Below are positions 1 through 64,000 of a DNA stretch of 64,000 nucleotides, piece by piece. The notes beneath the pieces were generated by a model that ran no database searches, had not been told where the DNA came from, and saw nothing but the letters and a program-made list of their open reading frames with translations. The stretch comes from Candidatus Bathyarchaeota archaeon. Its GTDB lineage: Archaea; Thermoproteota; Bathyarchaeia; Bathyarchaeales; Bathycorpusculaceae. Position 1 is the first letter of the stretch. Each line of letters starts with the position of its first letter. A program made the position numbers and the translations under genes. The stretch covers positions 1 to 64,000 of the forward strand of contig JANXDU010000003.1 in the NCBI GenBank assembly GCA_025059195.1, written 5' to 3'.

Positions 1-333
1 TTTTAGGGCTTCGCGGGCCTTCTGCAGGACCAGAAGCCTTTCTTGGTAGCTGCGCACCACTTGTTCGATGGCTGTAAGTTCATGGAACGGGTTAGCATCC
101 AAGACAATGCTTAGGTTGCCAACAGTAATTTCGCCTAGGCTTTCGGCAGCTGCTTTTTTCCCAGCCAGTTTCATGACTACTTCGCGGATTTTCTTGGATT
201 TTTCAGCTAAAGCCCTAATCTCGTCTAGGCGGCGCAAATACTCGCCGAGCGTGCTTTTTGTCTCGGCAATCTGTTTTTCCAGGGTTTCGGCTATGTCCTC
301 AGCCGAAGCATACTCCTTTAACTCCACCACCAT
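1..333 (-). CDS. Coiled-coil protein of unknown function (C-terminus beyond the left edge)
   Basis: This open frame runs from an ATG at 333 to base 1 without a stop, so 111 codons of the N-terminal part are visible. The residues are rich in Glu, Lys, Ala and Leu with heptad-like spacing, which suggests a long helix or coiled coil. A strong ribosome site, GGAGGTG, lies 9 bases before the ATG. A slightly earlier ATG in another frame stops after six codons and was discarded. The gene is upstream-adjacent to a pilin-like gene on the same strand, about 100 bases away, but nothing seen links it to pilus function. I do not recognise the family. Confidence 0.72.
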   Translation of the reverse strand, partial: MVVELKEYASAEDIAETLEKQIAETKSTLGEYLRRLDEIRALAEKSKKIREVVMKLAGKKAAAESLGEITVGNLSIVLDANPFHELTAIEQVVRSYQERLLVLQKAREALK

Positions 334-431
334 ACCATTTTACACCTCCAATGTTAAGGAAACAATAGAGGGAAGTTGAACGGAAAACTAACACCCCACC
401 CCCAATCCCAAACGCGAAAGGCAAAGAAAGG

Positions 432-863
432 CTAAGTTTGTGGAGCGTTGCCAACCCAAGTTATCTTTGTACCTTGAGTGGTAACCAGCTCGATGTTATA
501 TGTTCTGCCGTTTTGCCAACCAACGTTCGTGATCGTAATGTCCTTATACTCTCCGGCCGGAATTGTACGGGCTGTAACATCACCATGAACGGACTTCTGT
601 AAGCCGTTAACTTTTGCTGTTACATCAATTGTGAACGACGCAGTTCCAGTGTTCTGAATTCTGAGCGTAACATTATTGCTTGAGCTGCCTGTTACACCGT
701 TAAAGCTGACTAAAACTATGTTGTATGATTCTGTTCTCATGAATGTGAATGTTAGGGCTCCCATCCATGCGGCGACGGCGATGCTGACGGCGACGGTTAC
801 GGCGATGAGTATGATAGATGCGACTACGGGGCTTAGGGCTTTCCTGCTTTTCAGTATTTTCAT
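432..863 (-). CDS. Archaeal type IV pilin/archaellin-like protein
   Basis: This 143-residue protein begins with a short basic stretch (MKILKSRKALSPVVASI) followed by about 20 hydrophobic residues. This is the class III signal layout used by archaeal prepilins, where the hydrophobic helix forms the filament core after peptidase cleavage. The rest is a Thr/Asn/Ser-rich beta domain resembling DUF1628-type pilins. The ATG at 863 sits about 12 bases after GGAGGG. An ATG at 873 is out of frame. No peptidase or secretion ATPase is nearby, so this is an isolated pilin, and the exact surface structure it builds is unknown. Confidence 0.8.
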   Translation of the reverse strand: MKILKSRKALSPVVASIILIAVTVAVSIAVAAWMGALTFTFMRTESYNIVLVSFNGVTGSSSNNVTLRIQNTGTASFTIDVTAKVNGLQKSVHGDVTARTIPAGEYKDITITNVGWQNGRTYNIELVTTQGTKITWVGNAPQT

Positions 864-1195
864 TTTCTTTCATATCCCTCCTTTTTGTTGTCGTGTATGT
901 AAGGGGAAAATGTAAATTTAAATCTTACGACTTAATACACCATATTAACCATTTGTAAAACAAAACAACACCACAAAACTAGAGAGGCTAGACTCCTATT
1001 AACTAAAACACCAACCAAACCAACATAAAAATAATATAAAGAATTACAAGAAAGCCGCGCAACATAAAATTTTACTAAATTAGCAAAAACCATGGATGGG
1101 CAAGCATATTAAACACTTTCAAGGATACCAACCTATAAACTGAAATCCGCCAACCGAAGATTCAGCGGATAGTAGAAGCTTCTAGCCTTATCGGG
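864..1195. other. AT-rich intergenic region without a recognisable gene
   Basis: Apart from the pilin promoter, this 332-base stretch is A-rich with no coding frame of note. Next to the end of the following minus-strand gene (about 1172-1200) there is a short hairpin-prone segment (AGTAG...CTACT with AGCC/GGCT inside) that could act in termination. No tRNA cloverleaf was seen. Confidence 0.4.
911..922 (-). promoter_or_regulatory. Probable TATA box of the pilin gene
   Basis: Read on the minus strand this is ATTTAAATTTAC, an AT-rich archaeal TATA element about 50 bases before the pilin ATG. A start site near 885-890 would give a short leader containing the GGAGGG ribosome site. Confidence 0.5.
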
Positions 1196-1531
1196 CTACT
1201 TCTCCAACTTGTCAAAGAACTCTAATAGAAGCTTTGCCACTTTCTCGCCCAACTCAGTCTTCTCATACTTTTTCTTCAATGGGTCTAGGCGCTCGCTTTT
1301 CGCCAAGCCAAGCTCTTCGATTTCAATCATCCTAGCCCTAAAAGTGCCGTCGCTCAACGTTAAGCCATTCTCCCGCATAAACTCTTTGGCCTCCTTCCAC
1401 TTTCCCCGCCCCATGTAGAGCAGGAAAATGCAGTCAATAGCGTGGTCCTTCTCCAACATAGCCTTAATCGCCGAAAGCTTAGGATCCGTCAATATACGTC
1501 GAATCTTCTCCTCTTCTCCACTCCCAACCAT
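1196..1531 (-). CDS. Small helical, putative winged-helix protein
   Basis: This is a 111-residue, strongly charged helical protein. A central segment with the pattern GKWKEAKEFMRENGLTLSDG, followed by a conserved-looking LGLAKSE turn and a Lys/Glu-rich tail, reads like a small winged-helix DNA-binding module. That reading is inference from pattern only. The ATG is preceded by GGTTGGG. The upstream gap (1532-1685) contains A/T-rich promoter-like sequence. I do not recognise a named family. The ORF has normal codon use and an isolated position, so I regard it as real. Confidence 0.6.
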   Translation of the reverse strand: MVGSGEEEKIRRILTDPKLSAIKAMLEKDHAIDCIFLLYMGRGKWKEAKEFMRENGLTLSDGTFRARMIEIEELGLAKSERLDPLKKKYEKTELGEKVAKLLLEFFDKLEK

Positions 1532-1685
1532 CTAAACCCAACCTTCCCATGTTTTACGCTTTCTGTTATAGGCTATTCTGCTTAAAAGATTTAACCTATA
1601 TTACGATTCATGACTTATTATTGCGGAACATAAATTAAACTTCCCGAATCATTCCGTCCTAAGAAAGAACCCTACCAAGCAAGCC

Positions 1686-3071
1686 CTAAGAAATAAAAGG
1701 CCAAAAAGTTACAGCCAGAAGAATTGTTATTAAGGCGCCCATTATGTCCAATAGTAATCCTGCCTTGGCCATTTCTTTCACTTTCACTTTTCCAGTGCTG
1801 TACGCAATTGCATTGGGCGGCGTGCCCACAGGCAACATGAAGTCAAGGCTACAGCATATTGCCACCAAAACCGCCGAAATAACCGGGCTTGTTTCAGCAG
1901 CTAGGCTTACGGATATGGCTATTGGAACGAAAACGTTGGCGCTGGCCGTGTTGCTTGCAACCATGGTGAAAAGCAGTGCAGAAAAGCCTAAAACCGTAAA
2001 CAACACGAGCAGTGAGCCTCCGCCAATGGTTGCAGCCAGACTTTGTCCAATTCGGTCTGTTAAACCAGAAGCATCCATAGCCGCACCTAAACTCAAACCT
2101 CCACCAAAAAGGAGAACAGTGTTCCAATCCACTTTTGGAATGTCGTGCTGATTTAAAACACCCATAAAGAAGAGGATAACCGCCGCAGATAAGGCCACCA
2201 AACCCGCTGAAAGTCCATGCCCGCTCCACCCTAAAAGAGCCGCTAAAGGATCTGGTAAGCTGCTGGTGATCCACAAAAATGCAGCCAAAATGAAAACAGC
2301 CAAGGTAAACTTTTGTTTAGCATTTAACGCTGCTACCTCTTTCTTCGGTTTCTGAACACTGACCTCCCCGACCGGAAACAGTTTAAAGAGAATAACCCAA
2401 ATCAAAAGAACCAAAATAACCGTTATGGGCAGCCCATACAAAATCCACTCAAGAAAAGTCAAGTTATAGCCAGCCAGCTCGCGGAGCATTCCAGCCGCCA
2501 CCATGTTGGGCGGCGTACCAATAAGTGTGGCGATTCCACCAACACTGGCGGAGTACGCTATACCCAGCACCATCGCCTTGGAGAAATTTTCCTTGTCTTT
2601 TTCTCTATCATATTTTATTGTTAAGCTTAGGGCTAAGGTCATCATCAAAGCCGCGGTTGCGGTGTTGCTCAGCCACATCGAAAGAAAAGCCGTGGTAAAC
2701 ATTAAACCCAAAACAAGCTTTTTGGCGTCACTCCCAAGGTGCATAACTATTCTATAGGCTAAGGCTTCATCCAAGTCCTGCTTCTCAAAAGCTAACGCCA
2801 AGAAAAAGCTTCCCAATATTAGGACAACGGTCGGAGAGAAAAACGGCGCCAAAGCCTTCTCGAAAGTTTGAATCCCCAGAATAGGCTGAGCCACTGCGAT
2901 TATAAAGGCCGTTATGCCCATTGGAAGAAGCTCCGTAACCCAAAGTCCAGCAGCAAAAATCAGAAGGGCAAAAGTTAACCGCATTGGTTCTTCTAGGGGC
3001 GCCGTAAAACAATATGCTGCTAAAACCGAAGCAACGACCGTCACCAACTTAGCCGTCTTCCTAAAATCCAT
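1686..3071 (-). CDS. SLC13/DASS-family sodium:dicarboxylate (anion) symporter
   Basis: This 461-residue polytopic membrane protein should import di- or tricarboxylates or sulfate with sodium. It has both signature Ser-Asn-Thr repeats of the family (LSNTATAALM in the first half, ASNTASANVFVP in the second). Each is partnered by a G-T-P-P loop (IGTPPNMVAAG and VGTPPNAIAY), which marks the inverted-repeat ion and substrate site. Length and the roughly 11-12 hydrophobic segments fit the family. The ATG follows GAGGAATC. It lies 20 bases downstream of a small unknown gene and may be co-transcribed with it. The exact anion cannot be told from sequence alone. Confidence 0.9.
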   Translation of the reverse strand: MDFRKTAKLVTVVASVLAAYCFTAPLEEPMRLTFALLIFAAGLWVTELLPMGITAFIIAVAQPILGIQTFEKALAPFFSPTVVLILGSFFLALAFEKQDLDEALAYRIVMHLGSDAKKLVLGLMFTTAFLSMWLSNTATAALMMTLALSLTIKYDREKDKENFSKAMVLGIAYSASVGGIATLIGTPPNMVAAGMLRELAGYNLTFLEWILYGLPITVILVLLIWVILFKLFPVGEVSVQKPKKEVAALNAKQKFTLAVFILAAFLWITSSLPDPLAALLGWSGHGLSAGLVALSAAVILFFMGVLNQHDIPKVDWNTVLLFGGGLSLGAAMDASGLTDRIGQSLAATIGGGSLLVLFTVLGFSALLFTMVASNTASANVFVPIAISVSLAAETSPVISAVLVAICCSLDFMLPVGTPPNAIAYSTGKVKVKEMAKAGLLLDIMGALITILLAVTFWPFIS

Positions 3072-3091
3072 CGAGATTCCTCAATGCCGCA

Positions 3092-3373
3092 TCATAACTC
3101 GCGGATTGAAACTATTTCACAATTTTCCGCGCATAAAAGATCTTTCAAAAGCCTTTCAACTTGAAACTTGTCTTCAACATCCACTGTCATATGCAACACG
3201 CAGACAGACGGATAGCGTTTCTCAACAGCCTTTAAAAATGGCGGAACCATTATTGAAGCGCTGAAATCTGCCCTCAACTTTGTTTCACTCAACTTCCTTC
3301 CAAGCTTTAAAACAAGGTTCCTTTCTATGATGTCCCCACGGATAATAACCTCTAAAGTCTTTAGCTTACCCAC
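3092..3373 (-). CDS. Small conserved-looking protein of unknown function
   Basis: This encodes 93 residues with alternating hydrophobic strands (LEVIIRG; VCVLHMTVDV) and one long charged helix, which suggests a small alpha/beta fold. It ends 20 bases before the dicarboxylate transporter start on the same strand, so the two are probably one transcript. No motif allows a named assignment. A plus-strand frame overlapping it looks like a shadow because it is basic and lacks a ribosome site. Confidence 0.55.
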   Translation of the reverse strand: MGKLKTLEVIIRGDIIERNLVLKLGRKLSETKLRADFSASIMVPPFLKAVEKRYPSVCVLHMTVDVEDKFQVERLLKDLLCAENCEIVSIREL

Positions 3374-3450
3374 CTTGCATCAACCATGAAACCAACAAGC
3401 GCCACCATAAATAAACTTTTGCAATTCGGTTGACTGGTAAACCCTTAAGC

Positions 3451-3822
3451 CTACGAAGAAACATGGGCAATGAAGGTTTCAGGGGTGTATTGCAATATGC
3501 CCCTAGCTTGATAGGCAAACCCACGGGCGACGAGAACTTTCACGATTTTTTCTGGGAACAGACGATGCTTTATCAACAGTTCAAGGGCGTGTGTGTAATT
3601 GCGGTTTAGCTCCCGAACCGCCAGCACCTGTTGTTTATGGGATAAGGCGTAATCTTTGCATTCTACGAGGTATGCCAACGTCATGTCGGGCTTGATCGCC
3701 AAAACATCACAATGATTCTGCCTTGTGAAAACTATGAAGCCCTTTTTGCGGAAGGCCTCCGAAACTTTGTCCTCAAGCACCGTACCGCTCATTCCAAGCC
3801 CGATCCTAAATGCTGGAAGCAT
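3451..3822 (-). CDS. PD-(D/E)xK nuclease-fold protein
   Basis: This protein has 123 residues. The core shows the restriction-endonuclease-like pattern: an N-terminal helix (LEDKVSEAFRKKGF), then CDVLAIKPD...YLVECKDY, which supplies the Asp and the Glu-x-Lys of a PD-(D/E)xK active site, then a helix rich in Gln/Arg. Related small archaeal proteins are assigned to nuclease or Holliday-junction-resolvase-like families. The target here is unknown. The listed ATG at 3822 is possible, but an internal ATG at 3792 after GGGCTTGGA is also plausible. It is transcribed divergently from the ribosomal operon. Confidence 0.7.
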   Translation of the reverse strand: MLPAFRIGLGMSGTVLEDKVSEAFRKKGFIVFTRQNHCDVLAIKPDMTLAYLVECKDYALSHKQQVLAVRELNRNYTHALELLIKHRLFPEKIVKVLVARGFAYQARGILQYTPETFIAHVSS

Positions 3823-3853
3823 TTGTTAAGTGTTTTTCGGTCCAATTGGACTA

Positions 3854-3867
3854 GGAAAGTTTAAATA
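3854..3867 (+). promoter_or_regulatory. BRE/TATA promoter of the ribosomal-protein operon
   Basis: The sequence GGAAAGTTTAAATA has a purine-rich BRE directly before a TTTAAATA TATA box, about 50 bases before the uS13 ATG at 3917. It is the best-placed promoter for the long plus-strand cluster that starts here. Confidence 0.65.
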
Positions 3868-3916
3868 AAAAGCGGGTTACTTCTAGTTTGCTATAAAGAG
3901 GCATGGATGGCGTTAA

Positions 3917-4402
3917 ATGGCAAGTCAAACAGCCAGAGAATTCCGCCACATACTGCGAATAACAGATACGGACATAGATGGTACTCTAAAAGTGCCCTAC
4001 GCCCTCAAAAAGATAAAAGGCGTGAGCCTAAGCCTAGCCTACGCCATATTGGCAAAGGCGGGAATAGACCCGCACATGAGAGCAGGTTTCCTAACGGAGG
4101 CGGAAGTTGAAAGAATAGAGGAAATAATGAAAGACCCGATGAAGCATGGACTGCCAAGCTGGCTTCTGAATAGGCGAAAAGACTTGGAGACTGGAAAAGA
4201 CATGCACCTCATCAGCGCAGACCTAATCTTAAGGACAAAGATGGATATTGAAAGACTGAAGGAGATAAAGTCTTGGCGGGGATATCGACATGCCTACGGC
4301 CTAAAAGTTAGGGGGCAAAGAACAAGAACGACGGGTAGGACGGGGAAAACCGTTGGCGTTAAAAAGAAGGCGGCAGCTAAAGGCGGAGGCGGTGGCAAGT
4401 AG
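3917..4402 (+). CDS. rps13: 30S ribosomal protein uS13
   Basis: This 161-residue protein of the small-subunit head contacts 16S rRNA and the 50S subunit. The N-terminus (FRHILRITDTDIDG) and the C-terminal basic region with RGQRTRTTGRTG are diagnostic of archaeal uS13. The tail is extended with Lys/Ala/Gly repeats. It is the first gene of the S13-S4-S11-RNA polymerase D cluster, the usual archaeal alpha-operon order. It is two bases from the uS4 start, which implies translational coupling. Confidence 0.97.
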   Translation: MASQTAREFRHILRITDTDIDGTLKVPYALKKIKGVSLSLAYAILAKAGIDPHMRAGFLTEAEVERIEEIMKDPMKHGLPSWLLNRRKDLETGKDMHLISADLILRTKMDIERLKEIKSWRGYRHAYGLKVRGQRTRTTGRTGKTVGVKKKAAAKGGGGGK

Positions 4403-4404
4403 CT

Positions 4405-4971
4405 ATGGGCGACCCTAAAAAGCAGAAAAAGAAGTATGAAACTCCCCGTTTCCCATGGCGGACAGATGTTTTGCAAGAAGAGCTCAAACTTTTGGGACAG
4501 TATGGTTTAAGAAATAAACGCGAACTTTGGCGCCACAAAACCATGCTTTCAAAGTTTAGAGGTATAGCCCGCTCCCTCATAGGCAAACCGCTGGAAGAAA
4601 GACAGAAAATGGAAGAGGAGCTCTTATCTCGTCTGAAAAAGCTCGGCATGATTCATGAAAAGGCGGTTTTAGACGACGTTTTAGACTTGACGGTTGAGGA
4701 TATTCTTGAACGCCGTCTCCAAACAGTGGTCTTCAGAAAAGGTTTAGCCAAAACAATCCATCAAGCCCGCCAACTCATAACGCATGGCCACATAGCCATA
4801 GGAAACCAACGCGTAACGGTGCCAAGCTACTTGGTATCAAGAGAGGAGGAGGATAAGGTTAACTACGCGCCTGATAGCCCGCTGGCTAATCCGAGCCATC
4901 CGCTGCGCCAAATAATTGCGGTCACCCCTACAGCTGCAGCTAAAGAGGGAAAAATAAGGGGTGAAAAGTAA
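4405..4971 (+). CDS. rps4: 30S ribosomal protein uS4
   Basis: This 188-residue primary 16S rRNA-binding protein initiates body assembly. It contains the S4 RNA-binding domain ([20 protein letters not shown], then [21 protein letters not shown]). The N-terminal region starting [17 protein letters not shown] is typical of archaeal S4. It lies between uS13 and uS11 with gaps of two bases on either side. Confidence 0.97.
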
Positions 4972-4973
4972 AA

Positions 4974-5399
4974 ATGAGCGGCGGTAGCGGTGGGGGGGCG
5001 TCAACAGCCAAGAAAACTGAAAAGTGGGGGGTAGCCCACATATACAGCTCCTACAACAACACCATAGTGCACATAACAGACCTTTCAGGGGCGGAAACTA
5101 TAGCCCGCACCTCTGGAGGAATGTTCGTAAAAGCCGATAGGCTGGAGTCCTCGCCATATGCGGCCATGCGTGCGGCCGCTGCAGCAGCGGAAATAGCTAA
5201 GGACAAGGGAATAACCGCCATCCACATAAAAGTGCGAGCACCGGGCGGATCTGGGCCAAGAACACCGGGGCCCGGCGCACAAGCAGCCATAAGAGCCCTC
5301 GCAAGGGCTGGTTTCCGCATAGGCCGAATAGAAGAGGTTACACCTATACCCCACGACGGCACCCGCCGCCCCGGGGGTAGAAGAGGTAGAAGGGTTTAA
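4974..5399 (+). CDS. rps11: 30S ribosomal protein uS11
   Basis: This 141-residue platform protein is near the mRNA exit site. The segments [20 protein letters not shown] and [20 protein letters not shown] and the end [13 protein letters not shown] identify the family. The ATG follows GGGGTGA. It closes the first operon segment, with a 115-base gap before the polymerase gene. Confidence 0.97.
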
Positions 5400-5514
5400 A
5401 CGTTGGTTCCCGCGTTGAGCTTCATTCTTTTTATAGAAAAATTGAAATAATGCACCAGTATTCTATTCAACGGCATCTACGGTTAAACCACAAGCTTACG
5501 GTGGTTAACATAAA

Positions 5515-6330
5515 GTGGAAATAAAAGTGCTGGAGAAAGATGAGCGCAGCATGCGTCTCCTCATAAGGGGAGTGGACACGCCGTTTATTAACGCTTTGAG
5601 AAGGAACGTTTTGGCAGAAGTTCCATGCATGGCAATAGATGAAGTTGTAATCATCGAAAACTCATCCGTACTTCATGACGAAATAATAGCCCATCGGCTT
5701 GGGCTTATACCACTGAAAACAGACCTCGACGGTTACAACCTTCCAGAAGAATGCCCGTGCAAAAGCGAGTTTGGATGCAACCTCTGCAGGGTTACCCTCA
5801 CATTGGACCGGGAAGCAAAAGAGGGAACAATAACGGTTTATTCCGGCGAGCTTATCTCTGAAAACCCGAACATTACACCCATAAGCGACAAAATACCGAT
5901 TGTTAAACTTGCGAAGGGACAAAAGTTAAGGCTTGAAGCCTACGCAAAGCTTGGTAGGGGCAAAAACCATGCGAAATGGCAACCCGTTTCCACGTGCTCA
6001 TACAAGTATCTGCCAGAAATAAAGGTGGACTACAAAAACTGTGATGTTTGCGGAAAATGTGTTGAAATCTGCCCTAGAAAAGTTTTGACGAAAAAGGAAA
6101 AAGAAATAGTGGTCCGCGACTTGTTGGCTTGTACCCTATGCCAAGACTGTGTGGACGTTTGCCCAAAGAAACCGCCTGCCATACAAGTTGGGTGGGAGGA
6201 AAACTCCTTCATATTCAGCTTGGAATCCACGGGGGTGCTTCCACCGGAAAGAATAATGATAGAGGCTGTGAAAATCTTAAAAAAGCAGCTTAAGAAATTT
6301 GCATCCCAAATCGAGGTGCAAGGGCCTTGA
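5515..6330 (+). CDS. rpo3: DNA-directed RNA polymerase subunit Rpo3 (D) with a ferredoxin-like Fe-S domain
   Basis: This 271-residue subunit is the homologue of bacterial alpha/eukaryotic Rpb3 and forms the assembly platform with Rpo11 and Rpo10. The N-terminal half carries FINALRRNVLAEVPCMAID. Residues of about 175-225 insert a dicluster ferredoxin-like domain with two full four-cysteine sets (CDVCGKCVEICP and CTLCQDCVDVCP). It could therefore hold two [4Fe-4S] clusters, as known for some archaeal D subunits. The start is GTG, with GGTGG shortly upstream. A TTTTATAG element near 5429 may give it its own promoter. Its stop overlaps the next start. Confidence 0.96.
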   Translation: MEIKVLEKDERSMRLLIRGVDTPFINALRRNVLAEVPCMAIDEVVIIENSSVLHDEIIAHRLGLIPLKTDLDGYNLPEECPCKSEFGCNLCRVTLTLDREAKEGTITVYSGELISENPNITPISDKIPIVKLAKGQKLRLEAYAKLGRGKNHAKWQPVSTCSYKYLPEIKVDYKNCDVCGKCVEICPRKVLTKKEKEIVVRDLLACTLCQDCVDVCPKKPPAIQVGWEENSFIFSLESTGVLPPERIMIEAVKILKKQLKKFASQIEVQGP

Positions 6331-6689
6331 AGAAGGTTAAAACAACAAATCCGGAGCTTATAGAGCTTATACGCTTCTTAAAAAAGCAAAGTAGGGAGAA
6401 AAAGGCGAAAATATGGAAAGCCATAGCTGAGAAACTCGCGGTTTCGAGGAGGAGGCGAATAGCCGTAAACATAAGCCGAATAAACCGGTACACACGGAAA
6501 AATGAAACCGTTGTTGTTCCGGGAAAAGTTTTAGGAGCGGGCGAACTGAGTCACCCCGTAACCGTGGCGGCCTTCGCCTTTTCAGAAAACGCCAAACAGA
6601 AGATAAAAATGGCTAGGGGTAAATATCTAACCATAGCGGAACTTGTTAAAAAGAACCCTAAAGGTTCAAACGTCAAAATTATAGGGTGA
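6327..6689 (+). CDS. rpl18e: 50S ribosomal protein eL18
   Basis: This 120-residue archaeal/eukaryotic-type ribosomal protein is recognised by its basic middle (VSRRRRIAVNISRINRYTRK) and the segment VVPGKVLGAGELSHPVTVAA. It begins with TTG overlapping the Rpo3 stop (TTGA) and ends overlapping the uL13 GTG, so translation is coupled across all three. This gene order after RNA polymerase D is standard in archaea. Confidence 0.95.
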   Translation: MKKVKTTNPELIELIRFLKKQSREKKAKIWKAIAEKLAVSRRRRIAVNISRINRYTRKNETVVVPGKVLGAGELSHPVTVAAFAFSENAKQKIKMARGKYLTIAELVKKNPKGSNVKIIG

Positions 6690-7129
6690 ACAAAGTGGAA
6701 CTGGAAGATTTTACGGTTATAAACGCTGAAGGCCTTATCCTTGGGAGAATGGCAAGCGTTATCGCCAAACGCTTGTTAAAAGGCGAGAAAATAGCGATTG
6801 TAAACGCTGAAAAAACCATAATATCCGGCAAGAGAAAAAGCAGGGTGGCGGAAGCAAAAGAATTCCTCGAAGTAGGCTACCCGGGAAAGGGACCTTTCCA
6901 CTACAGAAGACCCGACAGAATATTAAGGAAAACTGTTAGAGGTATGCTTCCCTACAAACAGCCTAAAGGAAAACAAGCCTACAAAAGACTTAGAGTTTTC
7001 ATAGGTGTTCCAGATGAGTTAAGAAATGCGGAAATGGAAACTATAGAAGAAGCTCAAGCCAAAAAGTTAACATGTCCTTACCTCACCCTTGGAGAGTTTG
7101 CTAAGGAAATAGGTTGGAGGGGAGAATAA
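6686..7129 (+). CDS. rpl13: 50S ribosomal protein uL13
   Basis: This 147-residue protein has the L13 core: [20 protein letters not shown] near the start, [20 protein letters not shown] in the middle, and [11 protein letters not shown]. The GTG start overlaps the eL18 stop. The overlap and the immediately following uS9 make this the conserved L18e-L13-S9 block. Confidence 0.96.
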
Positions 7130-7131
7130 AC

Positions 7132-7545
7132 ATGCCAGCGGCAAAGAAGGTTTTAGTTATCAGCGGGAAGCGAAAAACAGCCATAGCAAGAGCCATAGTT
7201 AAACCTGGAATTGGCAGAATAAGAATTAACAATACGCCTCTAGAGATTTATGAACCGGAAGTCGCCCGCCAAAAAATAATGGAACCCCTATTACAAGCCG
7301 GAGACGAAGTTTGGAAGCAGCTGGACATAGACATAAAAGTTTGGGGAGGAGGCTACATGGGGCAAGCAGAAGCCGCCAGAATGGCCATCGCAAACGCCTT
7401 GCTGAAATGGACAAAAAGCGCACAACTGCGCACAGCGCTCATTGAATATGACAGAACAATGGTTGTTGGAGACCCGCGGAGAAAAGAACCTAAAAAGTTT
7501 GGGGGCCCCGGCGCAAGAGCAAGAGACCAGAAAAGTTATAGGTAA
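7132..7545 (+). CDS. rps9: 30S ribosomal protein uS9
   Basis: This protein has 137 residues from the ATG at 7132, which follows GGAGGGGA and lies two bases after the uL13 stop. A longer frame from a TTG at 7114 would overlap uL13 and lacks a ribosome site. Diagnostic segments are [35 protein letters not shown] and the C-terminal [10 protein letters not shown], whose Lys/Arg tail reaches the P-site tRNA. Confidence 0.96.
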
Positions 7546-7559
7546 AGGAGGATTGCGGC

Positions 7560-7799
7560 GTGATCATACCCGTAAGATGTTTCACTTGTGGTAAACTAAT
7601 TGGGGATAAATGGGAGGAGTTTGCGAGAAGAGTTAGAACGGGCGAGAACGCAGGCGACGTGTTAGACAGTTTGGGCATTAGGAGGTATTGTTGCCGGCGC
7701 ATGCTGCTTTCCCATGTTGAAATTATAGATGAGGTTTTACGCTTTTTTGAGGAAGCTGAAAAAAGAAAGGAGGCTAGAAGCTACTATTACCAGCAGTAG
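7560..7799 (+). CDS. rpo10: RNA polymerase subunit Rpo10 (N)
   Basis: This 79-residue zinc-binding subunit anchors the Rpo3/Rpo11 platform. It shows [20 protein letters not shown] at the start and [19 protein letters not shown] in the middle, the CxxC...CC zinc site of the family. The GTG start follows AAAGGAGG. Unlike many archaeal clusters, no Rpo6 (K) gene follows. Enolase comes directly next. Confidence 0.96.
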
Positions 7800-7801
7800 C
7801 C

Positions 7802-9070
7802 ATGGAGAATCAGGCTATGTCCACAGTTATTGAAGACGTAATTGCCAGAAAAGTTTTCAATAGCAGGGGCGAAGAAACAATAGAAGTTGACGTAATCACG
7901 AATTCTGGATTTGGAAGAGCTTCAGCCCCTGCTGGAGAAAGCCGAGGAAAAGCAGAGGTGGTTTACTATCCGCCTGGGGGAGTTGACGAAGCGATTAAGA
8001 AGGTTGAAGAACTCGTTGCCCCAGAGCTTATAGGGTTAAACGCCGATTTTCAAGAGGAAATAGATAGAACACTTCGTGAGATAGACAACACGAAAGATTT
8101 CAGAATAGTTGGGGGAAACACAGCCTTCGCTGTTTCTCTGGCAAACGCTGAAGCCGCAGCAAACTCTTATGGCTTACCCTTATTCCAGTATTTAGGCGGC
8201 TATGCAGCCCGCGAGCTTCCATACCCCCTTGGAAACGTTATAAGCGGTGGAAAACACGCCAGCGGCAAGTGTCCAGACATACAGGAGTTTCTCAGCCTTC
8301 CTCACGGGGCGGAATCCTTCTTGGAGGCTGCTGAAGTGAACATTAAAATTCACAAAAAAGTCGGAGAGCTTCTGCGGAAAAAGGATAAGCTATTCAATAA
8401 TGGGAGAAGCGATGAAGGCGCGTGGACAGCGAACATCACAAGCCTTGAAGCTTTGGAAATGCTAACCCGTGCATGTGAGGAGGTTAGCAACGAAGTAAAC
8501 TTCATATGTAGTCCAGGCATCGACTTGGCCGCGTCAACTCTTTGGGATAGCAAAACCAAGAAATATGTCTACCAAAGAGAGGGAAAAGAGCTGGATTCTG
8601 GAGAACAGCTGGAGTTTATTAGACAACTCGTCGAAAAATATCATTTAGCCTATGTTGAAGACCCCTTCCACGAGGAAGACTATGAAAGCTTCGCGGAACT
8701 AACAAAGAAATTGAAAAACTGTGTAGTGTGCGGAGACGACTTATTCGCTACAAACAACGAAAGGCTGGCTTACGGAATTAAGATGCACGCAGCTAACGCT
8801 ATCATAATAAAAATTAACCAAGTGGGCACCCTGACGGATGCCGTTGAAACCATTGAGACAGCCAAAAGAGCTGGCTACATACCAGTCATGTCTCATCGTT
8901 CCGGAGACACTTGTGACTGGCACATAGCCCATTTGGCTGTAGCCTTCAAATGCCCAGTCATAAAGACTGGCGTGGTGGAAGGCGCTAGAATTGCAAAAAT
9001 AAACGAGTTAATAAGGGTGGAAGAGTTTTTAGGGGACAGAGCTAAAATGGCTGAACTCCAAATCCTATAA
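7802..9070 (+). CDS. eno: Enolase (phosphopyruvate hydratase)
   Basis: This enzyme interconverts 2-phosphoglycerate and PEP. In the 422-residue frame the catalytic and metal residues align with the family: His152 (GGKH), Glu162 (QEF), Glu205 (SDEG), metal ligands Asp241, Glu286 (VEDPF) and Asp312 (GDDLF), Lys337 (IIKINQ), His365-Arg366-Ser367 and Lys388 (IKTG). The loop after IKTG reads VVEGARIAK rather than the usual Ser-Arg-rich version, and the first loop is AGESRG rather than SGASTG, so it is a divergent but probably active enolase. An ATG at 7817 behind GGAGA may be the true start. It sits in the classic Rpo10-eno-S2 position. Confidence 0.93.
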
Positions 9071-9071
9071 A

Positions 9072-9764
9072 ATGGGGGATAGAAAGTTGTCCGATAAAGA
9101 GGAAACGCCAAAAGAAAAGTTTGAGGAGGAAACAAGCGTTAGCGCTGAAGAAGAACTTTTACTGCCGCGGGACACCATGCTATCTGCTGGAATACACATT
9201 GGAACAAGAATGAAAACAAAGGACATGGAACAATTTATATATCGCGTTAGACCCGACGGCCTCTTTGTCCTAGACATTAAAAAAACTGATGAAAGAATAC
9301 GGGTTGCAGCCAAATTCTTGGCGAGGTTTGAACCATCCAAAATTGCCGCAGCGGCAGCGAGGCTCTATGCCCATGAGCCTGTTAGAAGATTCTGTGAGGT
9401 AACAGGCGCCACTCCCGTTGTGGGACGTTTTATACCGGGCTTGTTGTCTAATCCAATGTATCCGAACCGCATTGAACCAGATGTTTTGATAGTTTCAGAT
9501 CCTAGGGCGGATTCTCAAGCCATTAAAGAGGCAGCCTCCGTAGGCATTCCAGTGGTTGCCTTATGCAGTACCGACAACGATTTTTCAGGAGTTGACTTAG
9601 CGATTCCAACAAACAACAAGGGGAGAAGGGCCTTGGCCGTCATATATTGGCTTTTAGCCAGACAAGTGCTTCGTGAAAGAGGAGAACTTCCGCTAGATAA
9701 GGATCTTCCGCTGACCATTGAAGATTTTGAGGCTAAAATCTCTAAGGAAGAGGAGGAAAGCTAG
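9072..9764 (+). CDS. rps2: 30S ribosomal protein uS2
   Basis: This 230-residue protein of the small-subunit body has the S2 signatures [39 protein letters not shown] and [20 protein letters not shown]. An acidic N-terminal extension of about 30 residues and an acidic tail flank the core. It starts one base after the enolase stop and is followed five bases later by the MEMO-family gene, an order seen in many archaea. Confidence 0.96.
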
Positions 9765-9769
9765 CGTAG

Positions 9770-10621
9770 ATGGCGAAAGTTCGGCACCCCTATCAGGCTG
9801 GAGCCTTCTATGCAGGTACGGCTGAAGCTTTGAAAAAGCAGATTGAGAAATGCTTTCTCCACGAACTTGGCCCGGGGAAAATTCCGTCGGTTACCGAAGC
9901 GGGGGCTAGACGCATAGTTGGGCTTATCTGTCCTCATGCGGGGTACATGTATTCCGGGCCCGTTGCAGCTCACGCCTACTGTAGTTTGGCCTTAGACGGT
10001 AAACCAGACATTGTGGTTCTTTTTGGGCCAAACCATACTGGTTATGGAAGCGCCTTGGCCATCATGGATGAGGGTGTTTGGCGCACTCCCCTTGGCGATG
10101 TTGAGGTTGATGGGGAAACAGCCTATAAGATTGTGAAGGAGTCTCGTATTGTTGATGTTGACGAGTACGCCCACCTTTATGAGCATTCAATTGAGGTTCA
10201 GCTTCCGTTTCTGCAGTATCTTTTTGGTTCGAGGTTTAAGATTGTGCCGATATGCTTTCTAATGCAGGATTTACATTCCTCTATGGATGTTGGGCAAGCC
10301 ACAGCCAAAGTTTTGGCTGGAAAAAACGCTGTGATAATAGCTTCCTCCGACATGTCCCATTACGAGCCTCATAAAGTGGCGGAGCGAAAGGATAGGCTGG
10401 CCCTTCAAGCCGTGGAAGGGATGGATGAAACGAAGTTTTATTCAATTATCGAAGAGCATCGAATCTCCGCATGCGGTTATGGCCCCATAGTGGCCTTAAT
10501 TACGGCTGCTAAGGCTTTGGGGGCGAAAGAGGCAAAATTATTATGCTACAAGACCAGTGGAGATGTTAGTGGCGACTACTCAGCTGTGGTTGGGTACGCC
10601 GCCGTGCAATTCACGAAATAG
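9770..10621 (+). CDS. MEMO1-family protein
   Basis: This 283-residue member of the MEMO/AmmeMemoRadiSam-B family is related in fold to extradiol dioxygenases. Family residues are visible: RHPYQAGAFYAG at the start, LICPHAGYMYSGPVAAHAY, FGPNHTGYG, LYEHSIEVQLPFLQ and IASSDMSHYEP, giving the conserved metal-site histidines. Archaeal homologues are nearly always found between uS2 and mevalonate kinase, as here. Their biochemical role is not established. The context hints at a link to translation or isoprenoid metabolism. Confidence 0.93.
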   Translation: MAKVRHPYQAGAFYAGTAEALKKQIEKCFLHELGPGKIPSVTEAGARRIVGLICPHAGYMYSGPVAAHAYCSLALDGKPDIVVLFGPNHTGYGSALAIMDEGVWRTPLGDVEVDGETAYKIVKESRIVDVDEYAHLYEHSIEVQLPFLQYLFGSRFKIVPICFLMQDLHSSMDVGQATAKVLAGKNAVIIASSDMSHYEPHKVAERKDRLALQAVEGMDETKFYSIIEEHRISACGYGPIVALITAAKALGAKEAKLLCYKTSGDVSGDYSAVVGYAAVQFTK

Positions 10622-10630
10622 TGGTTGATA

Positions 10631-11617
10631 ATGGGGGTAGCCGTCGCCTCAGCTCCCGCTAAAGTGATACTTTTCGGAGAACACTTCGTCGTTTACGGCG
10701 AACCAGCCATAGTCATGGCGATAGACAAGAGGGCCTATGCAAAAGTGGAAGCCCGCCAAGACAAAAGGCTATTCATACACTCGCAAAATCTAGACTTGTC
10801 AGCTTTTTTCGAAAACGGCAACGTCAAAGTGGAAAAGGGCGACCCTAGAGAGGCGAAAATAAAGCTTGAACCTATAAGGTGCGCTGTGGAAAAAGTCTTA
10901 GGAAAAGCTGGAGAAAAAGTTGGCTTAAATGTGGAAGTCACCTCAACAGTGCCCGTTGCCGCTGGGCTTGGCTCATCCGCGGCGGTAGCTTCAGCTGTAG
11001 CTGCAGCATGTGGTGCAGTGTTAAACGTTAAGATGTCGAAGGAGGAAGTTTTTCGCATAGCCTTTGAAGCTGAGAAAATCATGCATGGCACCCCCTCCGG
11101 AGTGGATCCGGCAATATCAACTTTCGGCGGAACAATGCTTTTCCAGCTGGACACGGGCTTTAAACCCCTTGAAGTTAAGGCTGAAGTGCCGCTTGTTGTT
11201 GGAAACACTGGTGTTGAAAGATCAACCCGCGTCCAAGTTGCAAAGGTTCGCGGGTTGAGGGACAAATATCCACAAGTTGTTGAACCGATGATGCGGGCGG
11301 CTCGCGAAATAGTGTTGCAGGCGATGGAAGCGCTGAAAAGAGGCGACCTAGAAACTATTGGAGAATTAATGAACATAAACCATGCGTTGTTGTATGGCCT
11401 AGGAGTTTCAGATGAATCGCTGGAGTGGCTTATAAATGCGGCTCGAAAGGCTGGAGCCCTAGGCGCCAAACTGACGGGGGCGGGCGGTGGCGGGTGCATG
11501 ATAGCCCTTGCAACAAAAGAAAGGCTTGAAAAGGTTTTAGAAGCTGTTCAGAGGGCTGGAGCCAACGCCTTCGTGGCTAGAAAGACCGATGAGGGGGTTA
11601 GACTTGAGTCAAGCTAA
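10631..11617 (+). CDS. mvk: Mevalonate kinase
   Basis: This enzyme phosphorylates mevalonate in the archaeal isoprenoid pathway. It is a GHMP-kinase of 328 residues from the ATG at 10631 (TTG at 10625 is an alternative). The three family motifs are present: SAPAKVILFGEHFVVYGEPA near the start, VPVAAGLGSSAAVASAVAAA (ATP-binding) and KLTGAGGGGCMIAL near the end. HGTPSGVDPAIST supplies the catalytic Asp region. Its end overlaps the isopentenyl phosphate kinase start, placing two steps of the modified mevalonate pathway in one transcript. Confidence 0.95.
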   Translation: MGVAVASAPAKVILFGEHFVVYGEPAIVMAIDKRAYAKVEARQDKRLFIHSQNLDLSAFFENGNVKVEKGDPREAKIKLEPIRCAVEKVLGKAGEKVGLNVEVTSTVPVAAGLGSSAAVASAVAAACGAVLNVKMSKEEVFRIAFEAEKIMHGTPSGVDPAISTFGGTMLFQLDTGFKPLEVKAEVPLVVGNTGVERSTRVQVAKVRGLRDKYPQVVEPMMRAAREIVLQAMEALKRGDLETIGELMNINHALLYGLGVSDESLEWLINAARKAGALGAKLTGAGGGGCMIALATKERLEKVLEAVQRAGANAFVARKTDEGVRLESS

Positions 11618-12404
11618 GCCAACCATTCTGAAAATAGGCGGCTCGGTTATAACGGACAAAAGCAAAGAGATGGAAGTGCGCATGGACGCCATAAGCCGCT
11701 TAGCTGACGAAATATTTGAAGCAAACCCCAAAAACCTAATAATTATCCACGGTGGGGGAAGCTTTGGGCACCCTTTGGCGCGAAAGTACGCACTAAAAGA
11801 GGGGTTCAAGGATGCATCCCAAATCGTAGGTTTTGCTGAAACCCACCATGTTATGACCGTGCTTAATGGACTTTTTATGGACGCCCTTATATGGCGAGGT
11901 ATCCCGGCTGTAAGCATCCCGCCCTCTTCTTGCGCCCTGACGAAAAATGGGAGAATAGCATGTTTTGAGGAAACGCCTCTAAAGAGGCTTTTAGAGATGG
12001 GCTTTACTCCAGTTCTTTACGGGGACACCGTCCTTGACACCGAGTTAGGCTTCACGATACTCTCTGGGGATCAGTTAACCTCCTTTCTGGCCCTGCGCTT
12101 TAACGCCGAAAGGATTTTGATAGGCGTGGACGTGGATGGACTTTACGATGCAGACCCAAAAACCAACGTCAAAGCAAAAATGTTTGAACACCTATCTCTA
12201 GAAGAACTCAAGAAAACCCATGGGCTGTTGGGCGGCTCAAATGGTTGCGATGTGACCGGCGGCATGGCCAACAAAATTGCGGAGCTTATACCAGCCGTAG
12301 AGCGCGGCATCCCCGTCTTAATTGTAAACGCTTCTAAACCTAAATACCTCTACAAGGCCCTTAAAGGAGAAAAGGTGAAAGGCACGCTTATAGAGAAGGA
12401 ATGA
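11604..12404 (+). CDS. ipk: Isopentenyl phosphate kinase
   Basis: This is an amino-acid-kinase-fold enzyme converting isopentenyl phosphate to isopentenyl diphosphate, the hallmark step of the archaeal mevalonate route. LKIGGSVITDK and IIIHGGGSFGHPLARKYAL carry the nucleotide site and the His of GGGSFGH used by this family. DVTGGMANKIAELI is near the end. The TTG at 11604 has GAGGGGG upstream and overlaps the mevalonate kinase stop. The ATG at 11589 is an alternative. The frame is 266 residues. Confidence 0.94.
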   Translation: MSQAKPTILKIGGSVITDKSKEMEVRMDAISRLADEIFEANPKNLIIIHGGGSFGHPLARKYALKEGFKDASQIVGFAETHHVMTVLNGLFMDALIWRGIPAVSIPPSSCALTKNGRIACFEETPLKRLLEMGFTPVLYGDTVLDTELGFTILSGDQLTSFLALRFNAERILIGVDVDGLYDADPKTNVKAKMFEHLSLEELKKTHGLLGGSNGCDVTGGMANKIAELIPAVERGIPVLIVNASKPKYLYKALKGEKVKGTLIEKE

Positions 12405-12407
12405 TTA

Positions 12408-13526
12408 TTGGCTGAAAAAACACGGAAACGGAAAGCAGACCACATACGAATAGCAACAACCCACAATGTTCAAGCGAGAAAAAACACCACGGGCTTTGAG
12501 GACGTCCACTTTGTTCATAAGGCCTTACCGGAAATCGACAGGGAGAAAATCGACTTATCAACAAACGTTTTTAACCATAGATTTTCGGCGCCAATAATGG
12601 TGGGCGCAATTACCGGTGGAACAAGCGAAGCTAGAAAAATCAATGCGGCAATAGCCACCGTTGTTGAGGAACTTGGCCTTGGAATGGGTGTCGGAAGCCA
12701 GAGGGCTGCATTAGAAGATAGACGCCTCGAAAAAACCTTCGCTGTGGTTAGAAAAAAGGCTCCAACAGCTTTCATTGTGGCGAACATAGGAGGAGTGCAA
12801 CTTACTCGCGGATACGGCTTGAAAGAAGTGGAAAAAGCCATAGAGATGATTGAAGCAGACGCTGTCGCAATACATTTAAACCCGCTTCAAGAGGCTGTCC
12901 AACCCGAAGGCGAGACAAGCTTTCAAGGAATCCTCGAAAGAATTGGGGAAATTGCCAAAAGCCTCGACAAGCCAGTAATAGTGAAGGAGACGGGCGCTGG
13001 AATAGCTGCTGAAGAAGCAAGAGCGCTTGAGATTGCAGGTGTGAGGGGCATTGACGTTAGCGGCGCCGGCGGCACAAGTTTCGCCGCAGTTGAGTTTTTC
13101 CGTGCAAAAGGTGGAGGGAACCTCCACCGCCGTAGACTGGGGGAAGTCTTTTGGGACTGGGGCATACCAACGGCTGTGAGTATAGTTGAAGTTGCCCAAA
13201 CAGTTAAAATTCCAATCATAGCCTCTGGAGGAATACGCAGCGGACTAGATGCGGCTAAGGCATTAGCCCTTGGAGCAAGCTTAGCCAGCCTCGCCCAACC
13301 AGTTTTGCAGGCAGCAGTTGAAGGAGGAGTTAACAAAACAAGGAGAATGTTAAGCCTGTTTATTGAAGAGTTAAAGAACGCCATGTTTCTAACGGGAGCT
13401 AAAACCCCACAACATATGCATCAAACACCCGTCGTTATAACTGGAAAAACCGCCGAATGGTTAAAGCTAAGAGGATTCGACGTTGAATCCTATGCCAGAA
13501 GGAGTAATGTCGCCCATGAGCATTGA
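12408..13526 (+). CDS. fni: Type 2 isopentenyl-diphosphate delta-isomerase (FMN-dependent)
   Basis: This enzyme isomerises isopentenyl to dimethylallyl diphosphate using reduced FMN. It is a TIM barrel of 372 residues. Visible signatures are RKADHIRIATTHNVQARKNT at the start, MVGAITGGT, GVGSQRAAL, HLNPLQEAVQPEGE (the Asn/Gln/Glu active-site set), VKETGAGI, DVSGAGGTS and IIASGGIRSGLDAAKALALG for phosphate and FMN binding. It uses a TTG start four bases after isopentenyl phosphate kinase and overlaps the prenyl synthase gene. Confidence 0.95.
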   Translation: MAEKTRKRKADHIRIATTHNVQARKNTTGFEDVHFVHKALPEIDREKIDLSTNVFNHRFSAPIMVGAITGGTSEARKINAAIATVVEELGLGMGVGSQRAALEDRRLEKTFAVVRKKAPTAFIVANIGGVQLTRGYGLKEVEKAIEMIEADAVAIHLNPLQEAVQPEGETSFQGILERIGEIAKSLDKPVIVKETGAGIAAEEARALEIAGVRGIDVSGAGGTSFAAVEFFRAKGGGNLHRRRLGEVFWDWGIPTAVSIVEVAQTVKIPIIASGGIRSGLDAAKALALGASLASLAQPVLQAAVEGGVNKTRRMLSLFIEELKNAMFLTGAKTPQHMHQTPVVITGKTAEWLKLRGFDVESYARRSNVAHEH

Positions 13527-14586
13527 AAAGCTGCTAGAAGAAAAAGCTCCGTTAATAGATAAGGCGATTGAGAAGTACATTCCGAGATTTTTCTCTAAAA
13601 AAGCCTTAATCTTCAAAATAAACCCGCCCAGATACGCCTACAACACGGAAGCCTTAAACAAGGCGCTGGCTGAACCCATATGGGAGTTTTTGGATAGAGG
13701 TGGAAAACGCTGGCGCCCAACGCTATTCCTGCTGATATGCGAAGCCTTGGGGAAAAACCCTGAAGATTACATTGACTACGCCATCATTCCAGAGGTTGTT
13801 CACAATGGAACCTTAATGATAGACGACATTGAAGATGCATCTGAATACCGCAGAGGAAAACCTTGCACCTACAAGATCTACGGTTTGGACATAGCGGTAA
13901 ACGCTGGAAACACCATGTACTATCTGCCGCTTCTACCGTTAATGGAAAACCGCGATAAAATAGGCGCTGAAAAACTGGCGAAAATATACGAAATTTATGT
14001 GCAAGAAATGATAAATCTAAGTCTTGGGCAAGCCATGGATATAGCGTGGCATAAAGGACTAGCAAACGCCGACCAAATAGGTGAAGAAGACTACCTGCAG
14101 ATGTGCGCCTACAAAACTGGGACTTTGGCGAGGATGGCGGCCAAAATCGCCGCAGTACTCGCCGACGCAGACGACAAACTTGTAGAGAAACTTGGAGTTT
14201 TCGCGGAGAGCATAGGTGTAGCCTTCCAAATACAAGATGACGTCTTAGACTTGACTCAAGGAGAGTTTGCAGAGAAAAAAGGCGGCCGAGGACAAGACAT
14301 AACAGAGGGAAAACGCACTTTGATGGTGATTCACACCTTGAAAGTTGCCAACGCCCAGGATAGGAAGAGACTTATTGAAATTCTAAGAATGCATACTTCA
14401 GACCAAAATCTTAAGGACGAAGCAGTGGCAATTATGCAGAAATACGGCTCAATAGATTACGCTAAAAATTTTGCAAGAAAAATTGTTGAGGAAAGCTGGA
14501 AAAGTGTAGAAAAGCTTCTTCCACCCTCAAATGCAAAGGAAAAGTTAAACGCTTTTGCTAAGTTCCTCATTGAAAGAAAGATGTAG
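13516..14586 (+). CDS. idsA: Geranylgeranyl/polyprenyl diphosphate synthase
   Basis: This protein condenses isopentenyl diphosphate onto allylic primers to give the C20 precursor of archaeal ether lipids. The first aspartate-rich motif is in LMIDDIEDASEYRRGKP and the second in FQIQDDVLDLTQ. GGKRWRPTL near the start binds the diphosphate. From the ATG at 13516, which has AAGGAG 11 bases upstream, the protein has 356 residues. Earlier in-frame starts would deepen the overlap with the isomerase. Chain length is inferred, not proven. Confidence 0.92.
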   Translation: MSIEKLLEEKAPLIDKAIEKYIPRFFSKKALIFKINPPRYAYNTEALNKALAEPIWEFLDRGGKRWRPTLFLLICEALGKNPEDYIDYAIIPEVVHNGTLMIDDIEDASEYRRGKPCTYKIYGLDIAVNAGNTMYYLPLLPLMENRDKIGAEKLAKIYEIYVQEMINLSLGQAMDIAWHKGLANADQIGEEDYLQMCAYKTGTLARMAAKIAAVLADADDKLVEKLGVFAESIGVAFQIQDDVLDLTQGEFAEKKGGRGQDITEGKRTLMVIHTLKVANAQDRKRLIEILRMHTSDQNLKDEAVAIMQKYGSIDYAKNFARKIVEESWKSVEKLLPPSNAKEKLNAFAKFLIERKM

Positions 14587-14601
14587 CTGCAGTGAGAAAC
14601 G

Positions 14602-16356
14602 ATGGCCTTGATGGAAACATCCAAAGAAATAGAAGAGTTAATCCGCAAATTCGCCCTATTAAACGCTGTCAAACATGACGGAAAAGCACAAATCGGGCCG
14701 GTTATGGGCAAGGTCTTAGCCGAAAAACCAGAACTGCGCACAAAAGCGAAGGAAATAACTCCGCTTATAAACAGGATAGTTGGAGAGGTTAACACCCTTT
14801 CTTTAAGCGAGCAAAAACGCATTGTCGAGGAGAATTGGCCGGAAGCCCTTCAAAGAGAGAAGGTTGAAGAAGAGAAAAAGCTTCCGCCGCTGCCCAATGC
14901 CGACAAATACCCAAAGGTTGTGACACGTTTTTCGCCCAACCCCGACTGTGTTCTACATTTAGGCTCAGCTAGGGCAATAATTCTTTGCCACGAATACGCT
15001 CGCATGTACCGTGGAAAGTTCATCTTACGTTTTGAAGATACGGATCCAAAGCTGAAAAAGCCAGTTTTAGAGTTCTACGATCGCATTCGCGAAGATCTTG
15101 CGTGGTTGGGATGCATACCTGATGAAGAATACATACAAAGCGATAGAATCCCAATTTATTACGGGTATGCGGAAAAACTTTTGGAGAATGGCAACGCCTA
15201 TGTTTGCGCTTGTCAACCTCAAGCTTTTAGGGAAAAAATATTGGCTAAAAGGCCGTGTCCATGCCGCGACTTGCCATCGGAAACTCACATGGAGAGGTGG
15301 CGCCGTATGTTAGACGGGGAATACGGCGAAGGCGAAGCAGTGGTGCGCATAAAAACTGATTTACAACATCCAAACCCAGCTGTTAGGGACTGGCCAGCCT
15401 TACGAGTCATAGACACTGAGAGGTCCCCCCATCCGAGGGTTGGAAGCAAATACCGCGTTTGGCCCCTCTACAACTTTGCATGCGGCCTTGACGACCACTT
15501 GATGGGAGTCACTCACATCATCCGCGGCAAAGAGCATTTAACAAACATGGTCCGCCAAGAATACCTATACCGCCACTTAGGATGGAAGTATCCGGAAGCC
15601 ATACACTATGGTAGGCTTAAAATTGTGGGGGCGTATCTTAGCAAGTCAAAAATTGTTCAGGGAGTGAGGGAAGGCTTCTACGAAGGTTGGGATGACCCGA
15701 GGCTAGCTACTTTTGTGGCGTTAAGAAAGCGTGGAATCACACCAGCGGCCATAAAAAGGCTAATTATTGACGTGGGCCCAAAAACTTCAGATGTTGTTTT
15801 AAGCTGGGAAAACCTCTACGCCTACAACAGAAAAACACTGGACCCGGAGGTAGACCGCTACTTTTTTGTGTCAAATCCCATTCAGCTTACTGTTCATGGA
15901 GTTCCAAAGACTTTTACGGCTAGAATTAGGCGGCATCCAGAACATCTTGAAAGGGGTTTCAGAGAATACACTATAAAACCCACAGAAAAAGGAGAGGCTT
16001 TTTTTTGGGTTTCAAAAAACGACTTGAAAAACTTGGCAACCGGAAGGATTATCCGCCTCATGGAACTGTTTAACGTTAGAGTTGAAGAAGTTAAGGCATA
16101 CGCTGTTGAAGCGTCTTTCCTAAGCGAAGCCTACGAAGATGCAAAAAGGGCGGAAGCCCCTCTAATACACTGGGTTTCCATAGGGGCGGATATGCCGTGC
16201 AGAGTTGTTATGCCAGACGCCACAACTGTCGAGGGAATAGCTGAAAAAGCGTGCGAAAGCCTAAAACCAAACGACATAGCGCAGTTTGAAAGGTTCGGCT
16301 TCGTGAGAATAGAAAAAACGGACGGAAAAATTTTAGCCTACTTCGCCCACAAGTAG
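14602..16356 (+). CDS. gltX: Glutamyl-tRNA synthetase, archaeal type
   Basis: This is a 584-residue class I synthetase. The N-terminal ~95 residues form the archaeal/eukaryotic extension. The catalytic domain has the HIGH-like motif in SPNPDCVLHLGSARAI and the KMSKS-like AYLSKSKIVQGV. A beta-barrel anticodon domain follows. No GatDE or GatCAB genes are in the window. Whether it also charges tRNA-Gln is unknown, though archaeal members usually supply Gln-tRNA through an amidotransferase. It lies 15 bases after the prenyl synthase and 11 before SRP19. Confidence 0.95.
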   Translation: MALMETSKEIEELIRKFALLNAVKHDGKAQIGPVMGKVLAEKPELRTKAKEITPLINRIVGEVNTLSLSEQKRIVEENWPEALQREKVEEEKKLPPLPNADKYPKVVTRFSPNPDCVLHLGSARAIILCHEYARMYRGKFILRFEDTDPKLKKPVLEFYDRIREDLAWLGCIPDEEYIQSDRIPIYYGYAEKLLENGNAYVCACQPQAFREKILAKRPCPCRDLPSETHMERWRRMLDGEYGEGEAVVRIKTDLQHPNPAVRDWPALRVIDTERSPHPRVGSKYRVWPLYNFACGLDDHLMGVTHIIRGKEHLTNMVRQEYLYRHLGWKYPEAIHYGRLKIVGAYLSKSKIVQGVREGFYEGWDDPRLATFVALRKRGITPAAIKRLIIDVGPKTSDVVLSWENLYAYNRKTLDPEVDRYFFVSNPIQLTVHGVPKTFTARIRRHPEHLERGFREYTIKPTEKGEAFFWVSKNDLKNLATGRIIRLMELFNVRVEEVKAYAVEASFLSEAYEDAKRAEAPLIHWVSIGADMPCRVVMPDATTVEGIAEKACESLKPNDIAQFERFGFVRIEKTDGKILAYFAHK

Positions 16357-16367
16357 AGGAGTCTAAA

Positions 16368-16661
16368 ATGCGCAAACAAGACAAAGTAATCTTATGGCCC
16401 GCATACTTTGATTCCACAAAAACCAGAGGGGAGGGAAGGAAAATACCAAAAAATTTGGCTGTTCCGTCACCCAAAATTTCAGATTTAAAAGAGGCGGCTG
16501 AAAAAATAGGCCTCGAACACGAGCTAGTTCCAGATGCTTGCTATCCCAAAACGCCTTGGCTAAAAACCGGTATGCTTCTAGTGGCAAAAAAAGAGCCGAA
16601 GAACCAAATCCTTAAAAAAGTTGCCAAACAACTGCAGAAAATCCGAGCTTCACAGTTGTAA
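16368..16661 (+). CDS. srp19: Signal recognition particle protein SRP19
   Basis: This 97-residue RNA-binding subunit clamps helices 6 and 8 of SRP RNA. The N-terminus VILWPAYFDSTKTRGEGRKI and CYPKTPWLKTGMLLV match the family. AGGAG precedes the ATG. It is the last plus-strand gene of the long cluster and converges on the eS8 gene. Confidence 0.93.
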   Translation: MRKQDKVILWPAYFDSTKTRGEGRKIPKNLAVPSPKISDLKEAAEKIGLEHELVPDACYPKTPWLKTGMLLVAKKEPKNQILKKVAKQLQKIRASQL

Positions 16662-16668
16662 AATAATT

Positions 16669-17067
16669 TCAGTCGGCTTCTTCCTTACCTATCAAAACAG
16701 CGTTTATAACGCCATTTTGACCCGGACGGGATGTAACCCGCGCTAATCCAAGACTAGTTTCTATAATAGTGCCTTTTGTTATCACCCCCCTCCTGTCGTA
16801 GTCAACGTTCGCCGGATTTTTGACAACACGGAGGATTTCAGCTTTTTCGGTTTTTCCAGTTTTCAAGTCGCTCACGCAAGCATATTTTTCGCTTAAAACT
16901 CTAACCTTTAAGTTGCCTCCCCTTCTCCTTTCAACTTTTCTTTTTGGTTCGTCGAGAACGGTTTCAACTGGAAATGAACCTTGTTCAAACTTACGTTTCC
17001 CTCGATATGGTTTCTTTTTCCCTCCCGTTGGTTTCTTTTTGTGTAGGTCACCGTGCCAAACAGACAT
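16669..17067 (-). CDS. rps8e: 30S ribosomal protein eS8
   Basis: This 132-residue archaeal/eukaryotic ribosomal protein has the family pattern: a basic N-terminal tail (KKKPTGGKKKPYRGKRKFEQ), RRGGNLKVRVLS, and the C-terminal VITKGTIIETSLGLARVTSR. GGGGAT precedes the ATG. It is a monocistronic-looking minus-strand gene convergent with SRP19. Confidence 0.95.
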   Translation of the reverse strand: MSVWHGDLHKKKPTGGKKKPYRGKRKFEQGSFPVETVLDEPKRKVERRRGGNLKVRVLSEKYACVSDLKTGKTEKAEILRVVKNPANVDYDRRGVITKGTIIETSLGLARVTSRPGQNGVINAVLIGKEEAD

Positions 17068-17116
17068 TTAAATCCCCTTTAGGCTTGTTTACTATGACTA
17101 TAATTTGCATATAAAC

Positions 17117-17744
17117 CTATCCAAATTTCAAAAAGTTAAATGTTCGAATTTGAGCTTCGAGATCATCCCGAAGCTTTTCTGTTACGTCTATCATACAGCG
17201 GATAATGATTATGAAAAAATGGTATTTTTCGTCGTTTATAGACCCCCTAAGATGCTGTACTAATTCCGTCGCTGCTTGGTTTCTCGTATCACTGTTCTCT
17301 GCTTCCACGCCGAACATCCAGACGCCCGGCTTCCAATAGAACACGCTGTATCCATCTGCTTCCGCCGTAAACCAATCTGAAGTCTTGGTTCTAAATTTAG
17401 CCAGTCTATATTCCTCGTAAAGGGCGTTAAGAACTTGCGATGCATCGGTTAGACTTGGCGCTCTATATATGTTTACGGTCACTCCGTCAATTGAGCGGTA
17501 TAGTCAATTGGAGTTCCGTCTAAATATTTTGTGCTCGTGTAATTGCTTATTAATCGCTCTTTGATAAACACCGACGGAACCAGTTGCACTGTTGTTAGGT
17601 TCGAGGATGGGTTTACCTTGATACATCCACTGGAGGCTTAACTGCACCAAAAAAGTAGAAGACGGCAATGATGATCACCACAAGAATGACGGCCGCGATT
17701 ATCAGAATTTTCCTTTTTGAAAACAGACTATGAGTGGCCGTCAA
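17117..17744 (-). pseudogene. Frameshifted membrane-anchored protein gene (unknown family)
   Basis: Three minus-strand frames join into one plausible protein. From a TTG near 17744 an N-terminal basic stretch and a 20-residue membrane helix (rich in Ile/Val) run to a stop at 17613-17615. Just before it, a second frame continues as IKVNPSSNLTTVQLVPSVF...DYTAQL to a stop at 17479-17481. A third frame then gives VTVNIYRAPSLTDASQVL to a natural end at 17117. Two indels are therefore needed. The intact product would be about 205 residues with one membrane anchor and an outside alpha/beta domain. It may be a real pseudogene or an assembly error. The family is not recognised. Confidence 0.6.
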
Positions 17745-17785
17745 TAGTATAAATGGTTTAAGTTTAAAAAATTGCGACCAACATG

Positions 17786-18394
17786 CTAAAGTTCAGGTGT
17801 ATCTTGCTTTGAAAAATCTTCAAAAATACGCTTCAACTCCCTTTTCATGGCTGAGATGTCGTGGCTTAAACCAAAATAGTCTGCAAAGTAGTCTGTTGTC
17901 TTTAAAATGAAGGAGCGCCCCTTCCGTTCCACTGCAATTAAGCCCATTTCCTTAAGCAGTTTGATGTGGCCATAAGCGTGGTGGCCCCGCACCTCCACAA
18001 CCCGCTTCTGAGGCACAGGTTGTCTCAAGGCTATATAAGCCAGAGTTTTCAGTGGACCCGTTGAGAGAAGCGGGCGCTTAACAAGTTTTCTCACGTGGGG
18101 GGTGAATTCAGCTTTAAGTTGGAGGACATACCTTTCATCCTTTAACTCTAGGATCTCTAGGGCGGTGTTTCGGTTCGCATATTCCTGCATAAGAGTTTTC
18201 ACAATTTTTTTCGTTTTATTTTTCGATCTGGTTTTTAGCACCGAGCAGAGTTCTTGGAGGGTTAATGGGCGGCCAGCAACGTATAATGCTGCCTCAATTA
18301 AGGCTAACTCGTCTAATGTTTTCTCCAAATTGCCTTTAAGCTCATTAATATTACTGGATGTCCCCTTCACCTCTTGCAGTATCGAGGCCTCCAA
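17786..18394 (-). CDS. scpB: Chromosome segregation/condensation protein ScpB
   Basis: This 202-residue kite subunit of the SMC-kleisin complex is built of two winged-helix domains. The segments LALIEAALYVAGRPLTLQEL and RPLLSTGPLKTLAYIALRQP are family hallmarks, followed by GHHAYGHIKLLKEMGLI. The frame from the ATG at 18394 overlaps ScpA by 44 bases. A GTG at 18370 is an alternative start that reduces this. It is the third gene of the smc-scpA-scpB operon. Confidence 0.92.
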   Translation of the reverse strand: MEASILQEVKGTSSNINELKGNLEKTLDELALIEAALYVAGRPLTLQELCSVLKTRSKNKTKKIVKTLMQEYANRNTALEILELKDERYVLQLKAEFTPHVRKLVKRPLLSTGPLKTLAYIALRQPVPQKRVVEVRGHHAYGHIKLLKEMGLIAVERKGRSFILKTTDYFADYFGLSHDISAMKRELKRIFEDFSKQDTPEL

Positions 18395-19049
18395 TTGTTA
18401 TGTAAATTTCCTCGGTTTCTTCATCTTGCCATAAGCTTAATCTTTCACTTTGAGCCAGGAAGAGTAGAAGGATGAATGTACGTATGGCTTCAAGCCTTGT
18501 CATACCCTTTATTAGAGTTGAGAATTGGATTATTCCTGAGCCTTTCACCATTCCCGAAAGCGACTTGTAAAGTCTCTCCATTTGAAGCTCGATTTCCATC
18601 AAGTAATAGTCTACTTGCGGAAGGACCTCCGAGGGCGGCGGAAGAATCTGTTCAGGTATAGTTTTCTGCACTTTGAAAGATAGCTCACTTTTTATGACGT
18701 CATCTAAAACCTCCAGTAAATGCCGTATAGTGGTAGACGTTAACTCATGTCTGAGAGGCAGAAACAGCGGGGGAGGCAGAAAATCTTGGGAAGGCTTTGG
18801 CGGGGGCGGAGGTTCTTCAAGCTGCAACAGCAGCTTTGACTTCATAAGGTATATGAGGGCTGAAGAGTCTAAGGCAACTCCCGAAGCCCGAAAATCTATT
18901 TCCCCAGTTTTCTCCATTTCCTCCAAGAAAGTGGTGAGCAGAAAAGCTATGTTAATGTTCCATGGAGTCACCCGTTCAAGCTTGTGGAACTCAAAAAGAA
19001 TGTTCCATGGCGGACGGAGATAAAATGGCTTTTTAATGGCTGAAGCCAT
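18351..19049 (-). CDS. scpA: Kleisin ScpA (SMC complex subunit)
   Basis: This 232-residue kleisin bridges the SMC heads. The N-terminal helix region (WNILFEFHKLERVTPWNINI) and a C-terminal winged-helix segment (GMTRLEAIRTFILLLFLAQS) fit ScpA, and the middle contains a Pro-rich linker. It begins immediately after the SMC stop and overlaps ScpB, so all three subunits are made from one message. Confidence 0.9.
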   Translation of the reverse strand: MASAIKKPFYLRPPWNILFEFHKLERVTPWNINIAFLLTTFLEEMEKTGEIDFRASGVALDSSALIYLMKSKLLLQLEEPPPPPKPSQDFLPPPLFLPLRHELTSTTIRHLLEVLDDVIKSELSFKVQKTIPEQILPPPSEVLPQVDYYLMEIELQMERLYKSLSGMVKGSGIIQFSTLIKGMTRLEAIRTFILLLFLAQSERLSLWQDEETEEIYITIGGLDTARGEGDIQ

Positions 19050-22000
19050 TCAGCTTGGCACCTCGAGAAACTTGGCTGAAACAACATTTGAAACACCGTT
19101 TCGTCCGTAAACTCCATACACTTTCTGTGCCTTGTTAACCATTTCAGCCTTCAGCGTAATAATGATGAACTGGGCTTTCTCGGATTCTTCCAATAGGAGG
19201 TCGGCGAGTTTTGAAACGTGGAAGGGATCTAAGTGGGCGTCCACTTCGTCCATGATATAAAAAGCGGCCGGGGTGAAATCTTTTATGGCAAATAAAAAGG
19301 CCACGGCAGCTACGGAGCGTTCTCCACCGCTGGCACCGCTAACAACTATTGAAGGCTTGTTTGGAAACTGGACAATCATGTCTATGCCACCGACGAAAGG
19401 GTCTTCCGGATTCTCCAGTTTAAGGGTGGCCAGGCCCCCTCCAGTAAGTTTGGAAAAGTATTTTTGCAGGTTTTGGTTTATTTTTTCGAAAGCGTCGAGG
19501 AAGACTTTGCGTTTTTTGCTTTCAATTTCTTCCATGAACTTAATTATTGCCTGCTTTTCTCTTTCGAGCTCGTTCATTCTAAGGGACAATTCCTTGTAAC
19601 GAGCGATTTGCTCAGCGTAATGTGATAACGCAAGCTGGTTTACGGCTTCTATTCTCTCGAACTCGAACTTTAACATTCTCAAAGTGGCTTCAGCTTCTTC
19701 GATCTCTTTTGGTGTTACGTCTAACGGTTTTTCATAGCCGAATTGCTTCAGCTGGTTTTGCCACTGTTCAAGCTGAATTAGGGATGTTTGAATGTTCAGC
19801 TGATACTGGTTCCATAGGCGGTCTGTTTCTTCATATTCGGCGTCAAGTTTACGGAGAACTTTGTCAATCTCGTCTATTTGAGAAGTGAATTTCTGTGCTT
19901 CCTCTTTGGCAGATAAGACAGTTTTGGAAAGTTCGTCGCGGCTTTTTTCTAAATCCGTTAACTCTTGTTTCAGTTTTTCTCTTTCTTGCAGCGCTTCTTC
20001 GACCTCTTTTTCAACCTTTTCGAGTTGTTGTTCAACTTTGGACAGCTGGATTCTAGCGTTTTTGTATCCAGTTCGCAAAACATTATCGTATTGCGACTGA
20101 AGGGTTGAAATTTCAGTTTGGACCGCGCCTAACTTCTGTCTTAAAGTGTTTATCTCTTCCGAGATTTTTTCCCGTTTAGCCTCCATTTCTTGGATGTTTG
20201 CTGGGTCAACCATCCGCCTTAAAACAGCCAATTCGCCTTGGAGTTTACGGGTCTCCCTTTGTATAGCATTTTTCTCCGCTTTGCACGTCCAGATCCTCGC
20301 CTTTTCCGCCTCGATTTCGCTTTCAACTCTTTTAATGTTAGCGTCTATCCGCTTGATGTTTGCCTTCGTCCTTTTTATGCTTCTTTTAACTCTAGCGATT
20401 TCTCTATCAAGCATGGTTATGGCTTCGGACAAACGTGCAATTTCAACCCTAGTTCTATCTATCTCCTCCTCCAAAGAGGCTATGTCGTTTTCCCTTCTCA
20501 AGAGATGCTGCCGCAAAGCGGTGACAGCTTCTTCTAAGCTTTTAATGGCGGTTTCACTGGGAATTATCGCTGAAAAATCTATTGGCGCTCGGTAATAACC
20601 GCTTTCCAAGGCGCCTCCCGGCTCGTATAAATCGCCGTCAACCGTAACCGCTCTATAGCCTTCATTAGATAAAGCCAAAGCGGTCTCGTCCTCCTGAACG
20701 ACCAGCGTGTCGCCGAAGATGAAGTATACGGCAGGCTCGTACTGCTTTGCGCATTTTATGAAGGAAAAAGCGGCGCCGTTAACGCCCTTAACACTTGGGA
20801 TTTTAATAGGCTTCGAGTTAGAGATTCCCTCTAAGGGTATTATTTTTATGCGTCCAAGTTTCATCCTTCGCAAGGTTTCGGCACAAGTGAAGGCGGCGTC
20901 AAAATCCTTTACAACTATGGCGTCCAACCATCCTCCAGCGGCAACTTCAATGGCTTGCTGGTAAGCTTTGTCGATTTTTATTAGGTTACGCAGTCTGCCA
21001 TAAACCCCGGGTATAACGCCTACCTCGCCTAGTTCCTCTATACTTCTTAAAGCTTTTTCCTCAGCGGCGATGGCCTCCGCAAGTTCCCTCTGAGTGGCAA
21101 ACTCCACAACTGCTTCACGGGCTGAATCGGCTATTTTTCCAGCTTCAACCATTTCCCGTTCTATAGCCTCTTTTTGGGCTATTCTCTTTTCAAGCGTGCG
21201 CTCTAAGCTTTTAAGCTGATTTTTCTGTTCTTTCTGAACCCTCCCCAGCTCGGCCATGGACTTTTCAAGTTCACTGAGGGTTGAGGCAAACCGCTCTTTT
21301 CGCTCGTTTAAGTCTTTTAGCCTTCGTTCGCGGATTTTTATGGCTGTCTGGCTTTTGGCTTGTTCAGACCTTAAAAATGCAAGTCTTTTGTAATTTCTGT
21401 CAAGCTGCAATTCTATTTCCCGTATCTTTTTACTATTTTCGCCCAGACTTTCCCAAAGCTGTGCTGCTTCCCGTGCAAGTGCGTCGTGCTCTGCTTGCTT
21501 TGCGTTTATCTCATTTAGTATGCGCTCATATTCCGCCCTTAACTGTCTTATTTTCAAGCGGTTTTCACGGATCTCATTTCTAATGGAGTGGTACTGTTGG
21601 AGATCGTTTTCCCTAATCTTTCTTAGGCTTTCAAGGTTTGTTTTCCCAGAGCTTATTTTCGACGTTAATTCGGTAATTTTAGATTTTAACTCACCTATCC
21701 GCATTTGAACCTCTAAAACTTGAGAACTGCCCTCCTCAACTATTTCTGAGCTTAGTTTCCGCCATTCACTTTCAACTTCTCTACGCTTAAGCCTATATTG
21801 ATCGCGAACGGCCTTAACCCTTTCAAGTCTGCTCCTAATTTTCTCAGCTTGAGCTTTGTCTCGTTCTATTTTCCCTTGAATTTGAGCAATGTCATGGGAA
21901 AGTTTGACAGCTTCAAACCGTTTAATCTCGTTTTTGAGGAAATTGTACCGAAGAAGCTCGTTTCGTTCTCTTTCCAAGTCCTCGACGCGCCTTTGAACTT

Positions 22001-22601
22001 CATCGATTCTCCCCATGGCGGTTCGTATGGAAAGGTCTGCGGCTCGCAGCTTCTCTTCAGCCTCAGCTTTTTCAGCGTCGTATTGAGCTATCCCAACCAA
22101 ATCTTCAATTATTTTTCGCCTTTCAATGGGAGAGACGTCTGCCAACCGAGTTATGGTGCCCTGCAAAATTATGTTTTGGCTTAGGGAGCTTATTCCCGCC
22201 ATAGAAAGGATTTCCATTAGGTATACTCTTGAAATTCTCCTTCCGTTAAGTCTATACACACTTTGGCCATTTCGGTAAACTTCACGGGAAATTGTGACGG
22301 TGGCTGTGTCAACGGGTATGCGTCCATCCGAATTGTCGAATTGTATGACGACTTTAGCCATTTTTGCCTTTTCTAAACCAGCCTTTTCGGAGCCTTGGAA
22401 AATAAGCTTTGCAGCGTTTTCTGCCCTAAGCCTTTTAACACTTAACTCGCCTAAAGCAAAAAGAACCGCGTCAACAATGTTTGTTTTCCCGCTACCATTT
22501 GGCCCCGTAATAGCTGTAAACCCTTTGTCTAAGAGAACCTTAACCGTTTGAGGTCCAAAGGATTTGAAGCCTTTAAGCTCTATTTTTTTGATATAGGGCA
22601 T
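19050..22601 (-). CDS. smc: Chromosome segregation ATPase SMC
   Basis: This 1183-residue protein has the full SMC layout. It has an N-terminal Walker A (GPNGSGKTNIVDAVLFAL), two long coiled-coil arms, a hinge around residues 510-680 (including VIPGVYGRLRNLI and GGALESGYYR) and a C-terminal head with the signature VVSGASGGERSVAAVAF and Walker B FYIMDEVDAHLD. It compacts and segregates the chromosome with ScpA and ScpB encoded directly downstream. A CTTTTATAG element about 70 bases upstream is a candidate promoter. Plus-strand frames inside it are shadows. Confidence 0.97.
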   Translation of the reverse strand: MPYIKKIELKGFKSFGPQTVKVLLDKGFTAITGPNGSGKTNIVDAVLFALGELSVKRLRAENAAKLIFQGSEKAGLEKAKMAKVVIQFDNSDGRIPVDTATVTISREVYRNGQSVYRLNGRRISRVYLMEILSMAGISSLSQNIILQGTITRLADVSPIERRKIIEDLVGIAQYDAEKAEAEEKLRAADLSIRTAMGRIDEVQRRVEDLERERNELLRYNFLKNEIKRFEAVKLSHDIAQIQGKIERDKAQAEKIRSRLERVKAVRDQYRLKRREVESEWRKLSSEIVEEGSSQVLEVQMRIGELKSKITELTSKISSGKTNLESLRKIRENDLQQYHSIRNEIRENRLKIRQLRAEYERILNEINAKQAEHDALAREAAQLWESLGENSKKIREIELQLDRNYKRLAFLRSEQAKSQTAIKIRERRLKDLNERKERFASTLSELEKSMAELGRVQKEQKNQLKSLERTLEKRIAQKEAIEREMVEAGKIADSAREAVVEFATQRELAEAIAAEEKALRSIEELGEVGVIPGVYGRLRNLIKIDKAYQQAIEVAAGGWLDAIVVKDFDAAFTCAETLRRMKLGRIKIIPLEGISNSKPIKIPSVKGVNGAAFSFIKCAKQYEPAVYFIFGDTLVVQEDETALALSNEGYRAVTVDGDLYEPGGALESGYYRAPIDFSAIIPSETAIKSLEEAVTALRQHLLRRENDIASLEEEIDRTRVEIARLSEAITMLDREIARVKRSIKRTKANIKRIDANIKRVESEIEAEKARIWTCKAEKNAIQRETRKLQGELAVLRRMVDPANIQEMEAKREKISEEINTLRQKLGAVQTEISTLQSQYDNVLRTGYKNARIQLSKVEQQLEKVEKEVEEALQEREKLKQELTDLEKSRDELSKTVLSAKEEAQKFTSQIDEIDKVLRKLDAEYEETDRLWNQYQLNIQTSLIQLEQWQNQLKQFGYEKPLDVTPKEIEEAEATLRMLKFEFERIEAVNQLALSHYAEQIARYKELSLRMNELEREKQAIIKFMEEIESKKRKVFLDAFEKINQNLQKYFSKLTGGGLATLKLENPEDPFVGGIDMIVQFPNKPSIVVSGASGGERSVAAVAFLFAIKDFTPAAFYIMDEVDAHLDPFHVSKLADLLLEESEKAQFIIITLKAEMVNKAQKVYGVYGRNGVSNVVSAKFLEVPS

Positions 22602-22719
22602 TAAACCGCGCCCTCACCCCGCACGAAACCATCGATGTGCATTTTGAACTCAGTTCTGTACGATTTCTCTATAAAAGTGTTACATTGACATGTTTTAACG
22701 GTTATGCACTTTAATACGG

Positions 22720-23247
22720 TTATTTCACAACCTTTAACCCATATCTTGTAGCCATTTTCTTGACAAACTCTTTAACAAATCTTTCTTCGCCGCAAACGAG
22801 TAGGCATCCGTCGCTTTGCTCTTCAGATGTAAGGTTTAGCTCTTCAGCTAAAGCCTTTAACATGTTAAGAGGCATTTCATCTGAGGGTTTGATGCGAACC
22901 CAAAGTTGCCCCCTCGGCAATCCCGGGACAAACCTTGAAACACTTTCATCCTCGTCCATTCTTCTGCTGGCTTCCTCCAGTTTCCTAAGCCAATCGTTAA
23001 CATACTCGTCTCCAAACCTTTGCCCTTCTGAGATCAGATAGGCTTCCACGTTGTTTAGGCATTCCTCAATCTTTTGGTTAGTTTCAAGCTTCGAAGGGTC
23101 AGCTCTCAAAACATTGATTAAAGTTCGTGCACACTTTAAATCGTTAAAAACGTTAGAGGGAATATGGGCACCTCTTTTGCGGAGGTCCGTTATCATTTCT
23201 TCGAGGATTTTCCAAATAGTCAAGTAACCCATGCACGGCCCCCTCAT
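22720..23247 (-). CDS. DUF2096-like conserved archaeal protein
   Basis: This protein has 175 residues. The opening GYLTIWKILEEMITDLRKRG, followed by a helical region and a C-terminal alpha/beta half (VPGLPRGQLWVRIKPSDEMP, then LLVCGEERFVKEFVKKMA), resembles the archaeal family called DUF2096. The function of that family is unknown to me. It lies upstream of smc on the same strand with a 118-base gap that contains a candidate smc promoter, so co-transcription is uncertain. An internal ATG at codon 6 could be the true start. Confidence 0.65.
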   Translation of the reverse strand: MRGPCMGYLTIWKILEEMITDLRKRGAHIPSNVFNDLKCARTLINVLRADPSKLETNQKIEECLNNVEAYLISEGQRFGDEYVNDWLRKLEEASRRMDEDESVSRFVPGLPRGQLWVRIKPSDEMPLNMLKALAEELNLTSEEQSDGCLLVCGEERFVKEFVKKMATRYGLKVVK

Positions 23248-23565
23248 TTATTTGGTTGACGTTGTATAAATGGATATCATTAAAGGATTAGGCTATTAGC
23301 GGTGATCAGTGTTGTTAGGGCCTCGCCGGCGGCTATGGGATACCAAAGTTTATGAAAAAGGTTTTTAGCATGACGGGTGGAGACTTTCCGCTGCAAATCC
23401 CTTTTATTTTCAACTATATTTCTCACGAAGGTTTCTTGAGAAGGTACCAGAGAAACTATACTATTTTCAAATCCCTTCGAGAAGACATTTTCTACGATGG
23501 GGAAATCAAATAAGTTATAAGTTAAGTCGACCATAAAGTTAAGCTGACGTATTGGAGCGAGTAAA
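23248..23565. other. Intergenic region with no confident gene
   Basis: Both strands hold short open frames here: minus 23280-23624, which overlaps the next gene, and a 53-codon plus frame near 23353. Neither has a ribosome site or a recognisable motif. The region may contain decayed coding sequence. Promoter-like A/T runs precede the flavin reductase gene. Confidence 0.35.
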
Positions 23566-24138
23566 ATGATGGAACAAATTGTGGTCTTAGGTTTTGCTGG
23601 GAGTCTAAGACGAGGGTCATACAATAAGGGGTTGTTACGCGCTGCCGCTGAGTTGATGCCGAAAAATGCTAAACTAGAAATTTTTGACCTGGAGGGAATT
23701 CCACTTTATAATCAAGACTTTGAGAGTGATATGCCTGCTAGAGTTAAAGAGTTTAAGGAGAAAATAAGGCGGGCTGACGCCATTCTTATTGCAACTCCGG
23801 AATACAACTATTCCTTCCCGGGAGTATTAAAAAATGCTATTGATTGGGCTTCCAGACCTCCGGGGGGCAACGCTTTTGAAGGAAAACCAGTAGCAGTAAT
23901 GAGTGCCTCCATCGGGATGTTGGGAGGTGCTCGCGCTCAGTATCATCTAAGGCAAGTTTTAGTATCCTTAAACATGCACCCAATAAACAAGCCCGAGGTA
24001 ATAGTGCCCTTAGCAGGGGAAAAATTTGACGATAAAGGAAGACTGATTGACGCGAAAACCCGTGATAAGATTCGAGAGTTGTTGGAAAGCCTTATTGAGT
24101 GGACTATAAGGATTAAGGGTTTAGAAGGGAGGCCGTAA
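23566..24138 (+). CDS. NAD(P)H-dependent FMN reductase (flavodoxin-like)
   Basis: This 190-residue flavoprotein of the NADPH-dependent FMN/quinone reductase group has the phosphate-binding loop GSLRRGSYNKGLLRAA, the flavin-contact segment ATPEYNYSFPGVLKNAIDWA and GKPVAVMSASIGMLGGARAQ. It probably transfers hydride to FMN, quinones or metals. As the first gene of the redox island it may help detoxify oxidants. The two adjacent ATGs at the start are both possible. Confidence 0.9.
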   Translation: MMEQIVVLGFAGSLRRGSYNKGLLRAAAELMPKNAKLEIFDLEGIPLYNQDFESDMPARVKEFKEKIRRADAILIATPEYNYSFPGVLKNAIDWASRPPGGNAFEGKPVAVMSASIGMLGGARAQYHLRQVLVSLNMHPINKPEVIVPLAGEKFDDKGRLIDAKTRDKIRELLESLIEWTIRIKGLEGRP

Positions 24139-24571
24139 CCCACAGCTGCAGAATGCTTCGATGGCACCCTCGTAGTCGTTTATACTAAGTTCAATCTCAT
24201 AAAACATCTCGAAAAATTAATCTGGAGGAAAATAGAAATTTATTGAAATTGGATTGTTTGGGGCTATATTTGTCCCAAACCCGTTTTCGAAGTAGAATGG
24301 AACTAGATAAGATTAAAACTGGGGAAATTTTTAAGGTTTTAGCGGTTGAGCTTGCTGCTGAGGATGATATCATAAGCTATATACAAGCAGCATGGTAGCC
24401 GAACTAGCGAAGGGAAAACCCTAGGAGACACTTCAGAGGCTCTCTAGTCAAAATGCGCTGCTTAAGAATAAGAAGCGGAAAAAAGTTTTACAATTCTACA
24501 ACAAAGAGAAGCGAAAAATCGATGATGAAAAGTTAGAGTTTAGTTGCCTATGGAACGGAGTGGTGGAACCT
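24139..24571. other. Gene-poor stretch, possible decayed ferritin-like remnant
   Basis: No intact gene is seen. A 34-codon frame from an ATG at 24297 encodes a helical peptide containing FKVLAVELAAEDDIISYI, which looks like the first helix of a ferritin-like or rubrerythrin domain. It stops at once, and the following 150 bases are broken in all frames. This could be a relic, but the match is weak. Confidence 0.25.
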
Positions 24572-24712
24572 CTATTTTTTAGCCTTTGTTTTTACTGGTT
24601 TCATTGGAACCTCGCAGCAAATCAAGTCGCATTCAGCGCATCCGCATGCTTCATCCACAACAACCACAAGCCCACATTTTTCACACTTGTATTTATCACC
24701 TTTCTTAGCCAA
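24572..24712 (-). CDS. Desulforedoxin-like mini-protein
   Basis: This is a 46-residue reading frame. It starts with TTG at 24712, four bases after a perfect GGAGGTGA. The product reads KYKCEKCGLVVVVDEACG...CDLICCEVPMKPV, which matches desulforedoxin and the N-terminal domain of class I superoxide reductase: a CxxC pair and a CC pair binding one Fe(SCys)4 centre, then a conserved Met. It has an additional Cys-Gly-Cys-x-x-Cys insertion. A CCCTTATATTT TATA element lies about 50 bases upstream. It probably shuttles electrons to the neighbouring rubrerythrin or flavodiiron protein (inference). Confidence 0.82.
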   Translation of the reverse strand: MAKKGDKYKCEKCGLVVVVDEACGCAECDLICCEVPMKPVKTKAKK

Positions 24713-24993
24713 AAATTCACCTCCCACCATTGCTTAATGAGTTAATATTGTTTGAGTTGAAATATAAGGGTTCTGACGTTGCCAAGACCAAATTTGGATG
24801 ATTTAGATAGCTGTATAGGTTAAAGAAAAATGGAGTGAAGTTTCAAAGCATTTTATGTTCAATGTATTGATCTAATGTAGCCCCTCTGAGTTTTTAACAC
24901 ACCGCTGGATTCCCTCAAGCCTACCAAACTGTAAAGGTTCAAAGCCAACACCATGTAAGTCCTTTTCTTTCTTACGCCTTTATTTTGGAAGTT

Positions 24994-25497
24994 CTAGAAC
25001 TTTCTGAACTTCTCTTTTGACGCCCCGCACACTGGGCACCTACCTGGCGCTTCGCTTTCCACAGTATATCCACATACATCGCAGATATAGATTGGGCCGA
25101 GTTTGATATCTTTGCCTCCTTCCACTGCTTGCTTGGCTTTTTGAAACATGCCTGCATGCACTTTTTCTGCTTGAAGCGCCCAATCGGTTGTTTTCTGAGC
25201 CCCCTTCTCCTCTTGAAGTTTTGCTACAGCATTGTACGCTGGATACATTTCATTTACTTCGTAGATTTCGCCGTCTATGGCTACCTGTAGATTATCAGGA
25301 GAGCTACGAATCATGCCCAACACATTGTAATGGTTTGTTGCGTGCACTTGCTCGGCATAAGCTATTGCTCTGAAAAGTCTCGCGACGTTAGGATAACCCT
25401 CTTCCTCAGCCTTCTTAGCAAAAATCATATAGCGCATGTAGGCTTGGCTTTCACCGGCAAAAGCGCTTTTTAAGTTATCCTCAGTCATTTTCCTCAT
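24994..25497 (-). CDS. Rubrerythrin
   Basis: This diiron peroxidase reduces hydrogen peroxide in anaerobes. The N-terminal four-helix domain carries the metal residues in FAGESQAYMRYMIFAKKAEE and AEQVHATNHYNVLG, with further Glu in DGEIYEVNEMYPAY and QAEKVHAGMF. The C-terminal rubredoxin domain has YICDVCGYTVESEAPGRCPV, giving CxxC...CxxC. I prefer the ATG at 25497 (167 residues) over the GTG at 25509. A TTTTTAAGA element lies about 45 bases upstream. It is flanked by desulforedoxin and thioredoxin genes. Confidence 0.94.
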   Translation of the reverse strand: MRKMTEDNLKSAFAGESQAYMRYMIFAKKAEEEGYPNVARLFRAIAYAEQVHATNHYNVLGMIRSSPDNLQVAIDGEIYEVNEMYPAYNAVAKLQEEKGAQKTTDWALQAEKVHAGMFQKAKQAVEGGKDIKLGPIYICDVCGYTVESEAPGRCPVCGASKEKFRKF

Positions 25498-25606
25498 TTT
25501 CACACCCACGCTTTATTCTTATTTCTCTCAAATTTTCTTAAAAATCTTGCATGTGAGTTAGGTTATTTTTATAGGAACTAAATGTGGGCGAGAAAAGGCC
25601 GTGTTT

Positions 25607-25990
25607 TCATACGATATAGCTTCTAAGGTCGGTGCTTTGTCTAAGGCATGTGTGGTGTTTGCTTAAAATTTCATTCAAAGTTTTCCTTAAATCCGTTTCA
25701 GCCATAAATCCCACAATATGCATCAATGGTCTTCCACCGCAAAAGAACATGAGAGTAGGTGTGCTCATAACCCCCAGATTAAGCGCCAACTCCTGGTTCG
25801 ACGGCGACTCCAAAATGTTTAATCTAGTAAATTTAATTTTTCCAGAGTATTCATGGGCTACTTTTTCAAAAATGGGTGTTAACTCTCTACACCATGGGCA
25901 CTGGGCATGCCAAAAATAAACCAACGTTAAAATTTTTGAACGGATGACTTCCTCATCCCAGTTGGCCGGACTTAGATTTATTATTTCCAT
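25607..25990 (-). CDS. Thioredoxin-family protein
   Basis: This 127-residue protein has the thioredoxin fold with the redox pair in WHAQCPWCRELTPIFEKVA and the cis-proline loop VMSTPTLMFFCGG. The active-site sequence CPWC differs from the classic CGPC and points to a specialised reductant. A GGTTTATATAGC element lies just upstream, so the message may be nearly leaderless. It is transcribed divergently from the flavodiiron protein. Confidence 0.92.
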   Translation of the reverse strand: MEIINLSPANWDEEVIRSKILTLVYFWHAQCPWCRELTPIFEKVAHEYSGKIKFTRLNILESPSNQELALNLGVMSTPTLMFFCGGRPLMHIVGFMAETDLRKTLNEILSKHHTCLRQSTDLRSYIV

Positions 25991-26072
25991 AACCAGTACC
26001 TTAGGCTTGAAATTGCTATATAAACCTTAATTGTCCCAAAACTTATGGCAAACAAAACCTTCATATTTTTTC

Positions 26073-26091
26073 AATGTAAATAACTTACATT
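26073..26091. promoter_or_regulatory. Inverted repeat upstream of the flavodiiron gene
   Basis: AATGTAA, five bases, then TTACATT form a perfect inverted repeat between the divergent thioredoxin and flavodiiron genes, 25 bases before the latter's start. The position is that of an operator or an activator site. The binding protein is unknown. Confidence 0.45.
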
Positions 26092-26116
26092 AAGCTTTTT
26101 GGAGAGTGTGGTGAAG

Positions 26117-27304
26117 ATGGTTAAGATAAAAATAAGTGAGGATATATTTTGGGTAGGCATAGTTGACTGGGACGTCAGAGATTTCCACGGTTACTTGACC
26201 GAACATGGAACAACATACAACGCTTATTTAATAGTTGACGAGAAAACGGCGCTAGTAGACACTGTAAAATATCCCTTCCATGAAGAACTGGTTGAAAAAA
26301 TCAACGAGATTATAGGCCTAGAACAACTTGACTATATCGTCATAAACCATGTCGAAATGGACCATTCAAGTGCCTTGCCTTATATAATCAAAGAAGCGAA
26401 AAACGCAAAGATAGTGGCCTCAAAGAAAGGCAAAGAGAGTTTAACTAAACACTACGGTGAAAACCTAGCCATAGAGGCAGTTAAAACAGGTGACCGCTTA
26501 AAGCTTGGAAAGAGAACCCTAACGTTTATCGAAGCGCCCATGCTTCATTGGCCTGACAGCATGTTCACCTACGTTGTTGAAGACGCTATTTTAATGCCCA
26601 ACGACGCCTTTGGTCAGCACCTCGCCACCTCGGCTCGCTTTGACGATGAAGTTGATGAAGCGTTGCTAATGAGGGAGGCGGCAAAGTATTACGCTAACAT
26701 TCTCATGCCCCTCTCAGAACTGGTCAAAAGTAAAATTCAAGAGATCATTGACATGAAAATTCCCATAAGAATCATTGCACCCAGCCATGGGGTTATTTGG
26801 CGTTCTAATCCCGTGAAAATTGTTGAGGCCTACAGAAGATGGAGTGAAGGTGTTCCTAAAGACAAGGCTGTGATAGTTTATGACAGCATGTGGGGAAGCA
26901 CGGCAATGATGGCTAGAGCCATAGCTGACGGGATAGCAAGCCAAGGGGTAGAAGTTAAATTCTTCAAATTGCGAGAATCCGATGTTACAGAAATTGTAAC
27001 TGAAATTCTGGAAGCTAAGGCTGTTGTAGTAGGCTCTCCAACTCTTAATAACTCTATGTTTCCAGCAGTAAGCGCCTTCCTAACTTACGTAACAGGATTA
27101 AAACCAAAAGGAAAACTTTGGGCCTTTTTTGGTTCCTATGGATGGGGAGGTGGAGCAGTAAAGCAGATGATGGAAATTACTAAAAAAGCCGGCTTTGAAG
27201 TTTACGAATCGCCGCTGGAGGTTCGCTATGTGCCAACAAGCAGCGAAATAAAGGAGTGTTTAAACTTTGGCAGAAGCATCGCCCAAAAAATGAAATCGTA
27301 TTAA
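26117..27304 (+). CDS. fprA: Flavodiiron protein (A-type flavoprotein)
   Basis: This enzyme reduces oxygen to water or nitric oxide to N2O. The N-terminal metallo-beta-lactamase-like diiron domain has the ligand string VINHVEMDHSSALPY and further His in LHWPDSMFTY and APSHGVIW. The C-terminal flavodoxin domain begins at about residue 245 with IVYDSMWGSTAMMARAIADG. From the ATG at 26117 there are 395 residues, the usual length. The frame could extend to a TTG at 26099. It is central to the oxygen-defence island. Confidence 0.95.
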   Translation: MVKIKISEDIFWVGIVDWDVRDFHGYLTEHGTTYNAYLIVDEKTALVDTVKYPFHEELVEKINEIIGLEQLDYIVINHVEMDHSSALPYIIKEAKNAKIVASKKGKESLTKHYGENLAIEAVKTGDRLKLGKRTLTFIEAPMLHWPDSMFTYVVEDAILMPNDAFGQHLATSARFDDEVDEALLMREAAKYYANILMPLSELVKSKIQEIIDMKIPIRIIAPSHGVIWRSNPVKIVEAYRRWSEGVPKDKAVIVYDSMWGSTAMMARAIADGIASQGVEVKFFKLRESDVTEIVTEILEAKAVVVGSPTLNNSMFPAVSAFLTYVTGLKPKGKLWAFFGSYGWGGGAVKQMMEITKKAGFEVYESPLEVRYVPTSSEIKECLNFGRSIAQKMKSY

Positions 27305-27606
27305 GTTTGCAGCCTAACCGCCTCATTACACCTTTTCAACGAATATTTAACCCTAATAGTTTCAGGTTTGTATTCTCTAAAACTTTCAATTGCAAAACTT
27401 ACGTCCGTTGTAAATTTTTGTAGTTCGTAGATGAAATCTTCAAGGTAGTCATATACCCCACAGCTACTGCAGAACGAACCTTCAAAATCCAAGATAAGCT
27501 CTTTTCCGCTTAACCTAACCAGTTTTGCCCTTGCTTCCGGACTTCTATATTTGTTGTATTCATCTATAGCCTTAACAACGGAGTCCTTGAGAGATTTTGA
27601 TTTCAT
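27301..27606 (-). CDS. Small CxxC-containing protein of unknown function
   Basis: This 101-residue protein has a helical N-terminus, then LSGKELILDFEGSFCSSCGV with a CxxC pair, then a helical segment ending in basic strands. It overlaps the flavodiiron stop by four bases in convergent orientation. Upstream, TTTTTAAATATCC about 30 bases before the ATG is a good TATA box. Location in the redox island suggests a metal- or thiol-linked role, which is inference only. Confidence 0.65.
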   Translation of the reverse strand: MKSKSLKDSVVKAIDEYNKYRSPEARAKLVRLSGKELILDFEGSFCSSCGVYDYLEDFIYELQKFTTDVSFAIESFREYKPETIRVKYSLKRCNEAVRLQT

Positions 27607-27948
27607 AAATTGTCGTTTAAAGTAATAGTAAAGGATATTTAAAAACTAAGTGCCTGGTCATGCTGTTTCCGAAGCGTGGATGTAGAAAAAGAGCAGTGGT
27701 GGCGTGCCCTTTATTTGCCTTGAAGTAAAAGTGGTTCAACAACGTGCTACGCTTGTTCCTTTAACTAACTCTGCAAGGGTGAGATATTATATCCTTGGGG
27801 ATGCTCAATCTCCAAAGCCTTGTTAAGCATTTGTATAAGCTCTTTTTAGCATTCTCTCCTCCTTCGCACATAACTTTACTAGCCGAACTACCTGTATGTG
27901 TTTTATACAGAACTTTGTTCCAAGAAACTCTGGCTGAAGAGTTTTGAC
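27607..27948. other. Intergenic region with a probable decayed ferritin-like fragment
   Basis: On the minus strand around 27740-27850 one frame reads MLNKALEIEHPQGYNI and another continues YLTLAELVKGTSVAR. Together they resemble the first helices of a ferritin-like domain interrupted by frameshift. No intact gene is present. The right half is promoter-like for the small CxxC protein. Confidence 0.3.
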
Positions 27949-28263
27949 TTAAAAGGTGAGCTGAATTACGAGGTCTGAACCGATCTTCTTCAGCTTTATT
28001 TTTCTAAGCGGCTTTTCTGTTGTTTTATTTAATGGCCTGCCATTTTTGACATCAAATTTTGCGTAGTGAAAGCCGCAAGTTAACACGTAGCCTTCTAGTT
28101 TTCCAAAAAATAGCGGATAACCCATATGTGGGCACCAGTTATCATAAGCGTAAAAATCACCATCAATGTTTATCAGTAAAATTTCAAGGTTATCTACTTT
28201 TACTAGTTTCATCCCGTTTTTAGGAACTTCTTCAACACGTGCCACCTTGATGTATTCACGCAT
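27949..28263 (-). CDS. Rieske-type [2Fe-2S] ferredoxin
   Basis: This 104-residue soluble Rieske domain has both cluster-binding boxes: Cys-Pro-His in DNWCPHMGYPLF and Cys-Gly-Phe-His in GYVLTCGFHYAKFD. It resembles the ferredoxin components of oxygenase or nitrite-reductase systems, but no partner is adjacent. The ATG at 28263 follows GTGAGA and avoids overlap with the transporter gene upstream. It is probably co-transcribed with the ZIP transporter. Confidence 0.92.
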   Translation of the reverse strand: MREYIKVARVEEVPKNGMKLVKVDNLEILLINIDGDFYAYDNWCPHMGYPLFFGKLEGYVLTCGFHYAKFDVKNGRPLNKTTEKPLRKIKLKKIGSDLVIQLTF

Positions 28264-28282
28264 TAATCTCACTTTCTCTATT

Positions 28283-29026
28283 TTATGCAAATAGGCTGTT
28301 CAAGAGCATCATTATCGAGAAGCCGCCTATTAACCCAAAAGTGGCTTTTCTTCCAAACCCTTTCTTATGGCTTTCAGGGATCATCTCATCTATTATAACA
28401 AAAAGCATGGCCCCTGCTGCAAACGCCAAACCCCAAGGCAGGATTGAGTGCGATAAGGATACCAAAATTGCGCCTAGGAGACCCCCAATAGGCTCAACCA
28501 GCCCAGTTAAAGTTGCATATCCAATAGATTTTCTCTTGCTATATTGTTCTCTCAAAAGTGGCAAAGCTACGGCTAAACCCTCTGGAGCATTTTGCAGTCC
28601 AATAGCGCCAGCCACAGCTAAACTGACCGCCACATCGCCGGAACCGGAGCTTATGCCTACCGCAAGCCCTTCAGGAAAATTGTGAATGCTCATCGCAATT
28701 ATAAAAAGCCAGAGTCTTGAAAGCCTTGATGGAGGCCCCTCCGGCCCGGCAACGGGATGGAAATGCGGTACAAGCTGATCAACGGAGTGCACCAATACTG
28801 CTCCTATGATAAAGCTGACCACAGTTATCCATGGACCGCCTAACTCGACCGCAGGAACTAAGAGGCTAAAAATAGCCGCTGCAAGCATGACTCCCGCTGC
28901 AAAACCAAGCATAGCGTCAAGCGTATCGTCAGAGAATTTCTTCTTAAATAGTATCGGAAGCGCTCCTACTCCTGTAGCTAAACCAGCCATCAAACTTGCA
29001 GTGAAACCGAAATAGATCGTATCCAT
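28283..29026 (-). CDS. ZIP-family metal transporter
   Basis: This 247-residue membrane protein probably imports zinc or ferrous iron. It has about eight hydrophobic helices. Helix 4 carries the metal residues in SIHNFPEGLAVGI and helix 5 in IGLQNAPEGLAVALPLL, the ZIP hallmark. A short His-rich loop (LVPHFHPVAG) sits before helix 4. GGGTTG precedes the ATG. Its neighbours include iron-storage and Fe-S proteins, so iron or manganese supply is plausible. Confidence 0.93.
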   Translation of the reverse strand: MDTIYFGFTASLMAGLATGVGALPILFKKKFSDDTLDAMLGFAAGVMLAAAIFSLLVPAVELGGPWITVVSFIIGAVLVHSVDQLVPHFHPVAGPEGPPSRLSRLWLFIIAMSIHNFPEGLAVGISSGSGDVAVSLAVAGAIGLQNAPEGLAVALPLLREQYSKRKSIGYATLTGLVEPIGGLLGAILVSLSHSILPWGLAFAAGAMLFVIIDEMIPESHKKGFGRKATFGLIGGFSIMMLLNSLFA

Positions 29027-29095
29027 TTAACAACCCATTTCTTGATTACAAACTGTAAAATAAAGAGAGGAAGTTGCTGTATGCTTTTATCTTTA

Positions 29096-29674
29096 TTACT
29101 CTATGTGTCTGAACTTTTGTGTATATGGGCCTTCGCCTGGTTTTCTGCGCCTGAAGTGTCCAGACGGCCTTCCTTCAAGGAGTTCCTGGAACCAAGCTTC
29201 ATGCTCAACTTCTTCGTGGAGAATGGCCAGCGACAAGTCATATGTTCTATGGTCTTTGCCACATGTCATGTTGCAGATTTCCGTATAGACTCTAATGGCG
29301 CATCTTTCCGCTTCTAACAAGACTTTAAGTATAGCCTTCAAGTCGCTTGGATCTTTCGGCAAATAGGCTGCTTCACAAGCGGCATCATCATGAAGCTCTC
29401 TTAAATCTCTATAGAGCTCTCCGCCCAGCTCATAAACGCGCGGCACAATGGTTTCAAAATGAAGCCTGTCCTCTAGCCTTGCGTCTTCCACAACCTCTTT
29501 TATTGCTTCACCTTCCAATCCAGTGCAATGCATTCTAAGCAAAGTGTAGTAGTAATAGGTCGTGAATTCAGCGGCAGCAGCCTTCTTCAACTTATCTATC
29601 AACAATTCAACGTCAACGCCCGCTTTTTCAACCATCTCTCTGCCAACATTAGTAGAATATCTCTTACCTGCCAT
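29096..29674 (-). CDS. dpsL: DPSL (Dps-like) ferritin
   Basis: This 192-residue ferritin-like protein likely oxidises and stores iron using peroxide. Ferroxidase residues occur in [30 protein letters not shown] and [18 protein letters not shown] paired-cysteine region, [20 protein letters not shown], matches the DPSL subgroup known from Sulfolobus and Pyrococcus. The start at 29674 is behind a perfect AGGAGGTGA. Upstream codons in the longer frame lie in the leader. It faces a PerR-like regulator across a shared promoter. Confidence 0.9.
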
Positions 29675-29741
29675 ATTTTCACCTCCTCCCATCTTTACTT
29701 TTTTAAAAAACAATTTATCATTTGCCGAAACTTTATTTAAG

Positions 29742-29760
29742 AATAATTATTACCTAATAA
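29742..29760. promoter_or_regulatory. Overlapping inverted repeats between DPSL and PerR genes
   Basis: AATAATTATT (29742-29751) and TTATTA-CC-TAATAA (29747-29760) are perfect overlapping palindromes a few bases before the regulator ATG at 29767. The TTTATTTAA just left of them can serve as TATA box in both directions. Fur/PerR proteins bind AT-rich inverted repeats of this kind, so this is the likely operator for both genes. Confidence 0.6.
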
Positions 29761-29766
29761 CTAATC

Positions 29767-30210
29767 ATGACCACATTTTTCCACGAGAAAAAATCGTTAA
29801 ATTCAATAATTGAAGCGCTTAGAAAAAAGGGATACAAGGCAACACCGCAAAGAATAGCAGTGTGTAGGTATGCCCTTCAAAGCCCAACGCATCCAACGGC
29901 CAAAGCCATTTACCAAAAAGTAAGGGAGGAATACCCAACAATAAGCCTTGCAACGGTTTACAAAACCCTAAAAGTTCTTAAAGAACTTGATTTAATCCAA
30001 GAGTTGCCGTTTTTCCAGGGGCAAACGCGATTTGACCCTAATGTAAACCCGCACATAAACATGGTCTGTTTGAAATGTGGCAAAATCATTGATTTAAACA
30101 ACACTGAGGTAGGAATTTTTATCCAGAAATTAGCTCAGTCGGCCAAATTCCGTTTAAAGGGACAGAGATTAGACATTTACGGATTTTGTGAAAAGTGTTT
30201 TAAAGGCTAA
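29767..30210 (+). CDS. perR: Fur/PerR-family metal-dependent regulator
   Basis: This 147-residue DNA-binding repressor has an N-terminal winged helix (KGYKATPQRIAVCRYALQSP, then ISLATVYKTLKVLKEL). The C-terminal dimer domain has two CxxC pairs (MVCLKCGKIIDLN and GFCEKCFKG) for structural zinc. The regulatory site retains His in THPTA, Asp in RFDPN and His in PHINMVC. One position that is often His is Asn here. Divergence from DPSL across a palindrome indicates that it controls iron or peroxide defence and itself. Peroxide sensing rather than iron sensing is inferred. Confidence 0.9.
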   Translation: MTTFFHEKKSLNSIIEALRKKGYKATPQRIAVCRYALQSPTHPTAKAIYQKVREEYPTISLATVYKTLKVLKELDLIQELPFFQGQTRFDPNVNPHINMVCLKCGKIIDLNNTEVGIFIQKLAQSAKFRLKGQRLDIYGFCEKCFKG

Positions 30211-30286
30211 CTTGAAGCCATCCAAAGTTCTCTTTTTAGGGATACGCAAATAAAATCTTGCCTTTGTATATGGACAAAATACACCG

Positions 30287-30895
30287 CTAGCAACCACGGC
30301 CTTTATCTGACTCGAAATGTTTTTTGAATATTTTGCAAATGTCCTCAGGCTTTTCTATTATGGAAACCCCTTTCATTTTAGCTAGCTTCTTGACGTGTTC
30401 CACGTCTTCTTTTCTAACCATCAGTTTCAGCTCCTTACCGCTTGGAAGCTTGGTATAAACAACTCCTTCTTTGTAGTCTGAAGGCATTATGTATACGGGA
30501 ACAAAAGCTTTCAAAGCCATGATTGCTGAGTTACTAATTAAACTATCCGCTATTCCCATTGAAATTTTCGCTACAGTGTTAGATGTTGCCGGAGCGATTA
30601 ACAGAAACTCAAATTTTCCAGTTTGCAACTGACCAGCCAAGAATGGCGTATTAGAATCAACCTCAACGAAAACTCTGTTAAAAGTATCCTTCAAGGTATT
30701 GCCTAATCTATACCATTTTATAACTTGCTCTCCAGCCTTGGAAAGGTAGACGTTAATATCCACTAAATTTTGATATTGCACTTTTATCTTCTTCATAACT
30801 TCAATGGTTTCGGTTAGTCTGTCCCCGCTTCCAGTGATTCCCCAAGCCACCTTCTTTTTCTTCACTGCGCTTTCCATATTTGCACAAGCCATCAT
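30287..30895 (-). CDS. afpA: Archaeoflavoprotein AfpA
   Basis: This 202-residue protein belongs to the flavoprotein (HFCD-like) fold. It has an N-terminal KKVAWGITGSGDRLTETIEV and LLIAPATSNTVAKISMGIAD, the FMN-binding loop of the family. Archaeoglobus AfpA accepts electrons from ferredoxin and reduces an adjacent iron-sulfur flavoprotein. The same pair is present here, with the partner ending where this gene starts (four-base overlap), so the electron chain is probably conserved. Confidence 0.88.
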   Translation of the reverse strand: MMACANMESAVKKKKVAWGITGSGDRLTETIEVMKKIKVQYQNLVDINVYLSKAGEQVIKWYRLGNTLKDTFNRVFVEVDSNTPFLAGQLQTGKFEFLLIAPATSNTVAKISMGIADSLISNSAIMALKAFVPVYIMPSDYKEGVVYTKLPSGKELKLMVRKEDVEHVKKLAKMKGVSIIEKPEDICKIFKKHFESDKGRGC

Positions 30896-31485
30896 AATTT
30901 AATTTTTTCAAAATGTTTTAGGGCTTCTGCAAATTTTTTCACGGATTTCTTAAGGCTTTTAAATCCTTCCTCGTCGTTTTTAACAGCTTCTAAAGAGTCT
31001 TTTGACCAGAAAGTTGCACCTAAATTCGCTCCAAAGGCGCCCCCACTCACGGGGATAATTCCATTAAGAATATAAAAAGTCAAGATCTGCTGTATAGCCA
31101 GCTCCTGTCCTCCTATCCTATCGCCCCCCACGGCAATAGCCATGCCCACTTTATACCTAAAAACGTTAGGGTCAGCTGCAGTAAGAGCCCTGCACCTATC
31201 CATAACAGCTTTTAACTGCGCACTAACCCCACCGTTGTAGACAGGTGTAGCGATAATGACGCCATTGGCAGCCTTGAGAAGATCATAAAGCGTTGCCATG
31301 TCATCAGCAACCCTGCACTTCTTATGTTTTAAACAATAGTCACAGTGTGTACAAAAGCCAATGTTTTTTCCCCTAACGGTGAAAAATTCCGTCTGAAAAC
31401 CCATTTCATTTAACAAATTTAGCGCTTTCATGGTAACGTACTCTGTGGCTTTTTTCCGCGGGCTTCCGCATAAACCTACTATCAT
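30892..31485 (-). CDS. isf: Iron-sulfur flavoprotein (Isf family)
   Basis: This 197-residue FMN protein of the NADPH-dependent reductase fold carries a compact cluster motif. LCGSPRKKATEYVTMKAL binds the flavin phosphate, GFCTHCDYCLKHKKC supplies the closely spaced Cys of a [4Fe-4S] cluster, and IATPVYNGGVSAQLKAVMDR contacts the flavin. Family members reduce peroxide or oxygen in methane-producing archaea. AGGTGATG precedes the ATG and GTTTTTATAC about 35 bases upstream is a TATA candidate. It forms an operon with AfpA. Confidence 0.92.
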   Translation of the reverse strand: MIVGLCGSPRKKATEYVTMKALNLLNEMGFQTEFFTVRGKNIGFCTHCDYCLKHKKCRVADDMATLYDLLKAANGVIIATPVYNGGVSAQLKAVMDRCRALTAADPNVFRYKVGMAIAVGGDRIGGQELAIQQILTFYILNGIIPVSGGAFGANLGATFWSKDSLEAVKNDEEGFKSLKKSVKKFAEALKHFEKIKL

Positions 31486-31589
31486 GACTCATCACCTGAA
31501 ACATCGCTGTCGAAGTATAAAAACATGCTAAATTTCAGCTGGAGGCACACCGGTTTTCTATTTACGCTAAAACAGCTACTCGCTCTTTA

Positions 31590-32522
31590 CTAATTTAGTA
31601 TCTCCAGTAACAGAAGCCACAAGTTTAGGTATAACCCGGCAGCTAACGATGAGACTAAAATAAGCGACGCCATTGTTTCCTTATGAAAATTGTAACGTTC
31701 ACTTAAAATCATATTTGAAATAGCTACCGGTGCACCATGCATGACCAGTATTATTGTCCTTTCCGTAGGGGTAATTTTGAGCCAAGCGGCAATTAACAAC
31801 GCTAATGTTGGTAGGACGACAGCCCTCAAAAGACTGAACTTGAATCCATCAACGATATTCACATATTTTCTTCCATAAAAGAAGACTCCAAGCATGAATA
31901 TTGCCACAGTTGCCGTTGTTGCTCCCAGCATCCGCAACGGAATCGCTATAGGTAAAGGAATTTTGATCTTAAGGGTAGACAACACAAAGCCTATCACAAT
32001 AGAGCCAACAAGCGGGTTCCTTGAAAGCTTTTTTACGACTTGTCCAACGCTTTCAGATAAATTGGATTTTTCCATGTGGTGTAATTCCAAAACGATAATG
32101 GAAATGGGAACTCCGATTATGGATATGGATGCCGCCGAAAGTGTTGCCAAGGCAACTTCGTTGGGAAAAGCCAGCATTATAAACGGTATTCCAAAAAATG
32201 CCAAACTGCCAAAAACTGTGCTAACTATCAAAAGATATAGGGTTTCCTTTGAGAACTTAAAAACCCTATAAAGGAGCAAATAAATGGCCGTCATTAGGAC
32301 TATTGGAAATTGGCCGGTAAAAATAAAGATTAGCCTCTCAGGAGAAAAATCAACCTCGGCTAGATCTGTAATAAAAAGGGCGGGCAAAGCAAAATAATAG
32401 ACATATGCGCTAAAAACTCGTTCATCTCCATGCTTTAAAAAGCCAAACTTTCTGGAAATATACCCAAAGAATATTAAGGAAAGGATGGTTACTGTAGTGC
32501 GAAGGGCCACATCTCCGCCCAT
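31590..32522 (-). CDS. AEC-family (auxin efflux carrier-like) transporter
   Basis: This membrane protein of about 310 residues has roughly ten hydrophobic helices. Two halves are separated by a polar loop (ELHHMEKSNLSESVGQVVKK). The segments FALPALFITDLAEVDFSP and GTP-free helices near MHGAPVAISNMIL are typical of the AEC family, which exports small organic anions. The ATG at 32522 has GGAGAA nine bases upstream. The frame could extend ten codons further. Substrate unknown. Confidence 0.85.
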   Translation of the reverse strand: MGGDVALRTTVTILSLIFFGYISRKFGFLKHGDERVFSAYVYYFALPALFITDLAEVDFSPERLIFIFTGQFPIVLMTAIYLLLYRVFKFSKETLYLLIVSTVFGSLAFFGIPFIMLAFPNEVALATLSAASISIIGVPISIIVLELHHMEKSNLSESVGQVVKKLSRNPLVGSIVIGFVLSTLKIKIPLPIAIPLRMLGATTATVAIFMLGVFFYGRKYVNIVDGFKFSLLRAVVLPTLALLIAAWLKITPTERTIILVMHGAPVAISNMILSERYNFHKETMASLILVSSLAAGLYLNLWLLLLEILN

Positions 32523-32561
32523 TTGGATCAATTCTCCAGAAAAAGATGTCATTAGAGATTT

Positions 32562-32795
32562 CTAAAGATTTCCATGCTTAAACTTAAAATTACTGAGCTT
32601 TTTATGGTCAAACAAGCTCATTTTGCTTTGGCAAAGGTTTAGAATAACGAATGGAGAACTCGCATCAACCCTCAAAATACACACACCATAATTTTCTCCT
32701 TCCGGAAAAGGAACACTTTCATCAATACTTTTCGTAACCCCATCCACATTTCTCGAAAATAACCCCACCATTAATTCTTCGTAACTCACCTCCAC
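32562..32795 (-). CDS. Doubtful small ORF upstream of the AEC carrier
   Basis: A 77-codon frame starts with GTG at 32795 and contains EGENYGVCILRVDASSPFVI. No ribosome site fits the start well, and another frame of the same strand through 32700-32900 also encodes a protein-like peptide (WDALSAWTFLHGKIPRELAD). I suspect both are pieces of one decayed gene. Confidence 0.25.
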   Translation of the reverse strand: MEVSYEELMVGLFSRNVDGVTKSIDESVPFPEGENYGVCILRVDASSPFVILNLCQSKMSLFDHKKLSNFKFKHGNL

Positions 32796-32961
32796 CTTTG
32801 AAACAAAAATCTAACAACAAAGCCAACTCATCCGCCAATTCCCTCGGAATCTTACCATGCAAAAAGGTCCATGCTGATAAGGCATCCCAATTATAGTTTC
32901 CAAAGAAAAATTAGCCCTAAACGGTAAAACAGGCAAGACAAAGACTTAAAACGGAAAAAGA

Positions 32962-33018
32962 ATGGAGTTTGCTGAGAAATCTCCGCAAGGAGGGGGTTCA
33001 AATCCCGTCCCGGAATCC
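32962..33018 (+). tRNA. Truncated tRNA-like 3' fragment (class II type)
   Basis: The order resembles the 3' half of a long-variable-arm tRNA: a possible loop TTGCTGA, a variable-arm hairpin CTCC-GCAA-GGAG, a T arm with the loop TTCAAAT flanked by GGG/CCC, and an acceptor-like TCCCGGAA. No 5' half (D arm and matching acceptor strand) is upstream, one T-stem pair is mismatched, and the anticodon stem does not pair. It is therefore a fragment, not an intact gene. The loop would fit tRNA-Ser(GCT), but that is weak. Confidence 0.35.
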
Positions 33019-33159
33019 TTGCAGAAATCATGTAGGCGTCAAGGCACTTCCATGCTAAAGATTCAAATAAAATGTCATCTCCTTCTCAAGCCTTACTGTG
33101 TGTAAGACTTGGTTTTTGTTAATAAAAGAAGGAAGTTTATCCTTAACTATCAGTGTTGG

Positions 33160-34353
33160 CTATGTTATTGTTAGCTGTTCAAGGTTTTTTGGATAATATG
33201 TGATGAGTTCGCATCCATCCTTTGTTATTAGCACCGTGTCTGAGTGGCGGAACCCGGCGAATCCAACCTCGTATATGCCTGGCTCACAGCTTACCACCAT
33301 TCCAGCCATTAGCTTTTCCCTGTTCCCGATGTCAAGCCATGGAGGTTCATGGCCTTCTAGGCCTAGCCCATGGCCGGTGTGGTGTCTAACCATGTGGGTT
33401 AGTCCAGCTTTTTTGAAAACGTCCATTGAAGCCTTGTCAACTTCGCTGCATTCAACGCCTTCCCTCATCGCTTGGATGGCTGCTTCCTGGGCTTCAACCA
33501 TGAATTGGAAGTAGCGTTTCTGTTTGGCGGAAGGCATGCCCACTATCATGGTGCGTTCAAGTTCGCAGCTGTATCCACCTATTTCCACGGCTGCCTCGGC
33601 TATTAGGACATCGCCGCTCTTGATTCTATGTCTTGTTCCAATAGCGTGGGGGATAGCGCTCATTTCGCCAATTTGCCCTCTAAACCCAGCGGAGACTGGA
33701 AAGATGTTTTTTAAAGGCTCGAAATCGACGCCTAAAGTTTTCTTCATTATGCTAGTGGTTTCCAGTGATGCTGCTAGGGCTACCTCCACGTCCCAAGAGC
33801 CTTCCGTAGCATATTCCTGTAACAGCGAAACCGCCAAGTTCGCCCACTTCGCGCTTTCCTTTATTAAGGCGATTTCAGCCGGCGACTTGATGAGCCGCAT
33901 TTTTGGCACGAGATCAGCCATGTCCACAAACTTTGCTTCTGGCAGTTTCTGCGTTATAGGCGGCCCCTTATACCCCCACATGCCAGTGGCTCCAGCCTTG
34001 TTGTCTATACCGATACGTTTTTTGGCTAATCCCATTTCTTTTAGGAATTCGGCGAAATGTTCTATAGGGTGTTTTTCGCCGGGATAGTCAAGGTAGGTTT
34101 CAACTTTCTCAATAATCCTTGTTTTCAAGGGGACATGGTCTTTCTCCAGCAGAGGCCCCATGAAGGTTATTCTCCCGTCCAATGGGATGACTAAGGCCGC
34201 CGGCCTCTCAGTGGGTATGAAAGAGTACCCAGTTAAGTAAAATATGCTCGTAGGGTTTGTCAAATAAAGGGCGTCGAGGCCTCTTCGCTTTAAAACTTTT
34301 CTGACTTTTTCTATGCGTTTTTTATATTCGCTTTCACTTATTGAAAGCTCCAT
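33160..34353 (-). CDS. M24 (Xaa-Pro peptidase/creatinase-fold) protein with altered metal site
   Basis: This 397-residue protein has an N-terminal creatinase-type domain and a C-terminal pita-bread domain starting around residue 165. The histidine motif RHHTGHGLGLEGHEPP and SCEPGIYEVG are intact. At the usual ligand positions the two Asp are replaced by Glu (AEAAVEIGGYSCELERT) and the last Glu is in a GFRHSDT context where Ser stands in its place. It may therefore be a metal-free creatinase- or ectoine-hydrolase-like enzyme, or use a modified site. Annotation as Xaa-Pro aminopeptidase should be taken as fold only. Confidence 0.85.
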   Translation of the reverse strand: MELSISESEYKKRIEKVRKVLKRRGLDALYLTNPTSIFYLTGYSFIPTERPAALVIPLDGRITFMGPLLEKDHVPLKTRIIEKVETYLDYPGEKHPIEHFAEFLKEMGLAKKRIGIDNKAGATGMWGYKGPPITQKLPEAKFVDMADLVPKMRLIKSPAEIALIKESAKWANLAVSLLQEYATEGSWDVEVALAASLETTSIMKKTLGVDFEPLKNIFPVSAGFRGQIGEMSAIPHAIGTRHRIKSGDVLIAEAAVEIGGYSCELERTMIVGMPSAKQKRYFQFMVEAQEAAIQAMREGVECSEVDKASMDVFKKAGLTHMVRHHTGHGLGLEGHEPPWLDIGNREKLMAGMVVSCEPGIYEVGFAGFRHSDTVLITKDGCELITYYPKNLEQLTIT

Positions 34354-34471
34354 AAACAGTTCCCTCTAATATTAAAGCTGGTATTTCTTGCTGTGGAGTT
34401 AAATGCTTTTCCAAAATTTTGGTTAGACTTATTAAAGCTAAGCCAATAAAAGGACAGTTTGGCGGTTAAAT

Positions 34472-34938
34472 TTGGCGAAAGCCTCTAAAAAACCTAAAGA
34501 GCTTAACCAAAAACTTTTAGAATCCGCCTTGAAGGGGAAAACTTTGATTGTTACTGGTATATGCTCCAGCAGCCCTACCGCGCCGTTGGCGTCCGCGAAG
34601 TTCAAAGAGCCTTAAAGTTTTCCAGTCCAAGCATAGCGGTTCATCACCTTGAAAAACTGGAGGAGCTCGGCCTCGTTAAGAAGAAGCCGACGGGCGATTA
34701 CGTGTTGAAGGAAGAGGTTAAAATTGGAATTTTACAGTTTTTCACCCGTGTGGGCCGCTTCATGGTTCCCCCCTACCTGTTCTATTCGGTTCTTTTCACA
34801 ATCATGCTAACCACTTATACTGCCTTATGCTTTTTGAGCCAAGTTTGGCCAAACCTTTATGCCTTCATGTTTGGGCTTATCGCCATTGCAGCCTTCTGGA
34901 TTGAAACAATTCGCATTTGGAGGGCAAAACCATTTTGA
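34472..34938 (+). pseudogene. Winged-helix membrane regulator gene with one frameshift
   Basis: A frame from TTG at 34472 (after GGCGGTT) encodes LNQKLLESALKGKTLIV and then loses sense. From about 34550 another frame continues WYMLQQPYRAVGVREVQ, a winged-helix DNA-binding domain (FSSPSIAVHHLEKLEELGLV) followed by two membrane helices to the stop at 34938. Adding one base near 34548 joins them into a protein of about 155 residues. The downstream part alone, from the ATG at 34561, is 125 residues and could still be translated. It may be a sequencing error. Membrane-tethered winged-helix regulators are common in archaea. Confidence 0.6.
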
Positions 34939-35002
34939 GAACTGTTCTAAGATCTAGCTTTAAAAGGCTGAAAACCTTTAAAAGCCATGAGGCGAGGATC
35001 CC

Positions 35003-35308
35003 TTGAAAAAGAGTTTAGCTTATTCCTTGATTGCAGTGTTTGTTGGAATGCTGGTAGTTGTGGTTCCGCTTTTTCTTGTGCCAGCCGTAGACATGGGTTT
35101 GGAAGCCAAGTTTTTGCCTCAATTCATCCCGGAGAAGATGAGAAGCCTTGAAGAGATTTCTGGACTAGGCTTGGCGGTGGCTCTAGCCAAATATTACATT
35201 GTTAGAGCTAGGCTTTTTCATTGGCTTTCCCTTTGTTCCAGTTTTGGTACAATAATGTTCTAGACCCTTGGCATTACAGGCTTCATTTTATGTAAAATTT
35301 TTCGGTGA
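35003..35308 (+). pseudogene. Broken small membrane-protein gene
   Basis: From TTG at 35003 (GAGG upstream) a frame encodes an N-terminal membrane helix and FIPEKMRSLEEISGLGLAVA. It then goes out of frame after YIVRARLF. Other frames continue IGFPFVPVLVQ and later TLGITGFILCKIFR, ending at 35308. The intact form would be about 100 residues with three to four helices. At least two indels are needed. It follows the frameshifted winged-helix gene and may have formed a two-gene unit with it. Confidence 0.5.
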
Positions 35309-35428
35309 AAGCCTATAATGGATTAGAAGAAAGGTATACACTTCTCGTCTGGAAAACTTGCTAAAGAAGCTAAAAGGCAAGCCTATGTTGAATAACTGTT
35401 AAAGCTTGATCTTCCTTTGCACTTCTTT

Positions 35429-36211
35429 CTAAGGTTCTTTTAGGGCTTTTCTTGCGAAGGTAATGTATCCTGTGTGCGCCGTCATGAGTGTTTGTGGCCT
35501 TGTTTTACCTCGTTCTGTTTGTATCCCCCGCACTAGGCATTCGAAGGTTTCTATGTCTACAAAGCTGTGCTCCTTCAATTCTTCCACGGTTTTAACTGTT
35601 TGGTCTATGGTTGGACTGAAGGAAATAAAAGTTCCACAGGGCTTCAGCGCCTTGTGAGCATGGGAAACCACAAGCCATGGAGTCGCCATATCCAGTATAA
35701 CAGCGTCCACGTCCTCCTCGTCTATGCTCACCGTGATGTCCTTGTTTTTAAGCTCAACAAAGTCCCTCAGGCCAGCTCGTTTAATGTTTTTCTCTGCAGT
35801 TTCAAGAAATTCGCTTCTAACTTCGTAGCTGTAGACGCGGCCATTTGGCTTAACAAAGTGGGCGAGGGCTGTGGTTAATGCACCTGTGCCGGTTCCAGCC
35901 TCCACAACGCGGCTGCCCGGGCCTATTCCGCTGAAGACTACGATGAGGGCGATGTCCTTTGGATACATTATCTGGGTTCGTCTGACACTCTTCATTATGT
36001 AATCGCGGAGTAGCGGCTTAAGGATTGTGAACTGGACGCCGAGGCTGGTGCCCACAGTTGAGCCATAGTTTTTGCCTATCAAGTCGTCCAGTTTTATGAA
36101 GCCCTTATGAGTGTGAAGTGTCTTTCCGGCCTCAACTTTGACGAGGTATGTTCGCCTCTGGTCTAGGTAAAGCAGAACGTATTCGCCTTCAACTACTTTT
36201 TGGCTTTGCAA
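35429..36211 (-). CDS. trmI: tRNA (adenine-N1)-methyltransferase TrmI
   Basis: This 260-residue Rossmann-fold enzyme methylates A57/A58 in the T loop of tRNA and stabilises it at high temperature. The N-terminal beta domain (THKGFIKLDDLIGKNYGSTV) precedes the SAM-binding GSRVVEAGTGTGALTTALAH. QIMYPKDIALIVVFSGIGPG and DAVILDMATPW match the family. It is 17 bases downstream of the DapA-Fae fusion on the same strand, probably co-transcribed. Confidence 0.93.
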   Translation of the reverse strand: MQSQKVVEGEYVLLYLDQRRTYLVKVEAGKTLHTHKGFIKLDDLIGKNYGSTVGTSLGVQFTILKPLLRDYIMKSVRRTQIMYPKDIALIVVFSGIGPGSRVVEAGTGTGALTTALAHFVKPNGRVYSYEVRSEFLETAEKNIKRAGLRDFVELKNKDITVSIDEEDVDAVILDMATPWLVVSHAHKALKPCGTFISFSPTIDQTVKTVEELKEHSFVDIETFECLVRGIQTERGKTRPQTLMTAHTGYITFARKALKEP

Positions 36212-36228
36212 GATTTTCCGTTACCCCG

Positions 36229-37707
36229 TTAGGGCGAGTATTTGAAGGGGTGTTTAGCGCGTTCCTTGTTTTCTATAAGCTCCTCTATGGAAGGCCTCCC
36301 CTCCACGGCTTTTCTTATGGCGTGGCGCATAGCCTTATAGTTGTTTATGTAGACACGTTGGCGGTCCACAGCCGATGGATGAACAAAAACGTTCGCTATT
36401 ATAACTAAGGCCTCAGCAGCCTCTTTTGGTATAGTGCCATCCGCAACGCTGTCCACCACGGCTTTGGCTACCGCTGTTTGGGCTGGGCCGTACACCATGC
36501 CGGCCTGCCGCATGTTGGTTACCGTAACCGTTGGAACTATAAGCGTTAGAGGCTTAACGGTTAGGTTTGGCTCTAGTATGGCCAATAGTGGCTCGTGACC
36601 CGGTGCCGGGGTAGCCTTCGCCTTTACAAAAGCGGCGCCTACGGGGCCATCTTTTGTGCCGATCACGAGGTCTATGTGGGCTACTTCGGCACCCGTTCCA
36701 GCTAATGCTTCGCCTACACGAAGGTTGAAGTCCCTTATGATTTCGGGGGTTATGTCAATCGCCATAAACCGTTGCTCCATAGGTTTTTCTGCGATCTGGA
36801 AGGTTATGGGCTTCGGTTCTATTTTGCCAAGTTTCTCCAATTCGAGGCGAAGTTCCTCCCTGTTCTCGTAGGTTAGTTCACCGCCTACACTTAAGGGTAG
36901 CCTAACGGGGCCGACTTTTATTTTCATCATGTTTAGGGCTGCTTTTGCGCCTACTGGGCCGCTTCCAGCGATTATGCGGGCTATCTTTTGAATCTTGTAT
37001 TGAAGTTCCCGGGCTTTTTGAAGCTCGCCATTTTTAATATGGTTATACACCTGAACCCAGACGTCTGGCATGAAGTTGGCGCTGGCGAGAATTGCGCCGG
37101 AACACCCCGCTGCTAAAGCTGCCACCACAACTTCGTCATGTCCGCATAATACATTGATTTTGTCCCTGACCTTTTCCAGCACTGCCAAAATGTAGCTGAG
37201 TTGTCCGCTGCTGTCTTTTAAGCCCACAATGTTTGGTATTTGCGCTAAGTCCTCCACCATCTGCCACGTCAATTGTACCCCCGTACATTGGGGAATATTA
37301 TATAAGATTATTGGCATTTCCACCTTGCTTGCAATTGTGTCATAATGCTCATAAACTCCACGATCCGCGGGCTTCAGATAGAAAGGCGTGACAATTAGGG
37401 CGGCGTCGGCGCCCACGTCCTTTGCATACTTCGCCATGTCAAGGGCTTGATCTGTGCCGCTGGCTCCAGCCCCAGCAACTACCGGCACGCGTCCGTTAAC
37501 CTCGTCCACCACGATTTTTATGACTTGTTTCCGCTCTTCCACTGTGAGGTTTACAAATTCGCCTGTCGTGCCACATGGAACAACCCCATGAACCCCCAGC
37601 TCTATGCAGCGGTTCACCAAAAAACGCAGTTGAACCTCGTCGATGGCTTTTCCATCATCCGTGAAGGGTGTAACAAGCGCAGGCATGATTCCTTCCGGTT
37701 TAAACAA
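36229..37707 (-). CDS. Fusion of a DapA/NAL-family aldolase with formaldehyde-activating enzyme (Fae)
   Basis: From the TTG at 37707 (SD GAGGTGA four bases before; the open frame extends to 37743) there are 492 residues. Residues about 1-300 are a DapA-type TIM barrel with GTTGE (46-50), Tyr110, Tyr136 (LYNIP) and Schiff-base Lys164 (VGLKDSSG). The Arg of PSRTG that binds aspartate semialdehyde in true dihydrodipicolinate synthase is Cys141 here (PQCTG), so another aldehyde is likely. Residues about 315-488 are a complete Fae domain with catalytic His344 (GAEVAHIDLVIG), GHEPLLAILEPNL and YGPAQTAVAKAV. Fae condenses formaldehyde with tetrahydromethanopterin. The fusion suggests that the aldolase makes or consumes formaldehyde. 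Confidence 0.92.
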   Translation of the reverse strand: MFKPEGIMPALVTPFTDDGKAIDEVQLRFLVNRCIELGVHGVVPCGTTGEFVNLTVEERKQVIKIVVDEVNGRVPVVAGAGASGTDQALDMAKYAKDVGADAALIVTPFYLKPADRGVYEHYDTIASKVEMPIILYNIPQCTGVQLTWQMVEDLAQIPNIVGLKDSSGQLSYILAVLEKVRDKINVLCGHDEVVVAALAAGCSGAILASANFMPDVWVQVYNHIKNGELQKARELQYKIQKIARIIAGSGPVGAKAALNMMKIKVGPVRLPLSVGGELTYENREELRLELEKLGKIEPKPITFQIAEKPMEQRFMAIDITPEIIRDFNLRVGEALAGTGAEVAHIDLVIGTKDGPVGAAFVKAKATPAPGHEPLLAILEPNLTVKPLTLIVPTVTVTNMRQAGMVYGPAQTAVAKAVVDSVADGTIPKEAAEALVIIANVFVHPSAVDRQRVYINNYKAMRHAIRKAVEGRPSIEELIENKERAKHPFKYSP

Positions 37708-37793
37708 GTTTTCACCTCTTAGAATACCATAAACGTTAAACACATTTAAGCCCTTTTAAAGTTAGTAGGTTTGTTCTATTGGGGGATAAGCCT

Positions 37794-39125
37794 TTGAAAA
37801 CTATTGAGGAGAAACTTTTAATCAGCGAGAAGATGCTGGAAGAGGTTAACGCTTTCCTGCTGCGGAAAAACAACCCCCTCATAAACGGGGTTCTAGAAAT
37901 CCTTGACGAGCATGGTGGAGCAGAGGAGATTAACCGCAAAGCCCGAGAAAACAGCAGACTAGAAAACCTTATGCAGCGCCTCGAAAAAATGAAGTCTCCA
38001 TTTCTCAAGGACCTTGAGTGGCTTATTAAGCAACGTGACAAGGAAGCCTTCATAAGCATACCCGAATACCGCAGAAAAATCTTGGGGAAAAAGGCAGATT
38101 CCATAAAATTCAATGAGGCCTGTGCGGTTACACTTGAAATAAGTGCTTGCAACTTTTTCCCGTGGCTAGTTGAGGAGGCGAAAAGGGCGATTAAACACCG
38201 GGACCTCATGCCAGCCCGCTACATACGCGTAAGGCCTATGAAAGAACAGGTGGAAGACGGTGACATTTTAGCTTTCGCGGCCGCCATGCAAGTGATTGGG
38301 GCTTCTTATGTGCAGACACTGGACACAAGGGGCACTATGCCTGGATCCGACGGCAAACCTATAAACATTCACTTGGGCGGGCCAGAAACAATCACGGGTT
38401 ATTTCGGCGGCGTTGGCGTTCCAAATGAGTACGCCTTAAAATGGGTTGAAGAATACCTGTACTACTATACGGAGTATGGCGTAAAACAGATTTTAAACAC
38501 GAATATTGGGACGGTTTTGCTGGGCTTTCTACTGCACAAGCTTGGAATAGACATAGAGTTCAAAATTTCAGTTTTCCTCGGAGCTGACAACCCCTACTCG
38601 ATTTTATGGATTCTCATGATGGCGAAGCTTTTCAGCCGAGGGGACGGCACGACGCCGCTGGCTGGTTTTAACTTATCCAACTCCGTGAACAACCACACCA
38701 TCGAGTTGGCAGCTTACACCCGCAAAGCCTTAGGCTTTGAAGACGCCGTGCGCATAGAACACCACATAACCGAAGCCTTCAAAAGCATCGTCCGCCAGCC
38801 CTACGACCGCCTAAACGAGCTATTGGAACTGGCAAGCCACGTGAAGAACATAAGCGCTAAACACGAGGGCGCGCCGCCAGAAGTGGAGAAAACCCGTGAA
38901 CACCCTTCAGACATACTGGATTACTTTCTACCGAAAAAGGAAATAATCGAGAAAGGGTTAATGCCAAAACTGCTTGCAAACTACTTGGATAAGCACGACG
39001 CCGTGAACAGAACGGCGAAAGCCCTAACAGAAAAAGGCTTAGCCTTCGTAGCAGCCCAAAACCTCCATAAAAAGGATAGGGAAAAGAGCTACAGGTATTC
39101 CTTAGGCTTCCGGAACACCAGATAG
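37794..39125 (+). CDS. Large conserved-looking protein of unknown function
   Basis: This 443-residue soluble protein starts at TTG 37794 behind GGGGGAT (TTG at 37779 is an alternative). A helical N-terminus is followed by an apparent barrel-like region with NIHLGGPETITGYFGGVG, LNTNIGTVLLGFLLHKLG, VFLGADNPYSILWILMMAK and GFNLSNSVNNHTIELAA, which look like substrate or cofactor loops. I do not recognise the family. It is transcribed divergently from the DapA-Fae fusion, with only about 85 bases between the starts, so a shared promoter region and a common pathway are possible. It overlaps the next minus-strand gene by 37 bases at its end. Confidence 0.8.
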   Translation: MKTIEEKLLISEKMLEEVNAFLLRKNNPLINGVLEILDEHGGAEEINRKARENSRLENLMQRLEKMKSPFLKDLEWLIKQRDKEAFISIPEYRRKILGKKADSIKFNEACAVTLEISACNFFPWLVEEAKRAIKHRDLMPARYIRVRPMKEQVEDGDILAFAAAMQVIGASYVQTLDTRGTMPGSDGKPINIHLGGPETITGYFGGVGVPNEYALKWVEEYLYYYTEYGVKQILNTNIGTVLLGFLLHKLGIDIEFKISVFLGADNPYSILWILMMAKLFSRGDGTTPLAGFNLSNSVNNHTIELAAYTRKALGFEDAVRIEHHITEAFKSIVRQPYDRLNELLELASHVKNISAKHEGAPPEVEKTREHPSDILDYFLPKKEIIEKGLMPKLLANYLDKHDAVNRTAKALTEKGLAFVAAQNLHKKDREKSYRYSLGFRNTR

Positions 39126-39898
39126 GCGGTTGTGGCCACAAAGAAAACTGCAACAGCGGCCAAGAAGACCATAGTGGTCCGTGTGTTGTCAAGCTCGCTT
39201 TTAACACCTTTGAGCGCCTCATAGTCTTGCTGAAGCTGCCACAAGGTATGATTAAGATTCAATAACTCATCACGAGTCAAGTTCCTGCCAAAACATTCTC
39301 TGAAAGTCTGGTTCAAGTTGGCAACGGTGCTGTTCACGTCCCTAATTTGATCTTCAAGGGATTTAATTTGATCCTTAAGGGATTTAATTTGATCTTCAAG
39401 GAACCTGAGGTAAACATTCTCTATGCGTGTCATGGCAAACCCCATAGTTCCCTGAAAGGGGTATGGATTTTCACGCCCAAGCTCATCAACAACCGTTGCA
39501 TCATAGTTTAGGTAGATCTCCCCATAGATGATGCCGCAAATGTTCGCTGGCACGTAAACTCGATGGGGGTATACCACCCGGTTATCCTTGTAAATTAGGA
39601 CGTTGCCGGACGCATTTTGGTATATTTCACGTTTTTCAGTTCCGTTTATGAATCCGTATACGGTGAGATTTATGGTTTTTACGTAAACCTTGGTGACGAC
39701 GGCTGTTAAACTAAGTTTAACCGAGATGAAGCTAGCTGGTTGAGCCCTTGCCGTGGCATTAACTTGGACTTTTACACACGAAATTTTAGAGTCAAAGAAG
39801 GTTTCCATGCTGTTGGCTTGGGTTTGCGTTCTAGCGGTGTTTGGCAAGGCAAGTAACAAACTTAGGCAAACGAAAAATGTTATTATCTTTTTATTCAT
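39089..39898 (-). CDS. Secreted, C-terminally anchored coiled-coil protein
   Basis: This 269-residue protein has an N-terminal signal peptide (KKIITFFVCLSLLLALPNTA), an outside beta-rich domain with several N-glycosylation-like Asn-x-Thr sites, a heptad coiled coil (EDQIKSLKDQIKSLEDQI) and a C-terminal membrane helix followed by RKPKEYL. This is the build of archaeal surface or S-layer-associated stalk proteins. The coiled coil is encoded by a 21-base tandem repeat. Its 3' end overlaps the convergent gene by 37 bases, which makes the exact C-terminus worth checking. Confidence 0.75.
   Translation of the reverse strand: MNKKIITFFVCLSLLLALPNTARTQTQANSMETFFDSKISCVKVQVNATARAQPASFISVKLSLTAVVTKVYVKTINLTVYGFINGTEKREIYQNASGNVLIYKDNRVVYPHRVYVPANICGIIYGEIYLNYDATVVDELGRENPYPFQGTMGFAMTRIENVYLRFLEDQIKSLKDQIKSLEDQIRDVNSTVANLNQTFRECFGRNLTRDELLNLNHTLWQLQQDYEALKGVKSELDNTRTTMVFLAAVAVFFVATTAYLVFRKPKEYL
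39344..39401. repeat. 21-base tandem repeat inside the coiled-coil gene
   Basis: The unit AATTTGATCTTCAAGGGATTT occurs at 39344-39364, again with two changes at 39365-39385 and partly from 39386. It encodes the seven-residue repeat IKSL(E/K)DQ on the minus strand, so heptads were added by in-frame duplication. Confidence 0.75.
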
Positions 39899-40022
39899 AC
39901 CATCCCAGCCTAAATTTAAATTTTGGATAATCTTGCAGGTTTTATTTAACGCTTTTAAATTCTTCTTTTGTTATTTGCTGTTCTTTGACTGAACCTTTCT
40001 TAAGAATTATGTTTATTTCCGA

Positions 40023-40265
40023 TTATTTTATTGAGCGTATAAACCGCTGGTACATGTATAGGAAGTAGATAAGGGCGAAAAAAGTGAGAGCCATTTCGAA
40101 GGCTAGGATGGCGGGGTTATTTTCCACAGCCATGAAGTAGCCATGTTGAAGTATATCTGTGAAGACTAGGATTTGAAGGAATATGGCCCCTCCTAGGCAG
40201 CTTAGGCCTAGGCAGTGGATGAGGATTTGGAGGCGGCGTAGCCTGGTTGTTGTTGCGGCTTTCAT
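40023..40265 (-). CDS. Small two-helix membrane protein
   Basis: From an ATG at 40265 there are 80 residues with a basic N-terminus (KAATTTRLRRLQ) and two membrane helices around LGLSCLGGAIFLQILVF and ILAFEMALTFFALIYFLYMY. The open frame reaches upstream to 40382, but that part is basic and looks like leader. No motif or named family is seen, and no partner is obvious. Confidence 0.5.
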   Translation of the reverse strand: MKAATTTRLRRLQILIHCLGLSCLGGAIFLQILVFTDILQHGYFMAVENNPAILAFEMALTFFALIYFLYMYQRFIRSIK

Positions 40266-40423
40266 CTGTATCGTGTGTATTAATATTTTGTAAAACTTAT
40301 AGGTTGCGAATCCCAAACCACGACGAAGCCTTATGATTACTTTTCCAAACCGAAACTCAAAACTCAAAATCACAAAAAACATGAGGGCTAGCCGCTATTG
40401 ACTTCGGAACCAGTTAATAAATG

Positions 40424-41338
40424 TTAGAAAACTCTCAACGCGTTGATGGCGTCTCTAATAACCGCAACAGACTTTTCAAGGCGCATCCGCGTTTCAGGAA
40501 GCAACTCAAGCTCTAAAACTCGCTCAACCCCGTTTCTGCCGAGAACAACGGGTACGCCTATCGCGATGTCGGAGAACCCATACTCGCCTTGAAGATATGT
40601 GGACACACCCATCACTCGGTTTCTACCCCTTAAAATGGCATCCGCCATAATGGCGATAGCGGCAGCCGGCGCGTGAACCGTTGAACCTTTGAGGCGTATA
40701 ACCTCTGCGCCCGAAGTTACAGTCAAATTTACAATTTTCTCTATTCGCTCTTTTGAAAGAAGACGAGTTATGGGGATTCCAGCCACGGACGCGTATTCCA
40801 CCAGCGGAACCATGGAGTCGCCGTGTTCCCCTATAACAAGCGCGCGGATATCTTCTCTCGAAACGCCCAGTTCCAAGGCTATGTATGAACGGAAACGCAA
40901 CGTGTCGAGAATGTTACCCATCCCAAAGACACGGTTCCTTTCAAACCCCGACTCTTTATAGGCTATATAAGTCATGACGTCAACGGGGTTTGTCACCATC
41001 ATGATTTTGCAGTCAGACGCATATTTTATGACTTCCCGCACTATGGACCGCACTATGTCCGCATTCTTCTTCATTAAGTCCAGGCGGCTCATCTCAGGCT
41101 TTCGCGCTTCACCAGCAGTTATTATAACCAGCTCTGAGTCCTTCATTTGGCTGTAGTCGCTTGTACCTACGATTTTTCCGTCAAACTCTAGGGCGGGAGC
41201 GGTTTGCATCATATCCAGGGCTTCGCCCTTCGCTAGATTCTCAAAAACATCAATTAAAACCACATCGCTTATTCGATACCTTAGAATGTTGAAAGCGGCG
41301 GCGCTTCCAACTCGTCCAGCGCCAATAATGGTTATCAT
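40424..41338 (-). CDS. mdh: Malate dehydrogenase
   Basis: This 304-residue member of the LDH-like malate dehydrogenases has the NAD-binding ITIIGAGRVGSAAAFNI, the substrate loop GEARKPEMSRLDLM with the Arg that selects oxaloacetate over pyruvate, TNPVDVMTYIAY, and the catalytic His in IGEHGDSMVPLVEYA. The ATG at 41338 is preferred. The frame could start seven codons earlier. It is 40 bases downstream of the RNase J-like gene and links to PEP carboxylase chemistry elsewhere in the window. Confidence 0.95.
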   Translation of the reverse strand: MITIIGAGRVGSAAAFNILRYRISDVVLIDVFENLAKGEALDMMQTAPALEFDGKIVGTSDYSQMKDSELVIITAGEARKPEMSRLDLMKKNADIVRSIVREVIKYASDCKIMMVTNPVDVMTYIAYKESGFERNRVFGMGNILDTLRFRSYIALELGVSREDIRALVIGEHGDSMVPLVEYASVAGIPITRLLSKERIEKIVNLTVTSGAEVIRLKGSTVHAPAAAIAIMADAILRGRNRVMGVSTYLQGEYGFSDIAIGVPVVLGRNGVERVLELELLPETRMRLEKSVAVIRDAINALRVF

Positions 41339-41377
41339 AAGATTTAGGTAGGCTTCCAAAAAGATATAGTTAACGCT

Positions 41378-42715
41378 TTAAAGCCTATATTCCCTACCTT
41401 TGTCAGTTATTATGATTTGGCTTTTAAGATCCCGCATGAACTTGGCGAAAAGCTCGGCGTTTTCCGTGTGCACCGGAAAAATCTTTTTGGCATTAATCTC
41501 TTTAAGGCAAACCTTCAGTCTTAAAGGCGTTATGTGGCCGGAAACATGCACGTGATATTGAGGCAAGCCGTAATGTCTAAGCCAGTTCACCAACCGTTCA
41601 AAGTCTATCTCCATTTCCTCGTTAAAAGGCTCGGAAGACGAGAATATATAGCAGCTGCCGGGCTTCGGCTGAATTTCCACCAGCTGCTCCAAATCGTACA
41701 ATGACATGCTTAGGATAACGTTTTGTTGGCTCTTCGAAACTTGCTCGACGTCAACAACCTTATCGGGATAACGTTCAAGAATCCTTTTTTCCCAAGTGTA
41801 CATGCGCTCCTTCGATTTTCGAAAAACCAAAACTCCTTCATCGTCAAGCCTTGGAATGCGAAGCTTTCGGTCGCTGCTTAAAGCTTCAATTAAGTATGCC
41901 TGCCTCAGTGAAACCGCCAAACAACGGTTGTTTTTCAAAGCTGTTCGATAAAAAGAGTTAAGCCTATCCACGTCCGTGTAGGCGAACTCCGCAAGCACTA
42001 AACCCTCTGTTTGGCTGATAACATGGTGAAGTTTGGCTTCAACCTCCCTTTCAGAGGAAACAGAAACATGCGTCATGTTGGTGGCTTCACAAATAACAGC
42101 CACAGGTTCCGCGGATTTTGCTCGCTCCACAAATTCCCGAGTCATATCATCTCTTGCACCGTGGTCTCGGAAGTCTCCGGTGTAGACAACAGCCCCCTTT
42201 GAGGTGTGAATGATGAAGCCATACGCGCCCGGTACAGAGTGGTCGACGTGCACGGGCTCCACTTCTAAACCGCCAACCTTGACGGTGCTGCCTGTTCTAA
42301 AAGTTTGAAAGTTTATACCTTCCACGTTGAACTCCAAGTCTGCTTTGCGGATTTCGCCAAAAGCTTGTAAAATGGTCTTTGTTGTTTCGCCGCAGTGGAC
42401 GGGAATTTCCCTCTTCACAAAGGACAAGTAGGCTGAGTGGTCCATGTGCCCGTGGGAAACGAAGATGGCGTCCACGGCTGGTGGTTTTTCGTCAAAACGG
42501 TATACACCATCCAGTTTGGGCAGAATTCCCAACTCTTGGAGGCTTTTCTCGTTTTTAGGTGAAAGAAAAGGAGGCGAATAATACTGTTTCTTCAAAGCAA
42601 AAGACATTCCGAAGTCGAAGAAGACCGTCGCGTCCCCGTCCTTGAGGAGAATCTTGTTTCCGCCTATCTCGTTTACTCCTCCGTAAAAAGTTAGGGTTGT
42701 TTCATGCTCAACCAT
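41378..42715 (-). CDS. RNase J-like metallo-beta-lactamase-fold ribonuclease
   Basis: This protein has 445 residues. The metal site has VSHGHMDHSAYL and VYTGDFRDHG with a later His in the beta-CASP-like region (VSGHITPLRLK). The N-terminal GGVNEIGGNKILL is typical of RNase J relatives (the GG.NE.GGN motif). Archaeal members are 5'-3' exonucleases or endonucleases acting in mRNA turnover. It ends the unit that begins with the kinase-fold fusion four bases upstream. Confidence 0.85.
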   Translation of the reverse strand: MVEHETTLTFYGGVNEIGGNKILLKDGDATVFFDFGMSFALKKQYYSPPFLSPKNEKSLQELGILPKLDGVYRFDEKPPAVDAIFVSHGHMDHSAYLSFVKREIPVHCGETTKTILQAFGEIRKADLEFNVEGINFQTFRTGSTVKVGGLEVEPVHVDHSVPGAYGFIIHTSKGAVVYTGDFRDHGARDDMTREFVERAKSAEPVAVICEATNMTHVSVSSEREVEAKLHHVISQTEGLVLAEFAYTDVDRLNSFYRTALKNNRCLAVSLRQAYLIEALSSDRKLRIPRLDDEGVLVFRKSKERMYTWEKRILERYPDKVVDVEQVSKSQQNVILSMSLYDLEQLVEIQPKPGSCYIFSSSEPFNEEMEIDFERLVNWLRHYGLPQYHVHVSGHITPLRLKVCLKEINAKKIFPVHTENAELFAKFMRDLKSQIIITDKGREYRL

Positions 42716-42719
42716 TCTT

Positions 42720-44429
42720 TCAACCCGCTTTTCTGCAAACGTTTGAAATGGTCAAAATCACGTGAGGGAGAGCAAACACGCTAAAAACTTTAGTGTATTT
42801 AGGCCTTCCAGCAGCCCTAACAGCCTCCAAATCTCCACCAGCCCCCAAATAGCCTTCAATAAAAGCCTTCGCAACAACCTCGACAAGCTTTGTTCCAGCA
42901 AGGGGCGGCACATAATGCCCAACATAGTAAAGGAATTCAGCGATATCCCAAGCCTTGTCGCCCCTCCGCGAAGCTTGCTCAAAATCCATCAAATAAATTT
43001 TGCCATCCCTTCCCACAAGAATGTTTTCGGGCTTAGTGTCGCCCAATGCCACGTCAAGCGTGTGAACCTTAGCGAAAACTTCGCCGACTCTGCGAATAAG
43101 TTTTAACTCCTCCCCAATTTTGTCCACCTCTCGGTTGAGGGTTCTCTTGACAACTTTCTCTAATGTTTCACCTTCCACGTACTCCATGAAAACAAGCCTT
43201 TCGCCGTGGTTTATGCCTAAAATCTTTGGGACAGCAAAACCTTTCGAGTAGAGAAACTGGTTTATGGAGCATTCCCTCTCAAGCCTTGAACGCCCCAGAA
43301 GAGTGAAAGTTCTAGTTCCGACGGTCCACAAAGTTAATGGAAACCATTTAAATCCAGCCCAGTCTTTGAAACTTTTAACAACAACCTTGCGTTCCCAACC
43401 TTCCGCGGAAACCCTTACCAGATAAACATCGTTTAAAACGCCGCCCAACTCTTCAACAGCTACCGCCGCGTTTTCGCCGACTTTAAGGATTTTTCTGACA
43501 AAGCTCTCTGTGTCCATCCTAGTGGCTAAGGGCACAAGTCCGTTCGCCGTTGGCACAAACAGATACATTTTCGGGTCCTCAATGTTAAATTCTGTTTTCA
43601 ACTTGTTTCTTTCGCTTTCAAAAAACTGAAGCTCCAGAAAAGCATCCATACCTTCGGATAAGATGCCCAAAACTTTCGGGAAAGTTCTCAAAATAGACAT
43701 AAATAGGGCTTTCTGCGCAGACTTCAACAAGTTTGTGAACGCAGCCTTTCTGCCATTGCGTTTCTCAATGAAAGTTTTTGAAACCATGAAAAAGCCGTTT
43801 ACACGCTCCACAACTTTTTCCCTTTCTAACTCTTTCAATGCAAGCATGTATCCTTCCATAACTCGGTTGATATTCTGTTCACGCGACTCCTTTTGAAAGA
43901 AACGGGAAAGCGTATAGTAGATGGGTGGAAACAGCCGCGCCCTGCTAATCATAACCTCATACATGAAATAATCCGGTTTTATTCGAATTTCGCGGGAAAG
44001 TTCTGGAAAATCACATATAAGGTTCTCTAAAAGTTCTATGATTAAACGTTTCTTAAGTTTAACCTCTTCCGTCTTCAAGTAGTCCGTGTTAATCAGCGGT
44101 TTATATGGGAAAATGAGGTGAATGGCGAGAGCCTCACCTAAAAAGCCTAAATCCACATCCTTCTCGAAAATCTGCTTGTCTACCGCGTAAAAAATGGCGG
44201 GTTTTCCGTCAAAAAACTTAACGTAGTTCATTATCCTAGGTTTAAAGCCATCGACAACAAGCAAAACCTCCAACAACGTTTTCGCGCTATCGGATGGATG
44301 TAGCGTAAAATCCCCACAGACGCAAACGCTCGTTATTGCATAGGAGTTGGCAACCCGTCTACAAAACTCGTAAATCTGCTCTTCCAACTTGCTGCCGAAC
44401 CGCTTTTGCTCGAAAGACAACTTTTCCAC
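42720..44429 (-). CDS. Multidomain protein with C-terminal Bud32/RIO-like kinase domain
   Basis: This protein has 569 residues. Residues about 340-530 are a small protein-kinase-like fold: Lys352 (VVVKSFKDW), an acidic helix, VFMEYVEGETLEK (hinge), Asp464 and Asn469 (ALGDTKPENILVG) and Asp482 (YLMDFEQA) as DFG counterpart. The catalytic-loop His of HGD is Leu here. The first ~130 residues contain VCGDFTLHPSDSAKTLLEVL, which recalls a degenerate nucleotidyltransferase, and the middle is helical. It could phosphorylate RNA, protein or a small substrate. The two-gene unit with an RNase hints at RNA metabolism (inference). Confidence 0.75.
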   Translation of the reverse strand: MEKLSFEQKRFGSKLEEQIYEFCRRVANSYAITSVCVCGDFTLHPSDSAKTLLEVLLVVDGFKPRIMNYVKFFDGKPAIFYAVDKQIFEKDVDLGFLGEALAIHLIFPYKPLINTDYLKTEEVKLKKRLIIELLENLICDFPELSREIRIKPDYFMYEVMISRARLFPPIYYTLSRFFQKESREQNINRVMEGYMLALKELEREKVVERVNGFFMVSKTFIEKRNGRKAAFTNLLKSAQKALFMSILRTFPKVLGILSEGMDAFLELQFFESERNKLKTEFNIEDPKMYLFVPTANGLVPLATRMDTESFVRKILKVGENAAVAVEELGGVLNDVYLVRVSAEGWERKVVVKSFKDWAGFKWFPLTLWTVGTRTFTLLGRSRLERECSINQFLYSKGFAVPKILGINHGERLVFMEYVEGETLEKVVKRTLNREVDKIGEELKLIRRVGEVFAKVHTLDVALGDTKPENILVGRDGKIYLMDFEQASRRGDKAWDIAEFLYYVGHYVPPLAGTKLVEVVAKAFIEGYLGAGGDLEAVRAAGRPKYTKVFSVFALPHVILTISNVCRKAG

Positions 44430-44475
44430 CAGATTTCTTCCCTAGGCTAGAAGTGTACTCTCCTAGAAAATATAG

Positions 44476-45843
44476 TTAACCACCTTGACGTTTGCCTAAA
44501 ATTTTACCATACAACCTCAAAGCCTTTAAGGCTTTAACACCCTTTTCTGGCAGGTTGTATAATGGTATGGGGCTATCACCAATCACTTTATAAACAAGTT
44601 CGAAGTCCTCGCCGCCCGCTGGCACATCAACCACAGGCTTGTTGGGGTATTTTGCCGCTACTTTCGGGATAACCTTTGCATCTTCAGGTTCGAAAAAGCA
44701 GGATTTGAGCATGTTTATGACAAGCACTCCATCAACGTTTTCGTCCGCCAAAACAAAATCTAAAACTTTTCCGAACCTGTCCGACCTAGCATCCGCTATT
44801 AAGTCAATGGGGTTTGTCGCGTCCACGCCGGGATAAAGCCTTTCAATCCGGCTTTTTGTTTCCTCAGAAAGTTTAGCCATTTTAAGCTTGCTTCGCTCGA
44901 CAGCGTCTGCCGCCAATATTGCTGGGCCACCAACATTACTCACTATGGCTACATTGTCGCCTAACATAGGTGGCTGTTTGGACAAAGCTAACGCTGCATT
45001 CAAAAGCTCCTCAACGTCTTCGACGCGGATTATCCCAGCTTTTTTGAAAGCGGCATCGAAAACCTCGTCGGAACCAGTTATAGACCCCGTGTGCGATTTA
45101 GCTCTATGGGCGGATTCTTGGGTGATTCCGCCCTTCAATACGAGAATTGGCTTCTTCTCAACAGTTTTTCTCGCCTCTTTTATGAATTGCCTCCCATTTT
45201 TCACGCCTTCCATGTATAGGCAGATAACTCGTGTCTCCTCATCCTCCCTTAAATACTGAATTAGGTCAACATCATCCAAGTCTATTTTATCTCCCATAAA
45301 GGCCATTTTACTCACGCCTAAACCGTAAAAACACGCCAAATCCAGTAAACAAGCGCCTACTCCACCGCTTTGAGATATGAATGCTATGTTTCCCCTTCTC
45401 GGTAAGACTCCTTTTTCGAAAGTTGTGTTCAACCCGTTAGCTGTGTTTATAACGCCCATAACAGTGTTAGGTCCCAAAACTCTAACGCCGTAGTCTTCCT
45501 TCACCCTTAACAGTTGTTGACGCTGTTCGTCCCTGTACCCGCCAGTTATTATTACAAAGGTTTTTACTCCAAAAGCGGCGCATTTTTCAATATAGACCAG
45601 GGATTTTCCGGGCGGCAACATTACAACAGCCAACTCTGGAGTTTCAGTTAACTCGTTAAGGCTACTTGCGCCTATTTTCCCCTCCAAATCGAGAACGTAA
45701 GTTCTTCCTTTGAAGAATCTCTTCATATTATAGGTGACATCTTTAAAAAGTCGAGGCGACGCCAATCCCACTTTTTCTTTGATCTTGCTGGAACCTATCA
45801 GCAAAACAGTTTTAGGCTCGAAGAGAGTCTTCACACTGGACAT
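44476..45843 (-). CDS. Acyl-CoA synthetase (NDP-forming) alpha subunit-like protein
   Basis: This 455-residue protein has the fold of the alpha subunit of ADP-forming acetyl-CoA synthetase: a CoA-binding domain (TVLLIGSSKIKEKVGLASP), LGPNTVMGVIN, GNIAFISQSGGVGACLLDL, and the phosphohistidine loop SAHRAKSHTGSITGSDEV. It would make ATP while releasing CoA from an acyl-CoA. No beta (ATP-grasp) subunit is next to it, so the partner must be elsewhere, or the protein has another acyl-CoA role. It appears monocistronic. Confidence 0.85.
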   Translation of the reverse strand: MSSVKTLFEPKTVLLIGSSKIKEKVGLASPRLFKDVTYNMKRFFKGRTYVLDLEGKIGASSLNELTETPELAVVMLPPGKSLVYIEKCAAFGVKTFVIITGGYRDEQRQQLLRVKEDYGVRVLGPNTVMGVINTANGLNTTFEKGVLPRRGNIAFISQSGGVGACLLDLACFYGLGVSKMAFMGDKIDLDDVDLIQYLREDEETRVICLYMEGVKNGRQFIKEARKTVEKKPILVLKGGITQESAHRAKSHTGSITGSDEVFDAAFKKAGIIRVEDVEELLNAALALSKQPPMLGDNVAIVSNVGGPAILAADAVERSKLKMAKLSEETKSRIERLYPGVDATNPIDLIADARSDRFGKVLDFVLADENVDGVLVINMLKSCFFEPEDAKVIPKVAAKYPNKPVVDVPAGGEDFELVYKVIGDSPIPLYNLPEKGVKALKALRLYGKILGKRQGG

Positions 45844-45915
45844 TCAGTTAACCTTCAAATTTAAAGGCTTGAAGAGAGAAATTCTGGTATCTATGCACAT
45901 AAATTTAACTCTAAG

Positions 45916-46698
45916 TTAGGCGCGTTCTATCAGCTTAATATAGGCGAAAGCCGCGAAAAATGTGAAGACTGCCGAAAAAGTCATGACACTTATTATCATT
46001 TCCATTGAGAAGGGCGGGGTTCCAAGTAGAAAGGAGCGGATGAGGTTTGAAGCGTTGCTTAGGGGGTTAACCCTTGCAAAAGTTACTAGGGGCATTGGAA
46101 ATCTGCCTTCTCGTCCAAGCTGTTCAATCAGCGAGAGCGGATAGAAAACGCTGCTACAGAAGAACAGCAAATAGTAGACCAAGCCTCTTGCCGTTACAAA
46201 CTTGTCAATGCTTTTTGTGGAGACAGCTATGGCTATGCTCAAACCAGAAATTCCTACGGCGAGAAAGAAAAGCACAAGCAAAATTAATAGAAACTGGTAT
46301 AATGTTGGGAAACCCACGAAGGCGAAACATGTTGCCAACAAGGGAGACATGTAGACCATGCCTCGTAAGCCTCCAGAAAGCACCCGTCCCAAGGCAAGTT
46401 CAACTCTGCCCATGGGCAGGCTTAGTAGGTACTGATGAACTTCTCTCCGTTTCTCCATGTTCACCTCCCTTCCAATCATGAAGGCGGAGGCAAACAAGCC
46501 TGTAACCGTCAACCCTGGAGCGAAGAAGTTGAAGTAGCTTTTTATTTGCTGGAGAATTTCGGGGTTTAGCATGCGGTTGTAGACTATCGCCATAATAAAC
46601 AAGTCCGTAAGGTTCATGCTTACTAAGCCTACAAGCCACCACTTATAGCGGAAGAAATTTCTAAAGTCGTTTTCCAGTATATACACGATGTTTTTCAT
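45916..46698 (-). CDS. ABC-2 type transporter permease
   Basis: This 260-residue protein has six hydrophobic helices and the ABC-2 segment REVNMEKRREVHQYLLSLPM followed by VLSGGLRGMVY. It is the second of two paralogous permeases read from one minus-strand operon with the ATPase, and the two abut without a gap, so they probably form a heterodimeric exporter. Substrate unknown. Confidence 0.85.
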   Translation of the reverse strand: MKNIVYILENDFRNFFRYKWWLVGLVSMNLTDLFIMAIVYNRMLNPEILQQIKSYFNFFAPGLTVTGLFASAFMIGREVNMEKRREVHQYLLSLPMGRVELALGRVLSGGLRGMVYMSPLLATCFAFVGFPTLYQFLLILLVLFFLAVGISGLSIAIAVSTKSIDKFVTARGLVYYLLFFCSSVFYPLSLIEQLGREGRFPMPLVTFARVNPLSNASNLIRSFLLGTPPFSMEMIISVMTFSAVFTFFAAFAYIKLIERA

Positions 46699-47406
46699 CT
46701 ACCGCCATCCCCCGCCTTCTATGCTTTTGTCGTAAAGCACTATGCCCACGAACATGAAAAAGCCGAAGAATAAAACTATTCCAAGGAGGGGCAGCAGCGG
46801 GTTTTCAAAAGATAAAATCGACTCAACACCAGCACCCCAACGGAAGAGCTCAGCAGCGTAGGTGACTGGATTAAAGTTGGCTATCCACCCGTAAATCGGG
46901 TTTGCTTCCTTAACAAAGCTTAGGGGATACATGGCTGTGCTTAGACGCACTATTAACGCGTCTAAAACGCCCATAAGAATGTCGAAGCGATCGCTGGACT
47001 TTATAACAACGGCTAGCGTTATGCTCATTCCAGAAACTCCAAAGGCAAAGAGGAAAAGCGAAAACAAAGCCAACAAAAAGTTAAGCGGGTTCACTATGCC
47101 TATAACGTAAAGGGATATGCAAATAAGTGGTCCCACGTATATGAAGGCGCGAAGCCCTCCGCCGATGGAACGGCCAAGAACAAGTTGTCTTCTCGTGACG
47201 GGTAAACTGAGGAGATATTCGAAGACACCATGTTCAGCCTCCTCGTATATATCAAAGCCTATGAATACGGCTGCGGAGTAAAGCGTCATAACTGATAATC
47301 CGCCCACATAATAACGGAAGTAGTCTTCTACGGCAACCATACGGGAGGCTATAAGCCCAAAAAAGGCAATTTGGGAAGCGAACCAAATAATTCTCATAAT
47401 AACCAT
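46699..47406 (-). CDS. ABC-2 type transporter permease
   Basis: This 235-residue six-helix paralogue of its downstream neighbour contains YEEAEHGVFEYLLSLPVTRR and LVLGRSIGGGLRAFIYVGP. The N-terminal part is shorter than in the other permease. The start may lie upstream, since the frame opens about 60 bases after the ATPase stop and the ATG at 47406 has MVIMRIIWF directly behind it. Confidence 0.82.
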   Translation of the reverse strand: MVIMRIIWFASQIAFFGLIASRMVAVEDYFRYYVGGLSVMTLYSAAVFIGFDIYEEAEHGVFEYLLSLPVTRRQLVLGRSIGGGLRAFIYVGPLICISLYVIGIVNPLNFLLALFSLFLFAFGVSGMSITLAVVIKSSDRFDILMGVLDALIVRLSTAMYPLSFVKEANPIYGWIANFNPVTYAAELFRWGAGVESILSFENPLLPLLGIVLFFGFFMFVGIVLYDKSIEGGGWR

Positions 47407-47469
47407 GACTTTGTACTGGAAGAATAAGCGAACATCTCGCTCAACGACATAGAGAAGCTTTAGCGTAGT

Positions 47470-48432
47470 TTAGCGTCCCCCTTTCTGAGCTTCTTCAAGC
47501 GTCAGACCAGTGTAATGCGCGAAAACGTCGTCTAGGCTGGGTTCACTCATGCGGATAGAGGAGACAACGGCTCCCTCCATCATCAGCGTGCTCATAATCT
47601 TTGGCACCACTTCCTCAACTTTGTTCAAGTATAGACGCAGTGTAGAGGCTTTGGTTCTAATAACTTTGACAACTTCTTTAAATTGGTCAAGGCTTTCTAT
47701 AATTTTTGGCGAAGGCTCAACCTCGAACTGAATCTCGACAACGTCTCCGCCTACAATGCTGTCCTTGAGCTTCTGGGGTGTATCGCAGACGAGAAGTCTA
47801 CCTCTATGCATTATGCCCACCCGATCAGAAAGCACATCAGCCTCGTATAGCTCATTAGTTGCAAGAATAATGGTTGTTCCACTGTCACAGAGTTCTCGAA
47901 GCATTCTCCAAATCTTGTGTTTACCAACAACATCAATTTGAGCTGTCGGCTCGTCCACTATGGCTATTTTAGGCCTCTGAATTAACACTTTAGCTATTTC
48001 AACCCTTTTCCGCATTCCGCCGGAAAGCGCGTGAACACTTCTGTGGCGGTAATCCCACATGTCTAAGGCTTCTAAAACCTCTCGGACTCTCTGTTTGCGC
48101 TCTTGGGTTGACAGTCCGCAGACTTTGGCATGCCAGTTGACAACGTCCCAGGGGGTGCTAACCCACAGCAGTTTGGGCTCTTGAAAGGCTACGCCCAAAA
48201 GCTCGCGAACTTTGTCCGGGTTTTTCCTAACATCATAGCCTCCCACGTAGGCCGTGCCCTCAGTAGGCCTTATAACCGTTGCAAGCATCAAAATAGTCGT
48301 TGTTTTCCCAGCGCCGTTGGGACCGAGAAGACCTAAGATCTCTCCTTCTTCAACCTCCAAGTTGAGGTGGTCGACCGCTGTGAAGTTTCCAAATTTTTTC
48401 GTCAAGTTTTCGATTCTAATTATTGGAGGCAT
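47470..48432 (-). CDS. ABC transporter ATP-binding protein (DrrA-type)
   Basis: This 320-residue ATPase has Walker A LLGPNGAGKTTTILML, Q-loop FQEPKLLWV, signature HALSGGMRKRVEIAKVL, Walker B IAIVDEPTAQID and switch His-position LATNELY (Asn here instead of the usual His). A C-terminal ~80-residue domain, typical of DrrA-like exporters, ends with SLDDVFAHYTGLTLEEA. It drives the two permeases encoded downstream in an export system, perhaps for lipids or toxins. Confidence 0.92.
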   Translation of the reverse strand: MPPIIRIENLTKKFGNFTAVDHLNLEVEEGEILGLLGPNGAGKTTTILMLATVIRPTEGTAYVGGYDVRKNPDKVRELLGVAFQEPKLLWVSTPWDVVNWHAKVCGLSTQERKQRVREVLEALDMWDYRHRSVHALSGGMRKRVEIAKVLIQRPKIAIVDEPTAQIDVVGKHKIWRMLRELCDSGTTIILATNELYEADVLSDRVGIMHRGRLLVCDTPQKLKDSIVGGDVVEIQFEVEPSPKIIESLDQFKEVVKVIRTKASTLRLYLNKVEEVVPKIMSTLMMEGAVVSSIRMSEPSLDDVFAHYTGLTLEEAQKGGR

Positions 48433-48478
48433 TTTCCCATTCCAGAGACAGAATACACAACGTCTAAACGTCTAATAC

Positions 48479-49792
48479 TTAAAGTTTACGCACCAATAAA
48501 TCTGACGCACATTTTTCAGCTTTTTCCATAACAGTCCGCTCGTCCAACGTCTGAACCCTTCTATTTTCCATGAGGATTTTACCATCAACTATAACCGTGT
48601 CCACATCGCTTCCACGGGCTGAGTAAGCTAAGGCTGCATAAATGTTGTTTAAAGGTTTCAAGTGGGGCTTTGAAAGATCAACGAGTATAATGTCAGCCCT
48701 TTTGCCAACTTCCAAGGAACCTATAACTCCGTCAAGACCTAACGCTTTGGCACCATCCAAAGTTGCCATTTTCAAAACTTGATAGGCAGACAAAACTTTA
48801 GAGTCGCGGTAAAAGCTTTTCTGAAGTAACGCTGCAAACTTCACGGTTTCAAACATGTCAAGCGAATTATTGCTTGCAGCCCCATCCGTACCCAGCGCCA
48901 CGTTGACACCTAAATCAATAAGCTCCTTAATCCTCGCAACACCCAAACCAAGCTTCATATTAGCCACAGGCACATAAACGACGTTAACACGGCGTTCAGC
49001 CAGAATGCGCATATCGCTTTCAGACAAGTTTATACAATGAGCTGCAAGCACATGTCCATCAAAAAGCCCTAATCTGTGAAGGAATTCAACCTCGTTGAGG
49101 TTATACTGTCTTTCCAGTTCCTTAAACATTTCAGCGGATTCCGCAAGATGAATGTGAATGCCTAAACCAAGCTTCAAGGCTTTTTCCCGCACTCTTTTGA
49201 GTAATTCTGGACTGCAGCTATACGCAGCGTGGGGAGCCAGCATGGTTTTTATTCGGCCATCTGCAAATCCGTTAAATTTCTCCGCAAAATCCACGCTTTT
49301 ATTGAACGTCTTCTCGCCCATTTCCCTACTCCCAGCCTCTATTATCCCCTCCGCTAGAACCCCTCTTATTCCACTTTCACGGACGGCCTCTGTAACAGCC
49401 TCTTCGTGGAAGTACATGTCTGCAAAACATGTTGTTCCACTTTTTAACATCTCCAAACAACCTAAAAGCGCTCCGGCATAGACATCTTCACGGGTCAATT
49501 TTGCCTCCAACGGCCAAATTGTCTCCTGTAGCCAAACGTTTAAAGGCTTGTCTTCAGCTAAACCGCGAAAGAGAGTCATTGCCACATGGGTGTGGCAGTT
49601 TATAATACCGGGCATCGCAACCATGCCCTTGGCGTTTAACGTTTTTTCCGCCTCAATTCCGTGCGTAGACGAATTTTTACCGAGAAGGATTATCCTTCCG
49701 TTTTTAACGGCTATAACTCCATCTTCAATGACACCTTCATCCTTCATTGGTAAGACGATGCATCCACGAATTAAGAGGTCTGCCTTCTCCAA
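48479..49792 (-). CDS. mtaD: Amidohydrolase: S-adenosylhomocysteine/5'-methylthioadenosine/adenosine-type deaminase
   Basis: This 437-residue amidohydrolase has the metal-binding INCHTHVAMTLFRGLAEDKP, an Asp/Glu loop (SGTTCFADMYFHEEAV), His in APHAAYSCSPELL, HIHLAES and ALGTDGAASNNSLDMFE. These match the MtaD/DadD/SAH deaminase group that removes the amino group from adenine nucleosides to recycle SAM by-products. Substrate choice among the three cannot be told. It is 46 bases upstream of the ABC ATPase gene on the same strand. Confidence 0.9.
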   Translation of the reverse strand: MEKADLLIRGCIVLPMKDEGVIEDGVIAVKNGRIILLGKNSSTHGIEAEKTLNAKGMVAMPGIINCHTHVAMTLFRGLAEDKPLNVWLQETIWPLEAKLTREDVYAGALLGCLEMLKSGTTCFADMYFHEEAVTEAVRESGIRGVLAEGIIEAGSREMGEKTFNKSVDFAEKFNGFADGRIKTMLAPHAAYSCSPELLKRVREKALKLGLGIHIHLAESAEMFKELERQYNLNEVEFLHRLGLFDGHVLAAHCINLSESDMRILAERRVNVVYVPVANMKLGLGVARIKELIDLGVNVALGTDGAASNNSLDMFETVKFAALLQKSFYRDSKVLSAYQVLKMATLDGAKALGLDGVIGSLEVGKRADIILVDLSKPHLKPLNNIYAALAYSARGSDVDTVIVDGKILMENRRVQTLDERTVMEKAEKCASDLLVRKL

Positions 49793-49895
49793 GGCTTCAC
49801 CAAAAACTTGTTACGGGATAGTGACTAATAAAAAGAACGTTAAAGCCTTCGCTTCAGCGTCTCCTTTCTCCCCACTATTCCTGCTTAGTTGAAGA

Positions 49896-50321
49896 TTATT
49901 TAAGAAAAGAAGCTCGTGGTTTTATGCTCTCACCGTTTTTAAGAATGGGATGTAGCGCTGATTGCGTTTCATCTCCCTCTAAAACCATTCCTTTAGGTAT
50001 TCCCGCTGCTCCTATTTTCTTGCATATAAAGTTCAATGAATCCTCAGTGAAGCTTAAAAGGTTCCTTCCTTCAGCTGTGAGCTTATAGACTTTCCTGGGT
50101 CTCTCATTGTTCATGTCCCACTCGCTTTTCACATAACCACTTCTTTCTAAGGCGTTCAAGAGGGGGTAGATGGTGCTTGGTCCAAAATAAACGCCGAAGG
50201 TTTTGCGGATCTTGGTTATTATCTGGTAACCGTGCATGGGTTGACCGCTGAGGAACTGGAGCACTATCAAGTCTAGGAGACCCTTCATGAGTTTAACTTG
50301 AACTTCTTTTGTGTTGTTCAT
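49896..50321 (-). CDS. PadR-family transcriptional regulator
   Basis: This 141-residue protein has the PadR winged helix: LDLIVLQFLSGQPMHGYQII, VYFGPSTIYPLLNALERSGY and RKVYKLTAEGRNLL. The C-terminal helix used for dimerisation is present. It lies 240 bases from a second, divergent PadR gene, with two perfect inverted repeats and opposed TATA elements between them, so it is likely autoregulated. Confidence 0.88.
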   Translation of the reverse strand: MNNTKEVQVKLMKGLLDLIVLQFLSGQPMHGYQIITKIRKTFGVYFGPSTIYPLLNALERSGYVKSEWDMNNERPRKVYKLTAEGRNLLSFTEDSLNFICKKIGAAGIPKGMVLEGDETQSALHPILKNGESIKPRASFLK

Positions 50322-50346
50322 TTTGCTTGCCCTCTTCTGTTGTTTT

Positions 50347-50369
50347 GTCTAACAGTTTTTTTGTTAGAC
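50347..50369. promoter_or_regulatory. Inverted repeat GTCTAAC-N9-GTTAGAC
   Basis: This is a perfect 7-base inverted repeat in the leader of the minus-strand PadR gene, 26 bases before its start. PadR proteins bind inverted repeats of this scale, so this is a candidate operator. Confidence 0.5.
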
Positions 50370-50377
50370 TTACATAC

Positions 50378-50401
50378 GATATGTTCATTTTTAGACATAT
50401 C
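50378..50401. promoter_or_regulatory. Inverted repeat GATATGT-N10-ACATATC
   Basis: This is a perfect inverted repeat immediately downstream (relative to the minus-strand promoter) of TATAAAG at 50408-50414 read on the minus strand. It covers the expected start of transcription and would repress if occupied. Confidence 0.5.
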
Positions 50402-50508
50402 TCAAGACTTTATAGAGACTAAACAGTCATATAAAGCTTCACACACACTCAAAGCATAAAAAGACATAACAAAGCATACCCTCTCAACACCTCAAAAGCC
50501 ACATAAAA

Positions 50509-50517
50509 CATATAAAT
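50509..50517 (+). promoter_or_regulatory. TATA box of the second PadR operon
   Basis: CATATAAAT lies about 50 bases before the ATG at 50562, with AGGAAA as ribosome site just before the start. Another opposed TATAAAG at 50430-50436 could serve either direction. Confidence 0.5.
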
Positions 50518-50561
50518 CCAACAAAAATAAGTCAAAAATAGAACAAGAAAAGGAAAAATCC

Positions 50562-50882
50562 ATGGAAGAAAACCTCAAAAAGGAAATTGTTCAACACATA
50601 ACCAAAAACCTACTTGACATCCAAATATTACGCTTAATAGACAAACAACCCACATGGGGATACAAAATAAAGAAGCAAATAGAATCCTTCTCCGGACTAA
50701 AAATACGCCACGGAACCTTATACCCACTGCTACGAAAACTAGAAAACAAGGGTCTAATAACAAGCCAAAAACAACAACTCGGAAAACGCACAAGAAAAAT
50801 ATACACGACAACAGAAAAAGGAAAGCTATACATAAAAATGTGCTACAAAATGTTGGTAAAGCAAATGCAAGACAAGATGTAA
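50562..50882 (+). CDS. PadR-family transcriptional regulator
   Basis: This 106-residue winged-helix protein has LLDIQILRLIDKQPTWGYKI, IRHGTLYPLLRKLENKGLIT and RKIYTTTEKGKLYI, followed by a short basic helix. It lacks the long C-terminal dimer helix of its divergent neighbour. It is two bases from the flavoprotein gene, so it probably governs the prenyl/radical-SAM locus that follows. Confidence 0.87.
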   Translation: MEENLKKEIVQHITKNLLDIQILRLIDKQPTWGYKIKKQIESFSGLKIRHGTLYPLLRKLENKGLITSQKQQLGKRTRKIYTTTEKGKLYIKMCYKMLVKQMQDKM

Positions 50883-50884
50883 AA

Positions 50885-51913
50885 ATGATTGAAGTAGCAA
50901 TTGTAGGCGGAGGCCCAGCAGGAGCTTATTGCGCATACAATCTCGCAAAAAACGGAATACCCCCAACTATTTTTGACCACTCTCATCCGAGGGAAAAACC
51001 ATGTGGTGGAATGATATCCCCCCTGGCCCAAGAGCTTTTTCCATTTCTGAAGGAACTCCCAATAGACCAAACCAAAAGGAGAAAAGCCAGTTTCGTGTCC
51101 CCTTTCGGAAAAAAATTTACTTTAACTTTCAGAAAAAATGAGGCTATCTGTGTATCCAGGCTTGACCTTGACCAATACCTGCTAAATATGGCTCTGCGCG
51201 AGGGCGCGAAGTGGGTAAAAGAGAAAGTGCTGAATGTAAGACGAAAGGGAAAATTATGGAAAATAAAAACCAACAAAGCCGTTTTTTTGGCTGAAAAGCT
51301 TGTAGGCGCAGACGGAGTGAACAGCCTAATTAGAAGGAAAGTCACATCACCGTTGAAAAGTACGGATAAAGGATTTTGCTGCGGATACTTCGCTGAACAC
51401 TTGGAGGATGAAGAAATATCCTTTCATTTTCTTCCTCACAGAGAGGGGTATATGTGGATAATCCCGAGGAAGAATAATACGAGCATAGGGATAGGATGTT
51501 CAGAACCACGACTCTCAAAGGGCCTTTTTGAAGAGCTTAATGCGTTCATTAGAACGCATTATCCCAATATCAAAATTATCTCTAAGTGGGCTGCTTTAAT
51601 CCCAAACATAAAAGAAAAAGAAACTTTTCGAATTCCAATCGCGGGACCCAATTGGTTGCTTGTCGGAGACGCCGCTGGCCATGTGGACCCCTTAAACGGA
51701 GAAGGAATACCGTACGCGCTTTTAAGTGGTGAATTGGCAGCTCAAGCAATAGCTGAAAACAATCTGCAACGATATGAGCTGCTTTGGAGGCAAGCTTACG
51801 GGTCAAGACTACTATGGGGCGTCAAACTCAGAAAATGGATGTACAAGAAACATGTTTTAGAGTGTTACTGTCAATACTTAAGAGTTTCAAATTCGCTGTT
51901 GGCTAGGGCCTAA
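50885..51913 (+). CDS. Geranylgeranyl reductase-family FAD oxidoreductase
   Basis: This 342-residue flavoprotein begins with the dinucleotide-binding EVAIVGGGPAGAYCAYNLAK, then EKPCGGMISPLAQELFPF, the family fingerprint, and a C-terminal FAD loop WLLVGDAAGHVDPLNGEGIP. Such enzymes hydrogenate isoprenoid double bonds, as in archaeal lipid saturation or chlorophyll-tail reduction. The ATG at 50885 is right for the fold. A longer in-frame extension through the PadR gene is spurious. Pairing with a prenyl synthase points to a reduced isoprenoid product. Confidence 0.9.
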   Translation: MIEVAIVGGGPAGAYCAYNLAKNGIPPTIFDHSHPREKPCGGMISPLAQELFPFLKELPIDQTKRRKASFVSPFGKKFTLTFRKNEAICVSRLDLDQYLLNMALREGAKWVKEKVLNVRRKGKLWKIKTNKAVFLAEKLVGADGVNSLIRRKVTSPLKSTDKGFCCGYFAEHLEDEEISFHFLPHREGYMWIIPRKNNTSIGIGCSEPRLSKGLFEELNAFIRTHYPNIKIISKWAALIPNIKEKETFRIPIAGPNWLLVGDAAGHVDPLNGEGIPYALLSGELAAQAIAENNLQRYELLWRQAYGSRLLWGVKLRKWMYKKHVLECYCQYLRVSNSLLARA

Positions 51914-51946
51914 AGCACAAATATCTGAGCATCTACAATTTCAGTT

Positions 51947-52972
51947 ATGGTTAAAAGACCGCCCAATAAAGGGTTTTCTGGTGAAAAGCTTTCTAAGTAT
52001 GTAGCTGGGCTGTTCAGGGAAAGAGGAAAAGAAGCCTTAGAAATTGCACGAAAAGTGGTCATGGGTGAATTGGAAAAATTAAACTGTAAAGAGGTCCGCG
52101 AAGCCCTAAAGTACTTCATAAATGACTATTGGAAGGAGACAACGAGGGCTGCCTTAATTTCAATAACATGTGAAGCTTTGGGTGGGGAACATCACAAAAC
52201 CGTACATATAGCTGTTCCGTTAATTCTGATTAGCGGCGCCATCGACATACACGATGACATAATTGACAGAACAGAGATCAAACGTACCGGCCTAACTGTT
52301 TACGGAAAATTTGGCGGAGACATTGCCTTACTTGTCGGTGATGCGTTGCTATTCAAGGGCCTTTCTCTCTTTCCCCAAGTTTTAGGACATATCGAACCGG
52401 AAAAACTGTGCACTATTGTTGAAGTGTTGAAGAGTTCTTTCTTTGAGTTGGGCGACGCTGAAGCGATGGAGACCTCTCTAAGAAGGAGGAAAACAACATT
52501 AGCGGTAGATGAATACATGGAATACGTTAAGAAAAAGGCAGCTGAGGTTGAAGCTTACATGCGAATAGCCGCAATAATGGCAGATGCGTCGACAAAGGAA
52601 ATTGAGGCTATAGCACGATATGGGCGTATACTAGGCATGTTGATCATAATAGGCGATGATAACTCAGACACTTTGAATCCAAGGGATCTAATAAATAGGA
52701 TTAAACATGAGGTGCTGCCCCTTCCGTTGATTTACGCCCTTAACAAGGCAAAAGTTAGGAGGAAGCTAATACCAATTTTACGGAGGAAAAAATTGACAGA
52801 GAGAGACGCTAAAAAAATTCTTGATATAGTTTTCGCGGAAAACATATTTGATGAGATAGAAAGGGATTATATTGCAAAGCTTATTGATGAGGGATTAGAA
52901 GCGCTTAAAACTATATCTTTAGATTCAACAGTACTCAATGATGTTATTAAGTCAACATATCCCAAGGATTAA
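51947..52972 (+). CDS. Polyprenyl synthetase-family protein (divergent paralogue)
   Basis: This 341-residue trans-prenyl synthase fold has the first aspartate motif in AIDIHDDIIDRTEIKRTGLT and the second as IIIGDDNSDTLNPRD, which lacks the usual QxxDDxxD-K wording. It is unlike the housekeeping IdsA near 13.5 kb. With the neighbouring reductase it may make a special isoprenoid or act as a terpene cyclase-like enzyme (inference). There is a 33-base gap after the reductase gene. Confidence 0.85.
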   Translation: MVKRPPNKGFSGEKLSKYVAGLFRERGKEALEIARKVVMGELEKLNCKEVREALKYFINDYWKETTRAALISITCEALGGEHHKTVHIAVPLILISGAIDIHDDIIDRTEIKRTGLTVYGKFGGDIALLVGDALLFKGLSLFPQVLGHIEPEKLCTIVEVLKSSFFELGDAEAMETSLRRRKTTLAVDEYMEYVKKKAAEVEAYMRIAAIMADASTKEIEAIARYGRILGMLIIIGDDNSDTLNPRDLINRIKHEVLPLPLIYALNKAKVRRKLIPILRRKKLTERDAKKILDIVFAENIFDEIERDYIAKLIDEGLEALKTISLDSTVLNDVIKSTYPKD

Positions 52973-53063
52973 TCTAAAGGAAGGGGTATAGTTCCCAGAG
53001 CCTAACGGGCACTTTCTTCTCCTTTCTCTTCATAGCGATCTGAACTGTATTTTTGTTGTACAG

Positions 53064-53073
53064 ATATATAAAT
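53064..53073 (+). promoter_or_regulatory. TATA box before the MFS gene
   Basis: ATATATAAAT lies 60-70 bases before the predicted start of the transporter, inside the 160-base gap after the prenyl synthase. The transporter and radical SAM genes may therefore have their own promoter. Confidence 0.55.
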
Positions 53074-53132
53074 AATTTATGCTTGATTTTCGACCGATAT
53101 GGTTAATAATCGTTCTGAAGCTATAAACTGGC

Positions 53133-54359
53133 TTGTCTGGCAGTGGGAGTGTTTTGGAAGGGTATAAAAGAGATTTACGTGAATTAAGTTTGATGATGTT
53201 TCTCTTAGTTGACATGTTCTTGTGGTATTACCTAACCCTCAATACTATTGCTGTAATAGCGGAGGAGCTTGGTGTCGAACATATGGGGCTTTTATTTGCA
53301 CAGCATGTGGGGGTGCTGGTCGGAGGTTTTTTAGGGATAGCTTTCTTAAAGGACGGGCTTAGGGGATTACTTTTATGGACTTTTCTTGGAACAAGTGTAT
53401 CCTTCCTGCCATTGTTAACACCAGATATTGTGTATTTACGTTTCCAGGAATACTTTTTTGTGCTGGGGCTTTCGCTTGGCTTAGGAATGCCGTTATGTTT
53501 AGGCTTTTTCGCAAAAAGAACCGCCACTGAAAACAGGGGATACATTGGCGGCATAGTTTTGGCTGTCTCTATTTTCTGTGCCACTCCTATGGTTAGTTTA
53601 GTTCGGTTATATGGTTCGCAGACGTTGCTTCTTTTTTTGGGGGTATGGAGAGCGCTTGGGTTTGTCCCACTTTTAATTTGGAGTAAAGTTCCATGGGAAA
53701 AGCCGACTGTTGAGAACACTGAGGAACCCACTCTTTTGTCGCGTAAACTATACCTTTATTGGGTTCCATGGGCAATATTCAACATCATCGATGGCCTGGA
53801 ATGGTTGCTTCTGAGGAATTTCGTAAGAGCCATGTTCTCCGCGTATCTAACTTCGCTGCAGTGGGTGGGTTTTCTTTTCTTAGGGACGTTTGCATTTCTT
53901 GGAGGCTACTTGAGCGATTTAGTGGGACGAAAACCGGTGATCATTTTGGGTTTCTCTATGATTGGTGTTGCCTACGCGGTTATAAGTATGGTTCCAAACT
54001 CTTTAGCCGCTTGGTTCTTATTTTACATCTGTAGTGGTGTTTCGTGGGGCTTATTCACCACGATTTTTATAGTAGTAATTTGGGGCGACCTGGCTTCAAC
54101 AAGCGCGAAAGAAAAATACTACCTTGTTGGGATCACTCCATTTTTCATGGCGGCTGCAATTCAAAAATTTTTTGCTGCGCACTTAATGTTTCTCAGCGAG
54201 ACAAGCGCTTTTTCTTTGGCAGCTGTCTTCTTATTCGTTGCCGTTTTGCCAATATTGTTTGCTCCTGAGACTTTGCCTGAGAAAGTGCTTAAAGAAAGAG
54301 AGCTTAGAAACTATATTGAGCGGGCTAAGCGGGTTAAAGAAAAGTTTACCAGAGGTTAA
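53133..54359 (+). CDS. MFS transporter
   Basis: This 408-residue membrane protein has about 12 helices. The loop between helices 8 and 9 reads GYLSDLVGRKPVIILGFSM, the classic MFS motif A in the second half. The charged cytosolic ends fit the family. TTG at 53133 is taken as start. A TTG at 53151 after GGGAGTG is an alternative. The location between isoprenoid enzymes and a radical SAM gene suggests export of the locus product. Confidence 0.85.
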   Translation: MSGSGSVLEGYKRDLRELSLMMFLLVDMFLWYYLTLNTIAVIAEELGVEHMGLLFAQHVGVLVGGFLGIAFLKDGLRGLLLWTFLGTSVSFLPLLTPDIVYLRFQEYFFVLGLSLGLGMPLCLGFFAKRTATENRGYIGGIVLAVSIFCATPMVSLVRLYGSQTLLLFLGVWRALGFVPLLIWSKVPWEKPTVENTEEPTLLSRKLYLYWVPWAIFNIIDGLEWLLLRNFVRAMFSAYLTSLQWVGFLFLGTFAFLGGYLSDLVGRKPVIILGFSMIGVAYAVISMVPNSLAAWFLFYICSGVSWGLFTTIFIVVIWGDLASTSAKEKYYLVGITPFFMAAAIQKFFAAHLMFLSETSAFSLAAVFLFVAVLPILFAPETLPEKVLKERELRNYIERAKRVKEKFTRG

Positions 54360-54370
54360 TTCAGCTTTTC

Positions 54371-55507
54371 TTGTTGGTGATAGGCTTGTTCTTTCACTTG
54401 ATGGTGACAACCGAATGTGATTTGGAGTGTCTTTACTGTTTTGGTGAAGCCTCAGAGGATTTTGGCGATGATTTTGGCGGTTTTAGTGTTGATTACTCGT
54501 TGCCTAAGCGTTTAAGTTTTGATTTGGGTTTGTTGGAGCGTTTTTGCAGCTTGGATTCAGACTGTGTTTTGATTTTTTATGGTGGGGAGCCCCTATTATA
54601 TTTGGATGACGTTAGGCGGATTATGGATCGCGTTAAAGTCAAACATTTCGTTGTTCAGACTAATGGTTTGCGTCTTGCCAGCCTGGAACCGGAATACTTG
54701 AACCGTTTCAGTGTTATTTTGGTTTCCATCGACGGTGACGAAGTTCTAACAGACTTTTATCGTGGGAGGGGTGTTTACCGCAAGGTTATGGAAAACTTGA
54801 GGAGGATCAAGCGTAATGGTTTTCAAGGGGAGGTTATCGCGCGGATGACTGTTATGGAGGAAACTGATATTTATAGGCAAGTTCTATGGTTGCTGAACAA
54901 CAGCGAGTTTCCTTTTTCATCTGTTCATTGGCAGCTTAACGCTGGTTTTTGGAGCGACTTTGAAAAGCGAAAATTTCGGAAGTGGAGCGAAGAAAGTTAC
55001 AATCCTGGAATCCGTCGCCTTGTCAGGTTTTGGGTTGACTACATGGAGAAGCACGGCGTTGTTCTGCGCTTGTATCCATTTCTTGGGGTTGCCCAATCTC
55101 TTTTGAAAGGTGAGGAAAACGCGCCTTTGCGCTGTGGTGCGGGATGGATAAACTATGCCATCCAGACGGATGGCTACATAGTGCCTTGTCCAAGCATGTG
55201 GGGGATGCGGGACTTTTACTTGGGGCACATAAGTATGGCGCATCCACTTAGGTTGAGAAAAATTTTTGTTGGCGAGCCTTGCACAAGTTGTAGGATATTT
55301 AATGTTTGCGGGGGTAGATGTCTCTACGCGAACATGACGAAGCGTTGGAAGCCCGAAGCCTACAAGACGGTCTGCGAAACCGTTGAAAACATGGTTAAAG
55401 CCATAGCCAATGAAATTCCAAGAATTAGACGACTAATCGAAGCTAGAGTAATAAAAATGGAGGACTTCGAATTTATGCAGTACATAGGCTGCGAGATAAT
55501 CCCTTAA
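54371..55507 (+). CDS. Radical SAM/SPASM-domain enzyme, putative peptide-modifying
   Basis: This 378-residue protein has the [4Fe-4S]/SAM motif near the start, CDLECLYCFG (C16, C20, C23). FYGGEPLLYLDD and VVQTNGLRL follow as SAM-contact loops. The C-terminal SPASM region begins with CGAGWINYAIQTDGYIVPCP and continues CTSCRIFNVCGGRCLYANM, giving the extra cluster Cys. It resembles the archaeal AF1577-type enzymes believed to modify small peptides. It could start at TTG 54386 behind GGTGATA. It follows the MFS gene by 11 bases. No clear precursor peptide is encoded directly beside it apart from the zinc-ribbon protein. Confidence 0.9.
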   Translation: MLVIGLFFHLMVTTECDLECLYCFGEASEDFGDDFGGFSVDYSLPKRLSFDLGLLERFCSLDSDCVLIFYGGEPLLYLDDVRRIMDRVKVKHFVVQTNGLRLASLEPEYLNRFSVILVSIDGDEVLTDFYRGRGVYRKVMENLRRIKRNGFQGEVIARMTVMEETDIYRQVLWLLNNSEFPFSSVHWQLNAGFWSDFEKRKFRKWSEESYNPGIRRLVRFWVDYMEKHGVVLRLYPFLGVAQSLLKGEENAPLRCGAGWINYAIQTDGYIVPCPSMWGMRDFYLGHISMAHPLRLRKIFVGEPCTSCRIFNVCGGRCLYANMTKRWKPEAYKTVCETVENMVKAIANEIPRIRRLIEARVIKMEDFEFMQYIGCEIIP

Positions 55508-55527
55508 ATGCAGAGCCGGCAGCGTTT

Positions 55528-55677
55528 TCACTTTCTGGTTTGAACTATGTTTTCTATAGTTTGAGTGAAACGGCAGCTGTCACAGAGACCGTCCTTGTCT
55601 GTTGCGTCTCTTCTGCCACATTTCGTACATTTGATAGAGTTGGTGTCTTTATTCTTTCGGAAGATTCCTTTCAACAT
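55528..55677 (-). CDS. 49-residue zinc-ribbon mini-protein
   Basis: The frame from the ATG at 55677 reads MLKGIFRKNKD...IKCTKCGRRDATDKDGLCDS (two separate segments), with CxxC and CxxC 12 residues apart, typical of a single zinc ribbon, followed by a short helix. GGAT precedes the ATG. It converges on the radical SAM gene, ending 20 bases from it. It may simply be a small regulator or ribosome-associated ribbon. Being a substrate of the radical SAM enzyme is an open possibility. Confidence 0.65.
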   Translation of the reverse strand: MLKGIFRKNKDTNSIKCTKCGRRDATDKDGLCDSCRFTQTIENIVQTRK

Positions 55678-55771
55678 TCTTATCCAGAGTTAAATGTTGC
55701 TTTATCATTATGAAAATATGGTTTGTGAAAGTTAAATATGGATTTTGACTCAATGTTCGTGGAGATTTGGA

Positions 55772-56485
55772 TTGGCCAGCTTTATTGAAGTTGAGGGTAA
55801 AATATTAGAGGGAACTTTTGAAAGGAGGTTGACTAGGTTTTCGGCTTTAGTGAAAGTTGACGGGAAAACCTTACCGTGTTTCCTGCCTAACCCCGGAAGG
55901 CTTCGCGAGCTTCTGGCCCATGATGTAAGGGTGGTTTTGAGGGAGGGCCCCATTGCAAAGGGTGGAAGAAAAACCGTTTACGATATTATAGGTGTTTACA
56001 GCGGTGATGTGATTGTTTCTGTTGATTCACATTTTCCTAATAGGCTTGTTTTTGAAGCTTTGAAGAAGGGGGATTTACCGGAATTCCACGGTTATGAAGT
56101 TATTAAACCCGAACCCCGTCGCGGGCTTATGAGGTTTGACTTTCTCCTCCGCGGCGGACCGGCGGTTAAACCTTGTCTCTTAGAGGTTAAGTCTTGCACT
56201 CTCGTTCGGGAAGGAGTTGCTCTGTTTCCAGACGCTCCGACAGAGAGGGGCACTAAACACGTTTTAGAGCTTGCTAAAGCCTTAAATGAAGGGTTTAGGG
56301 CTGCCGTGCTTTTTATTATCCAAAGAAGGGACGCCAAAGTTTTTACGCCAAACGATGAAACTGACCCTAAATTTGGAGCAGCCCTTCGAGAAGCGGCAAA
56401 AAAAGGAGTGGAGGTCTACGCCTACTCGGCAAGCTTTACTGGAAAAAGGATGGTGTTAAACGGGAAAGTCAAAGTTATGCTTTAA
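55772..56485 (+). CDS. sfsA: SfsA-family protein
   Basis: This 237-residue protein has the family pattern: EGKILEGTFERRLTRFSALV, a basic OB-like part with FLPNPGRLRELLAHD, then the nuclease-fold core FDFLLRGG...CLLEVKSCTLVREGVALFPD and APTERGTKHVLELAKAL. The core resembles a PD-(D/E)xK site. Bacterial SfsA was linked to sugar metabolism, but a nucleic-acid function is more likely from the fold. The TTG at 55772 lies seven bases after GGAG. Confidence 0.9.
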   Translation: MASFIEVEGKILEGTFERRLTRFSALVKVDGKTLPCFLPNPGRLRELLAHDVRVVLREGPIAKGGRKTVYDIIGVYSGDVIVSVDSHFPNRLVFEALKKGDLPEFHGYEVIKPEPRRGLMRFDFLLRGGPAVKPCLLEVKSCTLVREGVALFPDAPTERGTKHVLELAKALNEGFRAAVLFIIQRRDAKVFTPNDETDPKFGAALREAAKKGVEVYAYSASFTGKRMVLNGKVKVML

Positions 56486-56571
56486 ACATTTGGCTTGAAG
56501 CTTTGGAAGGAGAAATTATAAAAACGAGTTTTATTTGAACATTTAACCAAAAAACAGGTGGAATGCAGCTT

Positions 56572-57186
56572 ATGGTTAAGGCAATTCCAAGAAAGTTTGT
56601 GGCAGTTGACCCGGCTAAATGCACGGGCTGCAGCCTCTGCGAATACGTGTGTGTTTTAGAGAAAAACGAGTTTATTTGGAACCCCTTAAGGTCTAGGATT
56701 AGAGTTATACGCTTAACGCCCGCCTTCAATCTAGCTTTAACGTGTCGTTTCTGCGAGAACGCGCCCTGCGTGAGGGCTTGCCCAAGAAACGCTTTGGTTC
56801 AGTCCGAAGAAGGCTTGATCCTTGTGGACGAAGCTAAATGCGACCGCTGCGGCTGGTGTATCCAAGCTTGCCCCTACGGTGGGATTTCGCTCCACCCAGA
56901 CAAAAATTCGGTTTTGGTCTGCGACCTATGCAAAAACAATCCAGAGGGACCCCAATGCGTCCAATTTTGTCCGGAAGAAGCCCTTGAAATCGTGGTGGAA
57001 GAAGAGGCGGTGGCAAAAAAGTGGGTTGCAGCCATGGAGAAGATCCCTGCCAATATTGAGAAGCTAACAAACCTTGTGAAGAGGCGGGAGTGGGCTGTTC
57101 TGTTTGAGGAGGCTGAGGAGAGGGCGAAGAAGCTTTCAGAAAAACTTGAAGCTATAAATAAAAGGTGGGGTTACAAGCTTAAATAG
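56572..57186 (+). CDS. Polyferredoxin-type 4Fe-4S electron carrier
   Basis: This 204-residue protein has four cluster motifs: KCTGCSLCEYVC, CRFCENAPCVRACP, KCDRCGWCIQACP and CDLCKNN...CVQFCPEE. This is the pattern of HycB/DmsB-like iron-sulfur subunits. A C-terminal ~60-residue helical tail follows. It would pass electrons between an oxidoreductase (for example an aldehyde ferredoxin oxidoreductase) and an acceptor. No catalytic subunit is adjacent. The ATG at 56572 is ten bases after AGGTGG. The in-frame ATG at 56563 is too close to it. Confidence 0.9.
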   Translation: MVKAIPRKFVAVDPAKCTGCSLCEYVCVLEKNEFIWNPLRSRIRVIRLTPAFNLALTCRFCENAPCVRACPRNALVQSEEGLILVDEAKCDRCGWCIQACPYGGISLHPDKNSVLVCDLCKNNPEGPQCVQFCPEEALEIVVEEEAVAKKWVAAMEKIPANIEKLTNLVKRREWAVLFEEAEERAKKLSEKLEAINKRWGYKLK

Positions 57187-57189
57187 CGT

Positions 57190-57386
57190 CTATCTGGAGC
57201 TGGGTTTTTCGCGGCAGTCGTAGCAGTATTCAGTTTCAAAGTTCGTTAGGAATGTTTGCCGCAGCCCTTGCACTTCACCTTTTTAAGCATGCTCTCTTTT
57301 ATTGGTTGAATAGCTTTTAGCGTGTCTACTGCCTCTTGGGCGCATGGGCATGGCTGTTTTACACCAAAGTCGTCTTCGCTTTTCAT
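57190..57386 (-). pseudogene. Zinc-ribbon gene with one frameshift
   Basis: From the ATG at 57386, three bases after the permease stop, a frame reads MKSEDDFGVKQPCPCAQE and later KKVKCKGCGK. It then stops after two more codons. The next frame continues TFLTNFETEYCYDCREKPSS to a stop at 57190. One added base in the A run near 57257 restores a 65-residue protein with CxxCG...CxxC, a zinc ribbon. This could be an assembly error in an A run. The coupling to the permease indicates that it belonged to the same operon. Confidence 0.6.
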
Positions 57387-57388
57387 GG

Positions 57389-58447
57389 CTAAAGCGACCC
57401 GCTTAAGAAGCCGTACAACAGCCCGAAGGTTACGCTTCCAGCCCAAGCGATTACCATGTAGGTGGCTACAACTTTCCATTTGGCTATTCTTGAAACAGCC
57501 ATGGCGTTGGCGAAGTCGTAGGGTTGCCCCATAAGCCAGCTCAGCAAAGCGCCCTTCGACATGCCTTTACTCCATAACTCTTGCCCCAATGCCACCTCAA
57601 CCAGGGTCGGCGTATAAAGGGGGCCGCCAAGAACCGACGCTATCAAAACGCCCGTGACACCAGTCAAGTATGTTTCAACAACTTTTTCTGGGATAAAAGC
57701 TGAAAGATAACCCACCACTATGAGTCCAACAATAAAGAACGGGAGAATCTGTTTAGCAAGATATCCCGCAAATTTAAGCGCTGACCAAAGCCTCTCGTCC
57801 AAAGGTGGCTTAACAATCTCCACCCTAGCTGAAGACCTGGCGGAACTGGCCAATTGAAACTCTTTTTCAATAGTCTTTCCCCAAGGCGTAGTCGAGACGA
57901 TTAAGCCTGCGATTATGGCTACAGCTACAGACACAAGTATGCGTACTCCAGCTATTTCCCACGAGATCATCTCACCAGTCATTAAAATGGTTAGGATGTT
58001 CGCCGCTGGCGCCATTAGAAGGAACGAAATAGCGGGGCCTATTCCAGCTCCAGCGTACAAGATTCCGCCGAAAAGTGGAACCATTGTGCATGAGCAAACC
58101 GTTAAGAAAGGCGCCATTAAAAGGGCTAAGGCATATCCGACGGCTTTCCCTCGTCCCATGTACCGTGTTATGGTTTCCTTTGGCACAAACTCGTAGATTA
58201 GGCCTGCAACACTAAAGGCGAAGAGGAGGCATATCCAAGCGTGGCTGAAATAGTCAGCAATGTACAGCGCTGGAATAGCCAAGTATACGAGGGGGGATTC
58301 CCATAAACCAAGCTTATCCAGTTTCTCCTTGAAAATCTCTTTAGAAGGCTTAGCTGTAACTCGGCTGTAAACCATAAGCCCCATAATGACAAACATGAAG
58401 GCTAGGATTAAGCCAGCGCGAATATTCCTTTTGGTTTTTTCTTTCAT
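57389..58447 (-). CDS. Permease of the ArsP/YraQ (DUF318) family
   Basis: This 352-residue protein has about eight to ten membrane helices. It carries the family motif in the first half, TVCSCTMVPLFGGILYAGAG followed by FLLMAPAANILTIL, and in the second half GVLIASVLGGPLYTPTLVEV. Family members export trivalent or organic arsenicals or metals. The CSC pair may bind them. It is co-transcribed with a thioredoxin-fold mini-protein upstream and faces an ArsR regulator, which supports metalloid or metal export. Confidence 0.87.
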   Translation of the reverse strand: MKEKTKRNIRAGLILAFMFVIMGLMVYSRVTAKPSKEIFKEKLDKLGLWESPLVYLAIPALYIADYFSHAWICLLFAFSVAGLIYEFVPKETITRYMGRGKAVGYALALLMAPFLTVCSCTMVPLFGGILYAGAGIGPAISFLLMAPAANILTILMTGEMISWEIAGVRILVSVAVAIIAGLIVSTTPWGKTIEKEFQLASSARSSARVEIVKPPLDERLWSALKFAGYLAKQILPFFIVGLIVVGYLSAFIPEKVVETYLTGVTGVLIASVLGGPLYTPTLVEVALGQELWSKGMSKGALLSWLMGQPYDFANAMAVSRIAKWKVVATYMVIAWAGSVTFGLLYGFLSGSL

Positions 58448-58462
58448 GTGCCTTTTCGCCTT

Positions 58463-58735
58463 CTACCTGGCTGCTTCCATGATTAACTTTTCAACCTCTT
58501 CTGGGCTTGGAACCCGCCCCATGATTTTGATGGTGTTGTTTATGGCTATGGAAGGAGAAACCAGCACACCATATTTTTGGACTATTTCCCTCGACATTAT
58601 GTTGGCTTTTTCCACCTTCACCATAAAACCCGCTTGTTTGAGCTTTTCAGCGGCTTTTTCCACAGCCTTTTTTGCTGCTTGACAACGCACGCAGGAGGGC
58701 TCAGGTCCAATAACTTCAACTTTAACTTCCTTCAC
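58463..58735 (-). CDS. Thioredoxin-fold mini-protein (CxxC)
   Basis: This 90-residue protein starts with GTG behind GGTGGAAG. It has VKVEVIGPEPSCVRCQAAKK, a CxxC active site, then VLVSPSIAINNTIKIMGRVP, where the cis-proline lies. These small redox-active disulfide proteins often accompany permeases of this type and may hand thiols or metal to them. It begins 36 bases from the ArsR-type palindrome. Confidence 0.88.
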   Translation of the reverse strand: MKEVKVEVIGPEPSCVRCQAAKKAVEKAAEKLKQAGFMVKVEKANIMSREIVQKYGVLVSPSIAINNTIKIMGRVPSPEEVEKLIMEAAR

Positions 58736-58767
58736 GCTTCTTCCACCTTGTAGGGTGAGAAAAGAAT

Positions 58768-58791
58768 ATAGCAATATTTAAATATTGTTAT
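58768..58791. promoter_or_regulatory. Large palindrome overlapping divergent promoters (ArsR operator candidate)
   Basis: CAATATTTAAATATTG (58772-58787) is a perfect 16-base palindrome, extendable to 24 bases with one mismatched pair. Its centre TTTAAA doubles as TATA element toward both the thioredoxin-permease operon and the ArsR operon. A dimeric repressor bound here would block both. Confidence 0.65.
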
Positions 58792-58806
58792 GAACTTTCT
58801 TTAAAC

Positions 58807-59142
58807 GTGCATCCAGCAATGAAAAACCTTGACAAGTTTAGAGCCAAAATCTTTAATGCGCTCGCCGACCCTGTGCGACTGAGGATTCTTGAGTTTTTGC
58901 GATGTGGCGAACGTTGTGTCTGCGAAATAGTCCCCTATGTGGGGGTAGCCCAACCGCTAGTTTCTAGGCACTTAGCCATATTGAAGCGATGTGGGCTCGT
59001 CAAGGATAGGCGGGAAGGAAACAAGCGGTTCTACTCCGTGGGTAACCCAGCCATCTTCAAGGTTATCGACGCTGTGGACGCCAGTTTTATGGATGCACTT
59101 GTAAAGCATGTTGTTGAACAAATAGCTCTAGAGGAGGGTTGA
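58807..59142 (+). CDS. ArsR/SmtB-family regulator
   Basis: This 111-residue winged helix has FNALADPVRLRILEFLRCGE, GVAQPLVSRHLAILKRCGLV and RREGNKRFYSVG. The helix before recognition has RCVCEIV, a Cys-x-Cys similar to the ELCVCD metal site of arsenic-responsive ArsR proteins. It may start at GTG 58807 (near leaderless from the palindrome TATA) or at ATG 58819. It controls the divergent permease operon and its own, which also encodes two thioredoxin-like proteins. Confidence 0.92.
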   Translation: MHPAMKNLDKFRAKIFNALADPVRLRILEFLRCGERCVCEIVPYVGVAQPLVSRHLAILKRCGLVKDRREGNKRFYSVGNPAIFKVIDAVDASFMDALVKHVVEQIALEEG

Positions 59143-59144
59143 AA

Positions 59145-59405
59145 ATGGTTGTGAAGGTTGAAGTTTTCACGGCTGAACCGCCCTGTGCGGGCTGTCAAAA
59201 ACTGTTAGAGTATGCGGATTTGATCAAGGCGAAGTATGGCGAGAAGGTGGAAGTGATAAAACATGTCGGGCCTTGCGAGGAGTTCAGCAAATACAGCCTG
59301 ACCGTGGTTCCAGCCATAGTTTTCAATGAAGGCAAAATAAGGATTATGGGGGTTTGCCCAAGCCTCCGAACCATCGAGGCGGCGCTTAAAGAAATGGGGG
59401 TGTAA
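59145..59405 (+). CDS. Thioredoxin-fold mini-protein (CAGC)
   Basis: This 86-residue protein starts at ATG 59145 after GAGGGTTGA. KVEVFTAEPPCAGCQKLLEY carries the redox pair and SLTVVPAIVFNEGKIRIMGV the cis-proline loop. It overlaps nothing and is followed three bases later by a paralogue in which the second Cys is lost, so this is the thiol-competent member of a tandem pair. Confidence 0.88.
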   Translation: MVVKVEVFTAEPPCAGCQKLLEYADLIKAKYGEKVEVIKHVGPCEEFSKYSLTVVPAIVFNEGKIRIMGVCPSLRTIEAALKEMGV

Positions 59406-59407
59406 AG

Positions 59408-59668
59408 GTGCCGGTGAAAGTTGAAGTTTTCACTTCGGAGCCGCCATGCTCAGGCGGAAGACTGCTGCTCAAACTCGTAGAGAAAATCAAAGAGTCGTAT
59501 GGGGATAAAATTGAAGTCGAAATTTATCGTGGAATAAACCCAAAACTGAAAGAGTATGGAATAACGGCAAGCCCAGCCGTAGTCATAGACAAGGACATAC
59601 GCATAATAGGCGTGTGCCCAAGCGAGGAAACCCTCAAAGAAGCCTTAAGGGAGGCAGGCGTACAGTGA
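59408..59668 (+). CDS. Thioredoxin-fold mini-protein lacking the second cysteine (CSGG)
   Basis: This 86-residue GTG-started paralogue of the gene before it has VKVEVFTSEPPCSGGRLLLK, keeping one Cys of the active site, and ITASPAVVIDKDIRIIGVCP. A single-Cys site is unsuitable for dithiol exchange and might bind a metal or form mixed disulfides. Its stop shares bases with the next small gene start (ATGA). Confidence 0.85.
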   Translation: MPVKVEVFTSEPPCSGGRLLLKLVEKIKESYGDKIEVEIYRGINPKLKEYGITASPAVVIDKDIRIIGVCPSEETLKEALREAGVQ

Positions 59669-59832
59669 TGGAGCAAAACCGAAGTGAGGACTTTGTGTTT
59701 TATTCACCCTGGTTTACATACTATCTCCCGGATTTTGCGCCGTTTTTCATGCCAAAAATCGGTTCTGGTTGTAGAAATCCTTGTTTTTCACAGCCTCATA
59801 ACTATGGCTTTGTCCAAGCCCAGCCTGTTTAG
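59668..59832 (+). CDS. 54-residue aromatic-rich small protein
   Basis: The frame from the ATG at 59668 overlaps the preceding TGA and codes for SPWFTYYLPDFAPFFMPKIG followed by GCRNPCFSQPHNYGF. It is rich in Trp/Tyr/Phe/Pro and has two Cys. Overlap with the operon and regular codon use support translation. No family is recognised, and it may be membrane-associated. Confidence 0.5.
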   Translation: MEQNRSEDFVFYSPWFTYYLPDFAPFFMPKIGSGCRNPCFSQPHNYGFVQAQPV

Positions 59833-60225
59833 TAGCTGAGCGCTCCAGTTCCGTCAATGATAATTTCTTTGCCTTGTTTAACGTAGCCAGCGTCTGAAGC
59901 CGCTGGGGCTACTCAAACACACACTTTACGGCTTTCGCAAAATCTGCAGAGAGCTTTTTGCACCTCTTCTGGAAACTCGTATTGAACGTCAAACGCATAG
60001 CAAAAGTTATGGCCCAGTTGCCTCAGTTTATCTTGCAATACTTTTGGAAACTCTGAAAACCTTGCCCTTTTGTGCCGACCACCGTCAGTTTTATGTCTGT
60101 GTCTTTAAAATTTTAGGGCCTTTTTCACGGAAAAGCCGGTTACAGAGGCTAAAGCAACATTTTTAACCCTTCTTTTCAGCTTACTCCTTAACCAATTTAA
60201 GGGTGGTTTCAGTGTGAACATATCG
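59829..60225 (-). pseudogene. Decayed pyruvate-kinase-like alpha/beta domain gene
   Basis: Minus-strand fragments in shifting frames read TLKLVKE, AEKKGVKNVALASVTGFSVK, DTDIKLTVVGTKG, EEVQKALCRFCES and VAPAASDAGYVKQGKEIIID, separated by stops and frameshifts. In this order they resemble the stand-alone archaeal domain related to the C-terminus of pyruvate kinase (COG1751). The gene is clearly not functional. Confidence 0.5.
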
Positions 60226-60572
60226 TTAAGTTTCCGCGTTTAAACTGTGTTCTTTAAGAAACTTTATAACATCTTCCTCTTCTATTCAACGGTTTCCAAG
60301 GGCATCTCTCTTCAAGGAGATGCCCGTTCCCCTAAGATTTCGCCTTCCGCGAAATCCAGAAAGACGTAATAAGCTGGTCCAGCTGGCAGTATCAGCCTTA
60401 CGTTGGTTAGCTCCCTTTACAGTGAAAACTCGTCTTGTTCAATGTTATAGACCATGGCTTTTCCATATTTTAAGAGTTGCAAGCTTTAAAAGTGAGATGC
60501 AACCTCAATAAAATTGGCGGAATAAACATTTCAGACTTGCAGGGTTAAATGCTAATTGGAGGTGAAAAATGG
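60226..60572. other. Region with second decayed frame and a hairpin
   Basis: On the minus strand around 60325-60440 a coherent peptide (ELTNVRLILPAGPAYYVFLD) is followed by stops, and near 60250-60290 another frame gives IEEEDVIKFLKEHSLNAE, so a further relic gene is likely. The right part contains the ribosome site of the Cys/His-rich mini-protein. Confidence 0.4.
60300..60325. repeat. Perfect 9-base inverted repeat (hairpin)
   Basis: GGGCATCTC and GAGATGCCC are separated by eight bases, forming a stable stem-loop inside the relic region. It could be an element end, a terminator or chance within former coding sequence. Confidence 0.5.
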
Positions 60573-60767
60573 ATGTGTAAATGCTGTTGCTGCTGTGAGA
60601 TAACGAGACACTATCACTATCACGAACACAAACACCCGCATCATGCAGGCTTCCTCTGGCCGATGATGGACTTGGAAGAAGAAATCAAAATGCTTGAAGA
60701 ATACAAAGAAGCCCTAACGAAGAAACTGGAGAAGATCAACAAGCGTCTAGAAGTTCTAAAACGCTAA
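60573..60767 (+). CDS. Cys/His-rich putative metal-binding mini-protein with helical tail
   Basis: The ATG at 60573 lies eight bases after a perfect GGAGGTG. The 64-residue product opens with MCKCCCCCEITRHYHYHEHK, giving six Cys and several His in the first 27 residues, then continues with a Glu/Lys coiled helix (LEEYKEALTKKLEKINKRLE). An overlapping ATG four bases earlier meets a stop after two codons. The N-terminus could hold one or more soft metal ions, and the helix may dimerise. Its placement near the ArsR/permease island supports a metal role. Confidence 0.75.
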   Translation: MCKCCCCCEITRHYHYHEHKHPHHAGFLWPMMDLEEEIKMLEEYKEALTKKLEKINKRLEVLKR

Positions 60768-60795
60768 ACCATTGTAGAAAGAAAGGAGGACGCGG

Positions 60796-61065
60796 CTAAA
60801 GCTTCTTGTAAACTATGTCTTTTTCTCTTACACGTTGTGCCACTTTTAAGCCTACGCTTTGCCCCGCTTCAGCTCTATGCACGTTTTTATGCTCAATTTG
60901 CATGGATTCCACAACTTGTTCGAAGTCCGTAGTGGGTCCTTTGATGACTATGCAATCCCCAACAGCTAACGGCGCTTTAAGCTCGACAACCGCCACACTA
61001 ATTTTCGTGAAATAGTGGGTTACGCGTCCAACCTCAACGAGGTTTTCTTGGTCCAAATGCTTCAT
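60796..61065 (-). CDS. EF-Tu domain 2-like small protein
   Basis: This is an 89-residue beta-barrel protein: LVEVGRVTHYFTKISVAVVE, LAVGDCIVIKGPTTDFEQVV, and AEAGQSVGLKVAQRVREKD. It matches the second domain of translation GTPases as stand-alone archaeal proteins. The start is uncertain: ATG 61065 or TTG 61056 behind GGAG. It follows PEP carboxylase on the same strand with about 40 bases between them. The function is unknown, and a peptidase U32 or tRNA partnership has been suggested by similar folds only. Confidence 0.8.
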   Translation of the reverse strand: MKHLDQENLVEVGRVTHYFTKISVAVVELKAPLAVGDCIVIKGPTTDFEQVVESMQIEHKNVHRAEAGQSVGLKVAQRVREKDIVYKKL

Positions 61066-61105
61066 CTCCAAAGAATAAAGAGTTTTTCTCCATAAAAAAC
61101 TTGTT

Positions 61106-62686
61106 TTAACCGAGGCATCTGCGGATTCTAGCTGCTTCCACAAGGCACTTTTGGGCGTCTTGGCTTTTCTGTTCGATGAAGGCTATTAGAAAATCGTTGA
61201 CCATGTTTTCGTATCTTCGCTGTGTAAGGTTTTTAGGTCCAAGATTTATAGAGAAGCTTTGCTCAACAGCTTCAAGGTCTTTCATAATATTAGCCAATCC
61301 TAAACGCAGGTCTTCCTCATTTGCTCCAGCAATTTTCGCCACCTGCTTGTGCATGTCTCCAAGCATGTTTAGGTTACGCCAAGACAAAAAGCCACCGACA
61401 AACTCCAAATCATGTTTAAGGTTTACGTAATATTTGCTTAAGGCGCTCCATTCAGCCTCGTTTAGGTTGTGTATAGCTCTGAAACCGACGAATTCCGGCG
61501 GAATCCCCAGCGAGTAGAGGGCTGCCGCAAAGGGAATAGCCCTTGGAAGCGTAACTCTCCCGACGCTTCGACTGTAACCAAAAAGTCCAATGTGTAGTTT
61601 TCTGGCGCGTCTTTGAGGCACATAGTCTGCTACACGGTTAATTAGTGGAGCCAGATGCTCAACCACTTCTTGATAATCCGCCGTAAACTTTGCTAGAACA
61701 CCTTTCAAAGTTTCAATTTCGGCAGGCTCCATAACTGCTGGTTCGCCGCATGGAATCTTATCATTCAAAACTTCCACGGTTTTCCTAACACTTTCCAGCG
61801 GGTAATCATATTTCAAGGCAGACTGGATAGTTGCGGTGCATACTCCTGCGTATTCTCTCATGAAATAATCAATGTTGTCTGGCGATAGATGCCCTCTGAA
61901 GGGCATGGTGCCAACACCAACAATGGGGTACAGCGGTAAACCAGTCGCAGTTTCCAGCCTTTTCAGTTTTGAGAAGGCTATTTTGCATAGGATTACTGCA
62001 CACACAAGCCCATAGTTTAGGGCTGGGTCAGACCTAGCTATGAAAACGCGGAGGTATTTTGGCTTCACAACCCTCAAGTATGGCTCGACAATTTGGTCTA
62101 TTTTTAGGATGCTTTCCATATCCTCTATTAAGGGGATAACCTCTATGCTTTTCGGTTTAAAGGGGCCAATCCAGTCCGTAACTTTAACCGAGCCATTTAG
62201 CTCAACGTTTTCAACTCCAGCTATGGTTTTCTCATAATACCTAAGCAGCCAAAAAAGCTCGTCGCTGGTTGTTGTGAAGGGCAAAATAACCTCAAAGATC
62301 GGGGAGACTTCCCGCTTATAAAAAGCGCTCGCAATGTCATGCGCCACTGGAATGTTAACCAAAGACTCTAAGAGAATTTTGCGCTCCGTAATTTCAACTT
62401 TCGGGTTCGGCACCCGATAGGTTAAGTACACGTTTTCGCCAATGACTTTCTCTTTAAAGAATTCACCGTACTTGCTTAGAAGCTTCCGAACGACATGAGT
62501 GTCCACGTCTTTGCCTTCAGAGTCCCACATAACTTCCATGCAGCCAAGCACATTGTAAGCGAAAAAAGCCTCGTCGATTTCAGCGTCTCCTTGAATAATG
62601 TCGCCGTTAACCCAGCTTGGAAGAGAAACGTTGTCCGGGTGCTGTGTGGACATGGTTCTCGGAATTTTCCTATCCACCGAATCCAT
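61106..62686 (-). CDS. ppcA: Phosphoenolpyruvate carboxylase, archaeal type
   Basis: This enzyme carboxylates PEP to oxaloacetate. The archaeal PEPC is about half the bacterial size, and 526 residues from the ATG at 62686 (after GAGGG) fit. Signatures are RTMSTQHPDNVSLPSW near the start, VGTMPFRGHLSPDNID (the catalytic FRGG-like loop) and GLFGYSRSVGRVTLPRAIPF. The open frame extends further upstream, but that part overlaps the next gene and holds the promoter. With enolase and malate dehydrogenase it links glycolysis to C4 acids. Confidence 0.95.
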   Translation of the reverse strand: MDSVDRKIPRTMSTQHPDNVSLPSWVNGDIIQGDAEIDEAFFAYNVLGCMEVMWDSEGKDVDTHVVRKLLSKYGEFFKEKVIGENVYLTYRVPNPKVEITERKILLESLVNIPVAHDIASAFYKREVSPIFEVILPFTTTSDELFWLLRYYEKTIAGVENVELNGSVKVTDWIGPFKPKSIEVIPLIEDMESILKIDQIVEPYLRVVKPKYLRVFIARSDPALNYGLVCAVILCKIAFSKLKRLETATGLPLYPIVGVGTMPFRGHLSPDNIDYFMREYAGVCTATIQSALKYDYPLESVRKTVEVLNDKIPCGEPAVMEPAEIETLKGVLAKFTADYQEVVEHLAPLINRVADYVPQRRARKLHIGLFGYSRSVGRVTLPRAIPFAAALYSLGIPPEFVGFRAIHNLNEAEWSALSKYYVNLKHDLEFVGGFLSWRNLNMLGDMHKQVAKIAGANEEDLRLGLANIMKDLEAVEQSFSINLGPKNLTQRRYENMVNDFLIAFIEQKSQDAQKCLVEAARIRRCLG

Positions 62687-62714
62687 TCCGAAGCCCTCTA
62701 GGCTACCGATGTTC

Positions 62715-62729
62715 AAGATTATAAATCTT
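62715..62729 (-). promoter_or_regulatory. TATA element within a palindrome before ppcA
   Basis: AAGATT-ATA-AATCTT is a perfect palindrome whose minus-strand reading contains TTTATAAT, about 30-40 bases before the PEPC ATG. It places transcription start near 62695 and could also bind a regulator. Confidence 0.5.
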
Positions 62730-62807
62730 AAGCTGAAACTTTGGTAAAGAGAACAAGTTGAAGCGTTTCCGTTATTTATTTTTCGTAAAAAATACACAGT
62801 AGCATGT

Positions 62808-64000
62808 TTAACTAATGGTTTCTCCTTCAAGGTATGTTGGGAAAGCCTTTGAAATTTTAATCCGAACAACCGTTCCGAGGAGGTTCAAAGCGCTTTTCAC
62901 CACAACTGGTTTATAGGCGAAATTTCTGCCAACCCAAGAATTGGGATCTGTGCCCTGCTCATCAATAAAGACTTCGCCACTCCACCCAATCCATTCCATG
63001 TTCCTTTCAAAGGCTATCTTCGAAGCTAAACTACTCAACATGGAGCTTCTTTCCTTAATCTCTGAAAAAGGCGCGGCTCCATCCATCTTGGCAGCAAGCG
63101 TTTTTGGTCTTGCGAAAAATTTTGAAACGTTCACTACGTCTGGCTTAACCTCCTCCATTAGACGCAAAGTTTTTTCAAAAGCCTCTCGTGTTTCACCTGG
63201 AAAACCGCAAATAACATCCGTTGCTATCGTCATCTTCGGAAAGGCTCCACGGAAGGCATTTACAATTTTTTTGAAATCCTCTGTCGTATAGAATCTCCGC
63301 ATCTGCGCTAGCACTTGATTGTCCCCGCTTTGGACTGGAATGTGGAGAAACTTGAAGACTTTCTCATCCTTGTATGCTTCGATAAGCTCGTCTAGAATTT
63401 TCAGCGCCATGTTTGGAGTCATCATTCCAACTCTGATCTTGAAATCGCCGTCAATGCTGCAAACAGCTCTTAATAGTTCTGGGAGGCTTGTTCCAATATC
63501 CAACCCGTAGCATGCCGTGTCTTGAGAGGTGAGCCAGAACTCCCGCACTCCGCTAGCCAAGTCCAACTTAACTCTCTCAACAATCTCATCCACGGTGTAA
63601 CTTCTCAAACGACCTCTGGCAAAAACCACACAACAGTAGGAGCATGAACCCAGACATCCATAGTTTATTGGAATTATGCCCACGACGGGGTTAACCCGAA
63701 CCCGTGGAAGGTTAAGGCTTGGCTTAGCCTTTTCCGCGTTATCCAAAGCCAAAACCTTTTCCCCTCTGAGCACAGCCTCAACAACATCAACAATTTTTTC
63801 TCCTAGGGCCGGTCCAGCTGCCCCGTCGAAGAATACCTCGCGTTGCAACCTTTCAAAGTTTATGAGGGGCAAACAGCCAACAACAACAAGCTTTTTGTCT
63901 TTAGTAGCAAGCTTCAAAAAGTTTATCATACGGTTTTCCGTGGGTCCTTTAACGGCGCAGGTATTGTAAACAACTACATCGGCCTCTGCTAAACTATTCA
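62808..64000 (-). CDS. tRNA methylthiotransferase (CDKAL1/MtaB-type radical SAM), N-terminus beyond the right edge
   Basis: The frame is open to base 64000, so the gene is cut at its start. The visible ~397 codons include the end of the methylthiotransferase domain (VVVYNTCAVKGPTENRMINF and VVVGCLPL), the radical SAM motif INYGCLGSCSYCCVVFARGR, LHIPVQSGDNQVLAQMRR and a TRAM-like end (GEVFIDEQG...VVVKSALNLLGTVVRIKISK, two segments). The archaeal members convert t6A37 to ms2t6A in tRNA. The ATG at 63929 is internal, not the start. Its end leaves a 121-base gap to ppcA. Confidence 0.93.
   Translation of the reverse strand, partial: NSLAEADVVVYNTCAVKGPTENRMINFLKLATKDKKLVVVGCLPLINFERLQREVFFDGAAGPALGEKIVDVVEAVLRGEKVLALDNAEKAKPSLNLPRVRVNPVVGIIPINYGCLGSCSYCCVVFARGRLRSYTVDEIVERVKLDLASGVREFWLTSQDTACYGLDIGTSLPELLRAVCSIDGDFKIRVGMMTPNMALKILDELIEAYKDEKVFKFLHIPVQSGDNQVLAQMRRFYTTEDFKKIVNAFRGAFPKMTIATDVICGFPGETREAFEKTLRLMEEVKPDVVNVSKFFARPKTLAAKMDGAAPFSEIKERSSMLSSLASKIAFERNMEWIGWSGEVFIDEQGTDPNSWVGRNFAYKPVVVKSALNLLGTVVRIKISKAFPTYLEGETIS

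Follow-up and report, generated by a model that had tools for sequence, protein, structure and literature searches.

What might an archaeon do with a single polypeptide that joins an aldolase of the DapA superfamily to a formaldehyde-activating enzyme (Fae)? Such a protein is encoded in the window analyzed here, a stretch of 64,000 nucleotides in contig C19 of a Candidatus Bathyarchaeota genome (1.37 Mb, 36 contigs, 92% complete). Bathyarchaeia are widespread, uncultured, and abundant archaea of sediments, and their carbon diet is debated. Each of the two domains is already known; what appears to be new is their combination, Fae with a DapA-like aldolase, for which we predict a joint activity from sequence. 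The fusion probably lets Bathyarchaeia swap carbon between a C4 keto acid and the C1 pathway with no toxic formaldehyde released. If this is true, C1 units would have a new way to enter or leave central metabolism, through a pyruvate aldolase tied to tetrahydromethanopterin (H4MPT).

The fusion gene and its distribution

ORF analysis of the window places the gene at 36229-37707 on the minus strand, as a single frame of 492 amino acids with a TTG start at 37707; the plus-strand frame over the same positions is full of stops. The mechanical ORF, 36229-37743 (minus strand), begins at a GTG 36 bases further upstream and would encode 504 amino acids. The TTG agrees with the N-terminus that is conserved in an alignment of orthologues (MFKPEGI..PALVTPF). 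Pfam matches to DHDPS (E=5.8e-80) and Fae (E=3.4e-62) are both far over cut-off. The class I pyruvate-aldolase barrel of the DapA/NAL superfamily (PF00701) spans 36841-37698 and the complete Fae domain (PF08714, TIGR03126) 36244-36717, and the gap between the two Pfam matches, at 36718-36840, corresponds to an interdomain linker of approximately 40 amino acids. The residues singled out in the initial annotation all lie where it had put them when numbered from 37707, namely the Schiff-base Lys164 (37216-37218), Tyr136 (37300-37302), the GTTGE motif, and the conserved Fae His344 (36676-36678), all on the minus strand. Its description of the Fae domain as complete also holds, with the PF08714 match covering model positions 1-158/159.

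Scanning 84,980 species genomes recovered relatives at 43 loci, nearly all titled Bathyarchaeota. Identity is 54-93%, and the similarity mostly extends from end to end. A single unbroken frame is the rule; departures from it are due to contig ends, N-runs or masked runs, and, in a few MAGs, a broken frame. The frame was said to be uninterrupted, and no stop separates the domains in the window copy or in most of the 43 loci. Because so many loci carry the fusion, most as one intact frame, it is confirmed not to be an assembly artifact. Among close genomes, 16 of 41 have it. In our tree, the fused DapA domains, 46 distinct ones in all, group as a single clade (support 100/100, one label change). 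The fusion thus has a single origin, and the tree showed no descendant in which the two domains had separated again. When the window fusion was compared with three relatives, dN was 0.03-0.08 and dS approximately 0.9 or more for both domains, and dN/dS was about 0.03-0.07 in each half; purifying selection on the two domains is therefore strong. Chance falls far short of explaining such an observation. No plasmid record among those searched spans both domains.

The aldolase pocket

The barrel has the hallmarks of class I pyruvate aldolases, with the Schiff-base lysine, the catalytic tyrosine, and a GxxGE motif. In E. coli DapA numbering, the equivalents of Lys161, Tyr133, Tyr107, and Thr45 are kept in all 46 fusions; at the Thr44 place, 45 have Thr and the remaining one has Ser. 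In dihydrodipicolinate synthase (DHDPS), Arg138 is the defining residue, which holds the carboxylate of aspartate semialdehyde (ASA). It is Arg in the DapA of both E. coli and M. jannaschii and Leu in YagE and NanA; the fusions have Cys (39), Val (3), Leu (3), or Ala (1), with Cys141 (37285-37287, minus strand) at this place in the window. An active site unlike that of DHDPS is thus seen in every fusion. Since Arg138 is lost throughout, the domain, which we take from its residues to be pyruvate-type, is not expected to bind ASA as DHDPS normally does.

The fusion shares with DHDPS its fold, the Lys161, Tyr133, Tyr107, and Thr44 equivalents, and a score above the TIGR00674 cut-off, but it differs in having neither Arg138 nor a lysine context. 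With YagE, a 2-keto-3-deoxy sugar acid aldolase, and NanA, the N-acetylneuraminate lyase, it has in common the Lys/Tyr pair and a non-Arg residue at 138, although it is joined to Fae and its grouping with these enzymes in the tree is weak. The residues examined do not fix the carbon length of the substrate, and the pocket could accept a longer aldehyde. A standalone DapA paralogue in the same genome (contig C10) has GSNGE and Phe at the Arg138 place, and inspection of its neighborhood revealed no lysine operon. Phage-like structural genes surround this paralogue (L105, G000:C10:14000-30000), judged by eye to be a possible provirus.

The Fae domain and H4MPT metabolism

The Fae half scores well over its cut-offs with both PF08714 (209.6 bits against 27) and TIGR03126 (218.6 against 118). 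It aligns end to end with the Fae of M. extorquens (1y5y, E=3e-37), the catalytic His included. Thirty-six core positions, again including this His, are common to 1y5y, the fusion, and the Fae-Hps proteins of the same genomes, the 1y5y row being reliable only within its alignment to the fusion Fae; some 19 positions distinguish the fusion-type Fae from the Fae-Hps type.

The function of Fae and its fusion to hexulose-phosphate synthase (HPS) are on record (PMC5241800). Our fusion may be an analogue in which Fae is likewise tied to a (beta/alpha)8 aldolase, the aldehyde is likewise formaldehyde, and carbon metabolism is likewise linked to methylene-H4MPT. However, Fae is C-terminal in our fusion, and the barrel is a Schiff-base pyruvate aldolase of the DHDPS family, not HPS. 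The NF009833 model for Fae-Hps gives 179.9 bits against a cut-off of 274, with the Fae part alone aligned. The initial annotation had kept the two proteins apart, and a true Fae-Hps, with an extra N-terminal region, is indeed encoded separately in the window's genome (L001). That genome also encodes Mch, an H4MPT-specific enzyme, which answers the check for tetrahydromethanopterin enzymes that the same annotation had suggested; Mch is found in 13 of 14 complete fusion genomes. Consequently, two Fae fusions co-exist in this genome, and H4MPT metabolism is present. In the open-licence literature, which makes for weak evidence, no paper linking Fae to dihydrodipicolinate synthase turned up, consistent with the description of the fusion as undescribed, and papers on Bathyarchaeia in that literature mention fae without an aldolase-Fae fusion.

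Proposed function and alternatives

What was observed, namely the fusion, its conservation, the intact catalytic residues, the pocket unlike that of DHDPS, the H4MPT gene, and the linkage to two families of barrel proteins (N and P, below), points with somewhat better than even confidence to a bifunctional aldolase-Fae as the best explanation. Such an enzyme would carry out a reversible C1 exchange in which 4-hydroxy-2-oxobutanoate (HOB) is interconverted with pyruvate and formaldehyde, and Fae swaps the formaldehyde with methylene-H4MPT. This bears out in part the initial annotation, which had proposed an aldolase that splits a 2-keto-hydroxy acid into pyruvate and formaldehyde or runs in reverse. 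From these observations we infer the substrate, formaldehyde as the aldehyde, the channeling, and the direction. The simplest reading of a conserved fusion of single origin is a shared intermediate, and formaldehyde is the only intermediate that Fae handles; with formaldehyde as its product or substrate, a pyruvate aldolase converts HOB to pyruvate or pyruvate to HOB. Lys164 of the N-terminal barrel would form a Schiff base with a 2-oxo acid, most likely HOB, the C4 “2-keto-3-deoxy” acid, which the barrel would cleave to pyruvate and formaldehyde or form in reverse. The tethered Fae would condense the formaldehyde with H4MPT to methylene-H4MPT, or release it, and the tethering would leave little free formaldehyde to accumulate. 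Coupling the two steps would give HOB + H4MPT = pyruvate + methylene-H4MPT + water, an analogue of Fae-Hps with pyruvate and HOB in place of ribulose-5-phosphate and hexulose-6-phosphate.

There is precedent for this chemistry. For example, seven pyruvate-aldolase genes, including yagE, were deleted in E. coli to stop the conversion of HOB to pyruvate and formaldehyde (PMC13279387). In an engineered homoserine cycle, the E. coli aldolase RhmA makes HOB from pyruvate and formaldehyde (PMC8879981). Separately, sugar-acid dehydratases can produce HOB from threonate (PMC10079672). The reaction we propose for the fusion is the one catalyzed in the synthetic cycle by RhmA and other promiscuous pyruvate aldolases. 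There, however, unfused enzymes catalyze it as a side activity, with free formaldehyde, whereas in the fusion it would be an evolved function coupled to H4MPT. We give about an even chance to the broader claim that in the fusion we have the first enzyme from nature to have evolved for a direct exchange of carbon between HOB and the H4MPT pool of C1 units and that, with N or P, it forms an undescribed pathway for C1 entry or exit in Bathyarchaeia. If true, a pathway hitherto confined to synthetic biology would have an equivalent in nature, and the fusion would offer synthetic methylotrophy, which now relies on promiscuous E. coli aldolases to condense formaldehyde, a naturally evolved enzyme to start from.

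The dapA equivalog TIGR00674 is still the best single NCBIfam match (258.4 bits, cut-off 206.15), which counts against the HOB reading, and the closest PDB chains are DHDPSs. Both would be expected of a true dihydrodipicolinate synthase for lysine or DAP fused to Fae by chance. We nevertheless reject this identity as very improbable, given the loss of Arg138 in all 46 fusions. Moreover, the archaeal ASA dehydrogenase is absent in most fusion genomes (G002 has it), which would leave those genomes no ASA by that route, although Asd of other types may supply it, and no DAP genes were recognized beside the fusion in the loci compared for synteny. A longer 2-keto-3-deoxy sugar acid, with glycolaldehyde or glyceraldehyde as the product and Fae fused for detoxification or another reason, is a doubtful though better alternative. 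DapA-type KDG aldolases are broad, YagE has Leu at the Arg138 place, and homologues of P and N sit in sugar- and organic-acid operons. Against this stands the retention of the single-origin fusion in every lineage in which it was found, which argues for a shared intermediate, and Fae handles formaldehyde only. The absence of PanB from the window's genome and many relatives would fit an aldolase that takes over from PanB by adding formaldehyde to 2-ketoisovalerate on a route to pantoate. We rejected this replacement, which is hardly credible, because the distribution of PanB does not track the absence of the fusion: PanB is present in seven fusion genomes (G014, G017, G024, G025, G030, G034, and G037), and many genomes without the fusion also lack it. 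In addition, pyruvate is the substrate of DapA-family enzymes.

Neighboring genes

Gene N (37779-39125, plus strand) is divergent to the fusion and encodes an unannotated protein for which sequence searches of Pfam, NCBIfam, and the PDB gave no match, permissive E values included. AlphaFold2, run with 37 orthologues, predicts a (beta/alpha)8 barrel preceded by a helical domain at the N-terminus (pLDDT 83.6, pTM 0.84). Foldseek with models from two AlphaFold2 runs returned generic TIM-barrels alone, such as class II aldolases and MTHFR, at low TM, and naming N from structure was therefore rejected. About 40 loci have N next to the fusion or close by, some of them being the same place reached via two collections. 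The linkage also holds in lineages with changes to TrmI, RNase J, and further neighbors; in the distant locus L037, N comes after the fusion in the same direction. N is present in 13 of 14 complete fusion genomes and in none of 14 without the fusion, genomes that are related, so that p-values for such comparisons are descriptive only. Across the phylum it was found in only 18 of 398 genomes, and searches of viral contigs and phages found none.

A bacterial homologue of N (54% over 423 amino acids) lies on a Polaromonas plasmid (L210), where it adjoins dapA, TRAP transporter genes, Ldh_2, an FAD oxidase, Fe-ADH, and an aldehyde dehydrogenase. Because the DapA near this homologue keeps Arg138, N alone does not imply formaldehyde chemistry, and the aldehyde at the Polaromonas locus may differ from that of the fusion.

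Where N is missing, a second unannotated family, P, of about 310 amino acids, immediately precedes the fusion and is read in the same direction (G027, G034, L022, L032). Its genes include L025:7015-7953, L022:290-1228, L032:6991-7923, and L199:9712-10644, and archaeal members match no Pfam model. A profile comparison of N and P gave a probability of 71% (E=4e-5 over 220 columns) from shallow alignments, and both have FK[IV]S and GFN/TFN motifs. On these similarities, N and P may be interchangeable partners from one superfamily. Bacterial homologues of P, at 38-44%, sit with mandelate-racemase-family and sugar ABC transporter genes in Thermomicrobium and Streptomyces; the annotated one from Thermomicrobium is labeled “U32 family peptidase” in RefSeq. 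Together with the fusion, N and P would gain a first functional context, in C1 and keto-acid metabolism.

Other neighbors vary. A two-gene galactarate/altronate-type dehydratase (GD_AH and SAF), possibly a producer of HOB, is divergent to the fusion at L033:6448-7928, and a gene resembling hydroxyaspartate/threonine ammonia-lyase is directly downstream in the same direction at L026:6981-7967 and L029:7211-8167. A tungsten aldehyde:ferredoxin oxidoreductase (AOR) lies beside the fusion and N in L018, L019, and L021. The same type of AOR recurs in G021 and G023 (L149:2359-6613, L150:1053-5245), two incomplete genomes in which the fusion was not found; there, with a homoserine dehydrogenase (HSD) and N, it stands by TrmI precisely where the fusion would be. 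In the window, TrmI itself, a tRNA (m1A) methyltransferase assigned from PF08704 and synteny, follows the fusion in the same orientation (35429-36211, minus strand). Since several lineages that keep the fusion and N lack it at the locus, TrmI is probably a syntenic marker and not part of the pathway.

Direction of the exchange

If the HOB exchange is catabolic, the neighboring barrel enzyme, N or P, would make HOB from a hydroxy or sugar acid, and the split of HOB would feed pyruvate and methylene-H4MPT into the methyl branch of the archaeal Wood-Ljungdahl pathway. We lean modestly toward this role over an anabolic one because of the contexts of the N and P homologues, the dehydratase at L033, and the other keto-acid and aldehyde neighbors. 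The lack of chorismate synthase, HSD, ThrB, and ThrC in fusion genomes was also counted in its support.

Run the other way, pyruvate and formaldehyde derived from methylene-H4MPT would give HOB and, by transamination, homoserine, replacing the route through aspartate kinase, ASA dehydrogenase, and HSD as a natural analogue of the engineered cycle. We consider this unlikely. HSD (PF00742) is absent in 13 of the 14 complete fusion genomes and present in 13 of the 14 without the fusion. In G021 and G023, the slot of the fusion between TrmI and N is filled by HSD (PRK06270, 434 bits, over cut-off), and this slot, with its AOR, fits the anabolic reading equally well. The engineered homoserine cycle (PMC8879981) also offers a precedent. 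However, ThrB, classical ThrC, and mostly the archaeal Asd are missing from fusion genomes as well; for Asd, the asd_EA type alone was covered, and it is absent in most but present in G002. Above all, chorismate synthase, our control family, shows the same split (1 of 14 against 12 of 14), so the HSD pattern is unspecific, and HSD absence was rejected as proof of a homoserine bypass. The covariation of HSD with chorismate synthase is as strong as that of the fusion with N. What is seen looks like a general loss of amino-acid biosynthesis, and the fusion genomes are probably general amino-acid auxotrophs. The window's genome is exceptional in having the fusion plus a full leu-thrB-thrC-hom-lysC-aro cluster on contig C9 (L151:1-18001), which also speaks against an anabolic replacement. 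This cluster is missing from nearly all other fusion genomes; lateral gain, retention, and mis-binning are all possible.

Two minor observations concern the surroundings of the fusion. An MTA-phosphorylase-like gene is directly downstream of distant fusions (L035:9578-10441, L036:7911-8822). Elsewhere in the window, an archaeoflavoprotein AfpA gene and an adjacent gene of the NADPH-dependent FMN reductase family (30287-31485, minus strand) likely form a redox pair.
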